From positions 83,563 to 147,562 of the forward strand of contig PHBO01000011.1 in NCBI GenBank assembly GCA_002840645.1: a DNA stretch of 64,000 nt. The letters are read 5' to 3'. The position numbers were made by a program, and so were the translations under genes. Source of the DNA: Candidatus Cloacimonetes bacterium HGW-Cloacimonetes-3 (GTDB lineage Bacteria; Cloacimonadota; Cloacimonadia; Cloacimonadales; Cloacimonadaceae). Shown here in pieces: positions 1-64,000 of this stretch. Each line of letters begins with the position of its first letter. The stretch's first letter is position 1. Under the pieces are notes generated by a model that did no database searches, was not told the origin of the DNA, and saw nothing but the letters and a program-made list of their open reading frames with translations.

Positions 1-426
1 GATGGAAAAGGCGGCTGTCTGGGCATGGTGCCACAGCGCAAACTGGTGATAACCGATAAGGGCAAAGGCTTTGGCGGCGTGGTGGTGAAGAACCCCGGTC
101 TGCAAAGCTATGCCTACAAGGTTATCGAAGCTCTCTCCTGGCGTGGACCCTGCGAGCTGGAGATAATGAAAGATGAAGAAGGCGTGTTTTACCTGATAGA
201 GATAAACCCCCGTTTCCCCGCCTGGGTACGCCTGGCAGAAGGCAGTGGGCAAAACCAGCCTGCGGCAACCGTGCTATTGGCAATGGGAGAAGAACAAGTG
301 CAGCTACCTCCCTTTAGACCGGGGACGCTGTTTATCCGCCATGCGGAAGACATTATCAGCGATATCAGCCTGCTGGGCGAAATCTCCGTGAATGGAGAAC
401 TAATCAGAACAAAGGTGGAGAAATGA
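1..426 (+). CDS. ATP-grasp domain protein, C-terminal part (5' end outside window)
   Basis: The reading frame is open from base 1, so the true start lies upstream and only the last 141 codons are visible. The segment DGKGGCLGMVPQRKLVITDKG followed by a glycine-rich stretch resembles the nucleotide-gripping part of ATP-grasp ligases of the carbamoyl-phosphate-synthase-like type. The later EINPRFPAW is the Glu-x-Asn metal-binding signature of the fold. Such enzymes form a C-N bond through an acyl-phosphate intermediate; the substrates here cannot be read from the sequence. The stop overlaps the next start (ATGA at 423-426), so it is translationally coupled to the PLP decarboxylase. Family assignment is good; function is open. 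Confidence 0.8.
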   Translation, partial: DGKGGCLGMVPQRKLVITDKGKGFGGVVVKNPGLQSYAYKVIEALSWRGPCELEIMKDEEGVFYLIEINPRFPAWVRLAEGSGQNQPAATVLLAMGEEQVQLPPFRPGTLFIRHAEDIISDISLLGEISVNGELIRTKVEK

Positions 427-1772
427 AGAAGAATTACACAGCCCCATACATAGAACGCAACAGTGCCGGAAACCTGAATAAATATGCTCATACCACCGTG
501 GTACGGCATCAGGATAGTATAGATAACGTACTGATTAAGGATTTGATAGCCGAGCACGGCAGCCCTTTGTTTGTATTCTCTGAGAAGCAGATACGCAGAG
601 CATATCGCCGTTTGCAGGATACCATCCGTATCCACTATCCTTTAGCCGATATCACCTGGAGCTACAAAACTAACTACCTATCCGCCATTTGCAATATCTT
701 CCATCAGGAAGGTGCCCCCGCGGAGGTAGTATCAGGCATGGAATACGAACTGGCAAGGCATAACGGCATCCCCGGCGACAACATATATTTCAACGGACCC
801 AGCAAGCGCAGAAGTGACCTAAGCAGAGCCATCAGCGAAGGTGCGTTCATCCATATAGACCATTTGGAAGAGCTGTACATGATCGAGAAACTTGCTGATG
901 AACTTGGCATTACTCCCAGAGTGGCAATCCGCATGAATATGGATACGGGCATCAGCCCTCTGTGGACACGCTTCGGCTTTAATTACGAGAATGGCGAAGC
1001 CTATCGTACGGTGCAACGTCTGGTTTCCGGCGGTAAGATGAAGCTAACCGGTTTGCACACCCATATCGGTACTTTTATTCTGGATCCCAATGCCTATTAT
1101 TGGGCTGCCCAAAAGATGCTCGTCTTTGCCCAAACCATCAAGGATAGCTTTAATATTGTAGTAGATTATATCGATCTTGGCGGCGGTTTTGCCTCCCAGA
1201 ACACCCTGATAGATCAGTACACTCCCGGCGAGCTTTCCTCTCCATCGTTTGAGCAATATGCCGAAGCGATTGGCACCGCATTTAATGCCTCCACCTTTGT
1301 AAAAGAGCATCATCCGCGCTTGATTCTGGAAACCGGCAGGGTGCTTATCGACGAAGCAGGATATTTGATTGCCAGCGTGCTTGGCAAAAAGAACTTGCCC
1401 ACCGGCGAACGTGCCGTTATCCTGGATGCAGGCGTGAACGTGAATATCACAGCCTGGTGGTATAAACAGCGGGTGGTGCCTACCAAACCTTTCCCCGGCA
1501 GCTACCAGAATACAGTGTTCTACGGTCCCCTGTGCATGAATATAGATGTTATCCGCTCTGCCATGCCCTTCCCTGATCTATATTACGGTGATACAGTGCT
1601 TATTTCACCTGTGGGAGCTTACAACGTTACCCAATGGATGCAGTTTATAGAATACCGTCCCAATGTGTGTCTTATCTCGGAAACCGGTAAAGTGGATATC
1701 ATCCGCGAGAAAGAAGATATGAGCGACATGATCGCCAGAGAGTTTATCCCGGAGCACCTGAGACGGGTATAA
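423..1772 (+). CDS. Group IV (alanine-racemase-fold) PLP-dependent decarboxylase
   Basis: This 449-residue protein has the layout of diaminopimelate/ornithine/carboxynorspermidine decarboxylases. YKTN, with Lys82 as the expected Schiff-base lysine, sits where DapDC has YAxKAN. It is followed by HTHIG, the phosphate-binding loop DLGGGF, ETGRVL (usually EPGR) and GPLCMNID, which supplies the cross-subunit active-site Cys and Asp. The family removes the alpha-carboxylate of a basic amino acid or related compound. The location next to an ATP-grasp ligase and a membrane protein, not among lysine genes, argues against housekeeping LysA. The substrate is unknown. It starts inside the upstream stop (ATGA) and ends 5 bp before the next gene. 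Confidence 0.82.
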   Translation: MKKNYTAPYIERNSAGNLNKYAHTTVVRHQDSIDNVLIKDLIAEHGSPLFVFSEKQIRRAYRRLQDTIRIHYPLADITWSYKTNYLSAICNIFHQEGAPAEVVSGMEYELARHNGIPGDNIYFNGPSKRRSDLSRAISEGAFIHIDHLEELYMIEKLADELGITPRVAIRMNMDTGISPLWTRFGFNYENGEAYRTVQRLVSGGKMKLTGLHTHIGTFILDPNAYYWAAQKMLVFAQTIKDSFNIVVDYIDLGGGFASQNTLIDQYTPGELSSPSFEQYAEAIGTAFNASTFVKEHHPRLILETGRVLIDEAGYLIASVLGKKNLPTGERAVILDAGVNVNITAWWYKQRVVPTKPFPGSYQNTVFYGPLCMNIDVIRSAMPFPDLYYGDTVLISPVGAYNVTQWMQFIEYRPNVCLISETGKVDIIREKEDMSDMIAREFIPEHLRRV

Positions 1773-1777
1773 AGTAA

Positions 1778-3979
1778 ATGAAGCTGTTTGACCGCATGAT
1801 GCCCCTATTCCGGGCAGTTGGAGGCGTGGTACTTGCCATTCCGCACAGTTATGCTTCCATCTTGTTCTCGGATTCCATATTGCTTGGCTTGATGCTTTTA
1901 CTGGTAACCCTGCTGTCTCCAATAGTGGGGCTGTCGGGATTGGTATCCCTGGTAGTGGCAATCTTAGTATCCCGCAGCATGGGCTTTGAAAGCTGGGAAT
2001 CCAGAAGTGGTATAGCGGCATTCAATAGCCTGATAATAGGTATGGCGGTGGGTTATTACTACCCCATGCAGATGATCTCGAATGCGCCTGCCTTCTATTT
2101 CGGCTTTTTGGCGATGATATCCATTGTTACTCTGCTTCTCTATCTGCTGCTTAGCTACATCTCCAATACCTTCTTCCGCCTGCCTGCCATGAGCCTGCCT
2201 TTCTCTATTGTGGCACTGGTGTTGTGGTACTATTTCGCCAGGTTGGGCTTTCTTTCCAATTACCCTTTCGATAAGCTGCTGCTATTCTCCAATCCACCCG
2301 TATTGCCGGAGTTCTGGCGCTTGTTCTTTGTAAGCCTTGGCTCTATCTTCTTTACCCCGGAAGTAGTTGCGGGAATGTTGGTAGCAGTGGCGTTACTTAT
2401 CATCACGCGCATCGGTTTTGTATTGGCTCTTTTGGGCTGGGCGATAAGCTTTTTCCTGATGCACTTGATGGGCGGAGTTGCCGGAAACGGAATGTTCTAC
2501 CCGGGTTTCAATGGTATCCTGATCATGCTGGCAATAGGCGGGATATATCTGCTACCGGGCAAGACATCCTGGCTGGTAGCTGCTTTCTCTACTGCTATCG
2601 GGTTCACTTTTATCATGTTGATGAACATGACATATTACCACTACAATAGCTTCACGGGATTGTACAGCCCCTTAGGCGTGCCGGTATTTGCCTTTCCGCT
2701 GAATATCGTGGTGCTGTTGGTGATCTTTACTTTGCGCTTGCGGATAGTGGTTACCAAGCCGGTAATGAACGACTTTGGCGTGTTTAATCCGGAACAAGCC
2801 CTGCAAACGTATCAGGAAAGGCACAAACGTTTCGGTAGCCTGGGTATTCCCCAGTTTGCCTTACCCTTGCAAGGAGAGTGGATTATTACGCAGGGGCACA
2901 GCGATGATATAACGCACAAGCTGGATTGGGCTTACGCCTGGGATTTTGAGATGCACGATAAGCAAAATCAGCCTTATGCTGCCGAGGAACATAGTGCCGC
3001 CGATTATTATGCTTTTGGCAAGCCGGTGTTTGCCTCCGCTGCCGGAACAGTGGTAAAAGTAATGGATGGCATCGTGGATAACCCTGTGGGACAGATAAAC
3101 GCCCGTGAGAACTGGGGAAATTACATTTGCATCTCGCATGGATACGGCTTATACAGCTTTTATGCCCACCTGAAACGTGGCAGTCTGCAAACCAAGCCAG
3201 GTGCTTATCTTAAGCAAGGTGATAAACTGGGCGCAGTTGGTAATTCCGGACGCTCTGCCGTTCCCCATCTGCATTTCCAGATACAGCTTGGTCCCGAGGC
3301 AGGTAGCCGCACAAGGTTGTCTCACTTGGTGAACTATAAACTGCATAAGGCAGATGGAACTGAGTTCATCGGCAGTGGCATCCCCAAAAAGGGTGAACTG
3401 CTATCTGCATTGGTGCCGGAAGAGCACTTGCAGAGTATGCTTGGCATGCAAAATAAAACAGAACTGAACCTGCAAGTGGTGCGGGGAAACAAACGAAGCC
3501 AAGAAACATGGAAGGTGGAACTGGATTTCTGGGGTAGATTTAAGCTGCTCAGTAGTAAGCGCAGTGAACTGGAATTCAGCGTTTATGGTGGCATCTACAA
3601 TGCCTTGTCCCTCAAGGGAAACCGCAACAGCGCACTGGCTGCCTTTGCACTGCTGGTTTCGCGTCTGCCATATAGCGAGAAGCACGAAATCAGCAGCAGT
3701 GACGAGCCCGCCCTTTCTGTTATCCTAAACCCGGCATTCCGACACCTGATTCTGCTGTTCACACCGCTGTTCCCGTTGCTGTATGCATGCACCAAATCCA
3801 GTGTGAAAAGTACACGTGAACAAGTTATTATCCACAGTGAAATAGCATACTATATTCTGGGAATCAGGTTCAGCGGTTTTAATGGAACTGTGAAGATAGA
3901 TAAATACCAGGGAATAAATGAGCTATTGCTATACAAAGGTAAACGCCTGATTCTGGAAGCCAAAGGCGAAGAGGCGTAA
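1778..3979 (+). CDS. Urea-transporter-like channel fused to a periplasmic M23 (LytM) peptidase
   Basis: This 733-residue two-part protein has about ten hydrophobic segments in residues 1-325. They contain both half-repeats of the urea transporter (UT) fold: GIAAFNSLIIGMAVG with LPAMSLPFSI, and GFNGILIMLAIGG with VPVFAFPLNI. The LP-x4-PF-like pieces are the pore motifs. From about residue 350 a soluble M23 metallopeptidase domain follows, with zinc ligands visible as HKLD, YAHL and HLHF. All expected ligands are present, so it may be active. A further 200 residues resemble no family I can name. M23 enzymes cut peptide crosslinks or glycyl bonds in the cell wall. It lies 5 bp after the decarboxylase. 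The natural solute and peptide substrate are not known. Confidence 0.82.
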   Translation: MKLFDRMMPLFRAVGGVVLAIPHSYASILFSDSILLGLMLLLVTLLSPIVGLSGLVSLVVAILVSRSMGFESWESRSGIAAFNSLIIGMAVGYYYPMQMISNAPAFYFGFLAMISIVTLLLYLLLSYISNTFFRLPAMSLPFSIVALVLWYYFARLGFLSNYPFDKLLLFSNPPVLPEFWRLFFVSLGSIFFTPEVVAGMLVAVALLIITRIGFVLALLGWAISFFLMHLMGGVAGNGMFYPGFNGILIMLAIGGIYLLPGKTSWLVAAFSTAIGFTFIMLMNMTYYHYNSFTGLYSPLGVPVFAFPLNIVVLLVIFTLRLRIVVTKPVMNDFGVFNPEQALQTYQERHKRFGSLGIPQFALPLQGEWIITQGHSDDITHKLDWAYAWDFEMHDKQNQPYAAEEHSAADYYAFGKPVFASAAGTVVKVMDGIVDNPVGQINARENWGNYICISHGYGLYSFYAHLKRGSLQTKPGAYLKQGDKLGAVGNSGRSAVPHLHFQIQLGPEAGSRTRLSHLVNYKLHKADGTEFIGSGIPKKGELLSALVPEEHLQSMLGMQNKTELNLQVVRGNKRSQETWKVELDFWGRFKLLSSKRSELEFSVYGGIYNALSLKGNRNSALAAFALLVSRLPYSEKHEISSSDEPALSVILNPAFRHLILLFTPLFPLLYACTKSSVKSTREQVIIHSEIAYYILGIRFSGFNGTVKIDKYQGINELLLYKGKRLILEAKGEEA

Positions 3980-4010
3980 GCCCCATTTGCATACAAAGAG
4001 GAGATAAACA

Positions 4011-4613
4011 ATGAAAAGCAAGTTTTTAGTCCTGATTATATGCCTTATTGCCGGCGTATTGCTGGCGCAAGGTAAATCCACGATTACAGATTCCTATAAC
4101 GCAGAAACTGCCAAGAATTATACCCGTGCTCTGGAGATTGTGCAGGAGATTGCCAAAGCAGATGCTAATGATGAATTCTACCAGCTTCGCATCGGTTGGC
4201 TGCAATATCTGTTGGGGCGTTATGACGAGGCAATAAAAAGCTATGGCAAATCAAACACCATAAGCCACAGTCTGGATGCCCAAACCGGGATTGTTAACTG
4301 TCAGCTTGCCCTGGGTAAATGGGACGAGGCACGGGCTTTGTCCGACCAGATATTAAAGAGCTACCCCCAAAGCACCACGATCCTTGCAAAGGCTGCTTAT
4401 GCAGCTTATATGAGGCAAGATTATGCCGGTGCTGCGGGCTATTATGCGCAAATTATCAAAATCAGCCCCTGGGATATGGAGATTCGCGGCTATCTGGTAA
4501 ATAACCTCTATCTTTCCAAAGATGTGGAAAATGCCCGCAAGCACTATCAGAAGCTGAAGAAGTACTACCCCGATTCACCTATAGTTAAGGAATACGCCAA
4601 AACCCTCGGCTAA
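4011..4613 (+). CDS. Exported TPR-repeat protein
   Basis: This 200-residue protein has a clear signal peptide (MKSKFLVLIICLIAGVLLAQ) and then helical repeats with the TPR spacing, for example AEIVQEIAKAD-type helices followed by LLGRYDEAIKSYGK and MRQDYAGAAGYYAQIIK. It is probably a periplasmic scaffold that binds a protein partner. An AGAGGAG-type ribosome binding site lies just upstream (AAAGAGGAGATAAAC). It is 31 bp behind the urea-channel/M23 gene and only 3 bp before the TPR-barrel gene, so the two TPR proteins are likely made together. Confidence 0.8.
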   Translation: MKSKFLVLIICLIAGVLLAQGKSTITDSYNAETAKNYTRALEIVQEIAKADANDEFYQLRIGWLQYLLGRYDEAIKSYGKSNTISHSLDAQTGIVNCQLALGKWDEARALSDQILKSYPQSTTILAKAAYAAYMRQDYAGAAGYYAQIIKISPWDMEIRGYLVNNLYLSKDVENARKHYQKLKKYYPDSPIVKEYAKTLG

Positions 4614-4616
4614 GGC

Positions 4617-5858
4617 ATGCGTTTACTGGTATTTATGGCAGTTCTGCTGCCGGTGATTCTGTTTGCTCAAAGTGCTCCGCCACTGCCACAATCGGCTGCC
4701 GGAGGTGGTGGAGCGGTACCCTCCAAGCCTGATTTGCTGAACCTTGCTTACGAGAACATGATGGCTGGGAATTATGCCAAAGCTGAGGAGCAATACCGCA
4801 GCCTGAAGGAAGCGGAGCCGGAAAATCTATCTGCACACGAGGGATATCTGTGGGCACTTAATGCGCAGAAGAAGTTTAGTGTTAGCCTGAAGGAATCGGG
4901 CAAACTGCTTAAGCAATACCCCGCTAATTCGCAATTCTACAATTACCGTGCTTATCCACTTCTGGAAAAGAAGCGTTTGCCTGAAGCACGCTATTTTTAT
5001 CTGAAAGCAGCCCAAAACCAAGCTGCCAATCCTATTGGAAATCAGATATCGCAAGAAGGGCTTGCCTATACTTACGATGCTCTGGGGGATTATCTGCGCT
5101 ATGACAGGCACCTGCAAGCCAACGCTGCTCTTACTCACATCCCTGCACGGAAGCCAAAACCGGAGTTCAGCAGTACCGTAGCTTTCGCACTTCCCGGTAA
5201 GGACAAATCTTCCCTAAACTTCGCTCAGGGAGTGGGCTACAAAACCTGGCACCTCAGTCTGGGCTATAATGATTTTAGCGTGAACCAAAAGCACTTCCGC
5301 TCCCTTACATCTGCTGCTGTAGTTAAGCAATTTATCCCCTTTGATCTAAAAGCCGGGGCGATACTGATGGATGGCATCGATGAGAGAGTTTACCCCGCCA
5401 AGCAAGCAGATATAAGGCTTACCCCGAAGTTATATGCAGGATCTCTGGTACTGCGACCCGCGGTGATGGCATCTTTCAGCAGTTACTCCCGCTTCGATGT
5501 ACAGCAGATAAGCTTCCTGCCGGAGTTATTATGGCGGGATCTAACTATCAGCTATGCTGCCCATTACAGCTACATGGATAACAAAACTGTAGATGCAGAC
5601 AGCACTCGCTTTGCCCAGCAAGTACTGATAGCTAAGAGCATGCCCTGGAATACTACTCTGGGCTTACATTATGGCAGTGGCGACAATTGCTGGATGGTGG
5701 ATAGCAGCGGCTCTGTAATGGATACATTTGAGCAGCAAAGCGCCTATTACGGCGTGTCTCTGCTTGTGCCTTTCCTGAACCGCTATTCTATCTATGCCTA
5801 TCATAACGTACAGGACAACCGTCAATTGTGGTATGCGTCCTTAACGGTGAGGTATTGA
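4617..5858 (+). CDS. TPR domain fused to an outer-membrane beta-barrel (YaiO-like)
   Basis: This 413-residue protein has a signal peptide (MRLLVFMAVLLPVILFAQ), TPR-like helices over residues 35-180 (YENMMAGNYAKAEEQYRSLK is typical), then about 230 residues of alternating beta-strands ending in an aromatic residue (LTVRY), as outer-membrane barrels do. The order TPR then barrel is that of the YaiO family. Barrels of this type are often found with exopolysaccharide export. The pairing with the preceding periplasmic TPR protein suggests a contact across the periplasm; this is inference. Its TGA shares one base with the ATG of the following lipoprotein. Confidence 0.72.
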   Translation: MRLLVFMAVLLPVILFAQSAPPLPQSAAGGGGAVPSKPDLLNLAYENMMAGNYAKAEEQYRSLKEAEPENLSAHEGYLWALNAQKKFSVSLKESGKLLKQYPANSQFYNYRAYPLLEKKRLPEARYFYLKAAQNQAANPIGNQISQEGLAYTYDALGDYLRYDRHLQANAALTHIPARKPKPEFSSTVAFALPGKDKSSLNFAQGVGYKTWHLSLGYNDFSVNQKHFRSLTSAAVVKQFIPFDLKAGAILMDGIDERVYPAKQADIRLTPKLYAGSLVLRPAVMASFSSYSRFDVQQISFLPELLWRDLTISYAAHYSYMDNKTVDADSTRFAQQVLIAKSMPWNTTLGLHYGSGDNCWMVDSSGSVMDTFEQQSAYYGVSLLVPFLNRYSIYAYHNVQDNRQLWYASLTVRY

Positions 5859-8599
5859 TGAAGGCTATATATATGTTGAGGCTTAGTACATGCATGCTGT
5901 TATGCCTGTTGTTGATAAGTGCCTGCAATAACAGAGAGGACATCCTGCTACCCCCGAACCTGTCTGCTGCGGAATATCTGGAAGGTAACAAGATAGAAAG
6001 CTATGCCAATTACTTAGTGAAATCCGCCAATGACGACAGCTATTTCTTGCTGGATAAACTGGCAATTGCCGATTCCCTGCTAAACTATGGCGATGTGATA
6101 GACTTTCGCAGAGTGCAGAGCCTAAGTGCAAGAGACAGCCTGGCTGTACAGGATAACGCCGTTGCCAGAAGTAAAACTTACCATCTCAGAATTAGCAGAA
6201 ACGGACAGCAATTGAACCTGATTGGCAGAATCCCTTTAGGGCAGGTATATACAGAGCTAACTACCTGCGAGGCACCGTATATTGTAAACTTTGCCTACTA
6301 CCTGCAAGCAACGGAAGTGCAGCTTACCTATTATGGTAGTAACCGCGCCTATTTCCCTCTTTTTTCCACAGGTGAATTTGGCGTGTATGATATTCCTGCC
6401 ACGGAAAACGCAAGCATTACCTTTAACACAAACACTGCTGTGCATGCCATGCTGATCGGGACTAACGGCAAGCGGCTTGCCGTGAACTTCCCCGCGAGCT
6501 ATACAGGCGCAGCCGGGCAGATTACGTTAAGCATGGGCGGAAGCTTAAGCCTTGCAGAGCAAAATACGCTGCAAGGCTTCTTTCCCGATGCAGCCATTAG
6601 CACATCTGTAATTAGTATGCAAACAGCCACATCGGTGGGGACGGCAATTGCTGAGCTATGGTACAAAGACGGTAGTAAAAGCTTTTTTAGCGAGCAATGG
6701 GTGTGCCTTGCTCCTCCAGTAGCATATTCGTGGCAATCTACTAATGATGACACACAAGCTAACAACTGGTGGCAGGACAGCACAGGATTGTACAGCTTTG
6801 TGGCAGGGAGCGGGAAGTACTTTCTGCTTAATCCTCTGGATGCCCAGAGTGATATAGAAATCCCCCTTGACGGCACTTACAATCAGGTATTCTTACAGCA
6901 GCTGTGGTTCGATCTGCAAGAGATTAACCTTCCCAATACCGTGATGAAAGTTATCCCCAATCCCTATACCTTTGGCACCATAGCAAGCTATTTCAGCGGA
7001 AAGCCCTTCATAACTCACGCTGGGAGAAAGGACTTTAATATCCAATTCTACGAAGCGGGTAACCCTATCAGGGAATTGCCCAACGATGCCTGGCTGGAAT
7101 TTGGCTTCCGCGCATCACTACCTCTGGCAGGCACAGAAAGATTGTTCAGCTGTATTCGAGAAGCAGACGAAGACATCATAACCTACAAAACCCCCTCAGA
7201 TACGTATGACGCACAACATTTCAGCAGAACAGGCTCATACATATACACGGGCATAAACAGCTCTGCAACATATATCTATGGTGGTTTTAGCGAAGACCAG
7301 AACGAGCAGATATTTCCCTATCTGAAAAGCAAGCAATACATCCAAACTTCTAAAGCAACCGTAGGCTGGAGCAGCTCTGTAAAAAGTGATTATGAAGAAC
7401 TAAGGGTAAAGCTCACACCAACCCTGCCTTCGCATCCCTGGCTGAACGGAGAACCCTTGCAGCTTACTGATAAACAGGCTGTGGCAGAGTGCTATTTCTA
7501 CAATGCTAATGTGGTGCAAAGCACCTTGCCGGCGGGCTTTAACCTAAGTATTCCCTATAGCGGAACCGCAGATAAGCTGTTGTTATATAACAATCTCAGC
7601 TATCCGCGCCTGAAGCTGTACCACGAATCCACGGCATACGAGGGTGATACTTTCCTGTTAACCGACGGCAGTTTAAGCATCTATCCCGAATACCCCGGAA
7701 CATTGATCGGTGCTTCTGTCACCTATCCTAACCCAATGTCCCTGCGCACATACCCCACCATGACCTTTGTGCTGGATGAATTGCGGCTCTACACGTATGG
7801 AAATGCGGCTGCGGGAACGAGTGCCGTGTTTAGTATAAACAAGACCGCAGCTCCGGCAGATCCCTTCAATATTCTCACCAGTCAATACACACTTAGCCAG
7901 ACTTCTCCGGCATACACGGTTACCACAGCAGAGGAAGCTGATTATGACACTTTCCAGCCCATGCTGTTTTTCAAACGCAGCCGCAGCCGAAACCTTCTGT
8001 TCTACGAGCGAACCGGCACACCCTACCGCTTGTATTCTTATACTGAGAGCAGCAGCTACAGTCCCTGGAACTTCATGATAGATGGAGCTTACAACGGCAT
8101 CTCCCTAAGCTATAATGGCACTTATGCTTCCTACTCGGAAGCTGCTGTCCACAGCAATGTTACCCACACAGTGAAAGGCTTTGGGCAGGATATTTACCTA
8201 TCTCTTTATCAGGCGCAGTTCGTGCTGCCAAGCTATTTCATGGAGGGAGCGGTACCACAGAATACGGTATTGGAGCTAAAGAAGTTAAGCTCCCTGCCTG
8301 GCACAACAGATTTGCTGTCCGCCTATCAATTGCAATTTACCCAGCCCAATGGAATGCCCATATACCCGGATTTCTATAATGTTATTGGCGCGCCGCAAGA
8401 GCCTTACATCTACCTACCCATCAGCGATGTAAGTGCCATTTCCAGCGCAAGATTGTTTTACCGGAATCAGTTTGGTCAGATAACGGAACTAAACCGCGTG
8501 CAGAGCTTTGGTGATAATTATGCAGAAGAATACACAGTGTTTGGCAACTGTTTTATCTGCACTGTCCCCAATACGGGGATATTTTACATCACAAGGTAG
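5858..8599 (+). CDS. Large lipoprotein of unknown function
   Basis: From the ATG at 5858 this encodes 913 residues. A longer reading from GTG at 5828 is possible, but the ATG gives a signal peptide at once (MKAIYMLRLSTCMLLCLLLISAC) with a lipobox (LISAC) and a one-base overlap with the upstream stop. Beyond the lipidated Cys the protein is rich in Tyr, Thr, Ser and Asn with beta-sandwich-like patterning, and I recognise no catalytic motif. It is the last gene of the six-gene run. A surface-exposed or outer-membrane-anchored partner of the neighbouring barrel is the simplest guess. Confidence 0.75.
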   Translation: MKAIYMLRLSTCMLLCLLLISACNNREDILLPPNLSAAEYLEGNKIESYANYLVKSANDDSYFLLDKLAIADSLLNYGDVIDFRRVQSLSARDSLAVQDNAVARSKTYHLRISRNGQQLNLIGRIPLGQVYTELTTCEAPYIVNFAYYLQATEVQLTYYGSNRAYFPLFSTGEFGVYDIPATENASITFNTNTAVHAMLIGTNGKRLAVNFPASYTGAAGQITLSMGGSLSLAEQNTLQGFFPDAAISTSVISMQTATSVGTAIAELWYKDGSKSFFSEQWVCLAPPVAYSWQSTNDDTQANNWWQDSTGLYSFVAGSGKYFLLNPLDAQSDIEIPLDGTYNQVFLQQLWFDLQEINLPNTVMKVIPNPYTFGTIASYFSGKPFITHAGRKDFNIQFYEAGNPIRELPNDAWLEFGFRASLPLAGTERLFSCIREADEDIITYKTPSDTYDAQHFSRTGSYIYTGINSSATYIYGGFSEDQNEQIFPYLKSKQYIQTSKATVGWSSSVKSDYEELRVKLTPTLPSHPWLNGEPLQLTDKQAVAECYFYNANVVQSTLPAGFNLSIPYSGTADKLLLYNNLSYPRLKLYHESTAYEGDTFLLTDGSLSIYPEYPGTLIGASVTYPNPMSLRTYPTMTFVLDELRLYTYGNAAAGTSAVFSINKTAAPADPFNILTSQYTLSQTSPAYTVTTAEEADYDTFQPMLFFKRSRSRNLLFYERTGTPYRLYSYTESSSYSPWNFMIDGAYNGISLSYNGTYASYSEAAVHSNVTHTVKGFGQDIYLSLYQAQFVLPSYFMEGAVPQNTVLELKKLSSLPGTTDLLSAYQLQFTQPNGMPIYPDFYNVIGAPQEPYIYLPISDVSAISSARLFYRNQFGQITELNRVQSFGDNYAEEYTVFGNCFICTVPNTGIFYITR

Positions 8600-8621
8600 C
8601 TATACCGCTTCTCAGGATTGT

Positions 8622-9287
8622 TTAGCGTTCCTCTCTGTGTGCATCCATCCATTTCATAGCGCGGGCTTTCACCTTTTTAATCGCAGCCGGTTTCAGCTGC
8701 CTGGCGATAACCTCGATACTATCGTAAGATTCATCCCAGGAATCCGGGAAGCACAGCAGTATCCAGAAATAGGCTTCTTTGACATTCTTTTTAACGCCCT
8801 TGCCTTCCAGATAGCATGAACTTAAAGCGAATTTGGCATCGCTAACGTTTTGGTCTGCTGCCAATTGATACCAATAAACCGCTGTCTTCATGTCTTGTGG
8901 CACCCCTGAACCCTGTTCGTAGCATTGACCAAGGCTAAACTGTGCATTGGGATCGCCCTGTCGTGCAGCTTTGTTCCACCAAGCCACGGCTTTCGCCATT
9001 TCTGCCTCGGAATAAATATCTGCACTAAAATCTCCCATCCAGTTTTGGGCTGCGGGAAAGCCTTTCTCGGCAGCTTCACTAATCATGCTGTAACCCTGAG
9101 ATAAGTCCATCTTAACGCCTCTGCCCAGGATATAATAAACACCAGCATAATAAATTGCTTCTATATCGCCTTTTTCTGCTTCGATACGGTACTTCTCGAA
9201 TTCTGCGGTTTCATCCGTATCCCATTCACTTGCTATCAAATTGCCTAAAATGCAGCAAACGATAACAAACATCCATAGCTTCTTCAT
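8622..9287 (-). CDS. Exported Sel1-repeat protein
   Basis: The chosen ATG at 9287 (MKKLWMFVIVCCILGNLIAS) follows GGGAG at a normal distance and gives a signal peptide; 221 residues. At least three or four Sel1-like repeats are visible, with the A-x2-G-x5-LG-x2-Y-x-G-GV pattern (AQFSLGQCYEQGSGVPQD, AKFALSSCYLEGKGVKKN). Sel1 repeats are alpha-helical protein-protein interaction modules. It converges on the lipoprotein gene with 22 bp between stops and is separated from the arsenic operon by a dispersed palindromic repeat, so it is probably a single-gene unit. Confidence 0.82.
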   Translation of the reverse strand: MKKLWMFVIVCCILGNLIASEWDTDETAEFEKYRIEAEKGDIEAIYYAGVYYILGRGVKMDLSQGYSMISEAAEKGFPAAQNWMGDFSADIYSEAEMAKAVAWWNKAARQGDPNAQFSLGQCYEQGSGVPQDMKTAVYWYQLAADQNVSDAKFALSSCYLEGKGVKKNVKEAYFWILLCFPDSWDESYDSIEVIARQLKPAAIKKVKARAMKWMDAHREER

Positions 9288-9355
9288 GGATAACTCCCTA
9301 TAGCAATCATTGTTGTTGCACATTTTTTAGCTGTAAACGAAATAGTCAAGCAAAA

Positions 9356-9424
9356 CTTCCTTGCTTGAATTACTTATGCATTACGCATGAATTACGGATG
9401 CGATGCGTATTTCATGCGTAATGC
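9356..9424. repeat. Dispersed palindromic element, copy 1
   Basis: Bases 9356-9411 match the reverse complement of 45510-45565 with one mismatch in 56. Copy 1 also contains a hairpin: arms 9378-9396 and 9406-9424 are complementary over 19 bases with one mismatch around a 9-base loop. It lies between the start of the Sel1 gene and the end of the arsenic operon. Confidence 0.85.
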
Positions 9425-9463
9425 TACCCTAATTGCAGCAAGCGCCAGCTTGTAAAACTTTTA

Positions 9464-9895
9464 TTAGCCGCTGCTTAGGCTTTCAAGCCGCTCCACAATC
9501 CTGGCATGTATATCATCTCTGCAAGCACGAAAAGAGCTAACTACCTCTTCCTCGGGGGCTTTGCCGTATAGAACGGGATCGGCTATGCTGATGTGCACCA
9601 TCTTTACCGGTTTTGGGAAGATAGGGCAGTTACGCTTTGCATGGTCGCAAACACTTATCACCAAGTCCAGATCGTCCATGTACAAAAACTCCGTGATACC
9701 CTTGGATTTCAAGTAGCCTGTTTCTATCCCCAGTTCCTGTAATACCTGTATAGACCGGGGATGCACGTGAGAGGGATGTGTCCCCGCAGAAAACGCCTGC
9801 CAGGTATCCCCGAAATAGTGGTTTATCAAAGCTTCTGCCATAACGCTGCGGCAGGAATTGCCGGTGCAAAGAATCAGCACTTTCTTCTGTGTCAC
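9464..9895 (-). CDS. arsC: Arsenate reductase, low-molecular-weight phosphatase type
   Basis: This 143-residue protein reduces arsenate to arsenite in the cytoplasm. It has the CX5R P-loop C10-TGNS-C15-R16 and the second redox pair Cys83 and Cys90 (VCDHAKRNCP). These match the spacing of thioredoxin-coupled ArsC of Staphylococcus type (Cys10/82/89). The DP of ISIADPVLYG supplies the general acid. Two thioredoxins are encoded in the same operon and are plausible electron donors. It is the last gene of the seven-gene ars operon, 2 bp behind the exported thioredoxin gene. Confidence 0.92.
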   Translation of the reverse strand: MTQKKVLILCTGNSCRSVMAEALINHYFGDTWQAFSAGTHPSHVHPRSIQVLQELGIETGYLKSKGITEFLYMDDLDLVISVCDHAKRNCPIFPKPVKMVHISIADPVLYGKAPEEEVVSSFRACRDDIHARIVERLESLSSG

Positions 9896-9897
9896 AT

Positions 9898-10293
9898 TTA
9901 TTCCTTTTTCGCAGGTTTTCGCTTTATCCCCATATGCGTATCCAGCATCTTGATCATCTCATCTTTGGGGTAGAATCCTTCATGGCGGCTAAATTCCTTG
10001 CCGTCCTTATCCAGAAACACCTGGGTGGGGATAACACGCACTTTATACTTTGTGGACATAGCCTTGTTTTCCGGCTTCCAGACATCGTAGAAGATCACTT
10101 CTATCTTATCGCCATACACCGCTTCCACTTCCTTCATCACAGGCTGCATCATCTTGCAGGGAATGCAGTTAACAGAGCCAAGCTCAATGAAGGTAACCAG
10201 TGGCTTGGGTGGTTTTACCTTGGCACTTAACTCTGTGCAGCAAAGAAAAAGCACTAAGCTAAGGAGGAGGATTGCATGCCATAATCTATTCAT
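9898..10293 (-). CDS. Exported thioredoxin-like protein
   Basis: The ATG at 10293 follows the preceding stop by one base and gives a signal sequence (MNRLWHAILLLSLVLFL) before a thioredoxin fold; 131 residues. The redox motif is Cys43-Ile-Pro-Cys46 with the cis-Pro segment RVIPTQVFLD. The exported location distinguishes it from the small cytoplasmic thioredoxin two genes upstream. With the CcdA-like membrane protein in the same operon it could carry thiol electrons across the inner membrane. A lipoprotein reading of FLCC is possible but not convincing. Confidence 0.85.
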   Translation of the reverse strand: MNRLWHAILLLSLVLFLCCTELSAKVKPPKPLVTFIELGSVNCIPCKMMQPVMKEVEAVYGDKIEVIFYDVWKPENKAMSTKYKVRVIPTQVFLDKDGKEFSRHEGFYPKDEMIKMLDTHMGIKRKPAKKE

Positions 10294-10294
10294 T

Positions 10295-10714
10295 CTATAG
10301 TCCTTTGTCTGATACTTTTTGCACAAGTATATCAATTAGAGCGGGATCAAAGCTAAATGTGCCTTCTTTCTTGATGCCCAACTGCGTAATGATTACATGT
10401 TTATAGTTTGTTTTACCCTGCTTATCAAACATTTTCTTCAGGCAAGCTACTGCACAGCCATCGATCAGCAGGTCTTTGGGCGTATCGGGAGCAGTAACAC
10501 TTCCACAGGCACAATCCCCCGCGCCTACGCAAACAGCGCAGCCCATCTTATACTTGCCTGCAAGGTGCAAAGCCTTGGTTAGCTCCAGAGTTATAATCCC
10601 TACATTGCTGGCTCCCGTGCATGCATAAACGCTTGCCGGAGCATCATTGGTAACGCAGCCGGTGTCACAGCTGATATTGCTGCTGCTGCCACAATCGCAT
10701 TTACATTCAGCCAC
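10295..10714 (-). CDS. DGC-domain putative zinc-binding protein
   Basis: This 139-residue cysteine-rich protein has an N-terminal cluster (CKCDCG, CDTGC), then VYACTGASNVG, GCAVCVGAGDCACG and DGCAVACLKK. These are characteristic of the DGC family of putative metal-binding proteins. Members are often found in arsenic and thioredoxin neighbourhoods. A role in binding arsenite or zinc, or in thiol transfer, is inferred. The gene is tightly packed: 3 bp after the small thioredoxin and 1 bp before the exported one. Confidence 0.8.
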   Translation of the reverse strand: MAECKCDCGSSSNISCDTGCVTNDAPASVYACTGASNVGIITLELTKALHLAGKYKMGCAVCVGAGDCACGSVTAPDTPKDLLIDGCAVACLKKMFDKQGKTNYKHVIITQLGIKKEGTFSFDPALIDILVQKVSDKGL

Positions 10715-10717
10715 GGG

Positions 10718-10957
10718 TTACATTCCTTTATTGATGAAAGCTTTCACATCTGAGGGAGACAACAGCTTACCGCTGGAGACCACCTTCTCATCTATCACCA
10801 GTGCGGGGGTCGTCATCACGCCATAAGCCATGATGGCAGTTAGATCGGTAACCTTTTCCACGGTAGCGGCAACACCGCTTTCGGCGATTGCTTTGTTCAC
10901 GTTTTCTTCCAGCTTCTTGCATTTGCTGCAGCCGCTGCCAAGTACTTTAATGATCAT
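10718..10957 (-). CDS. Small thioredoxin (TM0996/MTH895 family)
   Basis: This 79-residue glutaredoxin-size thioredoxin has the redox centre GSGC-SK-C-KK (Cys10, Cys13) and cis-Pro in MTTPALVID. It matches the redox-active disulfide protein 2 family, which commonly sits beside CcdA-like permeases and ArsP permeases. It is cytoplasmic, with no signal peptide. It probably supplies electrons to ArsC or to the adjacent membrane protein. AAAGGAG precedes the start. Confidence 0.9.
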   Translation of the reverse strand: MIIKVLGSGCSKCKKLEENVNKAIAESGVAATVEKVTDLTAIMAYGVMTTPALVIDEKVVSSGKLLSPSDVKAFINKGM

Positions 10958-10968
10958 GATAAACTCCT

Positions 10969-11664
10969 TTATTTGAAGATAAGATATACTCCGGCAGCGA
11001 TTACCAGCACTGCACAGAGACGTTTTAAGATTATTAAGCCGCGTGACCCTTCATTCCAGTTCAGCACTTTTTGCACCATGCCAAGCGAAGTTCCGGCAAA
11101 TACTATCACCATGCAATGTCCCACTCCATACACCAGCATAATGATAATCGCCATGGGCATATTGGTAGCTCCCAGGCTGAATGCCAGCGTCAAAACAGGT
11201 GCCATAAAGGCAAAAGCACAAGGTCCCAGTGCCAAACCGAACAACAAGCCTACGATGAATACCACCAAAGGCTTGGTGCCATCAGGCTTCAACTTTGAGA
11301 TAAATGAGATGCTGCCGATAGGAATGATATCCAGCAGCAGGATCCCACCCAGACACAAAGCTATGCCAAAGATTAAGTTTGCATGGCTGCCCAGATCACC
11401 CAGCATCCTGCCTAAAAGAGCAGTGATAACCCCGATCAGGGCGATACTTAGCAATACTCCCACGGAAAACAGCAGGCTTAAGCGAAAGGTCTGTTTTATG
11501 CTTAGCGTTCGTTTCCCCATCAGCATTGCCACTACCAGGGGGATGCTGGAAAGATGGCAGGGGCTTAGCAGCACACTCGCAATACCCCACAAAAAGCTTG
11601 CCAGCGCAGCTATGGCAAGATTGCCGTAAAGGGCAGTGTACAGGGAGTTGAAGATGCCTTCCAT
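10969..11664 (-). CDS. CcdA/DsbD-like membrane thiol transporter (ArsG-like permease)
   Basis: This 231-residue protein has about six membrane spans. Cys36 in SPCHLSS (first span) and Cys149 in GPCAFAF (fourth span) are the paired cysteines by which CcdA-type proteins pass electrons across the membrane. Homologues in some ars operons are named ArsG and linked to efflux of trivalent organoarsenicals. Between a permease and a thioredoxin, either a thiol relay or arsenical efflux would fit; the sequence does not decide. It begins directly at the end of arsP with no gap. Confidence 0.82.
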   Translation of the reverse strand: MEGIFNSLYTALYGNLAIAALASFLWGIASVLLSPCHLSSIPLVVAMLMGKRTLSIKQTFRLSLLFSVGVLLSIALIGVITALLGRMLGDLGSHANLIFGIALCLGGILLLDIIPIGSISFISKLKPDGTKPLVVFIVGLLFGLALGPCAFAFMAPVLTLAFSLGATNMPMAIIIMLVYGVGHCMVIVFAGTSLGMVQKVLNWNEGSRGLIILKRLCAVLVIAAGVYLIFK

Positions 11665-12633
11665 TTACATTATCCAGTTGAACAAATAGCCAGTGAACAC
11701 TATTCCCGATCCCACGATGGCGATGAAGATCATCAATAATCTTGGTTTCAACACTCTGCGCAGCAGAATCATCTCCGGCAAGCTGAGGGCTGTTACCGCC
11801 ATCATGAACGCCAGTGAGGTGCCCATTGCCACTCCGGCACGGGTAAGCTCGCTAACCAAGGGAATCACACCTGCCGCATTGGCGTACAACGGAATCCCTA
11901 CCAGCACCGCGACCAGCACCGCAAAGGGATTACCTTTGCCTGCCAGATGAGCTAATGCATTTGCCGGCACCCAACCATGCATGATGCCGCCAATTCCTAT
12001 GCCGATAACCACATATATCCATATTTTCTTTAGCAGTTCCCAGGTGAAGCTCCAGGCATCCTGCAATCTTTCTTTTTGGGAAGGCGTTGCCATTTCCGTA
12101 GCGGCACCAACCTTCATTTGCCAAACCTTGTCTTCCACATAGCGTTCCAGCTTCAGTCTGCCGATGATCATCCCGCTAATGATGGCGATAAGCTCTCCGG
12201 AGATCACATAGATCAGGGCTATCTTCCAGCCGAATAACACATAAAGCAAGCCTAATGCCACTTCATTAACCATCGGTGCGGCAATTAGATAACTAAAGGT
12301 TACTCCCAGAGGGATGCCTGCTTCCACAAAACCAATGAACAGCGGTACGGCGGAGCAGCTGCAAAAAGGAGTTACTATTCCCAACAGCGCTGCCATAATG
12401 TGCCCGACAAAGGTGCTGCCTTTCCGCTTTGCCAGAATCGCCTTGGTGCGCTCCGGCGGGAAGTAGCTGCGGATGTAAGTTATTACTACAATAATGACCG
12501 ATAGCAAGATGAATATCTTGATCGTATCAAACAAAAAGAATTGCAGAGCCGAAGCCCAGTGATTTGCCTCATCCATCCCAAACAGGCTATATACCATCCA
12601 CTTTGTGATAGCATCCCACCATCCAAACATCAT
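11665..12633 (-). CDS. arsP: ArsP-type permease
   Basis: This 322-residue permease of the DUF318/ArsP family has about eight to ten membrane segments and the signature TPFCSCSAVPLF near residue 90, followed by AAPMVNEVAL. The cysteines of this motif are thought to coordinate trivalent organoarsenicals in characterised ArsP proteins. Some members of the family have other thiol-linked substrates. It is 4 bp behind arsR and abuts the CcdA-like gene. Two adjacent ATGs (12633 and 12630) are possible starts. Confidence 0.87.
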   Translation of the reverse strand: MMFGWWDAITKWMVYSLFGMDEANHWASALQFFLFDTIKIFILLSVIIVVITYIRSYFPPERTKAILAKRKGSTFVGHIMAALLGIVTPFCSCSAVPLFIGFVEAGIPLGVTFSYLIAAPMVNEVALGLLYVLFGWKIALIYVISGELIAIISGMIIGRLKLERYVEDKVWQMKVGAATEMATPSQKERLQDAWSFTWELLKKIWIYVVIGIGIGGIMHGWVPANALAHLAGKGNPFAVLVAVLVGIPLYANAAGVIPLVSELTRAGVAMGTSLAFMMAVTALSLPEMILLRRVLKPRLLMIFIAIVGSGIVFTGYLFNWIM

Positions 12634-12637
12634 CGCC

Positions 12638-12916
12638 TCACTTCATCTTTCTCATACAGGAATAAAAGTCCAATACGCAAGGACACAGCAAGCTGTAAAA
12701 CACTTGGTTATTATGCTTGCGGCTGGAGATAATCCCTGCTTGTTTTAGTACAGACAGGTGTTTGGATACAGTGGACATGTCTAATCCTATATGTGCCTGT
12801 AGTTCGCATACACATTGCTCTTTTTCCTTTAACATATCCAGAATGAACAAGCGGGTGGGGTTTGCCATCGCTTTCATTATCACAGTCATCTGTACGTATT
12901 TGCTATCATTTCTCAT
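12638..12916 (-). CDS. arsR: ArsR-family metalloregulator
   Basis: The preferred ATG at 12916 follows GAGGA by 5 bases and gives 92 residues, the usual size of ArsR repressors. A reading from 13075 would add 53 residues of low-complexity character and is unlikely. The winged helix is complete (ANPTRLFILDML, then DMSTVSKHLSVLKQAGII). EQCVCELQ (Cys35, Cys37) corresponds to the ELCVCDL arsenite site, and Cys78, Cys80 and Cys87 lie at the C-terminus. It presumably represses the seven-gene operon it heads and leaves DNA when As(III) binds. Confidence 0.9.
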   Translation of the reverse strand: MRNDSKYVQMTVIMKAMANPTRLFILDMLKEKEQCVCELQAHIGLDMSTVSKHLSVLKQAGIISSRKHNNQVFYSLLCPCVLDFYSCMRKMK

Positions 12917-13110
12917 TGGTTCCTCGTTTATGTTTAAACCGTATTTTGCCACTTTGCCAAATAGCCAAGATTGGTCAAGCTTTTTTTCTTGCTTCTTATC
13001 GACATCTGACACTAAGCCCACCATGATAAGACCTTTGAATAATCGGAACGTTGAATTTATTCGGCTGGACAGCAAGATTTATCTGGTGAGAAGCATTCGC
13101 ACATTTGTGC

Positions 13111-13137
13111 TTGACATATATGGCATTACGAAATAAT
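13111..13137 (+). promoter_or_regulatory. Candidate promoter for nadC
   Basis: TTGACA at 13111 and AATAAT at 13132 lie 15 bp apart in the divergent arsR/nadC gap. The spacer is short, so this is only a candidate. It would give a leader of about 120 nt before nadC, containing the hairpin at 13223-13252. Confidence 0.3.
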
Positions 13138-13222
13138 CGGTTCTTTCCAAAGAGGATAGATTATATATGTGTTATGAAAACAAAAAGTTATGCGAACAAA
13201 GTGTTAAACAAATAGAAGCAAA

Positions 13223-13252
13223 GCATTTGCCGTCGGCAGATGCTTTTTTTTT
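13223..13252 (+). terminator. Intrinsic-terminator-like hairpin in the nadC leader
   Basis: A GC-rich stem (GCATTTGCC pairing with GGCAGATGC, one G-U pair) is followed at once by nine T's. It ends about 6 bases before the nadC ribosome binding site. No plus-strand gene lies upstream, because arsR is divergent, so its natural reading is a transcription attenuator for nadC. Confidence 0.7.
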
Positions 13253-13266
13253 GCTTTGGAGGCAGC

Positions 13267-14088
13267 ATGTTTCTTGACGAATTAATCCGTAAAAGTTTGG
13301 AAGAAGATATCGGCACCGGGGATATTACTACAAAATATCTGGATTTAGAGCCTATAAACAGCACCGCCTTCATAGTTGCCAAAGCTGATGGTGTGCTTGC
13401 CGGAGCGGAAGTAGCCCGATCGGTGTTTAAGATGGTAGATCCTGAGCTTAAGATAACCCTTTACCGCAAGGATGGCGACAAGCTTCGCCCCAAGGACGAA
13501 ATCATGCGCCTTGAGGGGCGTCCGGGCTCTATTCTGCAAGGCGAAAGAACTGCCTTAAATTTCATGCAGCGGATGTCCGGAATCGCTACCAAGACAGCCC
13601 AATTGGTTGCTTTAATCGGTAAAACAGATACCAAGCTGCTGGATACTCGCAAGACCACTCCCATGCTAAGGACACTGGAAAAGTACTCAGTGCGCATTGG
13701 CGGGGGATTTAACCATCGCTTCGGATTGTTCGATATGGTGCTGATAAAAGAGAATCATATCCGTGCCTGCGGTTCTATCACATCGGCAGTGCAACGCATT
13801 CGTAACCACAACACTACCTATAAAATAGAAGTGGAAGTCACCAATATGGCCGAGCTTGATGAAGCCTTTAATGCCGGTGTGGATAGGGTTATGCTGGATA
13901 ATATGAAGCCTGCCGAGATAAAAGCAGCGGTTAAGAAATATAAAAAGCGCATGGAATTTGAAGTTTCGGGCGGTATAACAGAGGAGAACATACTGGCTTA
14001 TGCCAAAACAGGCGTTCAGTATATTTCCTCAGGTGCCCTTACGCATTCCTATAAATCACTGGATATCAGCCTTTTATTTAAGGAGTAA
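13267..14088 (+). CDS. nadC: Nicotinate-nucleotide pyrophosphorylase (carboxylating)
   Basis: This enzyme makes nicotinate mononucleotide from quinolinate and PRPP in de novo NAD synthesis. The ATG at 13267 is preceded by TTGGAGG and gives the standard N-terminus (MFLDELIRKSLEEDIGTGDIT); 273 residues. Signature blocks are present: GERTALNFMQRMSGIAT, TRKTTPMLRTLEKYSVRIGGG, HRFGLFDMVLIKENHI, EVEV, DRVMLDNM and FEVSGGI, which hold the quinolinate- and PRPP-binding Arg, His and Lys residues. nadA and nadB are not in the window. It is 2 bp from the next gene. Confidence 0.95.
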   Translation: MFLDELIRKSLEEDIGTGDITTKYLDLEPINSTAFIVAKADGVLAGAEVARSVFKMVDPELKITLYRKDGDKLRPKDEIMRLEGRPGSILQGERTALNFMQRMSGIATKTAQLVALIGKTDTKLLDTRKTTPMLRTLEKYSVRIGGGFNHRFGLFDMVLIKENHIRACGSITSAVQRIRNHNTTYKIEVEVTNMAELDEAFNAGVDRVMLDNMKPAEIKAAVKKYKKRMEFEVSGGITEENILAYAKTGVQYISSGALTHSYKSLDISLLFKE

Positions 14089-14090
14089 GA

Positions 14091-14825
14091 ATGGAAGATC
14101 AACTGCGGACTTTAGCCAAAATGCAAGCTTTAGATAGCGAGATCGGTAGATACAAGGTATTGCAGCAAGAATTACCCAAGCAGCTTAATGAGATTATAGA
14201 AAGCGTGGAGCAGGCTACCATAAACATGCTTGCCTGCGAAACCGTGCGTTCCGAGATTGCCAAGAAACAACGCAGTCTGGAAGCAGACATCAAAACACAT
14301 CAGGAACAAAGTAAGAAATACGCCACGCAGCTATCCGAGATTAAGAATAACAAAGAATACAAGGCATTGAACAGCGAGATTAGCTACTTGAAGAACAAGA
14401 TTTCCGAGATTGAATCTCAGCTTCTGGAACTGATGGAAGAAGAAAATGCTGCCAGGGAAACCGTTGTTGCTGCCAAAGCAGAGCTGGAAAAAGCAGAGCA
14501 GAGCAAACGGGATAAAGAGGGCGACCTGCGTCATCAGATAGAAGGTTTGGAAACCAAGATCGAAGAAGTGCGGGCGCAGCGTAACGACCTGGCGCGTACC
14601 CTGCCCGTTCCAGTGGTGAAGCACTACGGCAACATGATAAAAAACAAAAGCAATCAGGCGGTGGCTTTCACCCGTGATGGTTCGTGCGGGGCATGTGGCT
14701 TTGTTATCCGCCAGCAGACGCGTATCGAGCTGCAACTGATGCGCAAGCTTATCTTCTGCGAGAACTGCGGTAGGATACTGATGAACCGCTTTGTAGCTGT
14801 AGAACCAGAAAACACTGAAGTATAG
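14091..14825 (+). CDS. Coiled-coil protein with C4 zinc ribbon
   Basis: In this 244-residue protein, residues 1-170 form a long charged coiled coil. The C-terminus has CGACG and CENCG, giving a C4 zinc ribbon of the zf-RING_7/DUF164 type. The family occurs widely in bacteria and commonly lies immediately before the RNase P RNA gene, as it does here. Links to nucleic acid or ribosome handling have been suggested; I infer no specific role. The GGAGTAAG ribosome binding site overlaps the end of nadC. Confidence 0.87.
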   Translation: MEDQLRTLAKMQALDSEIGRYKVLQQELPKQLNEIIESVEQATINMLACETVRSEIAKKQRSLEADIKTHQEQSKKYATQLSEIKNNKEYKALNSEISYLKNKISEIESQLLELMEEENAARETVVAAKAELEKAEQSKRDKEGDLRHQIEGLETKIEEVRAQRNDLARTLPVPVVKHYGNMIKNKSNQAVAFTRDGSCGACGFVIRQQTRIELQLMRKLIFCENCGRILMNRFVAVEPENTEV

Positions 14826-14831
14826 ATAATT

Positions 14832-15200
14832 ACAGGGAAGAACAGATGTTCGCTGCGCAATTTAGCGCAGAGGAAAGTCCGGACACCACAGGGCGGGATA
14901 CTTCCTAACGGGAAGCTGCAGCAATGCAGAGCCAGCTCCACAGAAACAGAAACAAACCGCCTTTCGCCTTTATGGTGATTGGCAAGGGTGAAATGGTAGT
15001 GTAAGAGACTACCGGTATCTTTGGTGACAAGGATAGCCAGGAAAGCCTTATCCGGTGCAATGCCAAATAGGAAAGCTATGATGCTGCCCGCATCGCTTTC
15101 GGGTAGGCAGCTTGAGCTTGCTCGTGAGGGCAAGCCCAGATGGATGAACATCACCTTCGGGAAACCGGGGGCACAGAATCCGGCTTACGGTCTTCCCTGT
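14832..15200 (+). ncRNA. rnpB: RNase P RNA, bacterial type A
   Basis: This is the catalytic RNA that trims tRNA 5' leaders. The conserved core is clear: GAGGAAAGTCCGGACACC and CACAGGGCGGGA near the 5' end, AGAGACTACCGG in the middle, and ACAGAATCCGGCTTACGG near the 3' end. The ends pair as P1 (ACAGGGAAGA with TCTTCCCTGT), which fixes the limits to within a few bases. About 369 nt, a normal length. It begins 6 bp after the zinc-ribbon gene and may share its transcript. Confidence 0.95.
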
Positions 15201-15244
15201 TTAATATAAAAAGGATGCTCATGAACCACTCAAAAGGAGCAAGA

Positions 15245-16093
15245 ATGATCAAGAAAGCTATGCTGCTGTTAATCGTACTTAGCATTATAGGCTATGTTGC
15301 ATTATCTGCCAGAGCACCCAAAGAATACATCTTGCAAACCAGCATCATTGATGAAGCTTCCGGTATTGCTCGGGGAATTGTTAACGATGGCATCCTTTGG
15401 ACGCATAACGACTCCGGCGGGAAGCCGCACGTATATGCCATTGATAGCAAGGAGAACCTGCGCGCTACATTAGTATTAGACGGAGTTAAAAACAGGGATT
15501 GGGAAGATATTGCATCTGCCACTGATCCACGGACAGGTAAAGTGTACCTATATGTAGGGGAGATCGGCGATAATGGAGCCAGATACCCTTCCGTAACAGT
15601 ATATAAAGTGGAAGAGCCTCGCATTAATAACACAGATAGCACATACACAGCCACTGCAATTGATAAATTCGAAATAAACTACGAAGACGGTGCCCGTGAT
15701 GCGGAAGCACTGTTTATTGATCCCTCCAGCCAGGATATATACATCATCTCCAAGAGGGAAGAGCAGGTGGGGTTATACCGCATTGCCAAACCTTCCACCC
15801 GGGAAACCAACATTGCTAAAAGGATAAGCACCTTCCCCTTTGGTTGGGTTACCGCCGCAGATATCTCTGGAAATGGAAAGAAGCTACTGGTTAAGACCTA
15901 CACCGGCGTATGGCAGTATAAACTGAGCAAGAATAAAAGCGGGGAGTTTGTCCTGAATAAAAAGCCGAAATCCATGCCCTATATGCTTGAACCTCAAGGC
16001 GAAGCGATATGTTATGACAGCAAAGGCAAAGCATACTTCACGCTAAGCGAAGCAGGAAAAGAAGGCTCACAGATTCTGTATTATTATAAGTGA
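15245..16093 (+). CDS. Exported beta-propeller-like protein of unknown function
   Basis: The ATG at 15245 follows AAAGGAG and gives a signal anchor or signal peptide (MIKKAMLLLIVLSIIGYVAL); 282 residues. The body has repeated beta-blade-like stretches (EASGIARGIVNDGILWTHND, VYLYVGEIGDNG, DIYIISKREEQVGLYRI), suggesting a six- or seven-bladed propeller. I see no catalytic motif. Its last codons and stop are part of a GTGAG repeat (16090-16146). It stands alone between rnpB and a bidirectional terminator. Confidence 0.7.
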   Translation: MIKKAMLLLIVLSIIGYVALSARAPKEYILQTSIIDEASGIARGIVNDGILWTHNDSGGKPHVYAIDSKENLRATLVLDGVKNRDWEDIASATDPRTGKVYLYVGEIGDNGARYPSVTVYKVEEPRINNTDSTYTATAIDKFEINYEDGARDAEALFIDPSSQDIYIISKREEQVGLYRIAKPSTRETNIAKRISTFPFGWVTAADISGNGKKLLVKTYTGVWQYKLSKNKSGEFVLNKKPKSMPYMLEPQGEAICYDSKGKAYFTLSEAGKEGSQILYYYK

Positions 16094-16146
16094 GAGTGAT
16101 GAAGCACAAGTGAGTATTTCATAGTGAGAGTGCTGTGCACAGGCGA
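16090..16146. repeat. GTGAG-type short repeats, locus 1
   Basis: Two units beginning GTGAGAGTG (16090 and 16124), each followed by a GCACA block. The second unit matches the unit at 22482 with few differences (GCTGTGCACAGG against GCTGCGCACAGG). The first unit supplies the stop codon of the preceding gene. Confidence 0.6.
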
Positions 16147-16163
16147 TTAACTCATTTCAAATA

Positions 16164-16194
16164 GAAAGCCCCGGAGATTAACCGGGGCTTTCTT
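16164..16194. terminator. Bidirectional intrinsic terminator
   Basis: An 11-bp perfect stem (GAAAGCCCCGG with CCGGGGCTTTC) around a 7-base loop, flanked by T-rich or A-rich sequence on both sides. It lies between the convergent gene ends at 16093 and 16223 and can serve both. Confidence 0.85.
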
Positions 16195-16222
16195 ACCTAA
16201 GGCTTTACTTAGTTTATGTACT

Positions 16223-19200
16223 TTAGTTCACAATAACAAGTTTCTTTGTTACGTTACAAGAAGGTGTACTTAGCTTGTAGAAATACATACCGCTTCCGCA
16301 AGCATTGCCTTTGCTATCATGACCATTCCATGTGAAGGTCACTGGCAAGGAGGTTTCCCTTACGGGGAAAGTCTTAACGACCTGACCAACAATGTTGTAG
16401 ATCGTAATAGTACCTGTTTCTCCGGCTTTAACTTCATAAGTGATGTTGGTGCCGGTATTGTTTTTGAATGGGTTGGGGTAGGCATTGCTAATGGCAGTGA
16501 TGGAGCTGGGAACAATGTCTTCCGGGGTAGTAACATAAACGGTGTTCGGACCATAGAAAGTAGCGGTTCCGTTCAATTCAACAGCTTCAAGCCAGTAACA
16601 ATAAGTTGTTTCTGGGAAAACAGTTTTATCTATGTGGGTGTATGTGTGGCTTTGGCTGGAGTTGGTTGGTTCAAGTAAACCGCTTACATCAATAGCTGCT
16701 GACACATCACCTGTTAGGCTGCGATATACCCGATAGCCTGAAAGACCAGTTTCTGTCTGGCTAACCCAGGTTAGTTTAACGAAGCTTTGTGCAGTTAGTG
16801 TTGCGGAGAAGCTACTAAGCTCCACAGGTAGGGTTTGGTCTCCTAAAGCAATTGGAACCTCTGGAATTCCTTTTCCCCCAATAGGAATCTCGAATACGAT
16901 TGTTCCCCCAACATTATGGACAATTGTCCAGGAATGAGTGGTGTAACTATACCAAATGCCAACGGGTGCCGTAGTAGTATATGTTATTGTCCAGGGTCCG
17001 GCACCAACCATTTGGAGAGTTGCAGTATAAAAAGGTACTGCCATGGGATTAGGGTAGGGGTCAGGAGTGCCAACAGGAGCAAGAACATTGTTTGCATCAC
17101 CTCCAATTATGGCAATTGAGATATCCGGGGCAACCACTACAACATCGTTTTCAGGGAAGTCATAAGCTGTGAAAGCCCATGTGTTGCCGGTTACGGTCTC
17201 ATTAGAGGTTACAGTATCCAACTTCCAGTAATAAGTGGCGGGAAGCACTGCACCTGCATAGGTGTAATTGCTGGTGGGGCAGAAGATGTTTACGATGTTC
17301 CAGTTACCCGGGCTGGTTCCCAGATAGAAGTTGTATCCGTTTGCACCGGAGACATGATCCCAATCAAAGCTCTTGTTAGCTGTACTGATAGTAGCTCCAC
17401 TGGCAGGGATGGGATTCACGGCTTTACCATCTGTGGTAGTAAAGCTCCAACGCTGAGTGTCGTTTGCCATTCCTTGATTATTACTTCCCACCGCAGACCA
17501 GTAATAGGTGGTATTGAAGCGCAGCAGAGCAGGAGTATAGCTGGCAGAAGTTATCCTGGTTCCGTTTGCAATATTGGGTGCTACTTCCACTGCGAATTTA
17601 TAAAGTGTATTAGCATTATCATCATCCCACTGATTGCCTGAGACACGGTTCTTGGTAATATAATACTGAATATCGGCGAAGTTATTTGGTTCTCCTGTGA
17701 TCCAGTTCTTATATGACCATGGATCACCGTTGGCATACTTGAAGGTATTGGCTATAACTCTATCGGAAGCACCTAACCATAACGCGTCGGTACTATTGAA
17801 GATGGCATCTTCGGTAGCTGAACCAATTGAGGCAAGGTATCCGCCATCCTTCTGCACCTGAGCATTTGCCGCAGCCCAATGCCAGGTGTAGCCATGGTTG
17901 GATTTGTAATAGCGATGCCCGTTATAAATACCCAGGTCGGTATAGTTACCGGCATTGGTAATGGAGTTGCCCGTTCCCAGATAGCTATAATACTCCGTGG
18001 GGCTACCGGAAGGGGTGACCCAGGAAAGGCTTGTATTTATCGGGACATTGATGGCTGTATTTGCCGGAGAAATGGTTGCAGCAGCGATTGTGCCAGGAAC
18101 AGAACCACCGTCATTATTGGTCATAAAAGACCATTGGGTACTTGCAAAAGGACGACCGTATTCATTGTAAGGAACTGCAGTCCAACGGTAGAGCGTATTG
18201 GCTGGCAGTTTTGTGTCCTTGAAAGAAAAGGATGTACCATTTACCACTACACCATCCAGGATGTCTGCAGGATACTCATACAAAGATCTGTAAGTGTTGG
18301 TACCCGGAGCGTCATACCACTTCCCGCTGGTTCCCTGGATCACAAAGTTTTCACTGGTCTGACCATTGGGTTCTGGCGGTGTGTAGTTTAGATCCCAGTT
18401 TGTAAAGGCATTGGTTTCACCCACATTCCAGATGAACCAGCCTTCGCCACTTAAAACATCCCCGGAAACATCGTTTAGACCAATCCAATAGTTATAGTCA
18501 GTTGGCAAGATAGCCTGTTCAGCGGCATCATTGATAGCCACCAGATATCCGCCATTGGCTTCTACTGCTGCTTTGGAATCAGCATAGTTTAGGGCTGTAG
18601 TGGTTTTCTGATATACATGACCGTTGTAAATAGCATATTGCGTACCAAGTCTATCACCTCTGGATCTATACACATAAAGCTTGTAATAGGTAGCATTGGC
18701 TACAGGTGCCCAACTAAGGGTAGGATTAAGCGGTGCGGTTGCTACTGCACTATCCGGAGAACCCCAGGCAGGGAAACTTGAAGGTGCAATTCCATCTGCA
18801 CCGGTAGTGAAGCTCCAGTTGGCAGTAGGTCCATATCCGTTTGAATTTCTGGTATAGATACTCCAATTGTATTGAGTATTGGGTTCCAGTTTGCAATTCA
18901 GATCATAGTAGTTATTGCCGGTTGTTTGAGTGTGCGAAACCCAGCTATCCACCTCAATCCAGTAGCGGTGAGCGTAACCATTACAGTCATTCCAAGTTCC
19001 GTTATCAAACATTTCTACATAGTTTTCACCCGTACCTCCATTGGGTTCGCCGGAAGCCCAGTTAGTATAACTAAAAGCTCTTCCATCTTCCCACCTATAT
19101 GAACTTTCCGTAACCCAATCTGAAAGACCGATTAGGGTGCTCACACCATCGTCATTTGATGCCATATTGTTGTTAATAACAGAGTTATGAGCACTTCCGA

Positions 19201-19540
19201 TGCGCCACTTGTTGTTATTACAAATGGTCTTAGCATTCTGCCAGGTTTCAGCGCTGCTGGAAAGATAATAATGAGTGCCCACCCAAGTGAATTTGTAGGT
19301 ATAGCCAGGAATTGTTTTTGGCGATGCCCACATGTAAAGTGAGTATTGATAAGGTTGGTTGGGTGCAGCACTCGTCTGCGACCATTGCAACCGTAAATCC
19401 TGCAACTGAACTCCGGTTGCCCCATTGGCAGGATATGGGCTTTCTGGTGCATTTGCAAGATCTGCAAACAACTGTGAATAAAAACCGATACTTAAGATCA
19501 GCATCACACTAAGTTGAAACAGAATTCGATTTGGTTTCAT
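16223..19540 (-). CDS. Secreted protein with three C-type lectin domains and a type IX-like sorting domain
   Basis: The ATG at 19540 follows AAAGGAG and gives a signal peptide; 1105 residues. Three C-type-lectin-like domains lie at about 85-197, 303-424 and 537-652. Each has the W-G/A core and an EPN tripeptide (GEPNGG, PEPNGQ, GEPNNF) with WND-like partners (WND, WYD, WDD), the residues that bind calcium and mannose-type sugars in true lectins. Fibronectin-III/Ig-like spacers follow. The last 85 residues (AYPNPF, TITIYNIVGQVVKTF, then a Lys-rich end) form a Por/FlgD-type sorting tail. It is probably a surface protein that binds glycans. Confidence 0.85.
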   Translation of the reverse strand: MKPNRILFQLSVMLILSIGFYSQLFADLANAPESPYPANGATGVQLQDLRLQWSQTSAAPNQPYQYSLYMWASPKTIPGYTYKFTWVGTHYYLSSSAETWQNAKTICNNNKWRIGSAHNSVINNNMASNDDGVSTLIGLSDWVTESSYRWEDGRAFSYTNWASGEPNGGTGENYVEMFDNGTWNDCNGYAHRYWIEVDSWVSHTQTTGNNYYDLNCKLEPNTQYNWSIYTRNSNGYGPTANWSFTTGADGIAPSSFPAWGSPDSAVATAPLNPTLSWAPVANATYYKLYVYRSRGDRLGTQYAIYNGHVYQKTTTALNYADSKAAVEANGGYLVAINDAAEQAILPTDYNYWIGLNDVSGDVLSGEGWFIWNVGETNAFTNWDLNYTPPEPNGQTSENFVIQGTSGKWYDAPGTNTYRSLYEYPADILDGVVVNGTSFSFKDTKLPANTLYRWTAVPYNEYGRPFASTQWSFMTNNDGGSVPGTIAAATISPANTAINVPINTSLSWVTPSGSPTEYYSYLGTGNSITNAGNYTDLGIYNGHRYYKSNHGYTWHWAAANAQVQKDGGYLASIGSATEDAIFNSTDALWLGASDRVIANTFKYANGDPWSYKNWITGEPNNFADIQYYITKNRVSGNQWDDDNANTLYKFAVEVAPNIANGTRITSASYTPALLRFNTTYYWSAVGSNNQGMANDTQRWSFTTTDGKAVNPIPASGATISTANKSFDWDHVSGANGYNFYLGTSPGNWNIVNIFCPTSNYTYAGAVLPATYYWKLDTVTSNETVTGNTWAFTAYDFPENDVVVVAPDISIAIIGGDANNVLAPVGTPDPYPNPMAVPFYTATLQMVGAGPWTITYTTTAPVGIWYSYTTHSWTIVHNVGGTIVFEIPIGGKGIPEVPIALGDQTLPVELSSFSATLTAQSFVKLTWVSQTETGLSGYRVYRSLTGDVSAAIDVSGLLEPTNSSQSHTYTHIDKTVFPETTYCYWLEAVELNGTATFYGPNTVYVTTPEDIVPSSITAISNAYPNPFKNNTGTNITYEVKAGETGTITIYNIVGQVVKTFPVRETSLPVTFTWNGHDSKGNACGSGMYFYKLSTPSCNVTKKLVIVN

Positions 19541-19654
19541 TGTTTTCTCCTTTGTTAGTACTTTCAATGTAGTTTTAGTCAACCCGCCTAAGCAGATTAT
19601 CATCCCATATTTTTGCAACTCTATGGTTGTTTTTCCACACAGATGACGTTGGTT

Positions 19655-19873
19655 TCAGCAGAGGTAACGGGCTATCATCTTCTGATGTAAAGTTCTTATC
19701 TTTTTCAAAACATTGTCGTAATCATCCTTCACATAATCCATCACCTTGTTTTGCATACTGCCATCGGGGAAGGTTATCACAAAACCAAGCATACCTTTCC
19801 CGTTTCCAGTATCCGGTTTGGTGTCGATTACTTTGCTTATTTTCACCTGAGACTTGGCATTAGTATTTTTCAT
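19655..19873 (-). CDS. Small hypothetical protein
   Basis: This 72-residue reading has a balanced composition (VKISKVIDT, MLGFVITFPDGSMQNKVMDY, then a helical LHQKMIARYL end). No family is recognised and no strong ribosome binding site precedes the ATG at 19873. It fills an otherwise empty gap between two minus-strand genes. It could be real or chance. Confidence 0.4.
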   Translation of the reverse strand: MKNTNAKSQVKISKVIDTKPDTGNGKGMLGFVITFPDGSMQNKVMDYVKDDYDNVLKKIRTLHQKMIARYLC

Positions 19874-19959
19874 GCCCTGTATAACGCAAGGATTGTGCCA
19901 ATAGAAAATAGCCTATTGTTTCTAAGCATATCTGATTGATAATAATGAGGTTATAAAAG

Positions 19960-19982
19960 TATGCCCGCAACTTGCGGGCATA
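19960..19982 (-). terminator. Intrinsic terminator of the sigma-54 regulator gene
   Basis: A 10-bp perfect stem (TATGCCCGCA with TGCGGGCATA) around a 3-base loop. Read on the minus strand it is followed by CTTTTATAA. It lies 70 bp past the stop at 20052. Confidence 0.65.
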
Positions 19983-20051
19983 AAAGAGAGGGCTTTTTGG
20001 GGTGGAATCCCACTATTGGAATTCCAGAAATGGAATTAACTTTGCGTCATA

Positions 20052-22301
20052 TTACTTGCGAATTCCCAAGGTCTTTATCTTTCTGCTTAGGGTGCTTTCG
20101 GGCATGTTAAGCATTTGTGCAGTGTCCTTTTGTTTCCATCCGCATTTTTCCAGGGCGGAAGCAATCATCTGAAACTCCGCCTGTTTCAGGTTACCCTGCA
20201 TGTTTGTCCCCGGGAAGCCCGCTCTTTCGGTATCGCTAAGGAATCCATCCAACTGTTCAGCATTCCAAACAGGCTTTGGCTTTAGGATAAATATACGTTC
20301 TACGATGTTCATCAGTTCACGTATATTCCCCGGGAAGCTGTAGCTTTCCAACTTTCTCCAAAATTCTTCTGTAATCTGGGGCAAAGGTACCCGGAAAGTA
20401 TCGGAAAAGTGTTTCACGAAGTGCATGGTAAGCAATTGCAGGTCTGATAACCTGTCCCGTAGCGGAGGAAGATGTATTTCCACTTTATTCAATCTGTGGT
20501 ACAAATCCAGACGGAACTTGCTCTTATGAATAAGTGCTTTAATATCGCAGTTAGTAGTACTTACTATCCTGCAACTAACCGCTATTTCTTTATCGCTACC
20601 CACAGGTTGGATGCTATGTGTTTCTATCGCCCGCAGCAGCTTAACTTGGGCATCAATAGGCATATCGGCAATCTCATCCAGCAACAAAGTTCCTTTATCT
20701 GCCATTAGGAACTTCCCCTTTCTATCCTCGGAAGCACCGGTGTAAGAGCCTTTTTTATGCCCAAATAACTCGCTTTCAATCAAATTGGGGGATATAGCAG
20801 AAGCATTAACCGCCACCAAAGGCTTTCCGGTGTTGCTTTCATTGTGGATTATTCTGGCGATAACTTCCTTTCCTGTTCCCGATTCACCGGTTATAAGCAC
20901 ATTTGCGTAAGGGTATTTTGCCGCCATAAAGGCATCTTTTACTGCTTTCTTTATGGATGGATGTTCGCCGATAAGTTCAGCATTCAAGCATAGCTTATTA
21001 AGTTCCTTAGATTCTGAATACTGCCTTTTAAGCTGCATGTATTCGCTGCGTAGTTTCTCTATCCTGGCATTATATTTCGCCGATTGTTTGAAGAAGTTCT
21101 CGTTAAAATACTGTCTGCTTGCATTATCCAACATTTCCAGTGCATCAAATGCTTCCTGATAACATTCTCTTGCTTCATACATCCTTGCCTTGCAACGGTA
21201 TGCAATGGTTAGATACAAGAGGCTTTTTTCACTGCCAAAGTAATCTATCGCCTCCGACAAAAGTTGTTCTGCTTCAGGGTTGCTTTCTGTCTCTATTAGT
21301 ATATTGGCAAGGTTAACTTTAAGGATGTTTTCCCTTAGTCTGTTTTTGGTTTTCAAGCTGTTTGCCAGTGAATCCCTCATTAATGCTATGGATTCGTCTA
21401 ACCTCTCCAATCTGCTAAGTGCCCATGCCATATTATCCAGAGACTTATATGCATTCACAGAATTTGCCAATCCACAGTCTTTCAATAGCTGATAGCACTC
21501 TTGGTATTTTGCTATAGACTGCGGCAATCTCCCGCTGTTAACATAATTTATCCCCAAATTTAGTAGCAATGAAGCCAATTGCGGTCTATAGCCTTTCAAT
21601 TCAGCGATGCCAATCCCCAGTCCTAAGAATTCTTCAGATTCGGGATATTCTTTCAACATCATCAGAATAATTCCCAGATAGAAGGTTATATGCGTGTAAA
21701 GGTAGGGATTTTGTTCCTTGTCCACCATATCCAGCAACAACTGCAATTCACGATTGGCTCTATCCGGCAGATTGTTGGCAATATACAGTGGGCAGTATGC
21801 CAGATATACTTCCAGCTTCAGATCCAGGATATCGGCATCGTTGGCAGCCTGCATCGCTTCCTGAAGTAAATCTTCTTTATCTTCCAGACTCATATCATTA
21901 TCAGCTTTCTGAACCTGCAGCAGGTTCCATTCGCACTGAAGTGCCTTGCTACCGCTCTGTGCTACATACTTACCGGCAGCTTGGTAGTATTCGCCTGTTC
22001 CTTGCAAATTATCCCCATCCACATATGCGGCGATATTGTAAAAGATCAAATTATACTTAGCAAGGGTGAAGGCGTCTCTGGTATTGGTTATTTCACGGCG
22101 CAGTTCTTTCAGAATTACCATTGCTTCGTCCACGTTGCCGGAAATAGCCAAAGCACGGGATAAAAACATCCTGCGGAGATAGAGGGGATAGGATTTGTAT
22201 TTGGAGGAGGAGCTTTTCACATCAGCGATGAACTTAAGCGGTTCATTAACGGCTGCGTGTTGAAGCTGATAAACCTGTTGCTCTGTATGCTGCGTATCCA
22301 T
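20052..22301 (-). CDS. Sigma-54-dependent activator with N-terminal TPR-like sensor region
   Basis: The ATG at 22301 after AGGA gives 749 residues; a TTG 18 bases earlier is less likely. Residues 1-430 are helical repeats like those of TPR signalling proteins and replace the usual receiver or GAF domain. The AAA+ domain has Walker A GESGTGKE (about residue 470), the sigma-54 contact loop GSYTGA (usually GAFTGA), Walker B GTLLLDEIAD and sensor motif FRLDLYHRLN. A Fis-type helix-turn-helix closes the protein (KQKDTAQMLNMPESTLSRKI). It should activate sigma-54 promoters in response to a bound partner. No cognate kinase is adjacent. Confidence 0.92.
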   Translation of the reverse strand: MDTQHTEQQVYQLQHAAVNEPLKFIADVKSSSSKYKSYPLYLRRMFLSRALAISGNVDEAMVILKELRREITNTRDAFTLAKYNLIFYNIAAYVDGDNLQGTGEYYQAAGKYVAQSGSKALQCEWNLLQVQKADNDMSLEDKEDLLQEAMQAANDADILDLKLEVYLAYCPLYIANNLPDRANRELQLLLDMVDKEQNPYLYTHITFYLGIILMMLKEYPESEEFLGLGIGIAELKGYRPQLASLLLNLGINYVNSGRLPQSIAKYQECYQLLKDCGLANSVNAYKSLDNMAWALSRLERLDESIALMRDSLANSLKTKNRLRENILKVNLANILIETESNPEAEQLLSEAIDYFGSEKSLLYLTIAYRCKARMYEARECYQEAFDALEMLDNASRQYFNENFFKQSAKYNARIEKLRSEYMQLKRQYSESKELNKLCLNAELIGEHPSIKKAVKDAFMAAKYPYANVLITGESGTGKEVIARIIHNESNTGKPLVAVNASAISPNLIESELFGHKKGSYTGASEDRKGKFLMADKGTLLLDEIADMPIDAQVKLLRAIETHSIQPVGSDKEIAVSCRIVSTTNCDIKALIHKSKFRLDLYHRLNKVEIHLPPLRDRLSDLQLLTMHFVKHFSDTFRVPLPQITEEFWRKLESYSFPGNIRELMNIVERIFILKPKPVWNAEQLDGFLSDTERAGFPGTNMQGNLKQAEFQMIASALEKCGWKQKDTAQMLNMPESTLSRKIKTLGIRK

Positions 22302-22471
22302 AATACGTCCTATTAACAATTACTTAACTTGTTTTGACGATTTTGTATAAGTCATTATCTATAAATCAACAAGTGGACAGGTTAGCCACAGCCTATTGGG
22401 AGTCAAGCTATTTCTTAGGCTGCAAGCCGATTCAGACGTCAATTGTGATTGTTGTTCACTACTGCTGCTAT

Positions 22472-22560
22472 GTTACTATAAGTGAGGGTGCTGCGCACAG
22501 GTGAGTAGCTCACTTGCCACAGCTCTCACTTGCGGTGCTCTCACGTACGAAGTATCTCAC
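22472..22560. repeat. GTGAG-type short repeats, locus 2
   Basis: A direct copy of the 16090 element (GTGAGGGTGCTGCGCACAGG at 22482) is followed by several inverted CTCAC units (CAGCTCTCACTT, GTGCTCTCACGT, GTATCTCACTT). It lies between the end of copA and the start of the sigma-54 regulator gene. Confidence 0.6.
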
Positions 22561-22573
22561 TTACCCCAGCTCT

Positions 22574-24739
22574 TTAAATCTTCACTTTCTTCAGCAGATT
22601 TGCATTCGTTACCACGGTTATAGAGCTGCTCGCCATGGCTATTTCTGCCATCACTGGGTGCAGCATGCCAAGAGCTGCCAGGGGAATGGCAATCAGGTTG
22701 TAAAAGAATGCCCAGAACAGGTTTTGCCGTATCTTACGGAATGTTTCTATGGATAAGTTTATTGCCGTGGGTATCAGCTTCAGATCACTCCGCAGCAGTG
22801 TGATATCGGCAGCTTCAATGGCTATATCCGTCCCCAGTCCCATGGCAAAGCCAATATCTGCTTGCTTGAGGGCGGGAGCATCGTTGATGCCGTCGCCTAC
22901 CATCGCCACAACCATGCCTTGCGTCTGTAGTTCCTTTATCTTGTTTGCCTTATCGGCAGGCATAACCCTTGCCATCACATTCTGAATGCCGCACAGTTTG
23001 GCTATTGCGTTCGCCGTGCCTTCGTTATCTCCGCTCATCAAATAGGTTTTAATCCCCCGTGCTTTCAGGTCGCTAAGCACTTCTGCCGCATCATCTTTGA
23101 TCGTATCCGCCACATAAAACACGGCTATCTGTTTCCCCTCACCTGCCAGCATCACGGGTGTGGCATGCATAAGGGCTGCATCGGTAAGCAGCTCTATTTC
23201 AAAGCCTTGCTCCAGCAAATAGGCAGCACTGCCAAGGCTATATTCTTTCCCGCCGATAGTTCCCGATATCCCCTTGCCCGCCACAGAGCTAAAGTGTTCC
23301 CGTGCAGGTATATCAAGCTCTTGTGCCGCCGCATGGTTTACAATCGCCCTGGCAATAGGATGCTCCGAGGCGGATTCCAGGGCAGCGGCGATGCGCAGGT
23401 TTTCCTGCTCGCTTCCCATCAGGCTGTTTATCTTCAGCACTACCGGCTTTCCGTGGGTAAGCGTTCCGGTTTTATCGAACACGATGGCGTTCACATCCCG
23501 CATACGTTGCAAAGCCTCACCATTGCGGATCAGGATACCTTTATTAGCCCCAATCCCGCTGCCCACCATCAGGGCAGTAGGAGTAGCCAAACCCAGCGCA
23601 CAGGGACAAGCGATCACCAGCGTGGCTATCGCAGCCATCAAAGCCTTTGCCAGCGAAGAACCGGCAATCGGTAAAAACATCCAGCCACTAAACACCGCCA
23701 CTGCCAACACCAAGATAATCGGGACAAATACAGCGGTTATCTTATCCGCCAGCAGCTGAATCGGTACTTTGGAATGCTGTGCTTCGCTAACCATGCGGAT
23801 CACTTGTGCCAGGAAGGTATCTGAGCCCACTTGCGTGGCTTCCACCTCCAGATAGCCGTCTAAGTTCATAGTAGCTCCCAACACGGTATCGCCCACTTTG
23901 TGTGTAACCGGCATGGATTCTCCTGTCGCCATGGATTCATCCACGCTGGATGCGCCTGTTACTATCACGCCGTCTGTGGGAATCTTGGCACCAGGCTTCA
24001 CAATGAACACATCGCCAATACTCAGCTTACGGATAGGGATTTCGGTCTCAATTCCCTCAATGCGCACCAGTGCCGTCTTGGCACCCAGATTCAGCAGTTT
24101 ACGTATAGCTTCGGAGGCTTTTCCCCTGGCACTGTGCTCCAGAAAGCGTCCGGTTAGGTGAAAAGCTATAATCATTGCCGCAATGCCGGCAAAGCTATGC
24201 GCCGAGATGCCTTTTATGAATAGCGATAGTGGCGCAACTGCCAGAGATGCGATTGTCCCCATGGCGATCAGTACATCCATATTTGCCCCACCGCTACGCA
24301 CGGATTTCCAGGCGGAAATATAAACGCTGCGGGCGGGATAGAGCATGGCAAGCAGGCTTAAGGAAAACATCACCCAGGCATCAGCTAAAGAACCGAAGAT
24401 ATGCCTGCCGAGTGCCATATGGGGGATCATCAGAATGGTTACCAAAGCGGTTAACACCCATGAAACCGTCATCATTCTACGTGCAATGTGCAGGGCATCA
24501 AGCTGTGCATCATCGCCCAGGATCAAATCCTCCCGCACGCTAAAGCCAAGCTTGCCAATGGTATCTGCGAAATCCTGTAGCTTAAGCTTGCGGTCGTCAT
24601 ACACAAGGGCTGCTTCTTCCAAAGCGAGGTTCACATTCACCGCGATAACCCCCGGCATCCCAGACAAAGCTTTTTCCGTGCGGGCACTGCATGCGGCGCA
24701 GTGCATACCGTCTATTCCAATGCTTAGTTTCTGTTGCAT
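22574..24739 (-). CDS. copA: Copper-translocating P1B-type ATPase
   Basis: This 721-residue protein exports Cu(I) across the inner membrane using ATP. A single N-terminal heavy-metal domain carries GMHCAAC (Cys14, Cys17). About eight membrane spans surround the CPC metal motif (IACPCALG, about residue 378). The phosphorylation site DKTGTLT (about 420), the SEHPIA motif and [10 protein letters not shown] are intact. The final span has the M-x2-SS signature expected of Cu(I) pumps (MASSSI). It stands alone, with no CueR-like regulator or copper chaperone beside it. An AAGGA box precedes the ATG. Confidence 0.93.
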
Positions 24740-24886
24740 AATGGACGTCCTTTTCTATATTCTACTTAATAGATATGATATCTTGCTTTCAATCCCTGGC
24801 AAGCTAAATCTACCTTAATTGAAAGGGGCTTCTGCCATAACTATTGTTTGCCTTCCTGATCCTTCCTGTGTTCCCTTGTACGCTGT

Positions 24887-24941
24887 TAATAATTCCCTAA
24901 CAATTCCCTAACGGCGTTAGGGAATTGTTAGGGAATTATTA
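24887..24941. repeat. 55-base perfect palindrome with internal repeat
   Basis: Arms 24887-24913 and 24915-24941 are perfect reverse complements over 27 bases around one central G. Each arm contains the block TTCCCTAAC twice, so the element is both palindromic and internally repeated. Confidence 0.9.
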
Positions 24942-25030
24942 TGGAATCATTAGGGAAACAAGCAGGGACAAAGAAGGGATCACTAAGGACGAAGCAAGGA
25001 TGATGCTTGGGGGAAGAAACCTAAACAAAA

Positions 25031-25059
25031 GGGACTGACAGCATTACACTATCAGTCCC
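25031..25059 (-). terminator. Intrinsic terminator of the M16 protease gene
   Basis: GGGACTGA pairs with TCAGTCCC. On the minus strand the stem is followed by TTTTGTTT. It lies 22 bp past the stop at 25082. Confidence 0.75.
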
Positions 25060-25081
25060 AGATCACGGAATATGTAATTGC

Positions 25082-27895
25082 TTATTCTTGGGGTACTTCC
25101 GGCAGCATAATAACCTTAAGCAGGTCTTTATCGAAGCTTAGATACTTCTTAGCTGCTTTTGTTACTGTCTTCTTGTCCATTTTGGCATATATTGCGGGGT
25201 AATCCACGAATATGTCGATAGGTTGCCCCACCCACAGATTGCGCTCCATGCTTGCAATCCAATATCTGTTACTCTTGATGCTTTCTTCATAGCGTTTCAG
25301 CATCGTGGTCTTGGCGGATTCCACGTATTTTGCTTCGAAAAGCCCTTGTTTCAGGCTGTCCAGAGTGGCGAAAGTGGCGTCATTCAGCATGTCCACTTTT
25401 GCGGGATCACAGCTCATCCAGGTTTGCACAGTGTAGAAGGGCTTGGGATAGCGTTCCATTGTGCTCCAGTTCTGGATTGCGTACACTCCGCTGAGGTCTT
25501 CGCGCACGTTCTCGCGCAGTTTTTCGAAGGCTACCATCATCAGGGTATTCATCGCTATATTGTTGGCAGCAGTGTATTTGTATTTACCTTTGGTTACATT
25601 TGTGGCAAAGGTGAGGTCGCTTTCGCCTTTATGGAAGCGGATTTCTTTTTTCCCACTGAAGGGCTTGATGCCGATGTTGCGGATTTTATCCTTGCGCTTC
25701 ATCGTGGGCAGGTTGGCAAGATAGGTGGTGCAATAGGTACGTAGCTGTTCTTCATCGAAGGCACCAACCACGTAGAAGGTGAAATCAGAGAAATCACCGA
25801 AACGATCGCGGTAAACCCTTTCCAACTGCTGCAAAGTAATCTTATCCAAATCAGCAGGGCGCATGCCGCGCTTGTAAGGATGATTGTCGTAGATAAGCGT
25901 TTCCAGCGTATCGAAGAAGGCGTTTTCGGGGCTTAGCAGGCTGTTTTGGAGGAAAGACCGTATCTGCGCTACAGAAGAGGAAAAAGTAGCCTGATTGAAG
26001 CGCGGGACAGTGGCTTTCTGATACAGCATCTGGAACATCAGTTCCAAATCCTTGGGTGAGCAAGTGCCGGAGAAACCTTCACTGTAGATATCCATTTTGG
26101 GGTAGGCATCAGCAACTTTACCTGCCATTGCCTTTTGCAAAGCAGGACCGTCGAAATTGCCAAAGCCGGAATTGTGGCTGTAATGGGAGATTATCTCGGA
26201 GATTCTGGCATCATCGGAGTTTAACAGCGCAGTTCCACCGGGGCTTTGGGAGGAAAGCAGCACTTCGTCTGCCTTAAAATCTGTCTGTTTGCTATACACG
26301 GTAACGCCATTGGAAAGCACCCATTTCTTGATGCCGGATTTGGGGAAGGTTGTGGATTTGGTGATCCTGCCGGGGATGGGAATGTTTTCTATGATCGGCT
26401 CGTCCACGGTGGTGTCCTCATAATCTTCCAGATCTGTATTCTTGATCTCGCTATACATCGCCAACAGCCTTTGTTCATTGGGATACACAGCACCTTCCTT
26501 GGCTGTTCCGGTAACACTTAAGGTAAGATTGTCGGTGCTGATCAGGTCGTCCACAATGTCATTCACTTCATCCAGCCCTATTTCGTGGATAATGCTGCTA
26601 ACCATATCAAACTTCTGTTCGGCACTAATAATGTTATCACCGCTCATGATGGGCATCAGCAGTTCCCATGTGGCTTCGTCGGATTCACGGGTGGCTTTCT
26701 CGGAAACGGCTGTTTCTGCTGCACGGATCAATTCCAGCTTGGCACGCTCGAACTCTCCCGGCTTGAAACCATGCTGGCGGATACGTACCGCTTCGGTAAG
26801 CATAGTGTGCATGGCATCTTCACTGCGTCCCTCGGTACTTACCGCCATCAGGGTGGAGGAATTAAATCCTTCCAGCATGGACATGGATAAGCCATAGGCA
26901 TAAGAGAAGGGGGGATCTGGCTGCATGGATATCTCTTGCATGCGGTTGTTAAACATGGTGTAGAAAATATCTCTCTTCAATTCGTCGTAGTAGGTGCCAA
27001 GATCAACCACAGGCACTGCGGGCTTTTTCCAAGTAGCCTGAACCACAGAATAAGGGAGTTCCTTGTCCAGAACCACTACAGCTCTTGGTTCGGCATTATC
27101 CGGCACCGAGTATTTCTCTTTCTTGCGTGGGTTTTCCCGAGCAGGGATAACACCAAAATACTCTTCCACCATGGCTTTAAGTGCTTCCGGGGGGTAATCG
27201 CCAATAATAATCACATGCTGCAAATCGGGGCGGTACCAATCGTTGTAATAACGCTTTAAGCTGTCATGTTTGAATGTTTTAAGGTTTTCAATAGTGCCTA
27301 TGGGGTTCCGCAGTGCATAGCGGGAACCGGCATAACGGACGTTGTTTACCTTGTCCTGCACTCTGCGCTGTGCTTCCTGACCCATGCGCCATTCTTCCTG
27401 AATGATGCCGCGTTCGCGCTCTATCTCGCTGGGGTCGAAGCTAAGCTGCCAGGCTATATCCGAAAGGATGGATATGCCTTTGCGCAAGGTGGCTTCGTTA
27501 TCTGTGGGAAGCTTAAATTGGTAAACCGTGAAATCATAGGATGTTCCGCCATTCAAGCCATTATGAAAGCCCATACCAATGGAAGTTAAATACTCCACCA
27601 TCTGGGTGCGGGCAAAGTTCTTGCTTCCGTTGAATGCCATGTGTTCCACAAAGTGCGCCAGCCCAAGCTGGTCTTCATCTTCCTGAACGCTGCCGGCATT
27701 TACTAATAGCCTAAGCTCTACACGTTTTTCCGGTTTGGCATTAGGCAGAATGTAATAAGTTAGCCCATTGGCAAGCTTGCCGGTGATCAAATCAGGATCG
27801 GTCGGCAAAGGCATGGGGGCGTATTCCGGGGGGATGATTGCACCAAGTGTGATGGCACAAAGCAGGATTATTATGCTAAGCCATTTCCCTTTCAT
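25082..27895 (-). CDS. Exported M16-family zinc protease (PqqL-like)
   Basis: This 937-residue protein has a signal peptide (MKGKWLSIIILLCAITLGAI). The inverted zinc motif HxxEH is present as HFVEHMAFNG near residue 85, with the downstream Glu in ERERGIIQEEW. The R/Y substrate-handling segment belongs to the C-terminal half (PYKRGMRPADL, GRPP-like). Two tandem M16 halves are present; only the first carries the zinc ligands, as in PqqL and insulinase-type enzymes. It probably degrades oligopeptides in the periplasm. GAAGGAG precedes the ATG. The lipoprotein gene ends 24 bp upstream. Confidence 0.9.
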   Translation of the reverse strand: MKGKWLSIIILLCAITLGAIIPPEYAPMPLPTDPDLITGKLANGLTYYILPNAKPEKRVELRLLVNAGSVQEDEDQLGLAHFVEHMAFNGSKNFARTQMVEYLTSIGMGFHNGLNGGTSYDFTVYQFKLPTDNEATLRKGISILSDIAWQLSFDPSEIERERGIIQEEWRMGQEAQRRVQDKVNNVRYAGSRYALRNPIGTIENLKTFKHDSLKRYYNDWYRPDLQHVIIIGDYPPEALKAMVEEYFGVIPARENPRKKEKYSVPDNAEPRAVVVLDKELPYSVVQATWKKPAVPVVDLGTYYDELKRDIFYTMFNNRMQEISMQPDPPFSYAYGLSMSMLEGFNSSTLMAVSTEGRSEDAMHTMLTEAVRIRQHGFKPGEFERAKLELIRAAETAVSEKATRESDEATWELLMPIMSGDNIISAEQKFDMVSSIIHEIGLDEVNDIVDDLISTDNLTLSVTGTAKEGAVYPNEQRLLAMYSEIKNTDLEDYEDTTVDEPIIENIPIPGRITKSTTFPKSGIKKWVLSNGVTVYSKQTDFKADEVLLSSQSPGGTALLNSDDARISEIISHYSHNSGFGNFDGPALQKAMAGKVADAYPKMDIYSEGFSGTCSPKDLELMFQMLYQKATVPRFNQATFSSSVAQIRSFLQNSLLSPENAFFDTLETLIYDNHPYKRGMRPADLDKITLQQLERVYRDRFGDFSDFTFYVVGAFDEEQLRTYCTTYLANLPTMKRKDKIRNIGIKPFSGKKEIRFHKGESDLTFATNVTKGKYKYTAANNIAMNTLMMVAFEKLRENVREDLSGVYAIQNWSTMERYPKPFYTVQTWMSCDPAKVDMLNDATFATLDSLKQGLFEAKYVESAKTTMLKRYEESIKSNRYWIASMERNLWVGQPIDIFVDYPAIYAKMDKKTVTKAAKKYLSFDKDLLKVIMLPEVPQE

Positions 27896-27919
27896 CAGGT
27901 CTCCTTCTGTTTTGCTATA

Positions 27920-28549
27920 TTATTTTACGGGATCGGTAAATACAATCGGGTACTGTTCATCTTTCAGCAGCATTGTGGTGCTGGCATCGCCATAGTTATA
28001 GGTGTTGCCATCCTCGGTTTTAAGCTCTATTTGATAGAAAAACTGGTTACTGGTAGTATAATAGTCCACCCGCTGAAACTTGCTTTCGCCGGGCAAGATG
28101 TTCGTGATCACGGCAAAAGGAGTAGGGATCACCCCGGCGTTCTTATATATTGTAGCTTCGGTTATCGTTTGCGAGCTGTTATTGGTTACTTTTATACAGG
28201 CACGGTTAGGGTTCACGTATGCTTGCAATACCTCTCCGGCGTAGATGATAATGGTGGTATTGTCTGTCCACAAGTTCTCGTGGTAAGCATCTTCCATGCT
28301 ATAAGTCTCACCCTTTAAAAACACAGGGACTGTACGCTTAACTTCTCCTGAGAAGAGGCTTTGTGTTTTGGTGTCGATCTCGAAACTGTGCATTCCACCC
28401 GCAGGAATGGTTACCTGTGGTCCCGAATCCACTGCCGTATATACCGGATATGAGCTATTGTTAAACACAATAAACTTGCCACCGGATTCGCAGGCTGAAA
28501 GCAGCAGAAGCACTACTGCTAAGAGAGCATAGCTCCATATAGTTCTCAT
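27920..28549 (-). CDS. Lipoprotein of unknown function
   Basis: The ATG at 28549 follows GAGGTGAT and gives a lipoprotein signal (MRTIWSYALLAVVLLLLSAC) with lipobox LLSAC; 209 residues. The mature part is beta-rich (FNNSSYPVYTAVDSGPQVTI, CIKVTNNSSQTITEATIY). It suggests two small beta-sandwich repeats in which N-N-S-S recurs. I recognise no family. It lies 24 bp before the M16 protease gene and is probably co-transcribed with it. Confidence 0.75.
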   Translation of the reverse strand: MRTIWSYALLAVVLLLLSACESGGKFIVFNNSSYPVYTAVDSGPQVTIPAGGMHSFEIDTKTQSLFSGEVKRTVPVFLKGETYSMEDAYHENLWTDNTTIIIYAGEVLQAYVNPNRACIKVTNNSSQTITEATIYKNAGVIPTPFAVITNILPGESKFQRVDYYTTSNQFFYQIELKTEDGNTYNYGDASTTMLLKDEQYPIVFTDPVK

Positions 28550-28620
28550 GATATCACCTCTTACTACCTGCCACACTTTGCATAATGCCACAGATGTCAA
28601 GCAGAAAGTGCATTACTAAT

Positions 28621-28642
28621 GGAGAATTGAGAATGGAGAATT
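28621..28642. repeat. GGAGAATTGAGAATGGAGAATT element
   Basis: A short AT-rich repeat between two minus-strand genes. A related sequence occurs at 53491-53520 between tpiA and serS. Confidence 0.45.
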
Positions 28643-28646
28643 CCCA

Positions 28647-29414
28647 TCAGGGGTATATGATATTGGGGCGACCGGAATTGGGATTGAGGGCTGTTTTTAG
28701 CCTGATGCCAAAGAGTTGCTGCAAGATATCCGTCTGCATCAGGGTTTCAGGCTTGCCTTCCGCCAGCAGCTCACCTGCCTTCAGGAAGATCAGTCTGTCT
28801 GCATAGTTAGCGGCAAGATTCAGGTTGTGGGATACTATCAGCACGGTTTTGCCATGTTTACTATGGATATCTTTCAGCAGGGACATAATCTCCAATTGAT
28901 GGTTTATATCAAGCTGAGAAAGGCTTTCATCCAGAAGAATGTATGGCGTATTCTGCACCAGGGCACGGGCAATATACACCCGCTGTTTTTCCCCGCCGCT
29001 GAGCTCGGAAAGCCAGCGGTCTTTCAAGTCCTCCAGCTTCAATTGCTCCAGCACTTCATCCACAGCGTGGCGGTCTTCTGCGCTGTGCGCCTGCCATAAG
29101 CCAAGATAGGGGTATCGCCCCATCAACACAGTTTCGCTTACCTTGTGGTCAAACTCCTGCACGCTTTCCTGGGGGACAAAGGCAAGCTGCCGTGCCAGGT
29201 AGTTTTTCTTAATGTGGGCGATGTCCTTGCCAAAAATGCTTACCTCACCCCTATCTGCCTTCAGATAACCCATCAGCGCATATAACAAAGTGGATTTCCC
29301 AGCTCCGTTAGGACCCAAAAGAGCACAAAACTCACCGGGCGCAATCTGCAGGGAGACGCCTTTCAAAATAGGCTCTCCTGTATAACCGCAGCTAAGGTTC
29401 TTGGTTTCTATCAT
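28647..29414 (-). CDS. ABC transporter ATPase, FecE/FhuC/BtuD-like
   Basis: This 255-residue protein has Walker A GPNGAGKS (residues 34-41), Q-loop VPQES, signature LSGGEKQR, Walker B ILLDES with Ser replacing the usual Pro after the catalytic Glu, and H-loop SHNLN. The short form and sequence style fit ATPases that drive uptake of iron-siderophore or cobalamin. No permease or binding protein is next to it, so it either serves components encoded elsewhere or is a remnant. It lies downstream of the MFS gene with a 153-bp gap. Confidence 0.88.
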   Translation of the reverse strand: MIETKNLSCGYTGEPILKGVSLQIAPGEFCALLGPNGAGKSTLLYALMGYLKADRGEVSIFGKDIAHIKKNYLARQLAFVPQESVQEFDHKVSETVLMGRYPYLGLWQAHSAEDRHAVDEVLEQLKLEDLKDRWLSELSGGEKQRVYIARALVQNTPYILLDESLSQLDINHQLEIMSLLKDIHSKHGKTVLIVSHNLNLAANYADRLIFLKAGELLAEGKPETLMQTDILQQLFGIRLKTALNPNSGRPNIIYP

Positions 29415-29567
29415 CTTTGTACACGTCTCTTTACTGATTTCATATAAGCAGATACAGGCTTTTAGCAGGGTAGTATTCTGTCAATCTCTTGCTTCCTCTC
29501 CCCCATCAAACCCCACTCATAGCCCACAAAGAGGGGAATGGGTGGGCAATGATAGGGCAATGCTTGC

Positions 29568-30980
29568 TTACATGCGCTTAAAACGAATCGGCCAATACCC
29601 GCTAACTCTTCCTATTACAAACAATAGCGATGCAGCTAATGCCTTGCGCAGCGGGATGCCACGCTTTTCCACCACAAAGAATAGGGGGATGATTGCCAGC
29701 CAGCGCATGATGCCACCGATGCCGAAAACTACCTGTTCCGGCTCCAGAATACGCAAGCCAATATCCATCTTACCGGGATAAAAAACCCCCGAAGCCAGGG
29801 TGGATATCATCATAGCTGATCCGGTAAGGGCGGCATAGAGTCCGGAGTACACCTGCTCCTTGCCCTTGGCAGCGATGCTGAGGATAAAGTTTGTGGTTAT
29901 TATCCCCGTTCCTGCCCACATGAAGCCGGAAAGCAAGCCCTCAAACCAAAGGATGTTATAGTTACCTGCACTCGTGAAAAGCCAAAACATGGGATTAAGC
30001 CCACCCAGCGCCACACATATCTTCATGGCACTCTTGTTGCCAAATCTGTCGATAAACTTTCCCCAAAACTGAAACGATAACAGCGAGGCTACCATATGGA
30101 TAGTGCCATACATCTGCATCTCGAACAGGCTCATGGAGAGCTTTTTCAGCATATATGGTCCCCAGAAGGGACTGCCCACTCCGATAGCCAGCATCCACCA
30201 GATGCCAAAGCCCAACAGCAGGCGAAAATTCTTGTCGTGAAAAGGCTCGGAATAGCGGGATCGCAGCCGCTGCGGGGCAACATTGCGCATGGGACGTTCG
30301 GGTTGGCGTCCCAATACAAAAAGCCCCCCCAGCCCGATAAGAGTGGCAAAGACAAAGATACCGGCAAGGAACCAAGCTTGATTTTGGGGGCTAAAAAAGC
30401 CTTCTGCATGCAGGAAGCCAATATAAAGTTGCTTCAGCCCGCCCTTAGCCGGCTCAAACAAATCCACATGAAAGCTGAGAATATAGCTAAGCACCAAACC
30501 CACACTGATGAGAATCTGATTACGACGCGAGAAGAACCGCCCCCGTATGGACAGCGGGATGAGATCGCTGATCCAGGCTATCCAGATATTGGCACCCATA
30601 GATTGCAATCCCGCACTTATCGCCAGTAAAATCAAGATGAACCAGATACCGTGTTCACGCAAGGGGAACAGCAGAGCCAAGCCCAAAAACAAGGTTAAGA
30701 TGCGCCCCGCAGCCGTGATCCAGATGCAAGCCATTTTGCGTTGCTTCAGCTTGTGGGTTAATGCCACCCCCAGCGGCTGCCAGATAGCGGAAGCCTGTCC
30801 CAAAGCGCTCAGCAGGCTGTAATGCATCGGTGTTGCCCCCATGATCACCATAAGTTTGGTGATGAAAGATGAGCCAATCTGCGCAAGGTTGCCATACACC
30901 TGGGCAAATATCCCCTCAAGGATGGAGATGCGGTATCCTTGGTGGATAATACTGTTCTTTCTGCTGGCTGTTTTCTTCAT
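29568..30980 (-). CDS. Major facilitator superfamily transporter
   Basis: This 470-residue protein has about twelve hydrophobic segments and the MFS loop 2-3 region (LTHKLKQRKMACIW). The midpoint has RFFSRRNQIL, and RFGNKSAMKICVALGG is the equivalent loop in the second half. The substrate cannot be predicted. The upstream AAGG is distant from the ATG, so the start is a little uncertain. It is divergent from the sensor kinase at 31266. Confidence 0.85.
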   Translation of the reverse strand: MKKTASRKNSIIHQGYRISILEGIFAQVYGNLAQIGSSFITKLMVIMGATPMHYSLLSALGQASAIWQPLGVALTHKLKQRKMACIWITAAGRILTLFLGLALLFPLREHGIWFILILLAISAGLQSMGANIWIAWISDLIPLSIRGRFFSRRNQILISVGLVLSYILSFHVDLFEPAKGGLKQLYIGFLHAEGFFSPQNQAWFLAGIFVFATLIGLGGLFVLGRQPERPMRNVAPQRLRSRYSEPFHDKNFRLLLGFGIWWMLAIGVGSPFWGPYMLKKLSMSLFEMQMYGTIHMVASLLSFQFWGKFIDRFGNKSAMKICVALGGLNPMFWLFTSAGNYNILWFEGLLSGFMWAGTGIITTNFILSIAAKGKEQVYSGLYAALTGSAMMISTLASGVFYPGKMDIGLRILEPEQVVFGIGGIMRWLAIIPLFFVVEKRGIPLRKALAASLLFVIGRVSGYWPIRFKRM

Positions 30981-31265
30981 AGGGCGGGATAACCTTTGTA
31001 GTAGTTATTTATACACGGAAGTGAACTACATCCCCAATAGGCAAGCTTCTGTCCAGTGTTATTTTCTGCGATAGTAAACCAATGGATGCTAATCTACCCA
31101 TCGCAGCTTATAACATTAATCAAACCAAATTGGCAGGAAGTTGTTGCTTGGGAAAGAAAACGGCTTATCATGTCTTACATTGAATATGTGTGTGTTGAGG
31201 CGATACAGCTAAACAACAGATATGCATGCCGGTAAGTGCAGCAGATACCTATCAATAGGACGGTT

Positions 31266-33848
31266 ATGGACGAAACGCAAACGAACCGCGATACCATAGA
31301 CCTTGGTTCTTCGAATAATCGCAGAAAGAGATTCAGGACACCTCTGCTCGCATTCGTTATGCTGGTTATCTCCGTTTGCATCATAGGTATCGTCTATATC
31401 ATATTTGAATCAGAACAAATGAAAGTCTCCATCCGAGAGGATTTATCAACTATAGCAGACTTGAAAGCAACTCAAATAGCCAATTGGAAAGCTGAACGCA
31501 GCGAGGATGCAAAGCAAATGCATGAAAGCCCCTTGTTTCAGCATATAGCGGCTCAATACCTTGAAAACAGGCAAGATACTAATAGCCGTCAATTGCTAAC
31601 CCAATGGATGAACGTCTTTTACCAGCAAAATGACTATTGCCGCATAGCGTTGTTGGGTACCGAGGGTGAGCTTGTGCTCTCGATACCGGACAAGCAGGGA
31701 AATCCTGCACCTTCTCATAAAGATTATCTCGATGAAGCAGTAGAAACAGGCAAGATTGTTATGATAGATTTGCACAGCGTAACAGACAGTGATAGCATAG
31801 AAGGCTCAAGAATATTCATGTGCTATATGATACCGGTGATAGACCCTACAGAAGCAAGCAAAGAAACCGTTGGCGTGTGGTTTGTTCAGTTAGACCCCAG
31901 CAAGTATTTATACCCCATAGTGCACACCTGGCAGGGTAAAAGCAGAACTGCTGAGACCCTTTTAGTTCGCAGAGAGGGAAATGAAGTAGTTTACCTTAAT
32001 GAGCTTAGGCACAAAAAAAATACCGCCCTAAAACTGCGGTTTAAGCTGTCTGATACTCCAAACCTGCCTGCTACTAAAGCTGTTCTTGGGTTAGAAGGTA
32101 TATTTGAAGGGAGGGATTACCGTGGCATTAAGGTAGTTTCTGCCATCCGTAAAGTGTATGGCACATCCTGGAGCATGGTGGCGAAGATTGACAAGAAAGA
32201 GCTGTACCTCCCACTAAGAAAAAGGATTTGGGTAATATCATTTGTATCGCTAATCCTGCTGCTGGCTTTGGCACAAGCGGTGGGAGTGGTGGACAGACGC
32301 CGCGATGAGGAGTGGCTGCGTAAACAGCTAATTCTGGAGCAGGAAAAAGCTAAGCTGCGGGACGACTATCGCAAAATAGCCCAGGAATGGCAAGAAACCT
32401 TTGATAGCATCAGCGATGCTATCTGGCTGATGGATAGCGACAATAAGATTATCCGTGCAAACAGTGCAACCACCAACACCCTTGGACTCAATTCCGAGCA
32501 AATGATTGGCAAACACTGCGGAACTCTGCTTCATGGTGCCGGCGAAACCCCGGATGATTGCCCTTACCCAAGAATGCTAAGCACGAAAGCCAGAGCTGCT
32601 ACGGAAATAAAATTGGATAACAGATGGATGAGTGTTTCGGTGGATCCCATTCTGGATGATAACAATGAACTGATCGGAGCTGTGCATATTATGCGGGATA
32701 TCAGCTACCAGAAACAAGCCGAACAGGCATTACGGGAAAGCGAATCTATCTTCCGGGAGCTTTTTGAACACATGGGCAGCGGAGTGTCAATTTATAAACC
32801 TGTGGAGAACGGAAGTAATTTTATCATTAAGGATATTAATGACGCCGGAGAAATCATTACCAATTCCGAACATGATAAGATAATCGGCAGGTTTGTTACA
32901 GATGTGTTTCCTCAGGTGAGGGAGAAGAGGCTTCTCCATTTCTTATCCGAAGTAAATAAAACTGGGGTAGCGGCTCATTTTGACACCTATAACTACATTG
33001 GAGATGAACTTGAGTATTGGTTGGGAAACTATGTGCTGAAGCTGGAATCCGGTGAGATTATAGCCATCTACAACGATCTGACTGATAGAGTAAAAGCTGA
33101 GGAGAACATAAAAAAACTTAATGAAGAACTGGAGCAACGGGTGGAAGAACGGACAGCACAACTGGAGATAGCCAACCAGGAACTGGAGGCTTTCTCTTAT
33201 TCTGTGTCACATGACCTGCGCTCTCCTTTGCGGGGAATATCCGGGTGGACTCAGGCTCTGTACGAGGATTATGCCGATAAACTGGATGAACAAGCAAAAG
33301 GATATCTGAACCGGGTGGTGTCTGAAACTCAGCGCATGAGTCAGTTAATCGAGGGCTTGCTAAAATTATCCCAGATTAGTAAGTCCGCACTCACTCCTGA
33401 AGATGTAGATTTGTCCCAAACGGCTTTGGAAGTGCTTGAACGGCTTAAAGAAGAGCACCCGAATCGCGAAGTGCAAATTAAGATACAGCCGGACTTACAC
33501 ACATTGGGAGATAAGAACCTGCTGGAGATATTGTTAACAAACCTGTTTGCCAATGCCTGGAAGTTTACCGGTAAACAAGAACAGCCAATTATAGAATTCG
33601 GTACAACTACGATTGAGGATAAACCGGCTTACTTCGTTCGTGATAATGGAGCCGGATTCGATATGATGCATGCAACAAAGCTCTTCGGGGCATTTCAGCG
33701 GATGCACAAAGCGGTTGACTATCCCGGAACAGGGGTGGGGCTTGCTACTGTGCAAAGAATTGTAATTCGTCACGGGGGTAGGATATGGGCAGAAGCCAAA
33801 CCGAATGAAGGTGCTACCTTTTTCTTTACCCTTCAGGAGCTATCATGA
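31266..33848 (+). CDS. Membrane-bound sensor histidine kinase with two PAS domains
   Basis: The ATG at 31266 follows ATAGGACGG and gives 860 residues. Two membrane spans (about 24-48 and 320-342) bracket an extracytoplasmic sensor region of some 270 residues. Two PAS domains follow (about 375-490 and 495-620), the first containing HCGTLLHGAGETPDDCPYP. A short coiled coil (LEQRVEERTAQLEIANQELEAF is cut here by the helix) leads to the H-box SVSHDLRSPL, then N-box NLFANAWKFTG, DNGAGFDM and GTGVGLATVQRIV. The kinase core resembles phytochrome-type kinases, which often pair with Rcp1-like receivers. The next gene is just that and overlaps by 4 bp. Confidence 0.92.
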   Translation: MDETQTNRDTIDLGSSNNRRKRFRTPLLAFVMLVISVCIIGIVYIIFESEQMKVSIREDLSTIADLKATQIANWKAERSEDAKQMHESPLFQHIAAQYLENRQDTNSRQLLTQWMNVFYQQNDYCRIALLGTEGELVLSIPDKQGNPAPSHKDYLDEAVETGKIVMIDLHSVTDSDSIEGSRIFMCYMIPVIDPTEASKETVGVWFVQLDPSKYLYPIVHTWQGKSRTAETLLVRREGNEVVYLNELRHKKNTALKLRFKLSDTPNLPATKAVLGLEGIFEGRDYRGIKVVSAIRKVYGTSWSMVAKIDKKELYLPLRKRIWVISFVSLILLLALAQAVGVVDRRRDEEWLRKQLILEQEKAKLRDDYRKIAQEWQETFDSISDAIWLMDSDNKIIRANSATTNTLGLNSEQMIGKHCGTLLHGAGETPDDCPYPRMLSTKARAATEIKLDNRWMSVSVDPILDDNNELIGAVHIMRDISYQKQAEQALRESESIFRELFEHMGSGVSIYKPVENGSNFIIKDINDAGEIITNSEHDKIIGRFVTDVFPQVREKRLLHFLSEVNKTGVAAHFDTYNYIGDELEYWLGNYVLKLESGEIIAIYNDLTDRVKAEENIKKLNEELEQRVEERTAQLEIANQELEAFSYSVSHDLRSPLRGISGWTQALYEDYADKLDEQAKGYLNRVVSETQRMSQLIEGLLKLSQISKSALTPEDVDLSQTALEVLERLKEEHPNREVQIKIQPDLHTLGDKNLLEILLTNLFANAWKFTGKQEQPIIEFGTTTIEDKPAYFVRDNGAGFDMMHATKLFGAFQRMHKAVDYPGTGVGLATVQRIVIRHGGRIWAEAKPNEGATFFFTLQELS

Positions 33849-34273
33849 GTCGTAAAACCATTCTGCTGGTGGAAGATAACGCCAGCGATATCGAGCTAAC
33901 GAAACGCGCCCTCTCAAAAAGCCATATAGCCAATACTATAATTGTGAAGGAAGATGGGCAAGAAGCGCTTGATTATTTGTTCAACGAATGTAGCCAAAAC
34001 AGAGGGACATTTCCCACAATTATTATGCTGGATATAAAGCTCCCTAAGATAGATGGATTGGAAGTGTTAAGGCGTATCCGTGCAGATGAGCGAACGAGAA
34101 GAATACCTGTGATAATCCTAACTTCATCGGGGGAGAAAGAGGATATCGGCAATAGCTATAACCTGGGGGCAAACAGCTATATCCGTAAGCCTGTGGACTT
34201 CAACCAATTTGTTGAGGCAGTAAAAGGTTTGGGTTTATACTGGCTTGTTATAAACGAGGCTTCCCCATTTTAA
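33845..34273 (+). CDS. Single-domain response regulator, Rcp1-like
   Basis: This 142-residue receiver domain alone has the acidic pair in LLVEDNASD, phospho-acceptor Asp in IIMLDIKLPKIDG, Thr/Ser in ILTSSG and Lys in YIRKPVDF. The long alpha-2 region (FNECSQNRGTFP) is typical of Rcp1-type regulators that serve phytochrome-like kinases. Its start overlaps the kinase stop (ATGA). It has no output domain, so it probably acts by protein contact or in a phosphorelay. Confidence 0.93.
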   Translation: MSRKTILLVEDNASDIELTKRALSKSHIANTIIVKEDGQEALDYLFNECSQNRGTFPTIIMLDIKLPKIDGLEVLRRIRADERTRRIPVIILTSSGEKEDIGNSYNLGANSYIRKPVDFNQFVEAVKGLGLYWLVINEASPF

Positions 34274-34286
34274 CAAGCACTTAGTA

Positions 34287-36662
34287 TTATCCGCCAGATA
34301 ACAGCCCTTCTATATATATCAGGATCGGCTCGTTGTCGAAAGATTTCTCCACGGTTTTTATTACCCCTAAAGGTTTAAGTGCTTCACTGTCCTCAGCGCG
34401 GATGGCACCGGTAAACACTATTGCGGGTGTGTTGATCCCTGCTTCTCTGATTGATTTAAGAGCCTGAACCCCATTCATCCCAACCAAATGCATATCTATC
34501 ATCATTACATCAAACTGCTTTTCAGCAAGGGCTAATAACGCATCAGACAGCAATTCTACCCCCGTGAAGTTGTGTCCACGCTTGAGGCAAGAACGTTCAA
34601 ACAGCTTTCTTATCCCTTCTTCATCATCCAGCATTAGGATGTTTGCACTTCTTTTTGAGGCTTTTCCATCGTTTAACAGGCTTCTAATCTGCACTGTGAT
34701 GTCCTTGGAATTGAAAGGCTTCTGAATATAGGGCATTCCCTTTTCAAACACTTCGTGCTGAACGATAGCGTCATTAGTAAAACCGGACATAAACAGCACT
34801 TTCTGTCCCGGGATAAGCTCCAGTACCTTGTCGGCAAGTTGCTTGCCGTTCATCACCGGCATGATCACGTCTGTAATCATCAAATCCGGTCTCAGCCCAT
34901 TTCGGATGAGGTCGAGAGCTTCCCTGCTATCCGAACAGGAGCTTACCTTGTACCCAAGATTCTTTATCAGTTTGGCAAAATACGAAAGCAGTGCTTTTTC
35001 ATCTTCCACAATCAGGATATGCTCGCCTTTGCCCAGGAAACACAGCTCGTGGCTTTGCGGGGAAGTACGCCCCACCGCTTCGTAGGAAGCGGGAAGCAGG
35101 ATTGAAATGCTTGTACCCTTACCCAGCTCGCTTTCCACCAGAATACAGCCATCAGCCTGATTTACAATTCCATAAACAGTGGATAGTCCTAAGCCAATTC
35201 CGGTTCCGATTCCTTTTGTGGTGAAGAAGGGGTCGAACATTTTGCTTGTTACAAGCTCGTCCATTCCGCAGCCGGTATCGCTGAGGCAGATTTTCACATA
35301 TTGCCCCGGTTTGATATCGGGACGGCTTGGCAGGAGGTCTTTACCAACTTCCAGAGCAGTAGTGTCTATGCTTAACACACCGCCTTGGGGCATTGCTTCC
35401 TGTGCGTTTACGGCAAGATTTACGATGATCAGTTCTATCTGAGAAGGATCAATTTTTACGGGAGGCAGGGATTCATCCAGAGTCAATTTAATCTCTATCG
35501 TATTACCCATCAGTCTGTGCAACAGCTTCTCTATGTTGCCAAGCAGTTCATTTACATCCAGAACACGGGGTTTTGTAATCTGCATGCGGCTGAAGGATAG
35601 CAATTGCCGAGTAAGACCGGAAGCGCGTTCACCAGCTTTAAGCACTTCTGCTATGCTAACACGCAGGGGGCTGTCTTGGGGCAATCCATCATTTAGTTCT
35701 TCGCTGTAGCCCAGAATAATGGTAAGCAGATTGTTGAAGTCGTGGGCAATACCTCCGGCAAGCTTTCCGATAATTTCCAATTTTTGGCTGGCAACAAGCT
35801 TTTCTCGTAATGCCTTACTTTCGGTAATATCTGTGATAATCCCTACCGAACCTATCACAATGCCATCTTCATCCCGAAGCGGAGCACCACTAATCCTCAG
35901 CCAGATATTCTCGCCGTTCATCTTCTGACCCTTGATTTCATACTCATCGGAAACACCCTGTGTGCGGGCAATATTCTTTTCAATTAACAGGTGTCGGTCT
36001 TCTTCAGCGATAATAAACTCATTACCCGGCTTGCCGATTATATCCTCGGCAGTAAAACCAAACAAGTCGCAACAGCTTTTGTTCACTAACTGGACGATAT
36101 CATCATTATCTACGATAGCCACGCCTTCCCGCATGGTATCAAACAGCAGACCTAACTTTGCGCTGCTGCCTTTTAGCATAAGTTCGGTTTCTACAAAATC
36201 TGTGATGTCCCAGGCGACGGTTAGTACTTGAATAACTGCACCATTTCTGTCAAACACAGGAGCTGAATTTGCTGACATCCACTTCCAAGAGCCGTCTTTG
36301 TGGCGAAGACGATACTTGAGACCGGTTTGGTTACTGCCGGTAGTGAAAGTTTTCTCTAAAAATAACCGGCAAGACTCGAAATCATCAGGATGCACAGCTT
36401 CTGCAAAAATGAATTTGCTGTTGGGATCATCTACATCATAGCCAAGCGATTTCAGCCAGTTGGAGGCGTGGTAGGTAAAGGTGCCATCAAGTGCAGCAGT
36501 AACAATATAGCCGTTAACAATCTCAAAATATGTGCGAAACTGGCGCACTTGTGCCGACAGAACTTCTTTCTCGCATTTCAGTTCCTGCAGCTCTGCATTA
36601 AGAATCTCAACCTGCTTAGTAAGCAGTTTATTTTGCTGTACGAGATCGTCCTCAATCTGCAT
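34287..36662 (-). CDS. Soluble hybrid histidine kinase: PAS-PAS-HisKA-HATPase-REC-REC
   Basis: This 791-residue protein has no membrane span. A short coiled coil opens it, followed by two PAS domains (about 45-165 and 170-285), H-box GGIAHDFNNLLTIILGYSEEL, N-box NLAVNAQEAM, and the G-boxes DTGCGM and GTGIGLGLSTV. Two receiver domains end it (Asp in LMITDVIMPVMNG and in MMIDMHLVGMNG). The HDFNN H-box is that of NtrB-like kinases. It converges on the Rcp1-like gene with only 13 bp between stops, suggesting a shared signalling locus. Confidence 0.93.
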   Translation of the reverse strand: MQIEDDLVQQNKLLTKQVEILNAELQELKCEKEVLSAQVRQFRTYFEIVNGYIVTAALDGTFTYHASNWLKSLGYDVDDPNSKFIFAEAVHPDDFESCRLFLEKTFTTGSNQTGLKYRLRHKDGSWKWMSANSAPVFDRNGAVIQVLTVAWDITDFVETELMLKGSSAKLGLLFDTMREGVAIVDNDDIVQLVNKSCCDLFGFTAEDIIGKPGNEFIIAEEDRHLLIEKNIARTQGVSDEYEIKGQKMNGENIWLRISGAPLRDEDGIVIGSVGIITDITESKALREKLVASQKLEIIGKLAGGIAHDFNNLLTIILGYSEELNDGLPQDSPLRVSIAEVLKAGERASGLTRQLLSFSRMQITKPRVLDVNELLGNIEKLLHRLMGNTIEIKLTLDESLPPVKIDPSQIELIIVNLAVNAQEAMPQGGVLSIDTTALEVGKDLLPSRPDIKPGQYVKICLSDTGCGMDELVTSKMFDPFFTTKGIGTGIGLGLSTVYGIVNQADGCILVESELGKGTSISILLPASYEAVGRTSPQSHELCFLGKGEHILIVEDEKALLSYFAKLIKNLGYKVSSCSDSREALDLIRNGLRPDLMITDVIMPVMNGKQLADKVLELIPGQKVLFMSGFTNDAIVQHEVFEKGMPYIQKPFNSKDITVQIRSLLNDGKASKRSANILMLDDEEGIRKLFERSCLKRGHNFTGVELLSDALLALAEKQFDVMMIDMHLVGMNGVQALKSIREAGINTPAIVFTGAIRAEDSEALKPLGVIKTVEKSFDNEPILIYIEGLLSGG

Positions 36663-36924
36663 CTTATCCGCCTCCTTACATGTTTTGTAATCCTGTATTC
36701 TGAGCAGACTTTGCTATACCACATTGCCCTCTGTTTACAAATTATACAGAAAAATCAGAATGGCGAGAGCGAATAATCTGTCAATAAAATTCTTCAGCTC
36801 TTGCAAGCATTAACGCTTACCGCCCGAAACGTTAAACTTCCCAGCCATTTAGCCTGAACGGTAAAGCTCTATTGGTACCCTGTTGGATAGCTTGCCGGAA
36901 ATCTCCGAATCTTCCCCATCGCTC

Positions 36925-37071
36925 TTTAAGCTCCCTCTCTCTTAGCTCCAAATAATCCAAGGCGACACAGCCGAGACCCTGCCACGAATCCGCCGCATTG
37001 TGGCAGAATCGCGGCAGGGTTGTAGCATAGTTATATAAGAATTTTTAGAGCTAAGAGAGATGGAGCTTAAA
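36925..37071. repeat. 147-bp nested inverted repeat (MITE-like)
   Basis: Outer arms 36925-36948 and 37048-37071 are complementary at 23 of 24 positions. Inside lies a second imperfect hairpin starting ACCCTGCC and ending GGCAGGGT. There is no coding capacity. Confidence 0.8.
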
Positions 37072-37341
37072 GGAAAAATTAGGAAAATTGGTGGAAATCC
37101 AGTGGAAATTAGGTGGTAGGATAAGCGGTTTCTCTTTTAATATGCCGCTATGATAACTCCTTTTGTGACTTAGGCTTAAACGCTGCATTTGAAGAGTTGA
37201 ACAACAGAAGATCACACATAGGAAAGCAAACCTATTTTTGCTAACAGGTTATCGTTTTACTCTCTATTGAAGCTGCGAAAGATACTGTAAACTAATGCTA
37301 AACTAATGCTATGTCAAGATGCTGATGTCGCAAACCTTCTT

Positions 37342-37421
37342 GTCTTTCCCGCGGAGGCGGGAATCCAGACCTGTAAAAGGGAACAATAAATGGGCTGGGT
37401 TCCCGCCTCCGCGGGAAAGAC
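37342..37421. repeat. Paired dRS3-like palindromic repeats
   Basis: Two 22-base units (37342-37363 and 37400-37421) are perfect reverse complements. Each is itself a small palindrome (TTCCCGC, then GCGGGAA). The motif resembles the widespread CCCGC-N-GCGGGAATCC repeats such as neisserial dRS3. Confidence 0.8.
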
Positions 37422-37501
37422 AACCAATACTAACAAGGTACTAAGAAGAAAACAATGGCTTCCGCTGAAAGTAAAACCAAGCTGTGAGCAGAAGATTTTC
37501 G

Positions 37502-37529
37502 TTGACAGAATAGCATATCAAATTAGTAT
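37502..37529 (+). promoter_or_regulatory. Candidate promoter of the Rrf2/Fe-S cluster
   Basis: TTGACA at 37502 and TAGTAT at 37524 with a 16-bp spacer lie 31 bp before the Rrf2 start. Autoregulation by the Rrf2 protein would act here, but I see no clear operator. Confidence 0.4.
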
Positions 37530-37560
37530 GTATTAAGAAGCCTAAACATAAGGAGCTAAA

Positions 37561-37977
37561 ATGGCAGTTAATACACGTACAGAATACGCATTAAGAGCAT
37601 TATTAGAAATTGCGGACAGCCCCAAGGAAGCAGTTAGTGCCCAAAAGATATGCGAGAACCAGGATTTACCCAAGAAATATATAGAGCGTTTGTTAAGCAA
37701 CCTGAAAACAGCAGGTTTAATCAGCAGTAGTGCCGGTTCTCACGGGGGTTACACACTTGCCAAAAAGGCGAAGGATATCACTTTGAACCATGTGTTGGAT
37801 GCCGTGGCAGATGATTCGCTTGACCCCACCTGCAATGCTTCAGCCCAGCGGTTTTGTCCCAGTGGAAGCTGCCCCTTAAGCGGGTTTTTTGCAGATTTGG
37901 GCAGCAAGGTAAGCGAACTACTTTCCACCTACACCCTGGATATCATATATAAAACCTGGAAAGGAGGTAAACGATGA
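37561..37977 (+). CDS. Rrf2-family regulator with Fe-S cysteines (IscR-like)
   Basis: This 138-residue protein has an N-terminal winged helix (TRTEYALRALLEIA, LPKKYIERLLSNLK, AGLISSSAGSHGGYTLAK), followed by Cys91, Cys99 and Cys104 (C-x7-C-x4-C). In IscR and NsrR these hold an Fe-S cluster. It probably senses Fe-S status or redox and controls the two Fe-S genes that follow. GGAG lies just before the ATG, and the stop overlaps the next gene by 4 bp (ATGA). Confidence 0.92.
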   Translation: MAVNTRTEYALRALLEIADSPKEAVSAQKICENQDLPKKYIERLLSNLKTAGLISSSAGSHGGYTLAKKAKDITLNHVLDAVADDSLDPTCNASAQRFCPSGSCPLSGFFADLGSKVSELLSTYTLDIIYKTWKGGKR

Positions 37978-39164
37978 ACCCGGGAAGAATATATTTGGAT
38001 AATTGCATAACGACCCGTCCCGACCCGGAAGTATTACAGGCAATGCAGCCTTATTTTGGGGAAAAGTTCTGGTATCCCGGCAGCTTTATCTCCACCGGTG
38101 AGGCTATAAACGATGATTTAAAGCGCTTTAGCGGGATAGTAGCCGATAGCATCGGCGCATCAGAAGCGGAATTACACTTTTGCAGCGGCGGCACACTTGC
38201 CAACAATATGGCGATAAAGGGTTTAGCTGCTGCTTATGGCAAAGAGAGCAAGCACATAATTGTATCTGTGGTGGATTACCCTGATCTGTTGACCAATGCC
38301 GCATATCTGGAAAAACAAGGCTTTGAAGTAAGCTATTTAAGTGCGAATGAGGAAGGTTTTGTTAACCTACAAGAGCTTCAAAGCGCTATCCGTAGCGACA
38401 CGATTATGTTTATGACCACCGCTGTAAACCATGTGGTGGGGACTGTTCAGCCTTTGGCAGAGATAAAAGCTATTCTAAACACTGCGGATCACAAGATCTA
38501 CTTCCATGTGGATGCGGGACAGGCATATGGCAAGATAGCACTGAATGTGGATGAACTTGGCGTGGATACCATGGCTATAAGCGCACACAAGATACATGGA
38601 CCGCAAGGTGTCGGAGCACTGTACCAAAGAAGCGATGTGAAGCTGGGGCAGATAATCCACGGCGTGAAGCGGGTTGATAACTTGCAAACAGGCGGCTTGA
38701 ACATTGCTCTTATTGCCGGTTTTGCCAAGGCTGTGCAGCTTACGTTTGCCGATCTGAACGGCACTATCAGTAATTTACGAGCAATGTCTAACTATTTACT
38801 GAGCACCCTGGAAGCAAATATCCCGGAGATTGAACTGAACGGACCGCGGGGAGATAAACGCGCACCGCATAATATAAACGTTTCTATCTCTTACATAGAA
38901 GGCGAAGCCATTACCATGATGCTGGATGCTTCAGGAATCACGGTTGCCACCGGTAGTGCATGCGCTTCCCAGGGATTGAAGGCAAACTACGTGCTGATGG
39001 CAATGGGTAAAAACCACGTGCAGTCACACGGCTCGATGAAATTTACCTTAAGCAAATATACTACGAAGGCAGAAATAGATGAAACCGTAGCGGCTCTTGC
39101 CAATATAACCACTGAACTGCGGAAACGTAGCCCGCTTTACAACGCAACTCACAAGGAGAAATAG
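37974..39164 (+). CDS. Cysteine desulfurase (NifS/IscS-like)
   Basis: This 396-residue PLP enzyme releases sulfur from cysteine as a persulfide for Fe-S assembly. PLP contacts are visible (FCSGGTLANNMAIKG, HVDAGQAYGK, and Lys in SAHKIHGPQGVG). The catalytic Cys lies in ATGSACAS on a short loop. Adjacent Rrf2 and IscU-like genes place it in an Isc-type pathway. It overlaps the regulator gene by 4 bases and abuts the scaffold gene with no gap. Confidence 0.92.
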   Translation: MNPGRIYLDNCITTRPDPEVLQAMQPYFGEKFWYPGSFISTGEAINDDLKRFSGIVADSIGASEAELHFCSGGTLANNMAIKGLAAAYGKESKHIIVSVVDYPDLLTNAAYLEKQGFEVSYLSANEEGFVNLQELQSAIRSDTIMFMTTAVNHVVGTVQPLAEIKAILNTADHKIYFHVDAGQAYGKIALNVDELGVDTMAISAHKIHGPQGVGALYQRSDVKLGQIIHGVKRVDNLQTGGLNIALIAGFAKAVQLTFADLNGTISNLRAMSNYLLSTLEANIPEIELNGPRGDKRAPHNINVSISYIEGEAITMMLDASGITVATGSACASQGLKANYVLMAMGKNHVQSHGSMKFTLSKYTTKAEIDETVAALANITTELRKRSPLYNATHKEK

Positions 39165-39788
39165 ATGCAATACTCACAAAAGGTTTTAGACCACTTTATG
39201 CACCCGCACAATGTTGGGAAAATGGAAAACCCTGATGCTGTAGCCACCGAGGGCAGCCCCGCCTGCGGAGATCAGGTAACGGTATATTTGAAGGTGGATG
39301 AAGAAACTAAGGTAATCGAAGATATCAGCTTCCTCTCCTATGGTTGCGCTTCGAACATAGCGACTGCTTCCATAATTACAGACCTGGCTAAAGGTAAGAA
39401 CCTGGATGAAGCAAAACAAATAACCTGGCGCGATGCCATGGAAGCTTTGGATGGTTTGCCACCCGTGAAGGTGCATTGCAGCGTGTTGGCTGCGGATACC
39501 TTGCTTACCGCCATCTCTAATTATGAGATTGCGCATGGGCTGAAGGAAGTGCCGAATTTTAGCAAAGACACCATTCTGGAAGAGCTGAAGAAGATAATCT
39601 ATCCCAAGGTAGGCGAGGATATCGTAAGCCTTAAAATGGTAAAATACGTGGGTTTAACCGATGGTGAGGTGCTGATAGATCTCAATATCATGAGCTTCGA
39701 TCAGTGGCGCGATAATATAGCTGAGGAAATTCGTGAACATCTGGAGAAATATCCCGAAGTGAAGCATATTCAGATAAACTTCCCTTGA
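39165..39788 (+). CDS. IscU-like Fe-S scaffold fused to a DUF59/MIP18-like domain
   Basis: This 207-residue protein. Residues 1-125 are an IscU/NifU-type scaffold with Cys34 and Asp36 (PACGDQ), Cys61 (YGCASN) and Cys105 (VHCSVLA), the three cluster cysteines. Residues 137-207 (ILEELKKIIYPKVGEDIVSL, then a strand-helix-strand ending HIQINFP) resemble the DUF59/MIP18 fold found in SufT-type Fe-S maturation proteins. Fusing these is unusual; ordinary IscU stops near residue 128. The start follows directly on the desulfurase stop, after AAGGAG. Confidence 0.85.
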   Translation: MQYSQKVLDHFMHPHNVGKMENPDAVATEGSPACGDQVTVYLKVDEETKVIEDISFLSYGCASNIATASIITDLAKGKNLDEAKQITWRDAMEALDGLPPVKVHCSVLAADTLLTAISNYEIAHGLKEVPNFSKDTILEELKKIIYPKVGEDIVSLKMVKYVGLTDGEVLIDLNIMSFDQWRDNIAEEIREHLEKYPEVKHIQINFP

Positions 39789-39820
39789 CCAAAGTGAGGA
39801 TAAAAGCCCCAATATTTCCA

Positions 39821-39849
39821 TTGACAGAATAAGACCTGCAAGATATCCA
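39821..39849 (+). promoter_or_regulatory. Candidate purA promoter
   Basis: TTGACA at 39821 and TATCCA at 39844 with a 17-bp spacer lie 28 bp before the purA ATG. The -10 match is only partial. Confidence 0.4.
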
Positions 39850-39877
39850 TGCGCTTTAATACCAAAGGGAGCAGTAA

Positions 39878-41149
<1,272 letters not shown>

Positions 41150-41154
41150 AAGTG

Positions 41155-42330
41155 ATGCGCCGTTTAACTCTGCTCCTGCTATTTACCGTGTATTTGGCTG
41201 CTTTACTATGCCAGAATGCGCCAAGTATAAACCTTCCGCTTCCTCAGTTTATAAATCCTTTTTATGATAGCTTTTCCAAAAACTATTTGGGGGCAACGGC
41301 TTTGGGCAGAGGTCATACCGGCGCAGCATACTTGGGCGACGTATCCGGCGTGAACCTGAACCCTGCCTCTTTGCTGCCGGATTCCACTTCCATAAGCTTG
41401 GAACTGGATATAAAACCCCCGGTGGAAGCAAGCGGTTACCCCAGCTATGCCAATTATTCTACCCGGGTACCCTTCGGAATGGCAGCACTAAGTGGCAAAC
41501 TAAGCGATAACATGAACGCAGCCATTATTTACAGCGTACCAAAGTCCATCTATCTGGACGACTTCTCTATTATTATCAATCAGGGTAACGGCATAGTGCA
41601 GCGTTTCCCCAGTTATTATCAGTTTCAGTTCACAGCTAATGCGGCATATCATAAAGCGCCGTGGCATCTGGGCTTGAACCTGCATAATCAGCTGCACTAT
41701 ATTGACGACCCCATCTTTCTGCATACATTCGAGAGAATCAGAGATTACCGTTATGCCCTGAGAGTGCAGCCCGGGGTTATCTACTCCGGAAATAAGCTCA
41801 GTATAGGCATTAGCGCTATGCCACCGCAGAAGTTCGGCTGGGATCTTAAGTTTGCAGAGTACGATGTGCTTCAGCCCTTGTGGTTGAATGGCGGCATCAG
41901 CATTAATAAAGATGAAAACCGCTATTTGTTTGATGCGGAGTTTGAACAGTTCAGCAAAATTAGCGATAACTTTGAAGACCGTCTGATGCTGAAAGCAGGC
42001 TATGAAAAAGACATGGGCAGGATAGTGTACCGGCTTGGCTACCTGTATTCGCCGGAAGTGTACAGCGGTGGTATCCTTTTGCCCTTGAACCCGGATGCAA
42101 GCACTTCATCCAGCTTCTGGTGGGGGGATGTTTCCCGCACCCTTACTATTGCTCCCAACGAGCAGCACTTTATCACAGGCGGATTAAGCTATTTTCATAA
42201 GTATGGAGCGGTTAATCTTGCCCTCATGCAGGTTGTTGCGGGTGAGGCTACACAGTTTCAGTTTGAACTTTCCCTCAGTTTTTATATCAGCAGCTTGCGT
42301 CGCAAAGGACTATTAGACTTCGATGATTAA
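41155..42330 (+). CDS. PorV/FadL-like outer-membrane protein
   Basis: The ATG at 41155 (or GTG at 41152) follows AGGAGGAG; 391 residues. A signal peptide (MRRLTLLLLFTVYLAALLC) precedes a conserved-looking opening, LGRGHTGAAYLGDVSGVNLNPAS. It matches the GRA-x-x-A...NPAxL pattern of PorV/UPF0164 and FadL-type barrels. About fourteen amphipathic strands follow. PorV proteins act as shuttles in type IX secretion, which would fit the sorting domain at 16.2 kb, but the link is only suggestive. It overlaps the next gene by 8 bp. Confidence 0.7.
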   Translation: MRRLTLLLLFTVYLAALLCQNAPSINLPLPQFINPFYDSFSKNYLGATALGRGHTGAAYLGDVSGVNLNPASLLPDSTSISLELDIKPPVEASGYPSYANYSTRVPFGMAALSGKLSDNMNAAIIYSVPKSIYLDDFSIIINQGNGIVQRFPSYYQFQFTANAAYHKAPWHLGLNLHNQLHYIDDPIFLHTFERIRDYRYALRVQPGVIYSGNKLSIGISAMPPQKFGWDLKFAEYDVLQPLWLNGGISINKDENRYLFDAEFEQFSKISDNFEDRLMLKAGYEKDMGRIVYRLGYLYSPEVYSGGILLPLNPDASTSSSFWWGDVSRTLTIAPNEQHFITGGLSYFHKYGAVNLALMQVVAGEATQFQFELSLSFYISSLRRKGLLDFDD

Positions 42331-43450
42331 TCCCGCTGTTCAAATCCGCCGCATAGAAAGCTATGATCTTCCCGCCGTGGAAGAGGCTGTCCGCAGTTTT
42401 TTTAAATATGCCAAAAGCGGTAAATTAAACCGCTGTAAACGTGTATTGATAAAGCCAAATGCTCTGGGTGCCTATCCTCCTGAACGTGCTGTTACCACTC
42501 ATCCCATCGTTCTGGAAGCGATAATCCGCTATCTGCTGGATAAAAAGAAAGAAGTGTGGATCGGCGATAGTCCCGGAGGAACCGTGAATGTGGATAAGGT
42601 GTGGCAAACCTGCGGTTTTGCAGACTTGGCAGAGCGTTATCCCATCAAAGTAGTAAACCTCTCCACAGAAGGCTTTCGGGAGCTGAAGTATAATGGCATT
42701 CCTGTGAAGATAAGTGAAGTATTCTGGCAGTGCAGCACAATTATTAATGTCGCCAAATACAAAACCCACAGCTTAACGGCTTTTACGGGTGCACTAAAGA
42801 ATCTTTACGGCTTGGTTCCCGGTATGGTGAAAACAGAATACCACCGCCAATACCCTGATACCAAGAGCTTTTCCGAGCTGTTGCTGGCGTTGTATGCGCT
42901 TACGAAGAGCAGGATTAGCTACAGCTTTATTGATGGTATTATCGGCATGGACGGAGCCGGACCTGCTGCCGGAACTCCACGCCCTTTCGGTTTGTTTCTG
43001 GGTTCCACTTCCATCCCTGCATTAGACTTCACGGCTGCCAGAATGATGGGCTTTAACCTGAAAGATGTGCCCTATATGAGTGCCGCTTTGCAGCAGGATG
43101 GCATATTACCTTCCCGGATTATCGTCCCCACAAGTTTTAAGCACTACCGCATCCCCAAAGTGGAAATAAGTGTGGTAAAACGGAGCAAGGACAGCCTGAG
43201 ATACGTGCCGGCAATCGCCAAACATGCTTTCTCTGCCCTTTTCAGCTTCCATCCTGAAGTAAGCATCCGTTGCAAGAATTGCGGCGTATGCGTGAAGAGC
43301 TGTCCCGTAGGGGCAATTAGCTGGGAAACCCCCAATAAGCCATTTGTGCTAAAGAATAAGTGCATTAAGTGCATGTGCTGTCACGAGCTATGCCCTTATC
43401 AAGCCATAGATATCCACAAATCTTTTGTTGCCAGGATGGTGATGCCATGA
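42323..43450 (+). CDS. DUF362 protein with two [4Fe-4S] ferredoxin motifs
   Basis: In this 375-residue protein the N-terminal 300 residues match DUF362 (VLIKPNALG, GDSPGGT, KYKTHSLTAFTGALKNLYG, DGIIGMDGAGPAAGTPRP). The C-terminus from about residue 316 has two clusters, CKNCGVCVKSCP and CIKCMCCHELCP. DUF362-ferredoxin proteins are common in anaerobes and are presumed redox enzymes of unknown reaction. It overlaps the preceding stop by 8 bp and shares ATGA with the FtsB-like gene. Confidence 0.9.
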   Translation: MINPAVQIRRIESYDLPAVEEAVRSFFKYAKSGKLNRCKRVLIKPNALGAYPPERAVTTHPIVLEAIIRYLLDKKKEVWIGDSPGGTVNVDKVWQTCGFADLAERYPIKVVNLSTEGFRELKYNGIPVKISEVFWQCSTIINVAKYKTHSLTAFTGALKNLYGLVPGMVKTEYHRQYPDTKSFSELLLALYALTKSRISYSFIDGIIGMDGAGPAAGTPRPFGLFLGSTSIPALDFTAARMMGFNLKDVPYMSAALQQDGILPSRIIVPTSFKHYRIPKVEISVVKRSKDSLRYVPAIAKHAFSALFSFHPEVSIRCKNCGVCVKSCPVGAISWETPNKPFVLKNKCIKCMCCHELCPYQAIDIHKSFVARMVMP

Positions 43451-43767
43451 ACAGCAGAAAGAAAGCAACTTCCAAAGGCGTGAGAATCATGTTTTGGGCG
43501 GGTGTAAGCATATTAACTCTCTGGATTTTGTTATTGGGCGGTAACAGCTTTTTCAATACCTGGAAGCTACAACGTCAGGTGGAGAAGCTGGAGAAAGAGA
43601 CCTCCTATTTAAAGGCGGTAAACGATAGCCTGGCACAAGAAAATGAACGTCTGAAAACCGATCCCGAGGCTGCGGAAAAAGCCGCACGGGAGAAGTTTGG
43701 CTTAACCAAACAGGACGAAACGGTCTTCCGCTTCGTTCCCGCCAAAGAGGAACCCACCAAGAAGTAA
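43447..43767 (+). CDS. FtsB/DivIC-like cell-division protein
   Basis: The ATG at 43447 overlaps the previous stop (ATGA) and gives 106 residues. A short basic N-terminus, one membrane span (IMFWAGVSILTLWILLLGG), a leucine-zipper coiled coil (LQRQVEKLEKETSYLKAVN) and the closing EKAAREKFGLTKQDETVFRF are all typical of the septum formation initiator family. FtsB and DivIC bridge FtsL and FtsQ in the divisome. The diguanylate cyclase gene starts 4 bp later. Confidence 0.88.
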   Translation: MNSRKKATSKGVRIMFWAGVSILTLWILLLGGNSFFNTWKLQRQVEKLEKETSYLKAVNDSLAQENERLKTDPEAAEKAAREKFGLTKQDETVFRFVPAKEEPTKK

Positions 43768-43771
43768 GCAT

Positions 43772-45463
43772 ATGCACACTTCTCGAAGTTTTGAAATTGC
43801 CGGCTTTACCTCTATAGATATAAGCGTGCGGGAAGAGATAAAGAGCCTGATTGGGAAGCTGATAGCAGTGGATGATGTAAGCCGACCGGATGTTGCGGGC
43901 AGTATTCTGCAGATAGTGGAAAACCACTGTGCTTTTGATAATAATGACCCCCTGCTGTGTGAATTCTCCGGGCTGATTATAGACTATATGTTAAGCTATT
44001 TCCTCTCCGTAAAAAGCTCCCACGAAAGTGTGCTATACCATTTTCTGGGTTTGATAAATCATTCTCTCGTTACAGCCGAATCCCCATACTATCATACCTT
44101 GCAGGAAAATCTTAAACCGGTGATAGCTGAGTTTCCCCAAGCAATGGAGCTATACGATCGTTTGCAGCTACTTTATATCTTCACAGAAAACCATGATTTC
44201 GATAGTGCCAGAACCTTGATAAACGAATTGGAGAGCGTGGTAACACGGCAACAAGCTCAGCTATGGGTGCTGTTTCACCTTGCGAAAGCACGTGTTTTAC
44301 GGCATGAAAATAAGATAAAAGAACTGATGCGCATGCGCTTGTTAATGATTGTGGAGACCTACGAGGTAGATAGCTCGGATAGTGCTATAAACTTCCTTCT
44401 ACGCTGGATCATTGTGATAAATTGGCAACGGCATACAGTGATGAAGAAGGCACTATTAATGAGGGTTTATGGACGCATTTCAGACCAGAAAAGCCTGAAT
44501 TGTGCCTTTGTGCTGTACGAACTTTTTACGTTTGAAGACAGGCTGGTGCCATCCGCTGAAAAACTGGGCTATCAAAAAAAGCTGATTAAGTTCCCCGCTT
44601 CTATCCTGAATGTGCAACAGCTTCAAATCCTGTATTTCTTTGCCGGCAATTATAGCTGCGGAGTGCAATCACATTTCAAGGAATCCATTCAGAATTACCA
44701 GTATTCGAACTACTTTCTGCATAAGTGCTGGGAGCGCTTGCTAAGCCTTAGCAGTTTTATGCGCAAACATATGGAGCCTGAGCAGTATTATAAGGCAATG
44801 CCCTTTCTGGATATTCGCATCCACGAACTAAGCGATCAGGTTAGCATGCAAAATAATGCGTATGTGGAAAGCCTGCAAGCCGACTATAACAAGATAGAAG
44901 AGCTTTACGAAAAAGTGGGTGAGCTTTCTTTAACCGATAGCTTAACCGGCTTGCGTAACCGCCGTTACTTGGAGAATAACCTCTTTCAGATGGTGGTTTT
45001 GGCTGCCCGCCACAAAGTTCCGGTATGCTTCAGTATGATTGATATAGACTTTTTCAAGCTGACTAACGACACTTTCGGTCACCTTGCCGGCGATTATGTC
45101 CTAAAAGAACTTGCCAAAATCCTGATTAATGAATTCCGTAAGAGTGATATTATTATTCGCTATGGTGGAGAAGAATTTCTGGTGATTCTCTTCGATTCGG
45201 ATGTTGATAGAAGCATCAGAATTATGGATGATCTGCGGCTAAAAATATCACAATACAACTTCGAATATCGCCACCATGTTATCCCCGTAACCGTTAGTAT
45301 CGGTATTTCCTGCGATAACACTCAAGACCCTAACCACAGCGACCTGAATAAATTTATTACCCATGCTGATACCGCTATGTACCAAGCCAAGAACGAAGGA
45401 CGCAACCGGCTTGCTGTTTTTACCACCGGGACTGCCGGTATCTGCGATAAAGCATTAGCTTAA
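43772..45463 (+). CDS. GGDEF-domain diguanylate cyclase
   Basis: This 563-residue protein has no membrane span. Residues 1-370 are helical and resemble TPR-like sensory regions. A short coiled coil leads into a GGDEF domain with DSLTGLRNRRYLE, DIDFFKLTNDTFGHLAGDYVL and the active-site RYGGEEF at about 462-468. It should make cyclic di-GMP. The signal is unknown. It is the last gene of the run that began with purA; a copy of the 56-bp repeat lies just downstream. Confidence 0.92.
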   Translation: MHTSRSFEIAGFTSIDISVREEIKSLIGKLIAVDDVSRPDVAGSILQIVENHCAFDNNDPLLCEFSGLIIDYMLSYFLSVKSSHESVLYHFLGLINHSLVTAESPYYHTLQENLKPVIAEFPQAMELYDRLQLLYIFTENHDFDSARTLINELESVVTRQQAQLWVLFHLAKARVLRHENKIKELMRMRLLMIVETYEVDSSDSAINFLLRWIIVINWQRHTVMKKALLMRVYGRISDQKSLNCAFVLYELFTFEDRLVPSAEKLGYQKKLIKFPASILNVQQLQILYFFAGNYSCGVQSHFKESIQNYQYSNYFLHKCWERLLSLSSFMRKHMEPEQYYKAMPFLDIRIHELSDQVSMQNNAYVESLQADYNKIEELYEKVGELSLTDSLTGLRNRRYLENNLFQMVVLAARHKVPVCFSMIDIDFFKLTNDTFGHLAGDYVLKELAKILINEFRKSDIIIRYGGEEFLVILFDSDVDRSIRIMDDLRLKISQYNFEYRHHVIPVTVSIGISCDNTQDPNHSDLNKFITHADTAMYQAKNEGRNRLAVFTTGTAGICDKALA

Positions 45464-45509
45464 TCATTCTTCTTGTTTCATGAATGAATTGCCATGGAAT
45501 TACGGGTGG

Positions 45510-45565
45510 AATACGCATCGCATCCGTATTTCATGCGTAATGCATAAGTAATTCAAGCAAGGAAG
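45510..45565. repeat. Dispersed palindromic element, copy 2
   Basis: The reverse complement of this segment matches 9356-9411 with one mismatch in 56. The right hairpin arm seen in copy 1 is degenerate here (GTATTCCACCCGTAATTCC-type sequence read on the minus strand). It lies between the diguanylate cyclase and the ABC ATPase genes. Confidence 0.85.
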
Positions 45566-45636
45566 AAGAGGGGACAAAAAAACTCGCTTGACAGTATTGG
45601 CAGGATAATTTTCGTATTTCCCTAAAGGAGTATGCC

Positions 45637-46740
45637 ATGGCAAAGATCACTATAAAGAACCTTAATAAGTATTATGACAACGGTTTCCACGCCGTTAAAG
45701 ACATCAGCTTCACCGCAGAAGACAAGGAATTTGTGGTGCTGGTAGGTCCTTCCGGTTGTGGTAAAACCACTGCTTTGCGCATGATTGCGGGCTTGGAAGA
45801 AATATCTTCCGGCGAGATTTACATCGGCGATGTGTTGGTGAATAAAATGCCGCCCAAAGACCGCGATATCGCCATGGTATTCCAGAATTACGCACTTTAT
45901 CCCCACATGTCCGTGTTCGAAAACATGGCATTTGCCTTGAAGCTTCGCAAAGAAAGCAAAGAAGAGATTAAAAAGAAAGTGGATTTCGCCGCTAAGATGC
46001 TGGGAATAGAGACAATGATGAAAAGCAAGCCGGGTCAGCTTTCCGGCGGACAGCGTCAGCGTGTGGCTTTGGGACGTGCGATTGTGCGCAATCCCAAGGT
46101 TTTCCTGTTTGACGAACCTCTGTCCAATCTGGATGCCAAGCTGCGGGTGGCGATGCGTGCGGAAATTGTGAAGCTGCATCACACCCTGGGAAACACCATG
46201 ATCTACGTTACGCACGACCAGGTGGAAGCCATGACCATGGCAGACCGCATTGTGGTGATGAAGGATGGTGTTATTCACCAGATCGACACTCCTTTGAATA
46301 TCTACAACAACCCCGCAAATGTTTTTGTAGCAGGCTTTATCGGCAGTCCCTCGATAAATCTATCCACCGGCAAGCTGATATCCAAAGGCGGCGCAATATT
46401 CTTCGACAGTGGAGATTACCAGCTTCCGCTTACCCCGGAGCAGGCAAAGATACTTGCCGCCTACGAGAATAAGCCCATCATCATGGGTATCCGCCCCGAA
46501 GACCTCTATGATGCCAGATTTGATTCCATGGCAGAATTCCCTGCGGGCTTTAACGCTACTGTGGACTTAGTAGAGCCACTTGGCAATGAGTATCACATCA
46601 TTCTTAAAACTGCCCAGCACACTTTCACTGCCCGCTTCGATCCCAAAGAGCTACCTAAAGTGGGAGAAAAGCTGGATATTACTCTGGATATGGCAAAAGC
46701 CCATTTCTTCGATCCGGAGAGCGAAGCAAACCTCTTTTAA
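45637..46740 (+). CDS. Sugar-type ABC transporter ATPase (UgpC/MalK/MsmX-like)
   Basis: This 367-residue protein has Walker A GPSGCGKT (37-44), Q-loop FQNYALYPHMSV, signature LSGGQRQRVALGRA, Walker B VFLFDEPLSNLDAK and H-loop VTHDQVEAM. A C-terminal TOBE/OB region (IMGIRPEDLYDA, ATVDLVEPLGNEYHI) follows, as in carbohydrate importers. Such ATPases can serve several permeases encoded elsewhere; none lies nearby. AAAGGAG precedes the ATG. A hairpin terminator follows at 46759. Confidence 0.93.
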   Translation: MAKITIKNLNKYYDNGFHAVKDISFTAEDKEFVVLVGPSGCGKTTALRMIAGLEEISSGEIYIGDVLVNKMPPKDRDIAMVFQNYALYPHMSVFENMAFALKLRKESKEEIKKKVDFAAKMLGIETMMKSKPGQLSGGQRQRVALGRAIVRNPKVFLFDEPLSNLDAKLRVAMRAEIVKLHHTLGNTMIYVTHDQVEAMTMADRIVVMKDGVIHQIDTPLNIYNNPANVFVAGFIGSPSINLSTGKLISKGGAIFFDSGDYQLPLTPEQAKILAAYENKPIIMGIRPEDLYDARFDSMAEFPAGFNATVDLVEPLGNEYHIILKTAQHTFTARFDPKELPKVGEKLDITLDMAKAHFFDPESEANLF

Positions 46741-46758
46741 AACAGTAGTTTATGTATA

Positions 46759-46785
46759 GGCTATCTCATAACGGGGTAGCCTTTT
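46759..46785 (+). terminator. Intrinsic terminator after the UgpC/MalK-like gene
   Basis: GGCTATC pairs with GGTAGCC (one G-U pair) around a 9-base loop, followed by TTTTC. It starts 18 bp past the stop at 46740. Confidence 0.6.
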
Positions 46786-46829
46786 CTACAGCAAATCTAT
46801 CCCCCGATGCGGGAAACTATGGTGTGCGT

Positions 46830-47582
46830 ATGTTGCGTTGTTTGCAAATGATGTGTATATTGCTATGTGTAAGCTGCTTAGGGGCTGTGGTGATAGAGTA
46901 TTCTGCCTCCGCTAATGCACTTTCGGGGATTACTATGCTGTCTCAATCTGTGGGAGATTATGCGCTTTCGCCGGTAGTGGGGATAACCGGGGTTTGTAGC
47001 ACCTGGCATCAGCCTTTCAGCAACAAAGAAACCGCCATCTATGGCTTGCACACTGCCTTTCCTCTCTCCAAATTCCTTGTGGCAAGCGGGATAAACTACC
47101 TGAACCACCCCGATTACCGCTGGCAGGATGAATACCTAAGCCTGTGCATCAATCATTACGGATTTGCCCTTGGGGCTACCCAACACTTAGTTTATGAAAA
47201 AATCTCCAACGATACTTGGTACAACTGGAATAACGACTTTGCGCTGCGTTATATGGGCGACACCTATGGCAGCGAAATCCGCTATATCCGCGCTGGAACG
47301 AACGATGCAGCCTGGACACTATCGGCTAATAACCGGCTTAGCCCCTCCACAACAGTGTGTTCTTCCTACACTTGGCGCACAGAGGGTGAAGATTCCTATG
47401 CGGTGGGAAGTTCTATACAAATAGCTTCTCCCCTGTTACTGCAAAGCTCCTGGCAGAGCGAACCGGCACGGTTTGGAGCGGGCTTGAAATTCATTATCAA
47501 CCGCATGGAACTGATGTACAGCGTGCGTACTCATGCCGAGCTTAGCCTTAGCCACAGCCTTGATCTGGGAGTGGCGTGGTAA
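46830..47582 (+). CDS. Outer-membrane beta-barrel-like protein
   Basis: The ATG at 46830 gives a signal peptide (MLRCLQMMCILLCVSCLGAV) and 250 residues; an earlier ATG at 46752 would run through the terminator hairpin and is unlikely. The mature part shows SASANALSGITMLSQS and then alternating beta-strands rich in Tyr, Trp and Asn (YRWQDEYLSLCINHYGFALG). It ends LDLGVAW, with a terminal aromatic. A small PorV/FadL-like barrel is the best reading. No strong ribosome binding site is seen. Its stop overlaps the next start. Confidence 0.6.
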   Translation: MLRCLQMMCILLCVSCLGAVVIEYSASANALSGITMLSQSVGDYALSPVVGITGVCSTWHQPFSNKETAIYGLHTAFPLSKFLVASGINYLNHPDYRWQDEYLSLCINHYGFALGATQHLVYEKISNDTWYNWNNDFALRYMGDTYGSEIRYIRAGTNDAAWTLSANNRLSPSTTVCSSYTWRTEGEDSYAVGSSIQIASPLLLQSSWQSEPARFGAGLKFIINRMELMYSVRTHAELSLSHSLDLGVAW

Positions 47583-49084
47583 GGCTTTTACTTGCGCTGT
47601 GTTTACTCCTTTCCGCTACATTGGCTTGGGGGCAGGTGGAGGAATTGCCGGAATTGCAGACCGAAGAACTGCAGGATAACTGGCTGCAACGCATGTATGA
47701 CGAGCTGAATACCGGCAATGCCAGGCTTAGTATTAACAACCGCATCCGCATAAACCCCGATTACAATTCTGCGCTGTTTTCCCTGCAAGGACGGGATAAA
47801 GAACTGAAGCTTAATCTTAACCTTAGTACAATGGAGGAAAGACCCCTTTATGCTAACTTCCAGCTGCACAAAAGCAGCACCAAATCCCTAATCAGGGAAT
47901 TCAGCTTGGGCAGCATCACGCCTGCATGGGGAATGGGTACGGTGTTTAAGAAAAGCAGCCCGAAGGGTAACCTTTTTCGGCTGGGAAACGCAGGCAGCCC
48001 GGAGCGTGTAAACCCCATGGGTGCGGGGATGGTGCTTGGCAATGCGAAACTATCTGCCTTTGCAGTGGCAGCACAGGAACAAAGAAGCGTAGTGCTGAAG
48101 GAAGGAGAAATTAGCACGCTATACGTAAGCAAGCGGGAAGACTTAAGTAAAACAAGGGAACGCCTTGCCTGTGCCGGAATGGAAGCTAAACTATCCGGGC
48201 TGAGGCTGGGAGTGTTAGGCTATGTACAAAGCTATGATTACCCATTCTCTAACCCCGATTATGCCAGACACATGGAAGCTGTCAGCTTTGATATTAGGGT
48301 TGATGCCAAAGCCATGCAGGGAGCTTGTGAGGCTACTATCATAGAGGGTAAACCTGCCTTAAAAGCGGTGCTTGGCATAACTGATGCAAGCTTCAAACAA
48401 GAGCTTGGCTATACTACTTACCAAAATGTTCAGTTCCCCGCTTATGCAGCACGTTCCGGCATCCTCAGCAATCAAGGAAAACGCTGCGAGCTAAGCTGGG
48501 ACATGGATATCCCCCTCTCTAAAACCATAAAGCTTTCCCTCCGCAATGCTTTGTCCCGCAATCATGACAGCCTAAAAAGCCCTGTGTGGCTTGCACGCAA
48601 TATCCTTTTCATTAGTTGTGCCCCCAAAGATACCAAGCTAAGCATCCAGATCAGCCGTTACGACCGGGAGCTTATAGCCTATGCAGACAGCAGCTATCAA
48701 TCCTCTCTACCAGTGCATTATCGCAGTAATATCAAAATAAGCCACCAACTTAACAAACTGATTGGGGTATGTTTCAGCTATCGCTATCACTACGAAGATC
48801 AGCTAAAGAAAAAGCGGAATAGCTTCTACTGGGAAAACAAGCTGGTTGGCACCCACAAGAAAACTACCCTTCAAGCAGGGCTAAGATGCTGGCAGAGCTT
48901 GCACAGCATAGCTATCCCGGATGCAGACCTGGGGGATGCAAATGGCATAAACCTTGCCACCAGCGAAGATAACCGGGTGTTTGCCAAACTTAGCTATCGT
49001 TTCCGGAGCTTCCATCTTTCCACAGAACTGCAGCAGTCATGGTTAGATGGCTGCCGCAGTATCTATATCAATGTAGGTACTTAG
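47576..49084 (+). CDS. Exported beta-rich, barrel-like protein
   Basis: The GTG at 47576 overlaps the previous stop by 7 bases and gives a good signal peptide (VRLLLALCLLLSATLAWG); 502 residues. A short acidic helical segment (VEELPELQTEELQDNWLQRM) comes first. About 450 residues of alternating strands follow, with the turn GSITPAWGMGTVFKKSSPKG. This layout recalls outer-membrane barrels that follow helix-hairpin-helix-like tags in the superphylum, but no tag is clear here. It is probably a partner of the preceding barrel. It converges on the next gene with 1 bp between stops. Confidence 0.6.
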   Translation: MVRLLLALCLLLSATLAWGQVEELPELQTEELQDNWLQRMYDELNTGNARLSINNRIRINPDYNSALFSLQGRDKELKLNLNLSTMEERPLYANFQLHKSSTKSLIREFSLGSITPAWGMGTVFKKSSPKGNLFRLGNAGSPERVNPMGAGMVLGNAKLSAFAVAAQEQRSVVLKEGEISTLYVSKREDLSKTRERLACAGMEAKLSGLRLGVLGYVQSYDYPFSNPDYARHMEAVSFDIRVDAKAMQGACEATIIEGKPALKAVLGITDASFKQELGYTTYQNVQFPAYAARSGILSNQGKRCELSWDMDIPLSKTIKLSLRNALSRNHDSLKSPVWLARNILFISCAPKDTKLSIQISRYDRELIAYADSSYQSSLPVHYRSNIKISHQLNKLIGVCFSYRYHYEDQLKKKRNSFYWENKLVGTHKKTTLQAGLRCWQSLHSIAIPDADLGDANGINLATSEDNRVFAKLSYRFRSFHLSTELQQSWLDGCRSIYINVGT

Positions 49085-49085
49085 T

Positions 49086-51170
49086 TCAATTATATGCTAT
49101 CACGCGATAGAAACGCTTGGTCTGCCCCATTGTGTTAATATTTAGATAGAGAGCTGTTGTGCCATTCACCAGGACTGTCCAATCTGAAGGGAAACTTGCA
49201 TAAGGGTTATCTGAGGCATAAATCTTATAACTCCCTGCATCCGCTACATCCTGCCAGGATAGCCTGATGTTCGTATCATCAACCCAAACGATCTCAAGTT
49301 GTGGTGTGTTTAGGCTATTCATTTGAAAATCCCATGCAGGATAGCTAAGCCCGCTTAGGCTGTTTGCTCTGGTCCAGTTACCGGGATCGTTTATTGCTTG
49401 GCGGATATCCGCTACAGTACCGCTTTGTGTTGCACTATAATATCCATTGTCAATCTCTGTTACAAATCCCAGGGCGTTTACACCTTGCTGCAGAGGCTCC
49501 GGCAAGTAAGAGCTGTTGTTTCCCGGAATTCCTCCGGTCAGCCAACTTGTGGTGGAGAAAGCAGCCAGGAAGGTAGGCTGAGTAATATAACCCTGAAAGG
49601 CAATAATCTGATCTCCATCGTTGGAAAAGCCTTCGAAATCCGGATTGCTGATGCCTTCGTTGTCTTGCAGTGTGCCTTCTACCACATGGATAACTTCTCC
49701 TCTAAGATATAAGCGGGCAACCCCACGCCATTCGTACACTTCTTCTGTCTCAGCAAATGCCGTTCCTGTCCAAGCCTTATCGGTGAAGTTTATCTTGGTG
49801 TTTTCCAGCACGTCCGTAAGCAAAACAAAGGCAAACTTATCCGGAGAATCACAGGCATATTCTACAAAAGCGAGATCACCTACGCTTAGCACAGAGCCAA
49901 CCGGTCCGGCAGAAGTGTTAAAAGACAACTGTGGCACTCCAGTATCTGCTTTATAATCTATAGCCGTGCCAGAGTTAGTGTATGGGTATATCTTGAAGTA
50001 GTAAGGATGGGCTTCATTTAGCTCGAAGATTAGCTTTGTCTGAATGCCGTAGGCTACATTCTTAGTAAGCTTTTTATCTTCTTCGGGAACTCCATCTACG
50101 GGTGCTACTATCTCATCCGCACTAATTTTACTGCCTTTGATAAGGTAGCCATCAGGAAGAGTGCTACCGGTGGCATCAGTCCAGTTTAGATAAGCTTGAT
50201 AGTATGTTATCCCGTTAACTGCAAACCCGCTTGGGTATGAGGAAGGTTCTGGCAGTATCGTGGAAGCATAAACAGCAAGGTTCTGTGTCTCAATACCGCC
50301 GCCGCTATGCACTATATTGCCGGAGAAATCTCCGCTTATAACCGGCTGGAATAACACTTGAATGGTTCGGTTAATAGTACCGCTACGTGGTAGTAGGCTC
50401 AACTGGCTGGCAAAAAGCTCATCACCTTCCAATCTAAGCACAAAGTACTGCGGTGCTGTTACTATAAGCTCTCCCGTCAAGTGTTGGGCAGATATCTGAT
50501 AGCTTTGCAGTGAAGACAAGTAACCTGCTGCGGCATAGAATGGTTGCAAACTGGCAGTGATTTGCAGATAGGGTGTTAAAGGGGTTCCGCTAACAACGAT
50601 GTTATCATAGCGCCATTTCCCTGTGGCAGCATAGGTGCTGGTGGATTTAGAGGGCATATAGGCGGTGTTGGCAGCATTAGCAAAGGAAGAAACCAGCTTG
50701 AATGCAAGGTTTGGATTAGAATTCATCCCCGTGATGCTGCTGCCATCAAAGCTTCCGTCAACCCAAAGATCACCGCTTGCAGCATTGAAGATGCCAGCTT
50801 CCACCCATACAGGAGCGGCTACTGTTCTATCCAGGGTATAATATAGAACTGCCCTGTTGGCTGAGGTGTTGCTGTGGCGAATTGCCCAGCTAATTGAGAT
50901 AGAAGAGTATCCAACGCTGGACACTTCCACATACATCCCGGCTACACGGTTATTTGTTCCTTGAGCAGGGTAAGAGGTTGTGCTCCAGGCATAGCCCGTG
51001 TCGGCATATCCGGTGTTAAAGTTATCACTGGTTACCCCACCTATCAGACTCAAGCTTCCACTTCCGGTGCTTGGGTTTGTGTTTTGGGCTTCAAAATCCC
51101 AGGATGTGATTACCGCAGCGTTCAATACGCCGAAAGTAAGGATAATCAACAAGGTAATAATCTTCTTCAT
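49086..51170 (-). CDS. Secreted multidomain protein with C-terminal fibronectin-like domain
   Basis: The ATG at 51170 follows AAAGGAG and gives 694 residues with signal peptide MKKIITLLIILTFGVLNA. A second ATG at 51194 with an almost identical upstream box (GGAGATACCC) would add 8 residues. The N-terminal 190 residues look like a jelly-roll (VITSWDFEAQNTNPS, WAIRHSNTSANRAVLYYTLD). Ig-like and fibronectin-III-like pieces follow. The last 70 residues (LNTPQLEIVWVDDTNIRLSW, AGSYKIYASD) form an FN3-type domain. No catalytic motif is seen and no sorting tail is obvious. Confidence 0.75.
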   Translation of the reverse strand: MKKIITLLIILTFGVLNAAVITSWDFEAQNTNPSTGSGSLSLIGGVTSDNFNTGYADTGYAWSTTSYPAQGTNNRVAGMYVEVSSVGYSSISISWAIRHSNTSANRAVLYYTLDRTVAAPVWVEAGIFNAASGDLWVDGSFDGSSITGMNSNPNLAFKLVSSFANAANTAYMPSKSTSTYAATGKWRYDNIVVSGTPLTPYLQITASLQPFYAAAGYLSSLQSYQISAQHLTGELIVTAPQYFVLRLEGDELFASQLSLLPRSGTINRTIQVLFQPVISGDFSGNIVHSGGGIETQNLAVYASTILPEPSSYPSGFAVNGITYYQAYLNWTDATGSTLPDGYLIKGSKISADEIVAPVDGVPEEDKKLTKNVAYGIQTKLIFELNEAHPYYFKIYPYTNSGTAIDYKADTGVPQLSFNTSAGPVGSVLSVGDLAFVEYACDSPDKFAFVLLTDVLENTKINFTDKAWTGTAFAETEEVYEWRGVARLYLRGEVIHVVEGTLQDNEGISNPDFEGFSNDGDQIIAFQGYITQPTFLAAFSTTSWLTGGIPGNNSSYLPEPLQQGVNALGFVTEIDNGYYSATQSGTVADIRQAINDPGNWTRANSLSGLSYPAWDFQMNSLNTPQLEIVWVDDTNIRLSWQDVADAGSYKIYASDNPYASFPSDWTVLVNGTTALYLNINTMGQTKRFYRVIAYN

Positions 51171-51707
51171 GTGTATCTCCTTTTTACTATGCATGGGTAT
51201 CTCCTATCTATTTAGGCATATATTGTTGATGGTGTAAGTTTCGTTAGATTCGTGCGCCGGCAAACCCGGGAACATCCTGCATAGCAAGTCTATGGCAACT
51301 ATGGTTTATATTCATATATCCTCCATGGATACGTATATTTCGGGATTCTGCAACCCATCGTTAAAAGTAGTACTCTCCAATATCCGATATCCTGCAATTT
51401 ATTATCTTGCTGAAGATCACGGCAATTCATGTACAAGCACTATAGTATTGCCATTAATGCAGATATGCCATCACCACCGGTTTTTGGATTACAGATGTTA
51501 AAAATCATCTAACGGGTGTTTAATTTCTTTCTTGACATAATATTCGGGTATGTTTTAGCATGCATCTGCTGGGTTTCATAGTTTAAATTGTGCTTTCCGT
51601 ATCAGCAATGTTACAGTGATTTACATACCGTCCGATGTTCGTTTTGCCAATATGGCTGCTTTTGGGAAGAGCTTTTATTGTGGGGAATAAAACTAAAGGA
51701 GTGATGT
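51171..51707. other. 537-bp gap between divergent genes
   Basis: It holds the promoter regions of the minus-strand secreted protein and the PorT-like gene. A TTGACATAATA block lies at 51532, about 175 bp before the latter. Short readings here show no family features. No repeat or RNA was recognised. Confidence 0.5.
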
Positions 51708-52310
51708 ATGAGAAACATCATTTTGACCGTTCTGGTGCTCGCATTAAGCGTAGGAGCACTGATGGCACAACCTGTATTTGGGGCACGGCTGGGGATGAAC
51801 CTTGCCAATATCAGTTACAAAGATATCGATGACAATGGCAGCAAGATTGGTTTACATCTTGGTGGCATGATGCAGTATGCTGTTAACCCAAACATTATCA
51901 TTCAGCCCGAACTTCTCTTCTCAATGAAGGGTGTTTCCTGGGATATTACCGGTGGTAGCGACGATTGGAGCTTCAATTACATCGAAATCCCAATTTTGGC
52001 AAAGTACAATCTCGCCATGGAAACCGTAAAAATCCAGCCTTATCTTGGCCCCACTATTGGGATTCTGCTTAGTGCAAAAAGCAAGTGGGAATATAGCGGA
52101 GTTTCCGGTGATACTGATATGAAAGACGATTTGAACACTATTGATCTGGGCTTAAACATTGGTGCAGATGTAGTATTCATGCAGAATTTCGTAGCAGGAT
52201 TGAGCTATAACATGGGTTTAACCAACATTGCCAAAGATCAACCCTCAGGTGCTGATCCTGTTTACAACCGTGCGTTTATGGTGAACCTTGGTTACATTTT
52301 TGGTAACTAA
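51708..52310 (+). CDS. PorT-like outer-membrane beta-barrel protein
   Basis: This 200-residue protein has a signal peptide (MRNIILTVLVLALSVGALMA). The body begins PVFGARLGMNLANISY and continues GLHLGGMMQYAVNPNIIIQPELLFSMKG (split here into strands), a pattern typical of the PorT/OMP_b-brl_2 family of 8-stranded barrels. It ends LGYIFGN. Such proteins are abundant in Bacteroidota-like outer membranes; the function is not known. AAAGGAG precedes the ATG and a terminator follows. Confidence 0.85.
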   Translation: MRNIILTVLVLALSVGALMAQPVFGARLGMNLANISYKDIDDNGSKIGLHLGGMMQYAVNPNIIIQPELLFSMKGVSWDITGGSDDWSFNYIEIPILAKYNLAMETVKIQPYLGPTIGILLSAKSKWEYSGVSGDTDMKDDLNTIDLGLNIGADVVFMQNFVAGLSYNMGLTNIAKDQPSGADPVYNRAFMVNLGYIFGN

Positions 52311-52343
52311 ACAAGCAGCATAAGCTCTTAATTTACAACTACA

Positions 52344-52386
52344 AACCCCATTCGGCAGTTTAAAAGCTTCCGGATGGGGTTAATTT
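52344..52386 (+). terminator. Intrinsic terminator after the PorT-like gene
   Basis: AACCCCATTCGG and CCGGATGGGGTT pair over 12 bp around a 14-base loop, with AATTTTATT following. It lies 34 bp after the stop at 52310. Confidence 0.75.
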
Positions 52387-52519
52387 TATTGGCTTTCTTT
52401 CATGTCGAACGGGTAGTTTTACTTAGCATTTATAGAAAATATCGTTTCTACAACCGGGCATAATGGATAAAGTATGACCGCTGATTACTTAGATTTCACG
52501 CCTATGCAGCCTATAACTA

Positions 52520-52561
52520 TCCCGTAACCCTCCCGTATCGCGATACGGGAGGGTTACGGGA
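52520..52561. repeat. 42-base perfect palindrome
   Basis: Arms 52520-52540 and 52541-52561 are exact reverse complements with no spacer. The arm carries the block TCCCGTA twice, like the doubled block of the palindrome at 24887. It lies in the 416-bp gap before tpiA, which otherwise shows only the terminator above and a TTGACC box at 52665. Confidence 0.9.
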
Positions 52562-52726
52562 AGGATATGGAGAATTTGAGCGATTCAAGCAAGGCTGAAG
52601 CCATTACAGTAAGCCCTTTTTAACGGTCTAACGCCGATCCATTCACAGTAATTTTAAAAATCCCTTGACCTAATACCTAATTTATAAGTGTTGTATTAGT
52701 TAGAGAAAAAGCCTGTGAGGTTAGAG

Positions 52727-53494
52727 ATGCGAAAGATTATCATTGCCGGCAACTGGAAGATGAACAAGGGATTAGCCGAAACCCGTGAGTTTGTTAGCTC
52801 CGTGGTTTATGCCCTTATCAACATTAGATCGAATCGGGTGTTGCCGCTTATTGCGCCTGCTTATCCGTTTTTACATGAAGCACTTAGGGAAAGAGGCGGT
52901 TCTGCGCTACAGATTGCCGCTCAGGATGTGTCCCTGAATAATGACGGCGCATTTACCGGCGAGGTTTCGGTAAGTATGCTGGCTTCACTTGGGATAAAGT
53001 ACTGCATAATCGGCCATTCCGAACGCAGGCAATATCACGGAGAAACCGACAGTTCCGTGAGAGTAAAGATGTTGAAGCTGTTCGAACAGAAGATCACACC
53101 CATCGTGTGCATAGGTGAATCCCTTGCCCAACGCGATGCAGATCAGACTTCCGGCGTTATTATCAGCCAGTTAAACGGGTGTCTTAGTGAGATTCCGCTG
53201 GTAACCGGCACGGAAATTATCATAGCATACGAGCCTGTGTGGGCAATCGGCACAGGACGCACCGCCACACCGCAGCAGGCACAGGAAGTGCATGCCCTCA
53301 TCCGCAAATGGCTGGTGGAAAACTATGCTCCTGCAGTGGCAGAGAATATGCCAATCCTTTATGGAGGCAGCGTTAAGCCGGATAATCTGGTAGAGTTGCT
53401 GGCTTGTGAGGATATTGATGGCGGGCTGATCGGCGGAGCGTCACTTAAGGCGGAGGATTTTCTGGCTATGGTGAAGATAGGCTCTAACAATTGA
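52727..53494 (+). CDS. tpiA: Triosephosphate isomerase
   Basis: This enzyme interconverts dihydroxyacetone phosphate and glyceraldehyde 3-phosphate in glycolysis. The ATG at 52727 gives the standard start MRKIIIAGNWKMNKG; a GTG 12 bases upstream overlaps the GAGG box. 255 residues. The active-site Lys (NWKMN), His (IIGHSERR) and Glu (AYEPVWAIGTG) and the phosphate loop (YGGSVKPDN, GGLIGGASL) are intact. It heads the long plus-strand run that ends at 63.9 kb. Confidence 0.96.
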   Translation: MRKIIIAGNWKMNKGLAETREFVSSVVYALINIRSNRVLPLIAPAYPFLHEALRERGGSALQIAAQDVSLNNDGAFTGEVSVSMLASLGIKYCIIGHSERRQYHGETDSSVRVKMLKLFEQKITPIVCIGESLAQRDADQTSGVIISQLNGCLSEIPLVTGTEIIIAYEPVWAIGTGRTATPQQAQEVHALIRKWLVENYAPAVAENMPILYGGSVKPDNLVELLACEDIDGGLIGGASLKAEDFLAMVKIGSNN

Positions 53495-53524
53495 GAATTG
53501 AAAATTGAGTATGGAGAATTTAAG

Positions 53525-54799
53525 ATGATAGATATCAAGTTTATCCGCAATAATGTGGAGCAGGTGCGCGAGGCGATCCGTAACAAGAACGAAAAGGCAG
53601 ATATTGTCGCGCTATTGGCGATAGATGAAACACGCAGGAAACTGCAATTCGAATTTGACAACCTGAAATCCAGACAGAACAACGTTTCACAGACCATTGC
53701 CCGCAAGAAGAAAGCCGGCGAAGATGCTGCAACTGAGCTGAAAGACATGAGCACCGTAGCAGAAGAGATAAAGCAAATATCCGCTGCGCTTTCCGCATCC
53801 AATACCGAGCTGGAAGCCCTGCTGCTAACCATTCCCAATATCCCTCAGCCGGAAGTGCCTGTGGGGCGCGATGAAAGTGCCAATACGGTGGAGCGGATAT
53901 GGGGCAAGCCTCCTGTGTTCACTTTTGAACCCAAAGATCATCTGGAAATTGCCAATAACAACCACTATCTGGATTTACCGCGCGGTGCCAAGATAAGCGG
54001 CAGCGGATTTCCTATTTACACCGGACAGGGAGCAAGACTGGAACGGGCTTTGATAAGCTTTATGCTGGAATTCCACCTGCAAAAGCACGATTATGAGGAA
54101 CTGATGGTACCCCTGATGGTGAACCGCAAGACGATGACCGGAACGGGACAACTGCCCAAGCTTGAAGAAGATATGTATCACGTAAACGAGGATGATCTGT
54201 TCCTTATCCCCACGGCGGAAGTACCAGTTACGAATTTTTACGCCGATGAGGTGCTGAGCTATAAAGACATCCCGAAGTGTTTTGTGTCATACACTCCCTG
54301 CTTCAGACGCGAAGCAGGCTCTTACGGCAAGGATACCAAGGGTTTGCAGCGGTTGCACCAGTTCAATAAAGTGGAGATGGTGCGCTTTGTAGAGCCGGAG
54401 AAATCTGCTGAAGCGCTGGAAGAAATGCTGTGCAACGCAGAGGCAATTTTGCAGGCATTTGGCTTGCATTACCGGGTGCTGAACCTCTGCACCGGCGATA
54501 CCAGCTTTGCCTCGCAGCGAACTTATGATCTGGAAGTGTGGGCTCCCGGCTCGCAGAAGTACCTGGAAGTGTCCTCGGTAAGTAACTTTGGCGAATTTCA
54601 GACACGACGCGCCAATATCCGCTATAAAGACAGCAGCGGAAAGGTGCGGCATTTGCACACCCTGAACGGCTCCGGACTTGCAACTCCGCGCCTGATGATA
54701 GCCCTGCTGGAAACATATCAGCAAGCAGACGGCAGCTTTAAGGCACCGGATGTGCTGAAGCCATGGCTGGAAATTAATCTGAAAGAGAGACAACTATGA
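53525..54799 (+). CDS. serS: Seryl-tRNA synthetase
   Basis: This 424-residue class II synthetase charges tRNA-Ser. The ATG at 53525 (MIDIKFIRNN) follows GGAG; an earlier in-frame ATG at 53498 would add nine residues and lacks the standard start. An N-terminal coiled-coil arm (residues 30-100) grips the tRNA long variable arm. Motif 2 (CFRREAGSYGKDTKGLQRLH) and motif 3 (NGSGLATPRLMIALLE) are intact. The gap to tpiA is 30 bp and carries an AATTGAGAAT-type repeat. The stop overlaps the next start (ATGA). Confidence 0.96.
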   Translation: MIDIKFIRNNVEQVREAIRNKNEKADIVALLAIDETRRKLQFEFDNLKSRQNNVSQTIARKKKAGEDAATELKDMSTVAEEIKQISAALSASNTELEALLLTIPNIPQPEVPVGRDESANTVERIWGKPPVFTFEPKDHLEIANNNHYLDLPRGAKISGSGFPIYTGQGARLERALISFMLEFHLQKHDYEELMVPLMVNRKTMTGTGQLPKLEEDMYHVNEDDLFLIPTAEVPVTNFYADEVLSYKDIPKCFVSYTPCFRREAGSYGKDTKGLQRLHQFNKVEMVRFVEPEKSAEALEEMLCNAEAILQAFGLHYRVLNLCTGDTSFASQRTYDLEVWAPGSQKYLEVSSVSNFGEFQTRRANIRYKDSSGKVRHLHTLNGSGLATPRLMIALLETYQQADGSFKAPDVLKPWLEINLKERQL

Positions 54800-57363
54800 G
54801 AAGAGTATATTATTCGGTGTTCCTTGCTCTTGCCCTGTTGCTTGCGGGTTCTTTATCCGCCAAGCATTCGGATGATTACGTGATCGGAACCTATTCATAC
54901 ATAAAAAGCAGCTTTCCCTTCTTTTACCAAAACAGAGAGTTATTGTGCCAATATTTGAACGAGATGGGCTATAACAGCAACATTATCGAAACTGATATCA
55001 GGGACAATGATATAGCCGGACTTCTGGAGTTATTGGATAGATATAAAATAGATGCATGGGTGTCGGATCGAGGCTTCAGTAAGGATCCTGAAAACATGTT
55101 TCGCTATTCCATATCCCCATTAACAACATCCAGTTACCTTCGCTTTGAAGCAGAATATGCTGACGAAAGCGATGTAAATAAAGGAGATTCGAAACAAAGC
55201 CGTTACTGGTATTCTGCCCGTTCGGATTCATATTTCACTCGGGTTGGGAAAATCGCCAAGAACAAAGATGCTTCCAATGGCAATACTTGGATAGCTTCGC
55301 GGGACACGGATAAAGCCGGCTGTTTATTTACTGACCTTAGATATCGCTGGCCCAACCGCAATGGATATTATGTAAGGGTTGGCTACGAACTTCATAGCTA
55401 TCAAAAGAATCCTCCTAACTATGAGGGAGATTATGTATGGCTAAAATACCGTTTTAAACTTAGTAATCCAAAACCCGATCTAAAACCCGAAGATCCGTTA
55501 TTATCTTTTCAGTTAGCGGGTTTTACATTGCTTTTGGGCAACTTTGACCGCGTTGCTACTCCTGTAGATTTGATAGCGGGTGGTAAGAAACAGGAGGAAG
55601 TGTTCTTAACTTATGGGGATTTAAACAAATTAAGCAAAAAAGATGACTACATCGATTATGAGCTTCGAGTAGCATACAAAGACTTGATTGATGCTAATCT
55701 TTTAACAGCAGACCTGGATGATAACCCTGCCACAACGCCATCTCCGTCAGTTATGAAAATCTCTAACTTGAATCCCAGAGTTTTTTGGCATGCAAACTGT
55801 GATGTAGAATTGGACTATGTAGAAGTTAGGGATCAGATTAGCTATGAACTTCAATACGAAAAGGATACATGCGAAGCCGGAGTTATGAAACGTGCAAAAA
55901 TGATCAAAGATCAAAGCCCCGGCAATCTATCCGGTTTCTATTCTTTCGACGAGCCGTTTCAGGGGCAGTTCGATAGTTTTAACAAAGTGCAGGATATGCT
56001 TCTGAAAGAGAATCTGTCCATGTTCAGTGCTACCTATGATTATCAGCACACCAATATAACTATAGACGCCCAAAATAAACAATACTACAGTCATATGGAG
56101 GCATTTCAGGAAGAGGCGAAACCAAAGATATTTGCCCCTGATATTTACCCGATTACACCCAAAATGAAGTTTAACCCCTCCAAAGATGCACAACAAGATG
56201 AGCGGTTTATCCAGAAAGTAATCGATGATAAGCTGTTAAAAGTGTATCAAATGGGTAAAACATACACTATGCAAGATACTACCAGAAAGTTCTATCCGAT
56301 AGTACAAGTTTTTGGAAGATGGGCAAAAGGGATAGAGAACGAGAAAGACTACTGGGCATTGTGGATATTACCTCCCTATGCAACTCAAAAAGCACTTCTA
56401 TACTTACCTCTATGCTACGGTGCCGATGGTATATTTCATTATCGGTTTCAGGCATTTCAAACCAAGGATGGATACGGTGATTATGTAGGATTAGCCGCAG
56501 CCCAACAAGGTAATAGCTATGCTGCCCCGGTTGCCACACAGCCAACTATGGATGCTATTATAGATACCAATCCCAAGGTGTTTACCTACGGGAAACTGAT
56601 TAAGAAAATGAGATGGCTTGGCTCGGATACTATTATGAGCAAGGTATCCAAAGCTATTGCAGCTCCCCGGCAATCAATGATTAAAGAAGCATATGTGCAG
56701 GAAGATACTGGTGCTCTTTATGACGGATACATCCAAACGGGATACTACCTGGATGACAGTGATAATCCTTACTTGATGCTGGTTAATCGCCGGGGTAACT
56801 ACTTTGTTCCCGGAAAGCAGCTTGAAGAAGTAAATGTCCATTCCAGCCAATATGATACATATTTTCCCCAGGCTGCTTCACAGACCATAGTATTTGAACT
56901 GGATAAACAAACAGTGGATAGATACGGCAGCTTCCCCGGATTTTATGACCCCGCTGATAGCGTGCTTTATCACTCTTCAAACGGTATCATTAATTTGGAG
57001 ATCGAGGCTGGAGAAGGAAAGCTGTTGCAGATGATGGGAACACTGCCAGAGACTTTTAAGGGCAAAGCCATGCTCCCGGGCAAAACGGTTCTATCCGGCA
57101 AGATTGAGCTTCAGAAAGGCTCCAAATTGATTCTAAGCGAGAACAGTAATCTTGTATTATTACCCGGCACGCAACTGATCATTCCGGATAAAAGCAGCAT
57201 AGTCCTGGATGGCAAGATAGAGCTAATGGGTGATGCTATGCTTATCGTGAATGGCAAATGGAAAACCAAATCTCCCGAGATTACAAGTGCGGAGAACGCA
57301 CAGTTCATTACTAATACGCCCCCTCACAGAGGGTTCTTTAAGCGTTTGTTCGGCTGTAAATAA
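54796..57363 (+). CDS. Secreted glycoside-hydrolase-like protein with beta-repeat tail
   Basis: This 855-residue protein has signal peptide MRRVYYSVFLALALLLAGSLSA. The middle (about 370-620) looks like a TIM-barrel glycosidase: GFYSFDEPFQGQFDSFNKVQ, FAPDIYPITPKM, then YLPLCYGADGIFHYRFQAF, where SFDEP could hold a catalytic acid. The last 110 residues form short regular beta repeats (GKIELQKGSKLILSENSN, VLLPGTQLIIPDKSSIVLDG), like a beta-helix or filament tip. The family is not certain. The neighbouring Wzz-like gene 6 bp downstream suggests a role with surface polysaccharide. Confidence 0.6.
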   Translation: MRRVYYSVFLALALLLAGSLSAKHSDDYVIGTYSYIKSSFPFFYQNRELLCQYLNEMGYNSNIIETDIRDNDIAGLLELLDRYKIDAWVSDRGFSKDPENMFRYSISPLTTSSYLRFEAEYADESDVNKGDSKQSRYWYSARSDSYFTRVGKIAKNKDASNGNTWIASRDTDKAGCLFTDLRYRWPNRNGYYVRVGYELHSYQKNPPNYEGDYVWLKYRFKLSNPKPDLKPEDPLLSFQLAGFTLLLGNFDRVATPVDLIAGGKKQEEVFLTYGDLNKLSKKDDYIDYELRVAYKDLIDANLLTADLDDNPATTPSPSVMKISNLNPRVFWHANCDVELDYVEVRDQISYELQYEKDTCEAGVMKRAKMIKDQSPGNLSGFYSFDEPFQGQFDSFNKVQDMLLKENLSMFSATYDYQHTNITIDAQNKQYYSHMEAFQEEAKPKIFAPDIYPITPKMKFNPSKDAQQDERFIQKVIDDKLLKVYQMGKTYTMQDTTRKFYPIVQVFGRWAKGIENEKDYWALWILPPYATQKALLYLPLCYGADGIFHYRFQAFQTKDGYGDYVGLAAAQQGNSYAAPVATQPTMDAIIDTNPKVFTYGKLIKKMRWLGSDTIMSKVSKAIAAPRQSMIKEAYVQEDTGALYDGYIQTGYYLDDSDNPYLMLVNRRGNYFVPGKQLEEVNVHSSQYDTYFPQAASQTIVFELDKQTVDRYGSFPGFYDPADSVLYHSSNGIINLEIEAGEGKLLQMMGTLPETFKGKAMLPGKTVLSGKIELQKGSKLILSENSNLVLLPGTQLIIPDKSSIVLDGKIELMGDAMLIVNGKWKTKSPEITSAENAQFITNTPPHRGFFKRLFGCK

Positions 57364-57369
57364 GGATAT

Positions 57370-58545
57370 ATGATGGAACATAATCGCATAGATATCTTCG
57401 AACTGCTCCGCATCATGTATGCATCCCGCAAGCTTATTATTGCGATTGTGGCAGTGGTAGCAGTGGCGGCTGTAGCTTACAGCTTGTTGACCCCGCAGAT
57501 ATTCAGCTCTAATGCCAGCTTTTATGCAGTAGGCGAGAACATCAACCAATTGCCCTTTGATATTCCCGGTTTATCCGGCATCACATCCAGCTTGTTAGGC
57601 AATGATGGCTCGCCAAAAGAAGCGAATTTTATTGAAGTTATGGAATCACGTACCTTTGCTGAGGACGTGATCCGCAAGTTTAATCTTGTTGATTACTTTG
57701 AGCTTACAAATAGTGATTCTCTGCGTAATATGGATGATGCCCTCAAGAAGCTCTCTGAGAATATCATGAAATTCGGTTATCAGGATGCTACCGGGCTCTT
57801 ACATGTGAAAGCAAGCACTAAAAGCAAGCAACTCTCATTTGATATAGTTAACTACTATCTGCTGAAGTTGGATGAATACAACCGAAACCAAAAAGTAACT
57901 CAGAGCAAACTGAACCGGCAGTTTCTGGAACAGCGTGTGAAGGAAACCAAAGCAACTCTGGACTCCCTGATAATTGTGAACCAGAAGTTCCAGGAAGGGA
58001 CCAAAGCAATTCAGCTGGAAAGTCAGGCAAAAGCGATAATAGATTCCTATGGTGCTGTGATTGCAGAGAAAATGAAGCTGGAGATAGAACTGGAATTGGC
58101 GAAGGCAAATTATGGAGCGGGAAGCCCGCTGTTAAATAATCTGGAAATTAGAAAAGCCGGGTTGGAAAAACAGATTAAAGGCTTAGAGCTTAGTGGCAAT
58201 TCGCCAGAGTATCTGATAAACATAGGTAAGATACCTGAAGTTTCTTCTCAGTATGCCAAAATCCAAATGAGCATGGAGGTTTACAAAGCACTATACAGCT
58301 ATCTGTATCCTCAATACGAAGCAGCAAGACTATCCGAATTACGCGACATGCCTTCCATAGAATTGCTTGATAATCCTCGTCTGGCAGGCCGTCGTGAGAG
58401 TCCCAAACGGGCTATAATATGTATCCTTGCCACGCTTGCAGCCTTTATCTTTGCTGTTGCCGTAGTTATGTTAAAAGAGGTTGTTGTGCGAAACCGGCTC
58501 CGCCTGCGTCAGATACTATCGCTCCCTACAGATGAAAAGCAATGA
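57370..58545 (+). CDS. Wzz-like polysaccharide chain-length regulator / co-polymerase
   Basis: This 391-residue protein has two membrane spans, near residues 18-38 (KLIIAIVAVVAVAAVAYSLL) and near 340-362 (RAIICILATLAAFIFAVAVV). The periplasmic part between them is mostly coiled coil. DNPRLAGRRESPKR just before the second span matches the proline-rich segment of Wzz/GNVR proteins. These set the length of O-antigen or exopolysaccharide. No kinase domain is attached. An ATG codon pair at 57370/57373 makes the start slightly uncertain. Confidence 0.85.
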   Translation: MMEHNRIDIFELLRIMYASRKLIIAIVAVVAVAAVAYSLLTPQIFSSNASFYAVGENINQLPFDIPGLSGITSSLLGNDGSPKEANFIEVMESRTFAEDVIRKFNLVDYFELTNSDSLRNMDDALKKLSENIMKFGYQDATGLLHVKASTKSKQLSFDIVNYYLLKLDEYNRNQKVTQSKLNRQFLEQRVKETKATLDSLIIVNQKFQEGTKAIQLESQAKAIIDSYGAVIAEKMKLEIELELAKANYGAGSPLLNNLEIRKAGLEKQIKGLELSGNSPEYLINIGKIPEVSSQYAKIQMSMEVYKALYSYLYPQYEAARLSELRDMPSIELLDNPRLAGRRESPKRAIICILATLAAFIFAVAVVMLKEVVVRNRLRLRQILSLPTDEKQ

Positions 58546-59309
58546 AAGATTTTCAAGCATTATTAGATATTTTGGCGATGCTGCGCAATCCTGATAACGG
58601 CTGTCCCTGGGATATCAAACAAACCCGCGAATCTTTAGTACCCAATTTTATCGAAGAGCTTTATGAGGCTGTGGAAGCTATCGAAGCTCGGGATATGGAC
58701 GATTTGAAAGAGGAACTGGGAGATTTACTGTTACACATTGTGTTTCAGGCGCAGATTTCTGCCGAGGAAGGGCTGTGGGATATGAGTGATGTGCTTCAGG
58801 CAATTAACGCCAAGCTGGTACGCAGACATCCCCATGTTTTTGGAGAGCAGGTTCTTGCCGATGCTGATGCTGTTAAAATGAACTGGGAACGCATCAAAAA
58901 GAAAGAAAAGACCGAGCGCATTTCCGTGTTGGACGGCATTCCCCTTGCCATGCCTGCACTTATCCAAGCGCAGCGCACTCAGGAAAAAGCCGCCTCAGTG
59001 GGTTTTGACTGGCCTGATATCAAGCCTGTGCTGGAAAAGCTGGATGAAGAGCGCGAAGAGCTGTACGAAGCACTTGCCATTGGCGACGAAGAAATGGTAA
59101 AAGAAGAACTGGGTGATATGATCTTCACTCTGGTTAATCTTGCTCGTAAACTGCATATAGATTCGGAAGCAGCCTTAAAGGATTGCACCCGTAAATTCAC
59201 CCGACGCTTCCACAGTATCGAAGCACACTATAAGAATAGCGGAGCAGACATCAATGAAGCAAGCCTTGAAGAACTCGATTCCCACTGGGAAAAAGCAAAA
59301 GAGCGTTAA
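58542..59309 (+). CDS. mazG: Nucleoside triphosphate pyrophosphohydrolase
   Basis: This 255-residue enzyme hydrolyses (d)NTPs to NMPs and pyrophosphate in nucleotide-pool cleaning. Two MazG domains are seen. The first has GCPWDIKQTRESLVPNFIEELYEA with the EExxE-like metal site and DDLKEELGDLLLHIVFQA. The second has VEREELYEAL-like and EELGDMIFTLVNLARKL segments. It starts inside the stop of the Wzz-like gene (ATGA) and its last 56 bases overlap the next gene in another frame. Confidence 0.93.
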   Translation: MKDFQALLDILAMLRNPDNGCPWDIKQTRESLVPNFIEELYEAVEAIEARDMDDLKEELGDLLLHIVFQAQISAEEGLWDMSDVLQAINAKLVRRHPHVFGEQVLADADAVKMNWERIKKKEKTERISVLDGIPLAMPALIQAQRTQEKAASVGFDWPDIKPVLEKLDEEREELYEALAIGDEEMVKEELGDMIFTLVNLARKLHIDSEAALKDCTRKFTRRFHSIEAHYKNSGADINEASLEELDSHWEKAKER

Positions 59310-60810
59310 TCTGTTCAACCGGCTGCGGTTCTTTTTGATCGTTGGCAGCCTTACTATCTTCGTTTTCTTTGCGGGCTATATCCAGGTACTTATCAAGCAG
59401 GCAAAGATAGAGCAGGAGTATGTTCCCCGCATCTTTGCACAGTATATTGCCTATACCGATACCTACTTGCGTTCAGCGGAGCTGTATGCGCAATTGCTTA
59501 CAGAAGTAAGCTCCAAATATCTGCAATTCAGTGCCAGCCGGGATTTCCAGCAGAATCTATGGGATTACATCAGCACAGAATTCATGCAGGAAAACCCCAT
59601 CCCCGTTATCATAACTGATTCCTCATTCCAGCCCCAGATGTGGAAAAACGTTAGTGTTCCCACAGACACCCTTTTCTCCGAACTCTCCCTTTCTTCACGC
59701 AAAAAACTGGAGAACCTGATGCGGGTGATGATCCAGGCACCCTTAACAAACGAGGGGGAAGTAAGCGGCTATGCTTATTACAGCAAGCCGATTTCTTTCG
59801 AGCAGTTTATCAAGAATGTAAATTACTCCATCATCGTAACCGACCGTTATAAACAGCCCTTGTTCTGGCGCAACGTAGATTTACCGGAAACCTCGGATTA
59901 TTACAAGATGAGCACCGAACAACAGCAAAAACTGGCACACAGCATCAGTTTGATGGACGAAATCCCCCTTTCCAACCAGGCAGACAGCCTTGGCTACATC
60001 TATTTCTCCACTCCCAAATCCCTATCCTACATACGCTACATCGTTATCCTGGAGCTAATTCTGGCATTTATGGTTATCTTCTTTGGCAGTTACGGTCTCT
60101 TCCTCTTACGCCGCACCGAAAAGGATACCCTCTGGATTGGATTGGCAAAGGAAACTGCACATCAGTTCGGCACGCCTATCACATCACTTATGGGCTGGAT
60201 AGACTATCTGAAGGAATCCTCTCCCGATGGCACCGAGCGCAATGTGCCCCAGATTGTGGAGCACATGACTGCGGATCTTAATCACCTGCGCAACATTGCT
60301 TCCCGCTTCGGCAAGGTAGGCAGCATGACCAAGCTGGAACCCCATGATGTGCACCTTATCTTAGCCCAGACTGTGGATTATTTCAGTTACCGCATGCCTC
60401 ATCTGGGCAAACGCATAGATATTCACTTAATTAGCAAAATAGAGGGTGTTAAAGTGCTCCTTGATGCAGAGCTGTTCAAATGGACACTGGAAAACCTGAT
60501 CAAAAACTGCGTGGATGCCATGAGCAACAAAGGTGGAAACATAATCATCACCGCCACCCAAAGGCAGCCATGGATATACATCCATATCCGCGATGAGGGG
60601 AAAGGTATTCCCCGTAACCGGTGGAAACGCATTTTCGATCCCGGTGTCACCACCAAGACCCGTGGCTGGGGCTTGGGACTAAGCCTGGCAAAAAGGATTA
60701 TCGAAGAATATCATAACGGTTTTATCAAAGTGGTGCAAAGCACTCCAGATGAGGGCAGCACCTTCGAGATTAAGCTTCCAGCACAACCTATACGCAAGGA
60801 GAAATTATGA
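59254..60810 (+). CDS. Membrane sensor histidine kinase
   Basis: This 518-residue protein starts 56 bases inside mazG, after GGAG. Two spans (about 23-45 and 265-288) bracket a 220-residue periplasmic region with two similar halves (PIPVIITDSSFQPQMWKNV and NYSIIVTDRYKQPLFWRNV), suggesting duplicated sensor modules. The H-box is ETAHQFGTPITSLMGW, a divergent form with GTP after the His. The N-box NLIKNCVDAM and DEGKGIP and GLGLSLAKRIIEEY are complete. No response regulator is adjacent. Confidence 0.9.
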   Translation: MKQALKNSIPTGKKQKSVNLFNRLRFFLIVGSLTIFVFFAGYIQVLIKQAKIEQEYVPRIFAQYIAYTDTYLRSAELYAQLLTEVSSKYLQFSASRDFQQNLWDYISTEFMQENPIPVIITDSSFQPQMWKNVSVPTDTLFSELSLSSRKKLENLMRVMIQAPLTNEGEVSGYAYYSKPISFEQFIKNVNYSIIVTDRYKQPLFWRNVDLPETSDYYKMSTEQQQKLAHSISLMDEIPLSNQADSLGYIYFSTPKSLSYIRYIVILELILAFMVIFFGSYGLFLLRRTEKDTLWIGLAKETAHQFGTPITSLMGWIDYLKESSPDGTERNVPQIVEHMTADLNHLRNIASRFGKVGSMTKLEPHDVHLILAQTVDYFSYRMPHLGKRIDIHLISKIEGVKVLLDAELFKWTLENLIKNCVDAMSNKGGNIIITATQRQPWIYIHIRDEGKGIPRNRWKRIFDPGVTTKTRGWGLGLSLAKRIIEEYHNGFIKVVQSTPDEGSTFEIKLPAQPIRKEKL

Positions 60811-62321
60811 GTTCCGTGTTATCTTCCGCTCAGATGAAAGCCATCGACAAACGCACTATTAACGAGTTCGGTCTTCCTGCCCGCATCCTGATGGAAAACG
60901 CCGGCAATGCCTGCGCCGATTACCTGATGAACAACTATCCGGAAATCGAAAATGGAAACGTAATCATTCTGCATGGTTGCGGCAACAACAGCGGTGATGG
61001 CTTTGTGATTGCCCGCAGGTTGTTCCTTGCCGGTATTTATGTGAGGCTTGTGAAAGTTCATGATGCCCCCTTCACGCCGGAGAGTAAGGCAAATTATCAG
61101 CTTTGCGAAAAGCTTGGCATTCCCATGACAGATTACTCCAAACAAACCGAGATCAGCCGGTGGGTAGAGCTGTCCCTGGAAGTTGATATCTTAATAGATG
61201 CTGTGTTTGGCATTGGATTTCACGGGGAACTTAGCGAACCGATAAAACAAGCTTTCAGATTCCCAAAACTGGTATGCGACACTCGCATTGCCATAGATAT
61301 CCCTTCCGGAGTAAACTCTGATACCGGTGTTTGTGCCGATAGTACCTTTGTAGCTACGGAAACTTTGTGTATCCACACTCCAAAGTTTGGGCACATTCTT
61401 TCCAATGGTATTGCATACAGTGGTAAACTAACCATCATTGATATCGGAATTCCCCCCACATACACGGACGATATCCCTCAATACCTGATAGACGAGACTA
61501 ATGTGGAATATCCCGACCGCTTCATGCAAGCCAACAAAGGAAGCTATGGAAGAGTGCTGGTGATAGGCGGTTCTCCCGGATACAGCGGTTCGGTAGTTAT
61601 GGCATCTAAGGCAGCTTTACGCGCCGGAGCCGGCTACTGCTTACTGATGAGCCGCCCGGAAATGGAGGCGCATTACTACCACATCAGCCCGGAGATAATG
61701 TTCCGCCCTGTTCCCGAAGACCCAACCACGGGTTTACCGGACAAGGATAAACTAAGGCAAGCTCTGAAAGAAGCAGACAGCGTGTTGATAGGTTGCGGAC
61801 TGGGTACGGATGATTACGCTCTGTCTTTGTTGCAAACCGCACTACAATACTGCAAATGCCCCTTAGTGGTGGATGCAGATGCCATCAGTCTTATCGCTAA
61901 AAACGAGAGCTTGCAGAAGTATCTGAAACGCAGCAATATCGTCCTTACTCCTCATTTAGGGGAGTTTTCCCGCTTGAGCGGTACGCCAATTATTGACATT
62001 GACAATGATACTGTGGGCGCGCTAAAGAAATACGTGAGAAAAACCAAAGCCCAGATTCTGTTAAAAAACTACACAACCGTGTTCTATAACGGTTTTGGAC
62101 TGCTGTTTAACACCGCCGGAAACGATGGTCTGGCTACCGGGGGCAGCGGGGACGTGCTTGCCGGGATTATTGCTTCCTTTGCCTCACAAGGCTTGGATTT
62201 GCCTCTGGCGGCTATTAATGCTTCATATCTGATGGGCAAAACTGCCGAAATGCTGGCAGAGAAGCGTGAACCTGCCTCTATCCTTCCAAGTGACATTATC
62301 GACAATCTCTTTGTGAAGTAA
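60807..62321 (+). CDS. nnr: Bifunctional NAD(P)HX epimerase/dehydratase
   Basis: This 504-residue protein repairs hydrated NAD(P)H. The N-terminal epimerase (about 1-215) has MENAGNACADY, HGCGNNSGDGFVIARRL and DIPSGVNSDTG. The C-terminal ADP/ATP-dependent dehydratase (about 230-500) has GGSPGYSGSVVMASKAALRAGAG (cut by loops), DADAISLI, LTPHLGEFSRL and the NDGLATGGSGDVLAGII signature. Length and domain order are those of E. coli YjeF/Nnr. It overlaps the kinase stop (ATGA). Confidence 0.95.
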   Translation: MSSVLSSAQMKAIDKRTINEFGLPARILMENAGNACADYLMNNYPEIENGNVIILHGCGNNSGDGFVIARRLFLAGIYVRLVKVHDAPFTPESKANYQLCEKLGIPMTDYSKQTEISRWVELSLEVDILIDAVFGIGFHGELSEPIKQAFRFPKLVCDTRIAIDIPSGVNSDTGVCADSTFVATETLCIHTPKFGHILSNGIAYSGKLTIIDIGIPPTYTDDIPQYLIDETNVEYPDRFMQANKGSYGRVLVIGGSPGYSGSVVMASKAALRAGAGYCLLMSRPEMEAHYYHISPEIMFRPVPEDPTTGLPDKDKLRQALKEADSVLIGCGLGTDDYALSLLQTALQYCKCPLVVDADAISLIAKNESLQKYLKRSNIVLTPHLGEFSRLSGTPIIDIDNDTVGALKKYVRKTKAQILLKNYTTVFYNGFGLLFNTAGNDGLATGGSGDVLAGIIASFASQGLDLPLAAINASYLMGKTAEMLAEKREPASILPSDIIDNLFVK

Positions 62322-62377
62322 GCAGCATCGGCTGCTGCTCTACAGCGAGAGTTATTGAACCTATAAAGGAATTATTT

Positions 62378-62977
62378 ATGCATAAATTAGCCCAAATGAA
62401 CACTCCCATCTTCTGGGCAGAGGGACACCCGGGAAGCCTGAACCGCGAGGATTGGGAACTTACCGTAACAGGCAGCTGTGCCAAGCCGCACATCTTTACC
62501 TGGGCAGAGCTAAATGCCCTGCCTCAAACCGAAGTGCAGGCACGGCTTACCAGTGTAACCCGCTGGTCGGTAGCGGGCAAATGGAAGGGTATTCCCCTCT
62601 CCACGATTCTTAGCGAAGTGGAGATGAATCCAAGCTGCCGTTTTATCCGCTTTATTTCATATGGCGAAGTTTACGACACCTCTATCCCCCTGGATATTGC
62701 CCTACTGCCCAAATCCATTCTGGCACACAGTTTCGATGGTGAATACCTAAGTGAAGATTACGGCGGTCCCCTGCGTGCCTTTATCCCCTACTTGTGGGGT
62801 TATAAATCTGCCAAGAGCCTGGTACGCATTGAATTGATGGACTTTTATGTACCGGGATTCTGGGAAATTCGCGGTTATACAGACAGTGCTGAAATTGAAG
62901 CCGGAGTGTGCAGAGACGTAAACGACGGTGGCAAGATAAAAGAAATCCCGGATGGGGAAGTGCTGCGGTTTATCTAA
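62378..62977 (+). CDS. Sulfite-oxidase-fold protein lacking the molybdenum-binding Cys
   Basis: This 199-residue protein matches the oxidoreductase molybdopterin-binding domain of the SuoX/YedY type: WELTVTGSCAKPHIFTWAEL, TSVTRWSVAGKWKGIPLSTI, SYGEVYDTSIPLDIAL, EDYGGPLRAFIPYLWGYKSA and YVPGFWEIRGY are the family blocks. In active members the TRWS segment is preceded by Cys (CVTRWS), which ligates molybdenum; here that position is Ser59 (codon AGT). It also lacks a signal peptide. It may still bind molybdopterin, or may have lost redox activity. AAAGGA precedes the ATG, and the next gene starts directly at its stop. Confidence 0.85.
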   Translation: MHKLAQMNTPIFWAEGHPGSLNREDWELTVTGSCAKPHIFTWAELNALPQTEVQARLTSVTRWSVAGKWKGIPLSTILSEVEMNPSCRFIRFISYGEVYDTSIPLDIALLPKSILAHSFDGEYLSEDYGGPLRAFIPYLWGYKSAKSLVRIELMDFYVPGFWEIRGYTDSAEIEAGVCRDVNDGGKIKEIPDGEVLRFI

Positions 62978-63892
62978 ATGAAGTTTTGGCTCCCTTATAT
63001 TAAAGCCATTCTGGCTATGCTGTGCTGGTCTGTCACTTTTGTGTGGATTAAAGTTGCGCTAAAAACTTACCATCCTTACGAGATTACTTTTCTGCGGCTA
63101 CTTATGGCAGTTTTATTGTTATTTCTGGTGCAATGGATTGGTAAGAAAGCGGAGAAAGTAAGTAAAAAGGATTTACAGCGTCTGATGTTAATTTCATTCT
63201 GTGAGCCGTTCCTGTATTTTATCGGGGAGGCAAACGGGATGCAATTTGTGTCCCCCACACTGGGAAGTCTGGTTATCTCCACCATTCCTATCTTTGCTGC
63301 CCTGGGAGCGTGGTTTATCTTACGGGAGCGGGTTTCTCCCCTCTTGCTGCTGGGTTTGCTGATCTCCTGCACGGGAGTAGCAGTTATGAGCCTGGCAGGC
63401 GGCGATTTTTCTGCCAATACCAAGGGGATATTGTTCCTTACAATCGCCGTTTTTGCGGGTACATTCTATGCTATCCTGGTGCGAGACCTTACCCATCGCT
63501 ATTCTGCGCTTACCATCGTAAGCTGGCAAAGCCTGTTTGGGCTGCTGTATTTCCTGCCGCTTTTCCTGCTCCGGGACGGTAATCACTTTCTCCATGTGAA
63601 ACACAGTGCCGATGGGCTGATTATCATTGCCGCCATGTCCCTGTTTGGCTCCGTGGGTGCATTTATGCTTTTCACGGGGGTAATACGAGAATTGGGAGTA
63701 GTGAAATCCAACGTCTTCACCAATCTTATCCCTGTTTTCACGGTGGTACTGGCGTTTCTGATTTTAGGCGATACGCTAAACACCCTTGCTACCCTGGGGC
63801 TTGCTTTAACGCTGGTGGGGCTGGTGCTTTCCCAATACAAAGACCTGAGGAAGCTGAACCGCAAGAAGATAATTAGCACTTTCCGCAGGTAA
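62978..63892 (+). CDS. EamA/DMT-family transporter
   Basis: This 304-residue membrane protein has ten hydrophobic helices in two repeats of five, as in the drug/metabolite transporter superfamily. The EamA signatures are LCWSVTFVWIKVALKTYHP and ITFLRLLMAVLLLF in the first half, and VKSNVFTNLIPVFTVVLAFL with GDTLNTLATLG in the second. Substrates are usually metabolites or amino acids and cannot be told here. It abuts the sulfite-oxidase-fold gene. The last 108 bases of the window show nothing I can name. Confidence 0.92.
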   Translation: MKFWLPYIKAILAMLCWSVTFVWIKVALKTYHPYEITFLRLLMAVLLLFLVQWIGKKAEKVSKKDLQRLMLISFCEPFLYFIGEANGMQFVSPTLGSLVISTIPIFAALGAWFILRERVSPLLLLGLLISCTGVAVMSLAGGDFSANTKGILFLTIAVFAGTFYAILVRDLTHRYSALTIVSWQSLFGLLYFLPLFLLRDGNHFLHVKHSADGLIIIAAMSLFGSVGAFMLFTGVIRELGVVKSNVFTNLIPVFTVVLAFLILGDTLNTLATLGLALTLVGLVLSQYKDLRKLNRKKIISTFRR

Positions 63893-64000
63893 AAGCAATA
63901 TTTTCCCCTGAGCTTGCTGCCATCTTGTCAAGTCCTGAAATAGTTGTCACGCTACTGCCGCAAAAGCTCCGACGTGCACAATCAAGGTGCTCGTCGCTTT

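What the first reader, a model, noticed from the sequence alone, without database searches (positions are those of the whole stretch)
1..8599. Candidate new envelope system: ligase, decarboxylase, urea-channel/peptidase, TPR, barrel, lipoprotein
Seen: six same-strand genes with overlaps or gaps of 31 bp or less, running from cytoplasm to outer membrane: ATP-grasp ligase, group IV PLP decarboxylase, inner-membrane UT-like channel with M23 domain, periplasmic TPR protein, TPR-barrel and 913-residue lipoprotein. Known: each family is recognised, but I know of no pathway joining them. Inference: a small amine or peptide could be made inside and used at or exported through the cell envelope, coupled to wall cleavage by M23 and an outer-membrane exit.
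Basis: partly seen in the sequence, partly recalled or inferred. Interest (0 to 1): 0.75.

Follow-up and report, generated by a model that had tools for sequence, protein, structure and literature searches.

The report
Leader-tagged decarboxylase and envelope-channel operon
Bacteria from several phyla share an apparently undescribed operon in which a decarboxylase starts with a RiPP-type leader tag, encoded beside a predicted tag-binding (PqqD-like) protein, a ligase and a urea-channel-like protein fused to a peptidase; together they would likely make a small amine-like compound and pass it to the cell envelope.

Summary
It also starts one gene earlier: an 82-aa PqqD/RRE-like protein lies just upstream of the window, overlapping the ATP-grasp gene. 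The order PqqD > ATP-grasp > decarboxylase > UT-M23 holds in 31 of 31 Cloacimonadota loci with enough upstream DNA (5 more are cut by contig ends) and in 11 of 16 loci outside the phylum. All 46 of 386 genomes with the ATP-grasp also have UT.

New: (1) The decarboxylase begins with Y-x-x-P-x-I-x5-G-x-x-N-K, the leader motif bound by lasso-type RREs: of 166 tails read, Y in 165 (W once), P in 166. The PqqD protein's closest solved relatives are the lasso RREs TfuB1 and TbiB1. (2) The decarboxylase keeps its catalytic residues but lacks those for DAP, ornithine or citryl recognition. (3) UT lost urea-filter residue E187 in 48 of 48. (4) UT-M23 has a third, possibly LolA-like domain.

Best reading: an RRE-held ligase-decarboxylase pair makes a decarboxylated, side-chain-capped amino acid that UT-M23 and the barrel move outwards. 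Chemistry and transport are inferred. M23 wall cleavage is unproven; evidence on its side of the membrane conflicts. Seven literature searches aimed at the cassette found nothing.

The parts
1..426 (+). 3' part of the ATP-grasp ligase gene (last 141 of 357 codons; start 648 bp upstream of the window). A PqqD/RRE-like gene lies directly before it, 896-648 bp upstream of window base 1
   Evidence: closest solved structures 2pn1 and carbamoyl phosphate synthetase large chain
423..1772 (+). Group IV (alanine racemase fold) PLP decarboxylase, 449 aa, catalytic residues intact, substrate-recognition residues unlike DAPDC, ODC or FigC
423..488 (+). N-terminal leader-like tail of the decarboxylase (residues 1-22), YxxPxI...G..NKY
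   Evidence: YxxP as RRE recognition sequence: PMC12710340 section 7
1778..3979 (+). UT-M23 membrane protein with a third, possibly LolA-like domain, 733 aa
1835..2731 (+). UT (urea transporter fold) domain without the urea filter residues E187 and Q24
2840..3334 (+). M23 (LytM) metallopeptidase domain, H380/D389/H464/H497/H499 intact
3422..3976 (+). C-terminal half-barrel domain, middling matches to YmcC, DUF1849, LolA and ApoB lipid-binding folds
   Evidence: middling scores
4011..4613 (+). TPR protein with signal peptide (by inspection), 200 aa
4617..5858 (+). TPR domain plus predicted outer-membrane barrel, 413 aa
   Evidence: barrel by inspection only
5858..8599 (+). 913-aa lipoprotein (lipobox ISAC), no confident family

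Best explanation
A conserved operon encodes a PqqD-type RRE protein, an ATP-grasp ligase and a PLP decarboxylase that begins with a lasso-type leader tail, and the RRE would bind this tail so that ligase and decarboxylase likely act as one complex that would make a decarboxylated, side-chain-capped amino acid which the UT-M23 protein is predicted to pass towards the envelope. Shown: the genes, their order, the conserved tail, the intact decarboxylase and M23 residues, the lost urea filter. Inferred, in order of certainty: (1) the RRE docks on the decarboxylase tail, since the search of the genome found no other PqqD-like protein and no other MKKxYxxPx start, and no conserved separate precursor peptide was found near the operon; (2) the ATP-grasp ties the side chain of an amino acid into an amide or ureido bond and the decarboxylase then removes its alpha-carboxylate, as FslA/FslC do with an NIS synthetase (PMC7857480) and BtrJ/BtrK with a carrier protein (recalled); its pocket, mapped by alignment to FigC, is neutral and aromatic (M372, W346, Y347, Q404, W405, Q407), so the cap is probably neutral, not citrate; (3) the altered UT domain lets this product through the inner membrane, with M23 and the third domain trimming or holding it; (4) the TPR protein and outer-membrane barrel pass it on or use it.
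For: Order PqqD>ATP-grasp>decarboxylase>UT-M23 in 31 of 31 testable Cloacimonadota loci (own genome; 30 loci; 5 further loci cut by contig ends) and 11 of 16 loci outside the phylum. ATP-grasp family in 46 of 386 genomes, all 46 with UT (53 of 386). Tail: over 159 aligned sequences Y 159, P 159, I 158, G 154, N 157, K 157; 7 further loci left out of that alignment, read one by one, have Y 6 and W 1, P 7, N 7, K 6. At under 70% identity Y and P 16 of 16, I/G/N/K 15 of 16 each, neighbours variable. The tail with W in place of Y belongs to the one unlinked triad, and W/YxxP is the recognition class of such RREs. PqqD profile's best solved relatives: lasso RREs TfuB1 2e-10, TbiB1 7e-10. Single PqqD-like match in the genome and single MKKxYxxPx start. 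Decarboxylase best matches: N-citrylornithine decarboxylase, DAPDC, BtrK; Met after the catalytic Cys 159 of 159 as in FigC. E187 absent in 48 of 48 UTs.
Against: No binding, enzyme or transport data. No substrate identified. The PqqD protein is below the cut-offs of NCBI's lasso-RRE models (40.6 bits against 70). UT may be only an anchor. M23 sidedness conflicts: K+R bias puts it in the cytoplasm (447 vs 196, higher in 48 of 49 sequences, one of them dvUT); the third domain's matches and pI 7.6 lean to the periplasm, though the operon's lipoprotein has pI 5.2. One cassette (L084) has UT without M23 and two ATP-grasps, so M23 is not indispensable. In G130 UT-M23 is unlinked. The conserved N-K after the leader is more than docking alone would need. 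Seven of 53 UT genomes gave no ATP-grasp match; in these the UT match is weak (G106, G332), sits near a contig end (G054, G068, G072, G378) or beside a masked stretch (G219).
Confidence: 0.4

Rival explanations
1. Fused-precursor or carrier-arm reading: the decarboxylase tail is itself the substrate. The RRE presents it, the ATP-grasp ligates an amino acid (for example to the conserved Lys20), the decarboxylase processes it in cis, and M23 cuts the product off at a glycine.
For: G..NK[FY]G after the leader is nearly as conserved as the leader, more than docking needs; M23 intact in 49 of 51 and on the cytoplasmic side by charge bias; no separate precursor found; BtrK-type decarboxylases act on carrier-bound amino acids (for the relationship; chemistry recalled).
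Against: Would consume or load an enzyme; Lys20 is replaced in L084 (Pro) and L081 (Val); L084 also lacks M23; no direct sign that Lys20 is modified.
Confidence: 0.16
2. One reading: a small amine or peptide made inside, with periplasmic M23 cleaving peptidoglycan and an outer-membrane exit, i.e. wall cleavage coupled to export or surface assembly.
For: M23 catalytic residues intact, a third domain with middling matches to periplasmic carriers, TPR and barrel partners with signal peptides by inspection.
Against: Loop charges put M23 in the cytoplasm in 48 of 49; the UT model aligns over the whole of known UTs without an extra helix; RRE and leader tail not explained.
Confidence: 0.2
3. Surface-polymer or peptidoglycan modification system: a diamine or aminoacyl group made by ATP-grasp and decarboxylase is put on an envelope polymer (in the manner of Dlt or cadaverine-peptidoglycan; both recalled).
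For: L040 and L041 carry a DltB-like MBOAT and a DltD/SGNH-like protein inside the cassette; L084 has an HGSNAT-type acyltransferase gene two genes after UT.
Against: Profiles of the two inserted proteins hit only L040 and L041 among 51 loci, one genus; decarboxylase lacks the acidic residue that binds a free side-chain amine.
Confidence: 0.15
4. The RRE and tail are relics of a lasso-like pathway and the enzymes now work alone on a free metabolite.
For: No precursor peptide found; no lasso cyclase among the 38 proteins scanned with Pfam, which were a selection of neighbours.
Against: Tail and RRE kept together wherever upstream DNA is available; a relic would decay.
Confidence: 0.07

Closest known systems
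Lasso-peptide RREs (TfuB1, TbiB1) and their YxxPxL leaders
   Same: The PqqD-like protein's nearest solved relatives are these; the tail carries YxxPx[IL] and a downstream Gly
   Different: The leader sits on a 450-aa decarboxylase, not on a small precursor; no lasso cyclase among the neighbours scanned; below NCBI's lasso-RRE cut-offs
FslC/FigC N-citrylornithine decarboxylase (rhizoferrin)
   Same: Best family match (224.5 bits) and best solved relative (7kh2); Met after the catalytic Cys
   Different: Below the family cut-off of 500; citryl-contact residues H357 and R387 are I374 and Q404; partner is ATP-grasp, not an NIS synthetase
BtrJ/BtrK (butirosin)
   Same: ATP-grasp plus group IV decarboxylase pair; BtrK is a close solved relative (7ru7, 2j66)
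   Different: No acyl carrier protein among the neighbours scanned; an RRE-like protein is the small partner here (BtrJ and carrier roles recalled)
UT urea channels (dvUT, UT-B)
   Different: E187 lost in 48 of 48, Q24 in 47 of 48; fused to M23 and a third domain; 53.9 bits against the yut cut-off of 274.6
PQQ and mycofactocin pathways (recalled)
   Same: RRE protein plus decarboxylation or oxidation plus metallopeptidase logic
   Different: No radical SAM enzyme in the conserved gene row, no small precursor gene found, different ligase and peptidase families

Membership tests
PqqD/RRE family | PF05402 match over cut-off | tested here: met
   52 bits, cut-off 23.4; best solved relatives lasso RREs
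PqqD/RRE family | binds a leader peptide | not testable with these tools
   no complex prediction or binding data; motif on decarboxylase is indirect evidence
Lasso-peptide RRE (NF033530 and NF033536) | score over NCBIfam cut-off | tested here: not met
   40.6 bits against 70 and 24.8 against 80; works like, not filed as, a lasso RRE
RiPP biosynthetic cluster | separate precursor peptide gene | tested here: inconclusive
   no conserved small ORF of 22-110 aa by BLAST in three or more loci and no common ORF in 500 bp upstream; very short or distant peptides could be missed
RiPP biosynthetic cluster | RRE recognition sequence (YxxP class) | tested here: met
   present, but on the decarboxylase: 159 of 159; 6 of 7 more plus one WxxP
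Diaminopimelate decarboxylase (LysA) | TIGR01048 score over cut-off | tested here: not met
   206.9 bits, cut-off 297.9
Diaminopimelate decarboxylase (LysA) | acidic residue after catalytic Cys and Arg343 for the distal carboxylate (PMC7857480) | tested here: not met
   Met 159 of 159; Thr 158 of 159, Ser 1
N-citrylornithine decarboxylase | NF041039 cut-off | tested here: not met
   224.5 bits, cut-off 500
N-citrylornithine decarboxylase | H357 and R387 contact the citryl group | tested here: not met
   Ile 158 and Leu 1 of 159; Gln 159 of 159 (positions mapped by the alignment)
Group IV PLP decarboxylase | PLP lysine, stacking His, Cys-x-x-x-Asp | tested here: met
   K82, H214, C371, D375 in 159 of 159
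UT urea transporter | UT fold | tested here: met
UT urea transporter | filter residues Q24 and E187 (numbering recalled) | tested here: not met
   E187 0 of 48, Q24 1 of 48
UT urea transporter | urea conduction | not testable with these tools
   needs transport assay
M23 peptidase | zinc and catalytic residues | tested here: met
   all five in 49 of 51 sequences; L070 cut, L084 has no M23
M23 peptidase | periplasmic location | tested here: inconclusive
   charge bias says cytoplasm; third-domain matches and pI lean to periplasm
LolA/LolB-like carriers | half-barrel fold | tested here: inconclusive

The most novel reading that the evidence does not exclude
A new class of biosynthesis in which an enzyme carries its own RiPP leader and attachment lysine: the RRE hands the decarboxylase's tail to the ATP-grasp for loading, the decarboxylase works on its own arm, and a channel-fused M23 peptidase on the cytoplasmic side releases the product straight into a repurposed urea channel.
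Probability: 0.13. Interest if true: 0.93.

Novelty: categorically new. Interest (0 to 1): 0.76.

Why it matters
If the RRE really binds a leader built into a metabolic enzyme, RREs are not limited to small-peptide natural products, and genome mining that looks for small precursors beside RREs would miss this class. The operon is in many uncultured Cloacimonadota, but decarboxylases with the same tail also occur in cultured genera (Persephonella, Thermovibrio, Desulfurobacterium, Thermodesulfatator, Hippea, Hydrogenothermus), where the names seen are alanine racemase or diaminopimelate decarboxylase. I did not see the gene neighbourhoods of those named records, but the idea can be tested there. 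It also points to likely misannotation of a large protein family and presents a urea-channel fold that lost its urea filter.

Tried and rejected
Separate RiPP precursor: small-ORF clustering over 50 of the fetched loci, L002 included, gave clusters in three or more loci only for the PqqD gene and its antisense shadows; upstream ORFs over 42 loci, compared by eye, showed no common peptide (a few loci share what looks like the end of an upstream gene). Plain DAPDC, ODC and citrylornithine decarboxylase: rejected on residues and scores. Urea channel: rejected on filter residues. Defence system: no PADLOC match for six proteins. The 2,985-aa frame in L072 looked like a decarboxylase fusion, but 8,500 bases there read N, so it is no evidence. 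Fold of the third UT-M23 domain: only middling matches; an unlisted fold is not excluded. Cysteine content did not tell cytoplasm from periplasm. Chance co-occurrence: Fisher p about 1e-52, not corrected for kinship; the out-of-phylum figure computed there assumed 262 genomes and is not used. Literature: ten searches; seven aimed at the cassette listed no paper on it by title or abstract start, and three at leaders, FslC and borosins. One search matched 241 papers on two of three terms and showed ten. Of listed papers I opened PMC12710340 (passages, section 7), PMC7857480 (passages, sections 7 and 8) and PMC8503589 (term search, no hit); the two that hold both words were not opened. The library lacks most subscription papers.

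Dropped from counts: 7 loci whose decarboxylase my gene caller missed or that were fetched later (L063, L079, L081, L089-L092) are not in the 159; I read their tails afterwards. L041, L043 and L049 hold only part of the gene. L068, L069, L085 and L086 are missing or partly missing in the UT counts because the gene is cut. After this check I lowered the novel case from 0.15 to 0.13 and its rival row from 0.18 to 0.16, because Lys20 is Val in L081.
Full report
Setting. The window is bases 83563-147562 of contig C20 in a 2.68 Mb genome; closest named relatives are Cloacimonadota MAGs. I read the neighbourhood upstream.

Observation. The six genes are as described. The ATP-grasp gene is cut by the window edge and is 357 codons long. 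Immediately before it, sharing TGATG, lies an 82-aa gene of the PqqD/RRE family. It is the only PqqD-like match found in the genome.

Conservation. UT (PF03253) is over cut-off in 36 of 124 Cloacimonadota genomes. I fetched 35 of these neighbourhoods besides the window's own. In the own genome plus 30 loci the order is PqqD > ATP-grasp > decarboxylase > UT-M23, all on one strand and mostly touching; the other 5 (L036, L038, L041, L043, L049) end at a contig end before the upstream genes. The full row with TPR, TPR-barrel and lipoprotein is present in 24 of these 36, counting L040, where two genes are inserted, and L048, where barrel and lipoprotein matches are partial. A sample of 386 genomes reaching beyond the phylum gave 53 with UT, 51 over the cut-off. 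I fetched all 16 hits outside the phylum; one of them, L086, is below the cut-off. The four-gene order is in 11 of 16 (L071, L073, L075-L079, L081-L084; L084 has two ATP-grasps in tandem). L074, L085 and L086 are cut by contig ends, L072 is masked, and L080 has UT-M23 alone. In the L080 genome the triad PqqD-ATP-grasp-decarboxylase stands together on another contig; in L074's genome the triad is also on another contig. With the ATP-grasp profile at E <= 1e-40, 46 of 386 genomes match, and every one of them also has UT. The seven UT genomes without an ATP-grasp match are G054, G068, G072, G106, G219, G332 and G378. In the loci outside Cloacimonadota family f1 the lipoprotein is often missing; in several a ~300-aa protein, which I read as an outer-membrane barrel from its signal peptide and strand pattern, follows UT-M23. 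It has no Pfam match.

The leader on the decarboxylase. Across 15 aligned decarboxylases Tyr5 and Pro8 are invariant in a tail that precedes the catalytic domain. Over 159 sequences (120 database hits, 38 loci, window) the counts are Y 159, P 159, I 158, G16 154, N19 157, K20 157. Seven loci outside that set were read one by one: Y in 6 and W in 1, P in 7; position 10 is I in 5, L in 1, F in 1; N in 7; K in 6, V in L081. After reduction to 16 sequences under 70% identity, Y and P are 16 of 16, while neighbouring positions vary. The 120 hits are the best of 7,997, so they are not a random sample. PMC12710340 (section 7 read) gives YxxP as the lasso recognition sequence and W/Y/LxxP/L/I as the class bound by FusE, McjB, PqqD and StsC. 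The PqqD-like profile's best solved relatives are the lasso RREs TfuB1 and TbiB1, although the protein stays below NCBI's lasso-RRE cut-offs. In the unlinked triad the tail reads WEKPTI, a substitution that this class allows. A DNA pattern for MKKxYxxPx[hydrophobic] hits the genome once, at this gene, with no hit for the reversed control. No conserved separate precursor was found. I infer that the RRE's partner is the decarboxylase itself.

Chemistry. The decarboxylase has all catalytic residues checked. Its best relatives are N-citrylornithine decarboxylase, DAPDC and BtrK. From PMC7857480 (passages and sections 7-8 read), FigC has Met next to the catalytic Cys instead of the acidic residue that holds a free side-chain amine, and is modelled to contact citrate by H357 and R387. 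Ours has the Met (159 of 159), but Ile (158) and Gln (159) at the other two places, and Thr (158) where DAPDC has Arg343 (positions mapped by me from the alignment). So the substrate is probably an amino acid whose side chain is capped by a neutral group; the ATP-grasp, whose nearest solved relatives are 2pn1 and carbamoyl phosphate synthetase, would add that cap. A ureido or amide cap would fit; this is inference.

Variants. L040/L041 add a DltB-like MBOAT and an SGNH/DltD-like protein, not found by profile in the other 49 of 51 loci. L084 has two ATP-grasps, a UT without M23, then SIR2 and HGSNAT-type genes.

Verdict. The system is real, spread over phyla, and not described in the papers I could search. 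The RRE-tail pairing is my firmest inference (about 0.75), ligase-then-decarboxylase chemistry about 0.55, transport by UT about 0.4. I put the explanation as a whole, in its main line (the RRE-held ligase-decarboxylase pair feeding an envelope export), at 0.4; the later steps are less certain.

Noticed in passing
window 9464-13075, - strand: Looks like an arsenic/redox operon: ArsC-like phosphatase-fold protein, thioredoxin, small metal-binding protein, CcdA-like protein, permease and ArsR-like regulator (read from the translations only; names recalled).
   Followed up: no
window 8622-9323, - strand: Sel1-repeat protein convergent to the operon (Pfam Sel1); marks the operon's downstream end.
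   Followed up: no
L040:4933-7280 and L041:5230-7578 (- strand): DltB-like MBOAT plus SGNH/DltD-like gene inserted between UT-M23 and TPR in one genus: an acyl-transfer accessory to the cassette.
   Followed up: partly
L084:5967-12835: Divergent cassette with tandem ATP-grasps, UT without M23, then a Sir2 gene and an HGSNAT-type acyltransferase; tail keeps YEKPTI but lacks NK[FY]G.
   Followed up: partly
G000:C24:11590-12711 (L094): Second LysA-like decarboxylase of the genome, also below the LysA cut-off (175 bits); whether it is the real DAP decarboxylase was not tested.
   Followed up: no
L086:1-7244: Cut UT-M23 gene (UT match below cut-off) at a contig end, followed by a Porin_5 barrel and a solute-binding protein; could be a cassette-free use of UT-M23.
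   Followed up: partly
L080: UT-M23 whose upstream neighbour is an ABC-transporter ATPase, apart from the triad of the same genome (L089).
   Followed up: partly
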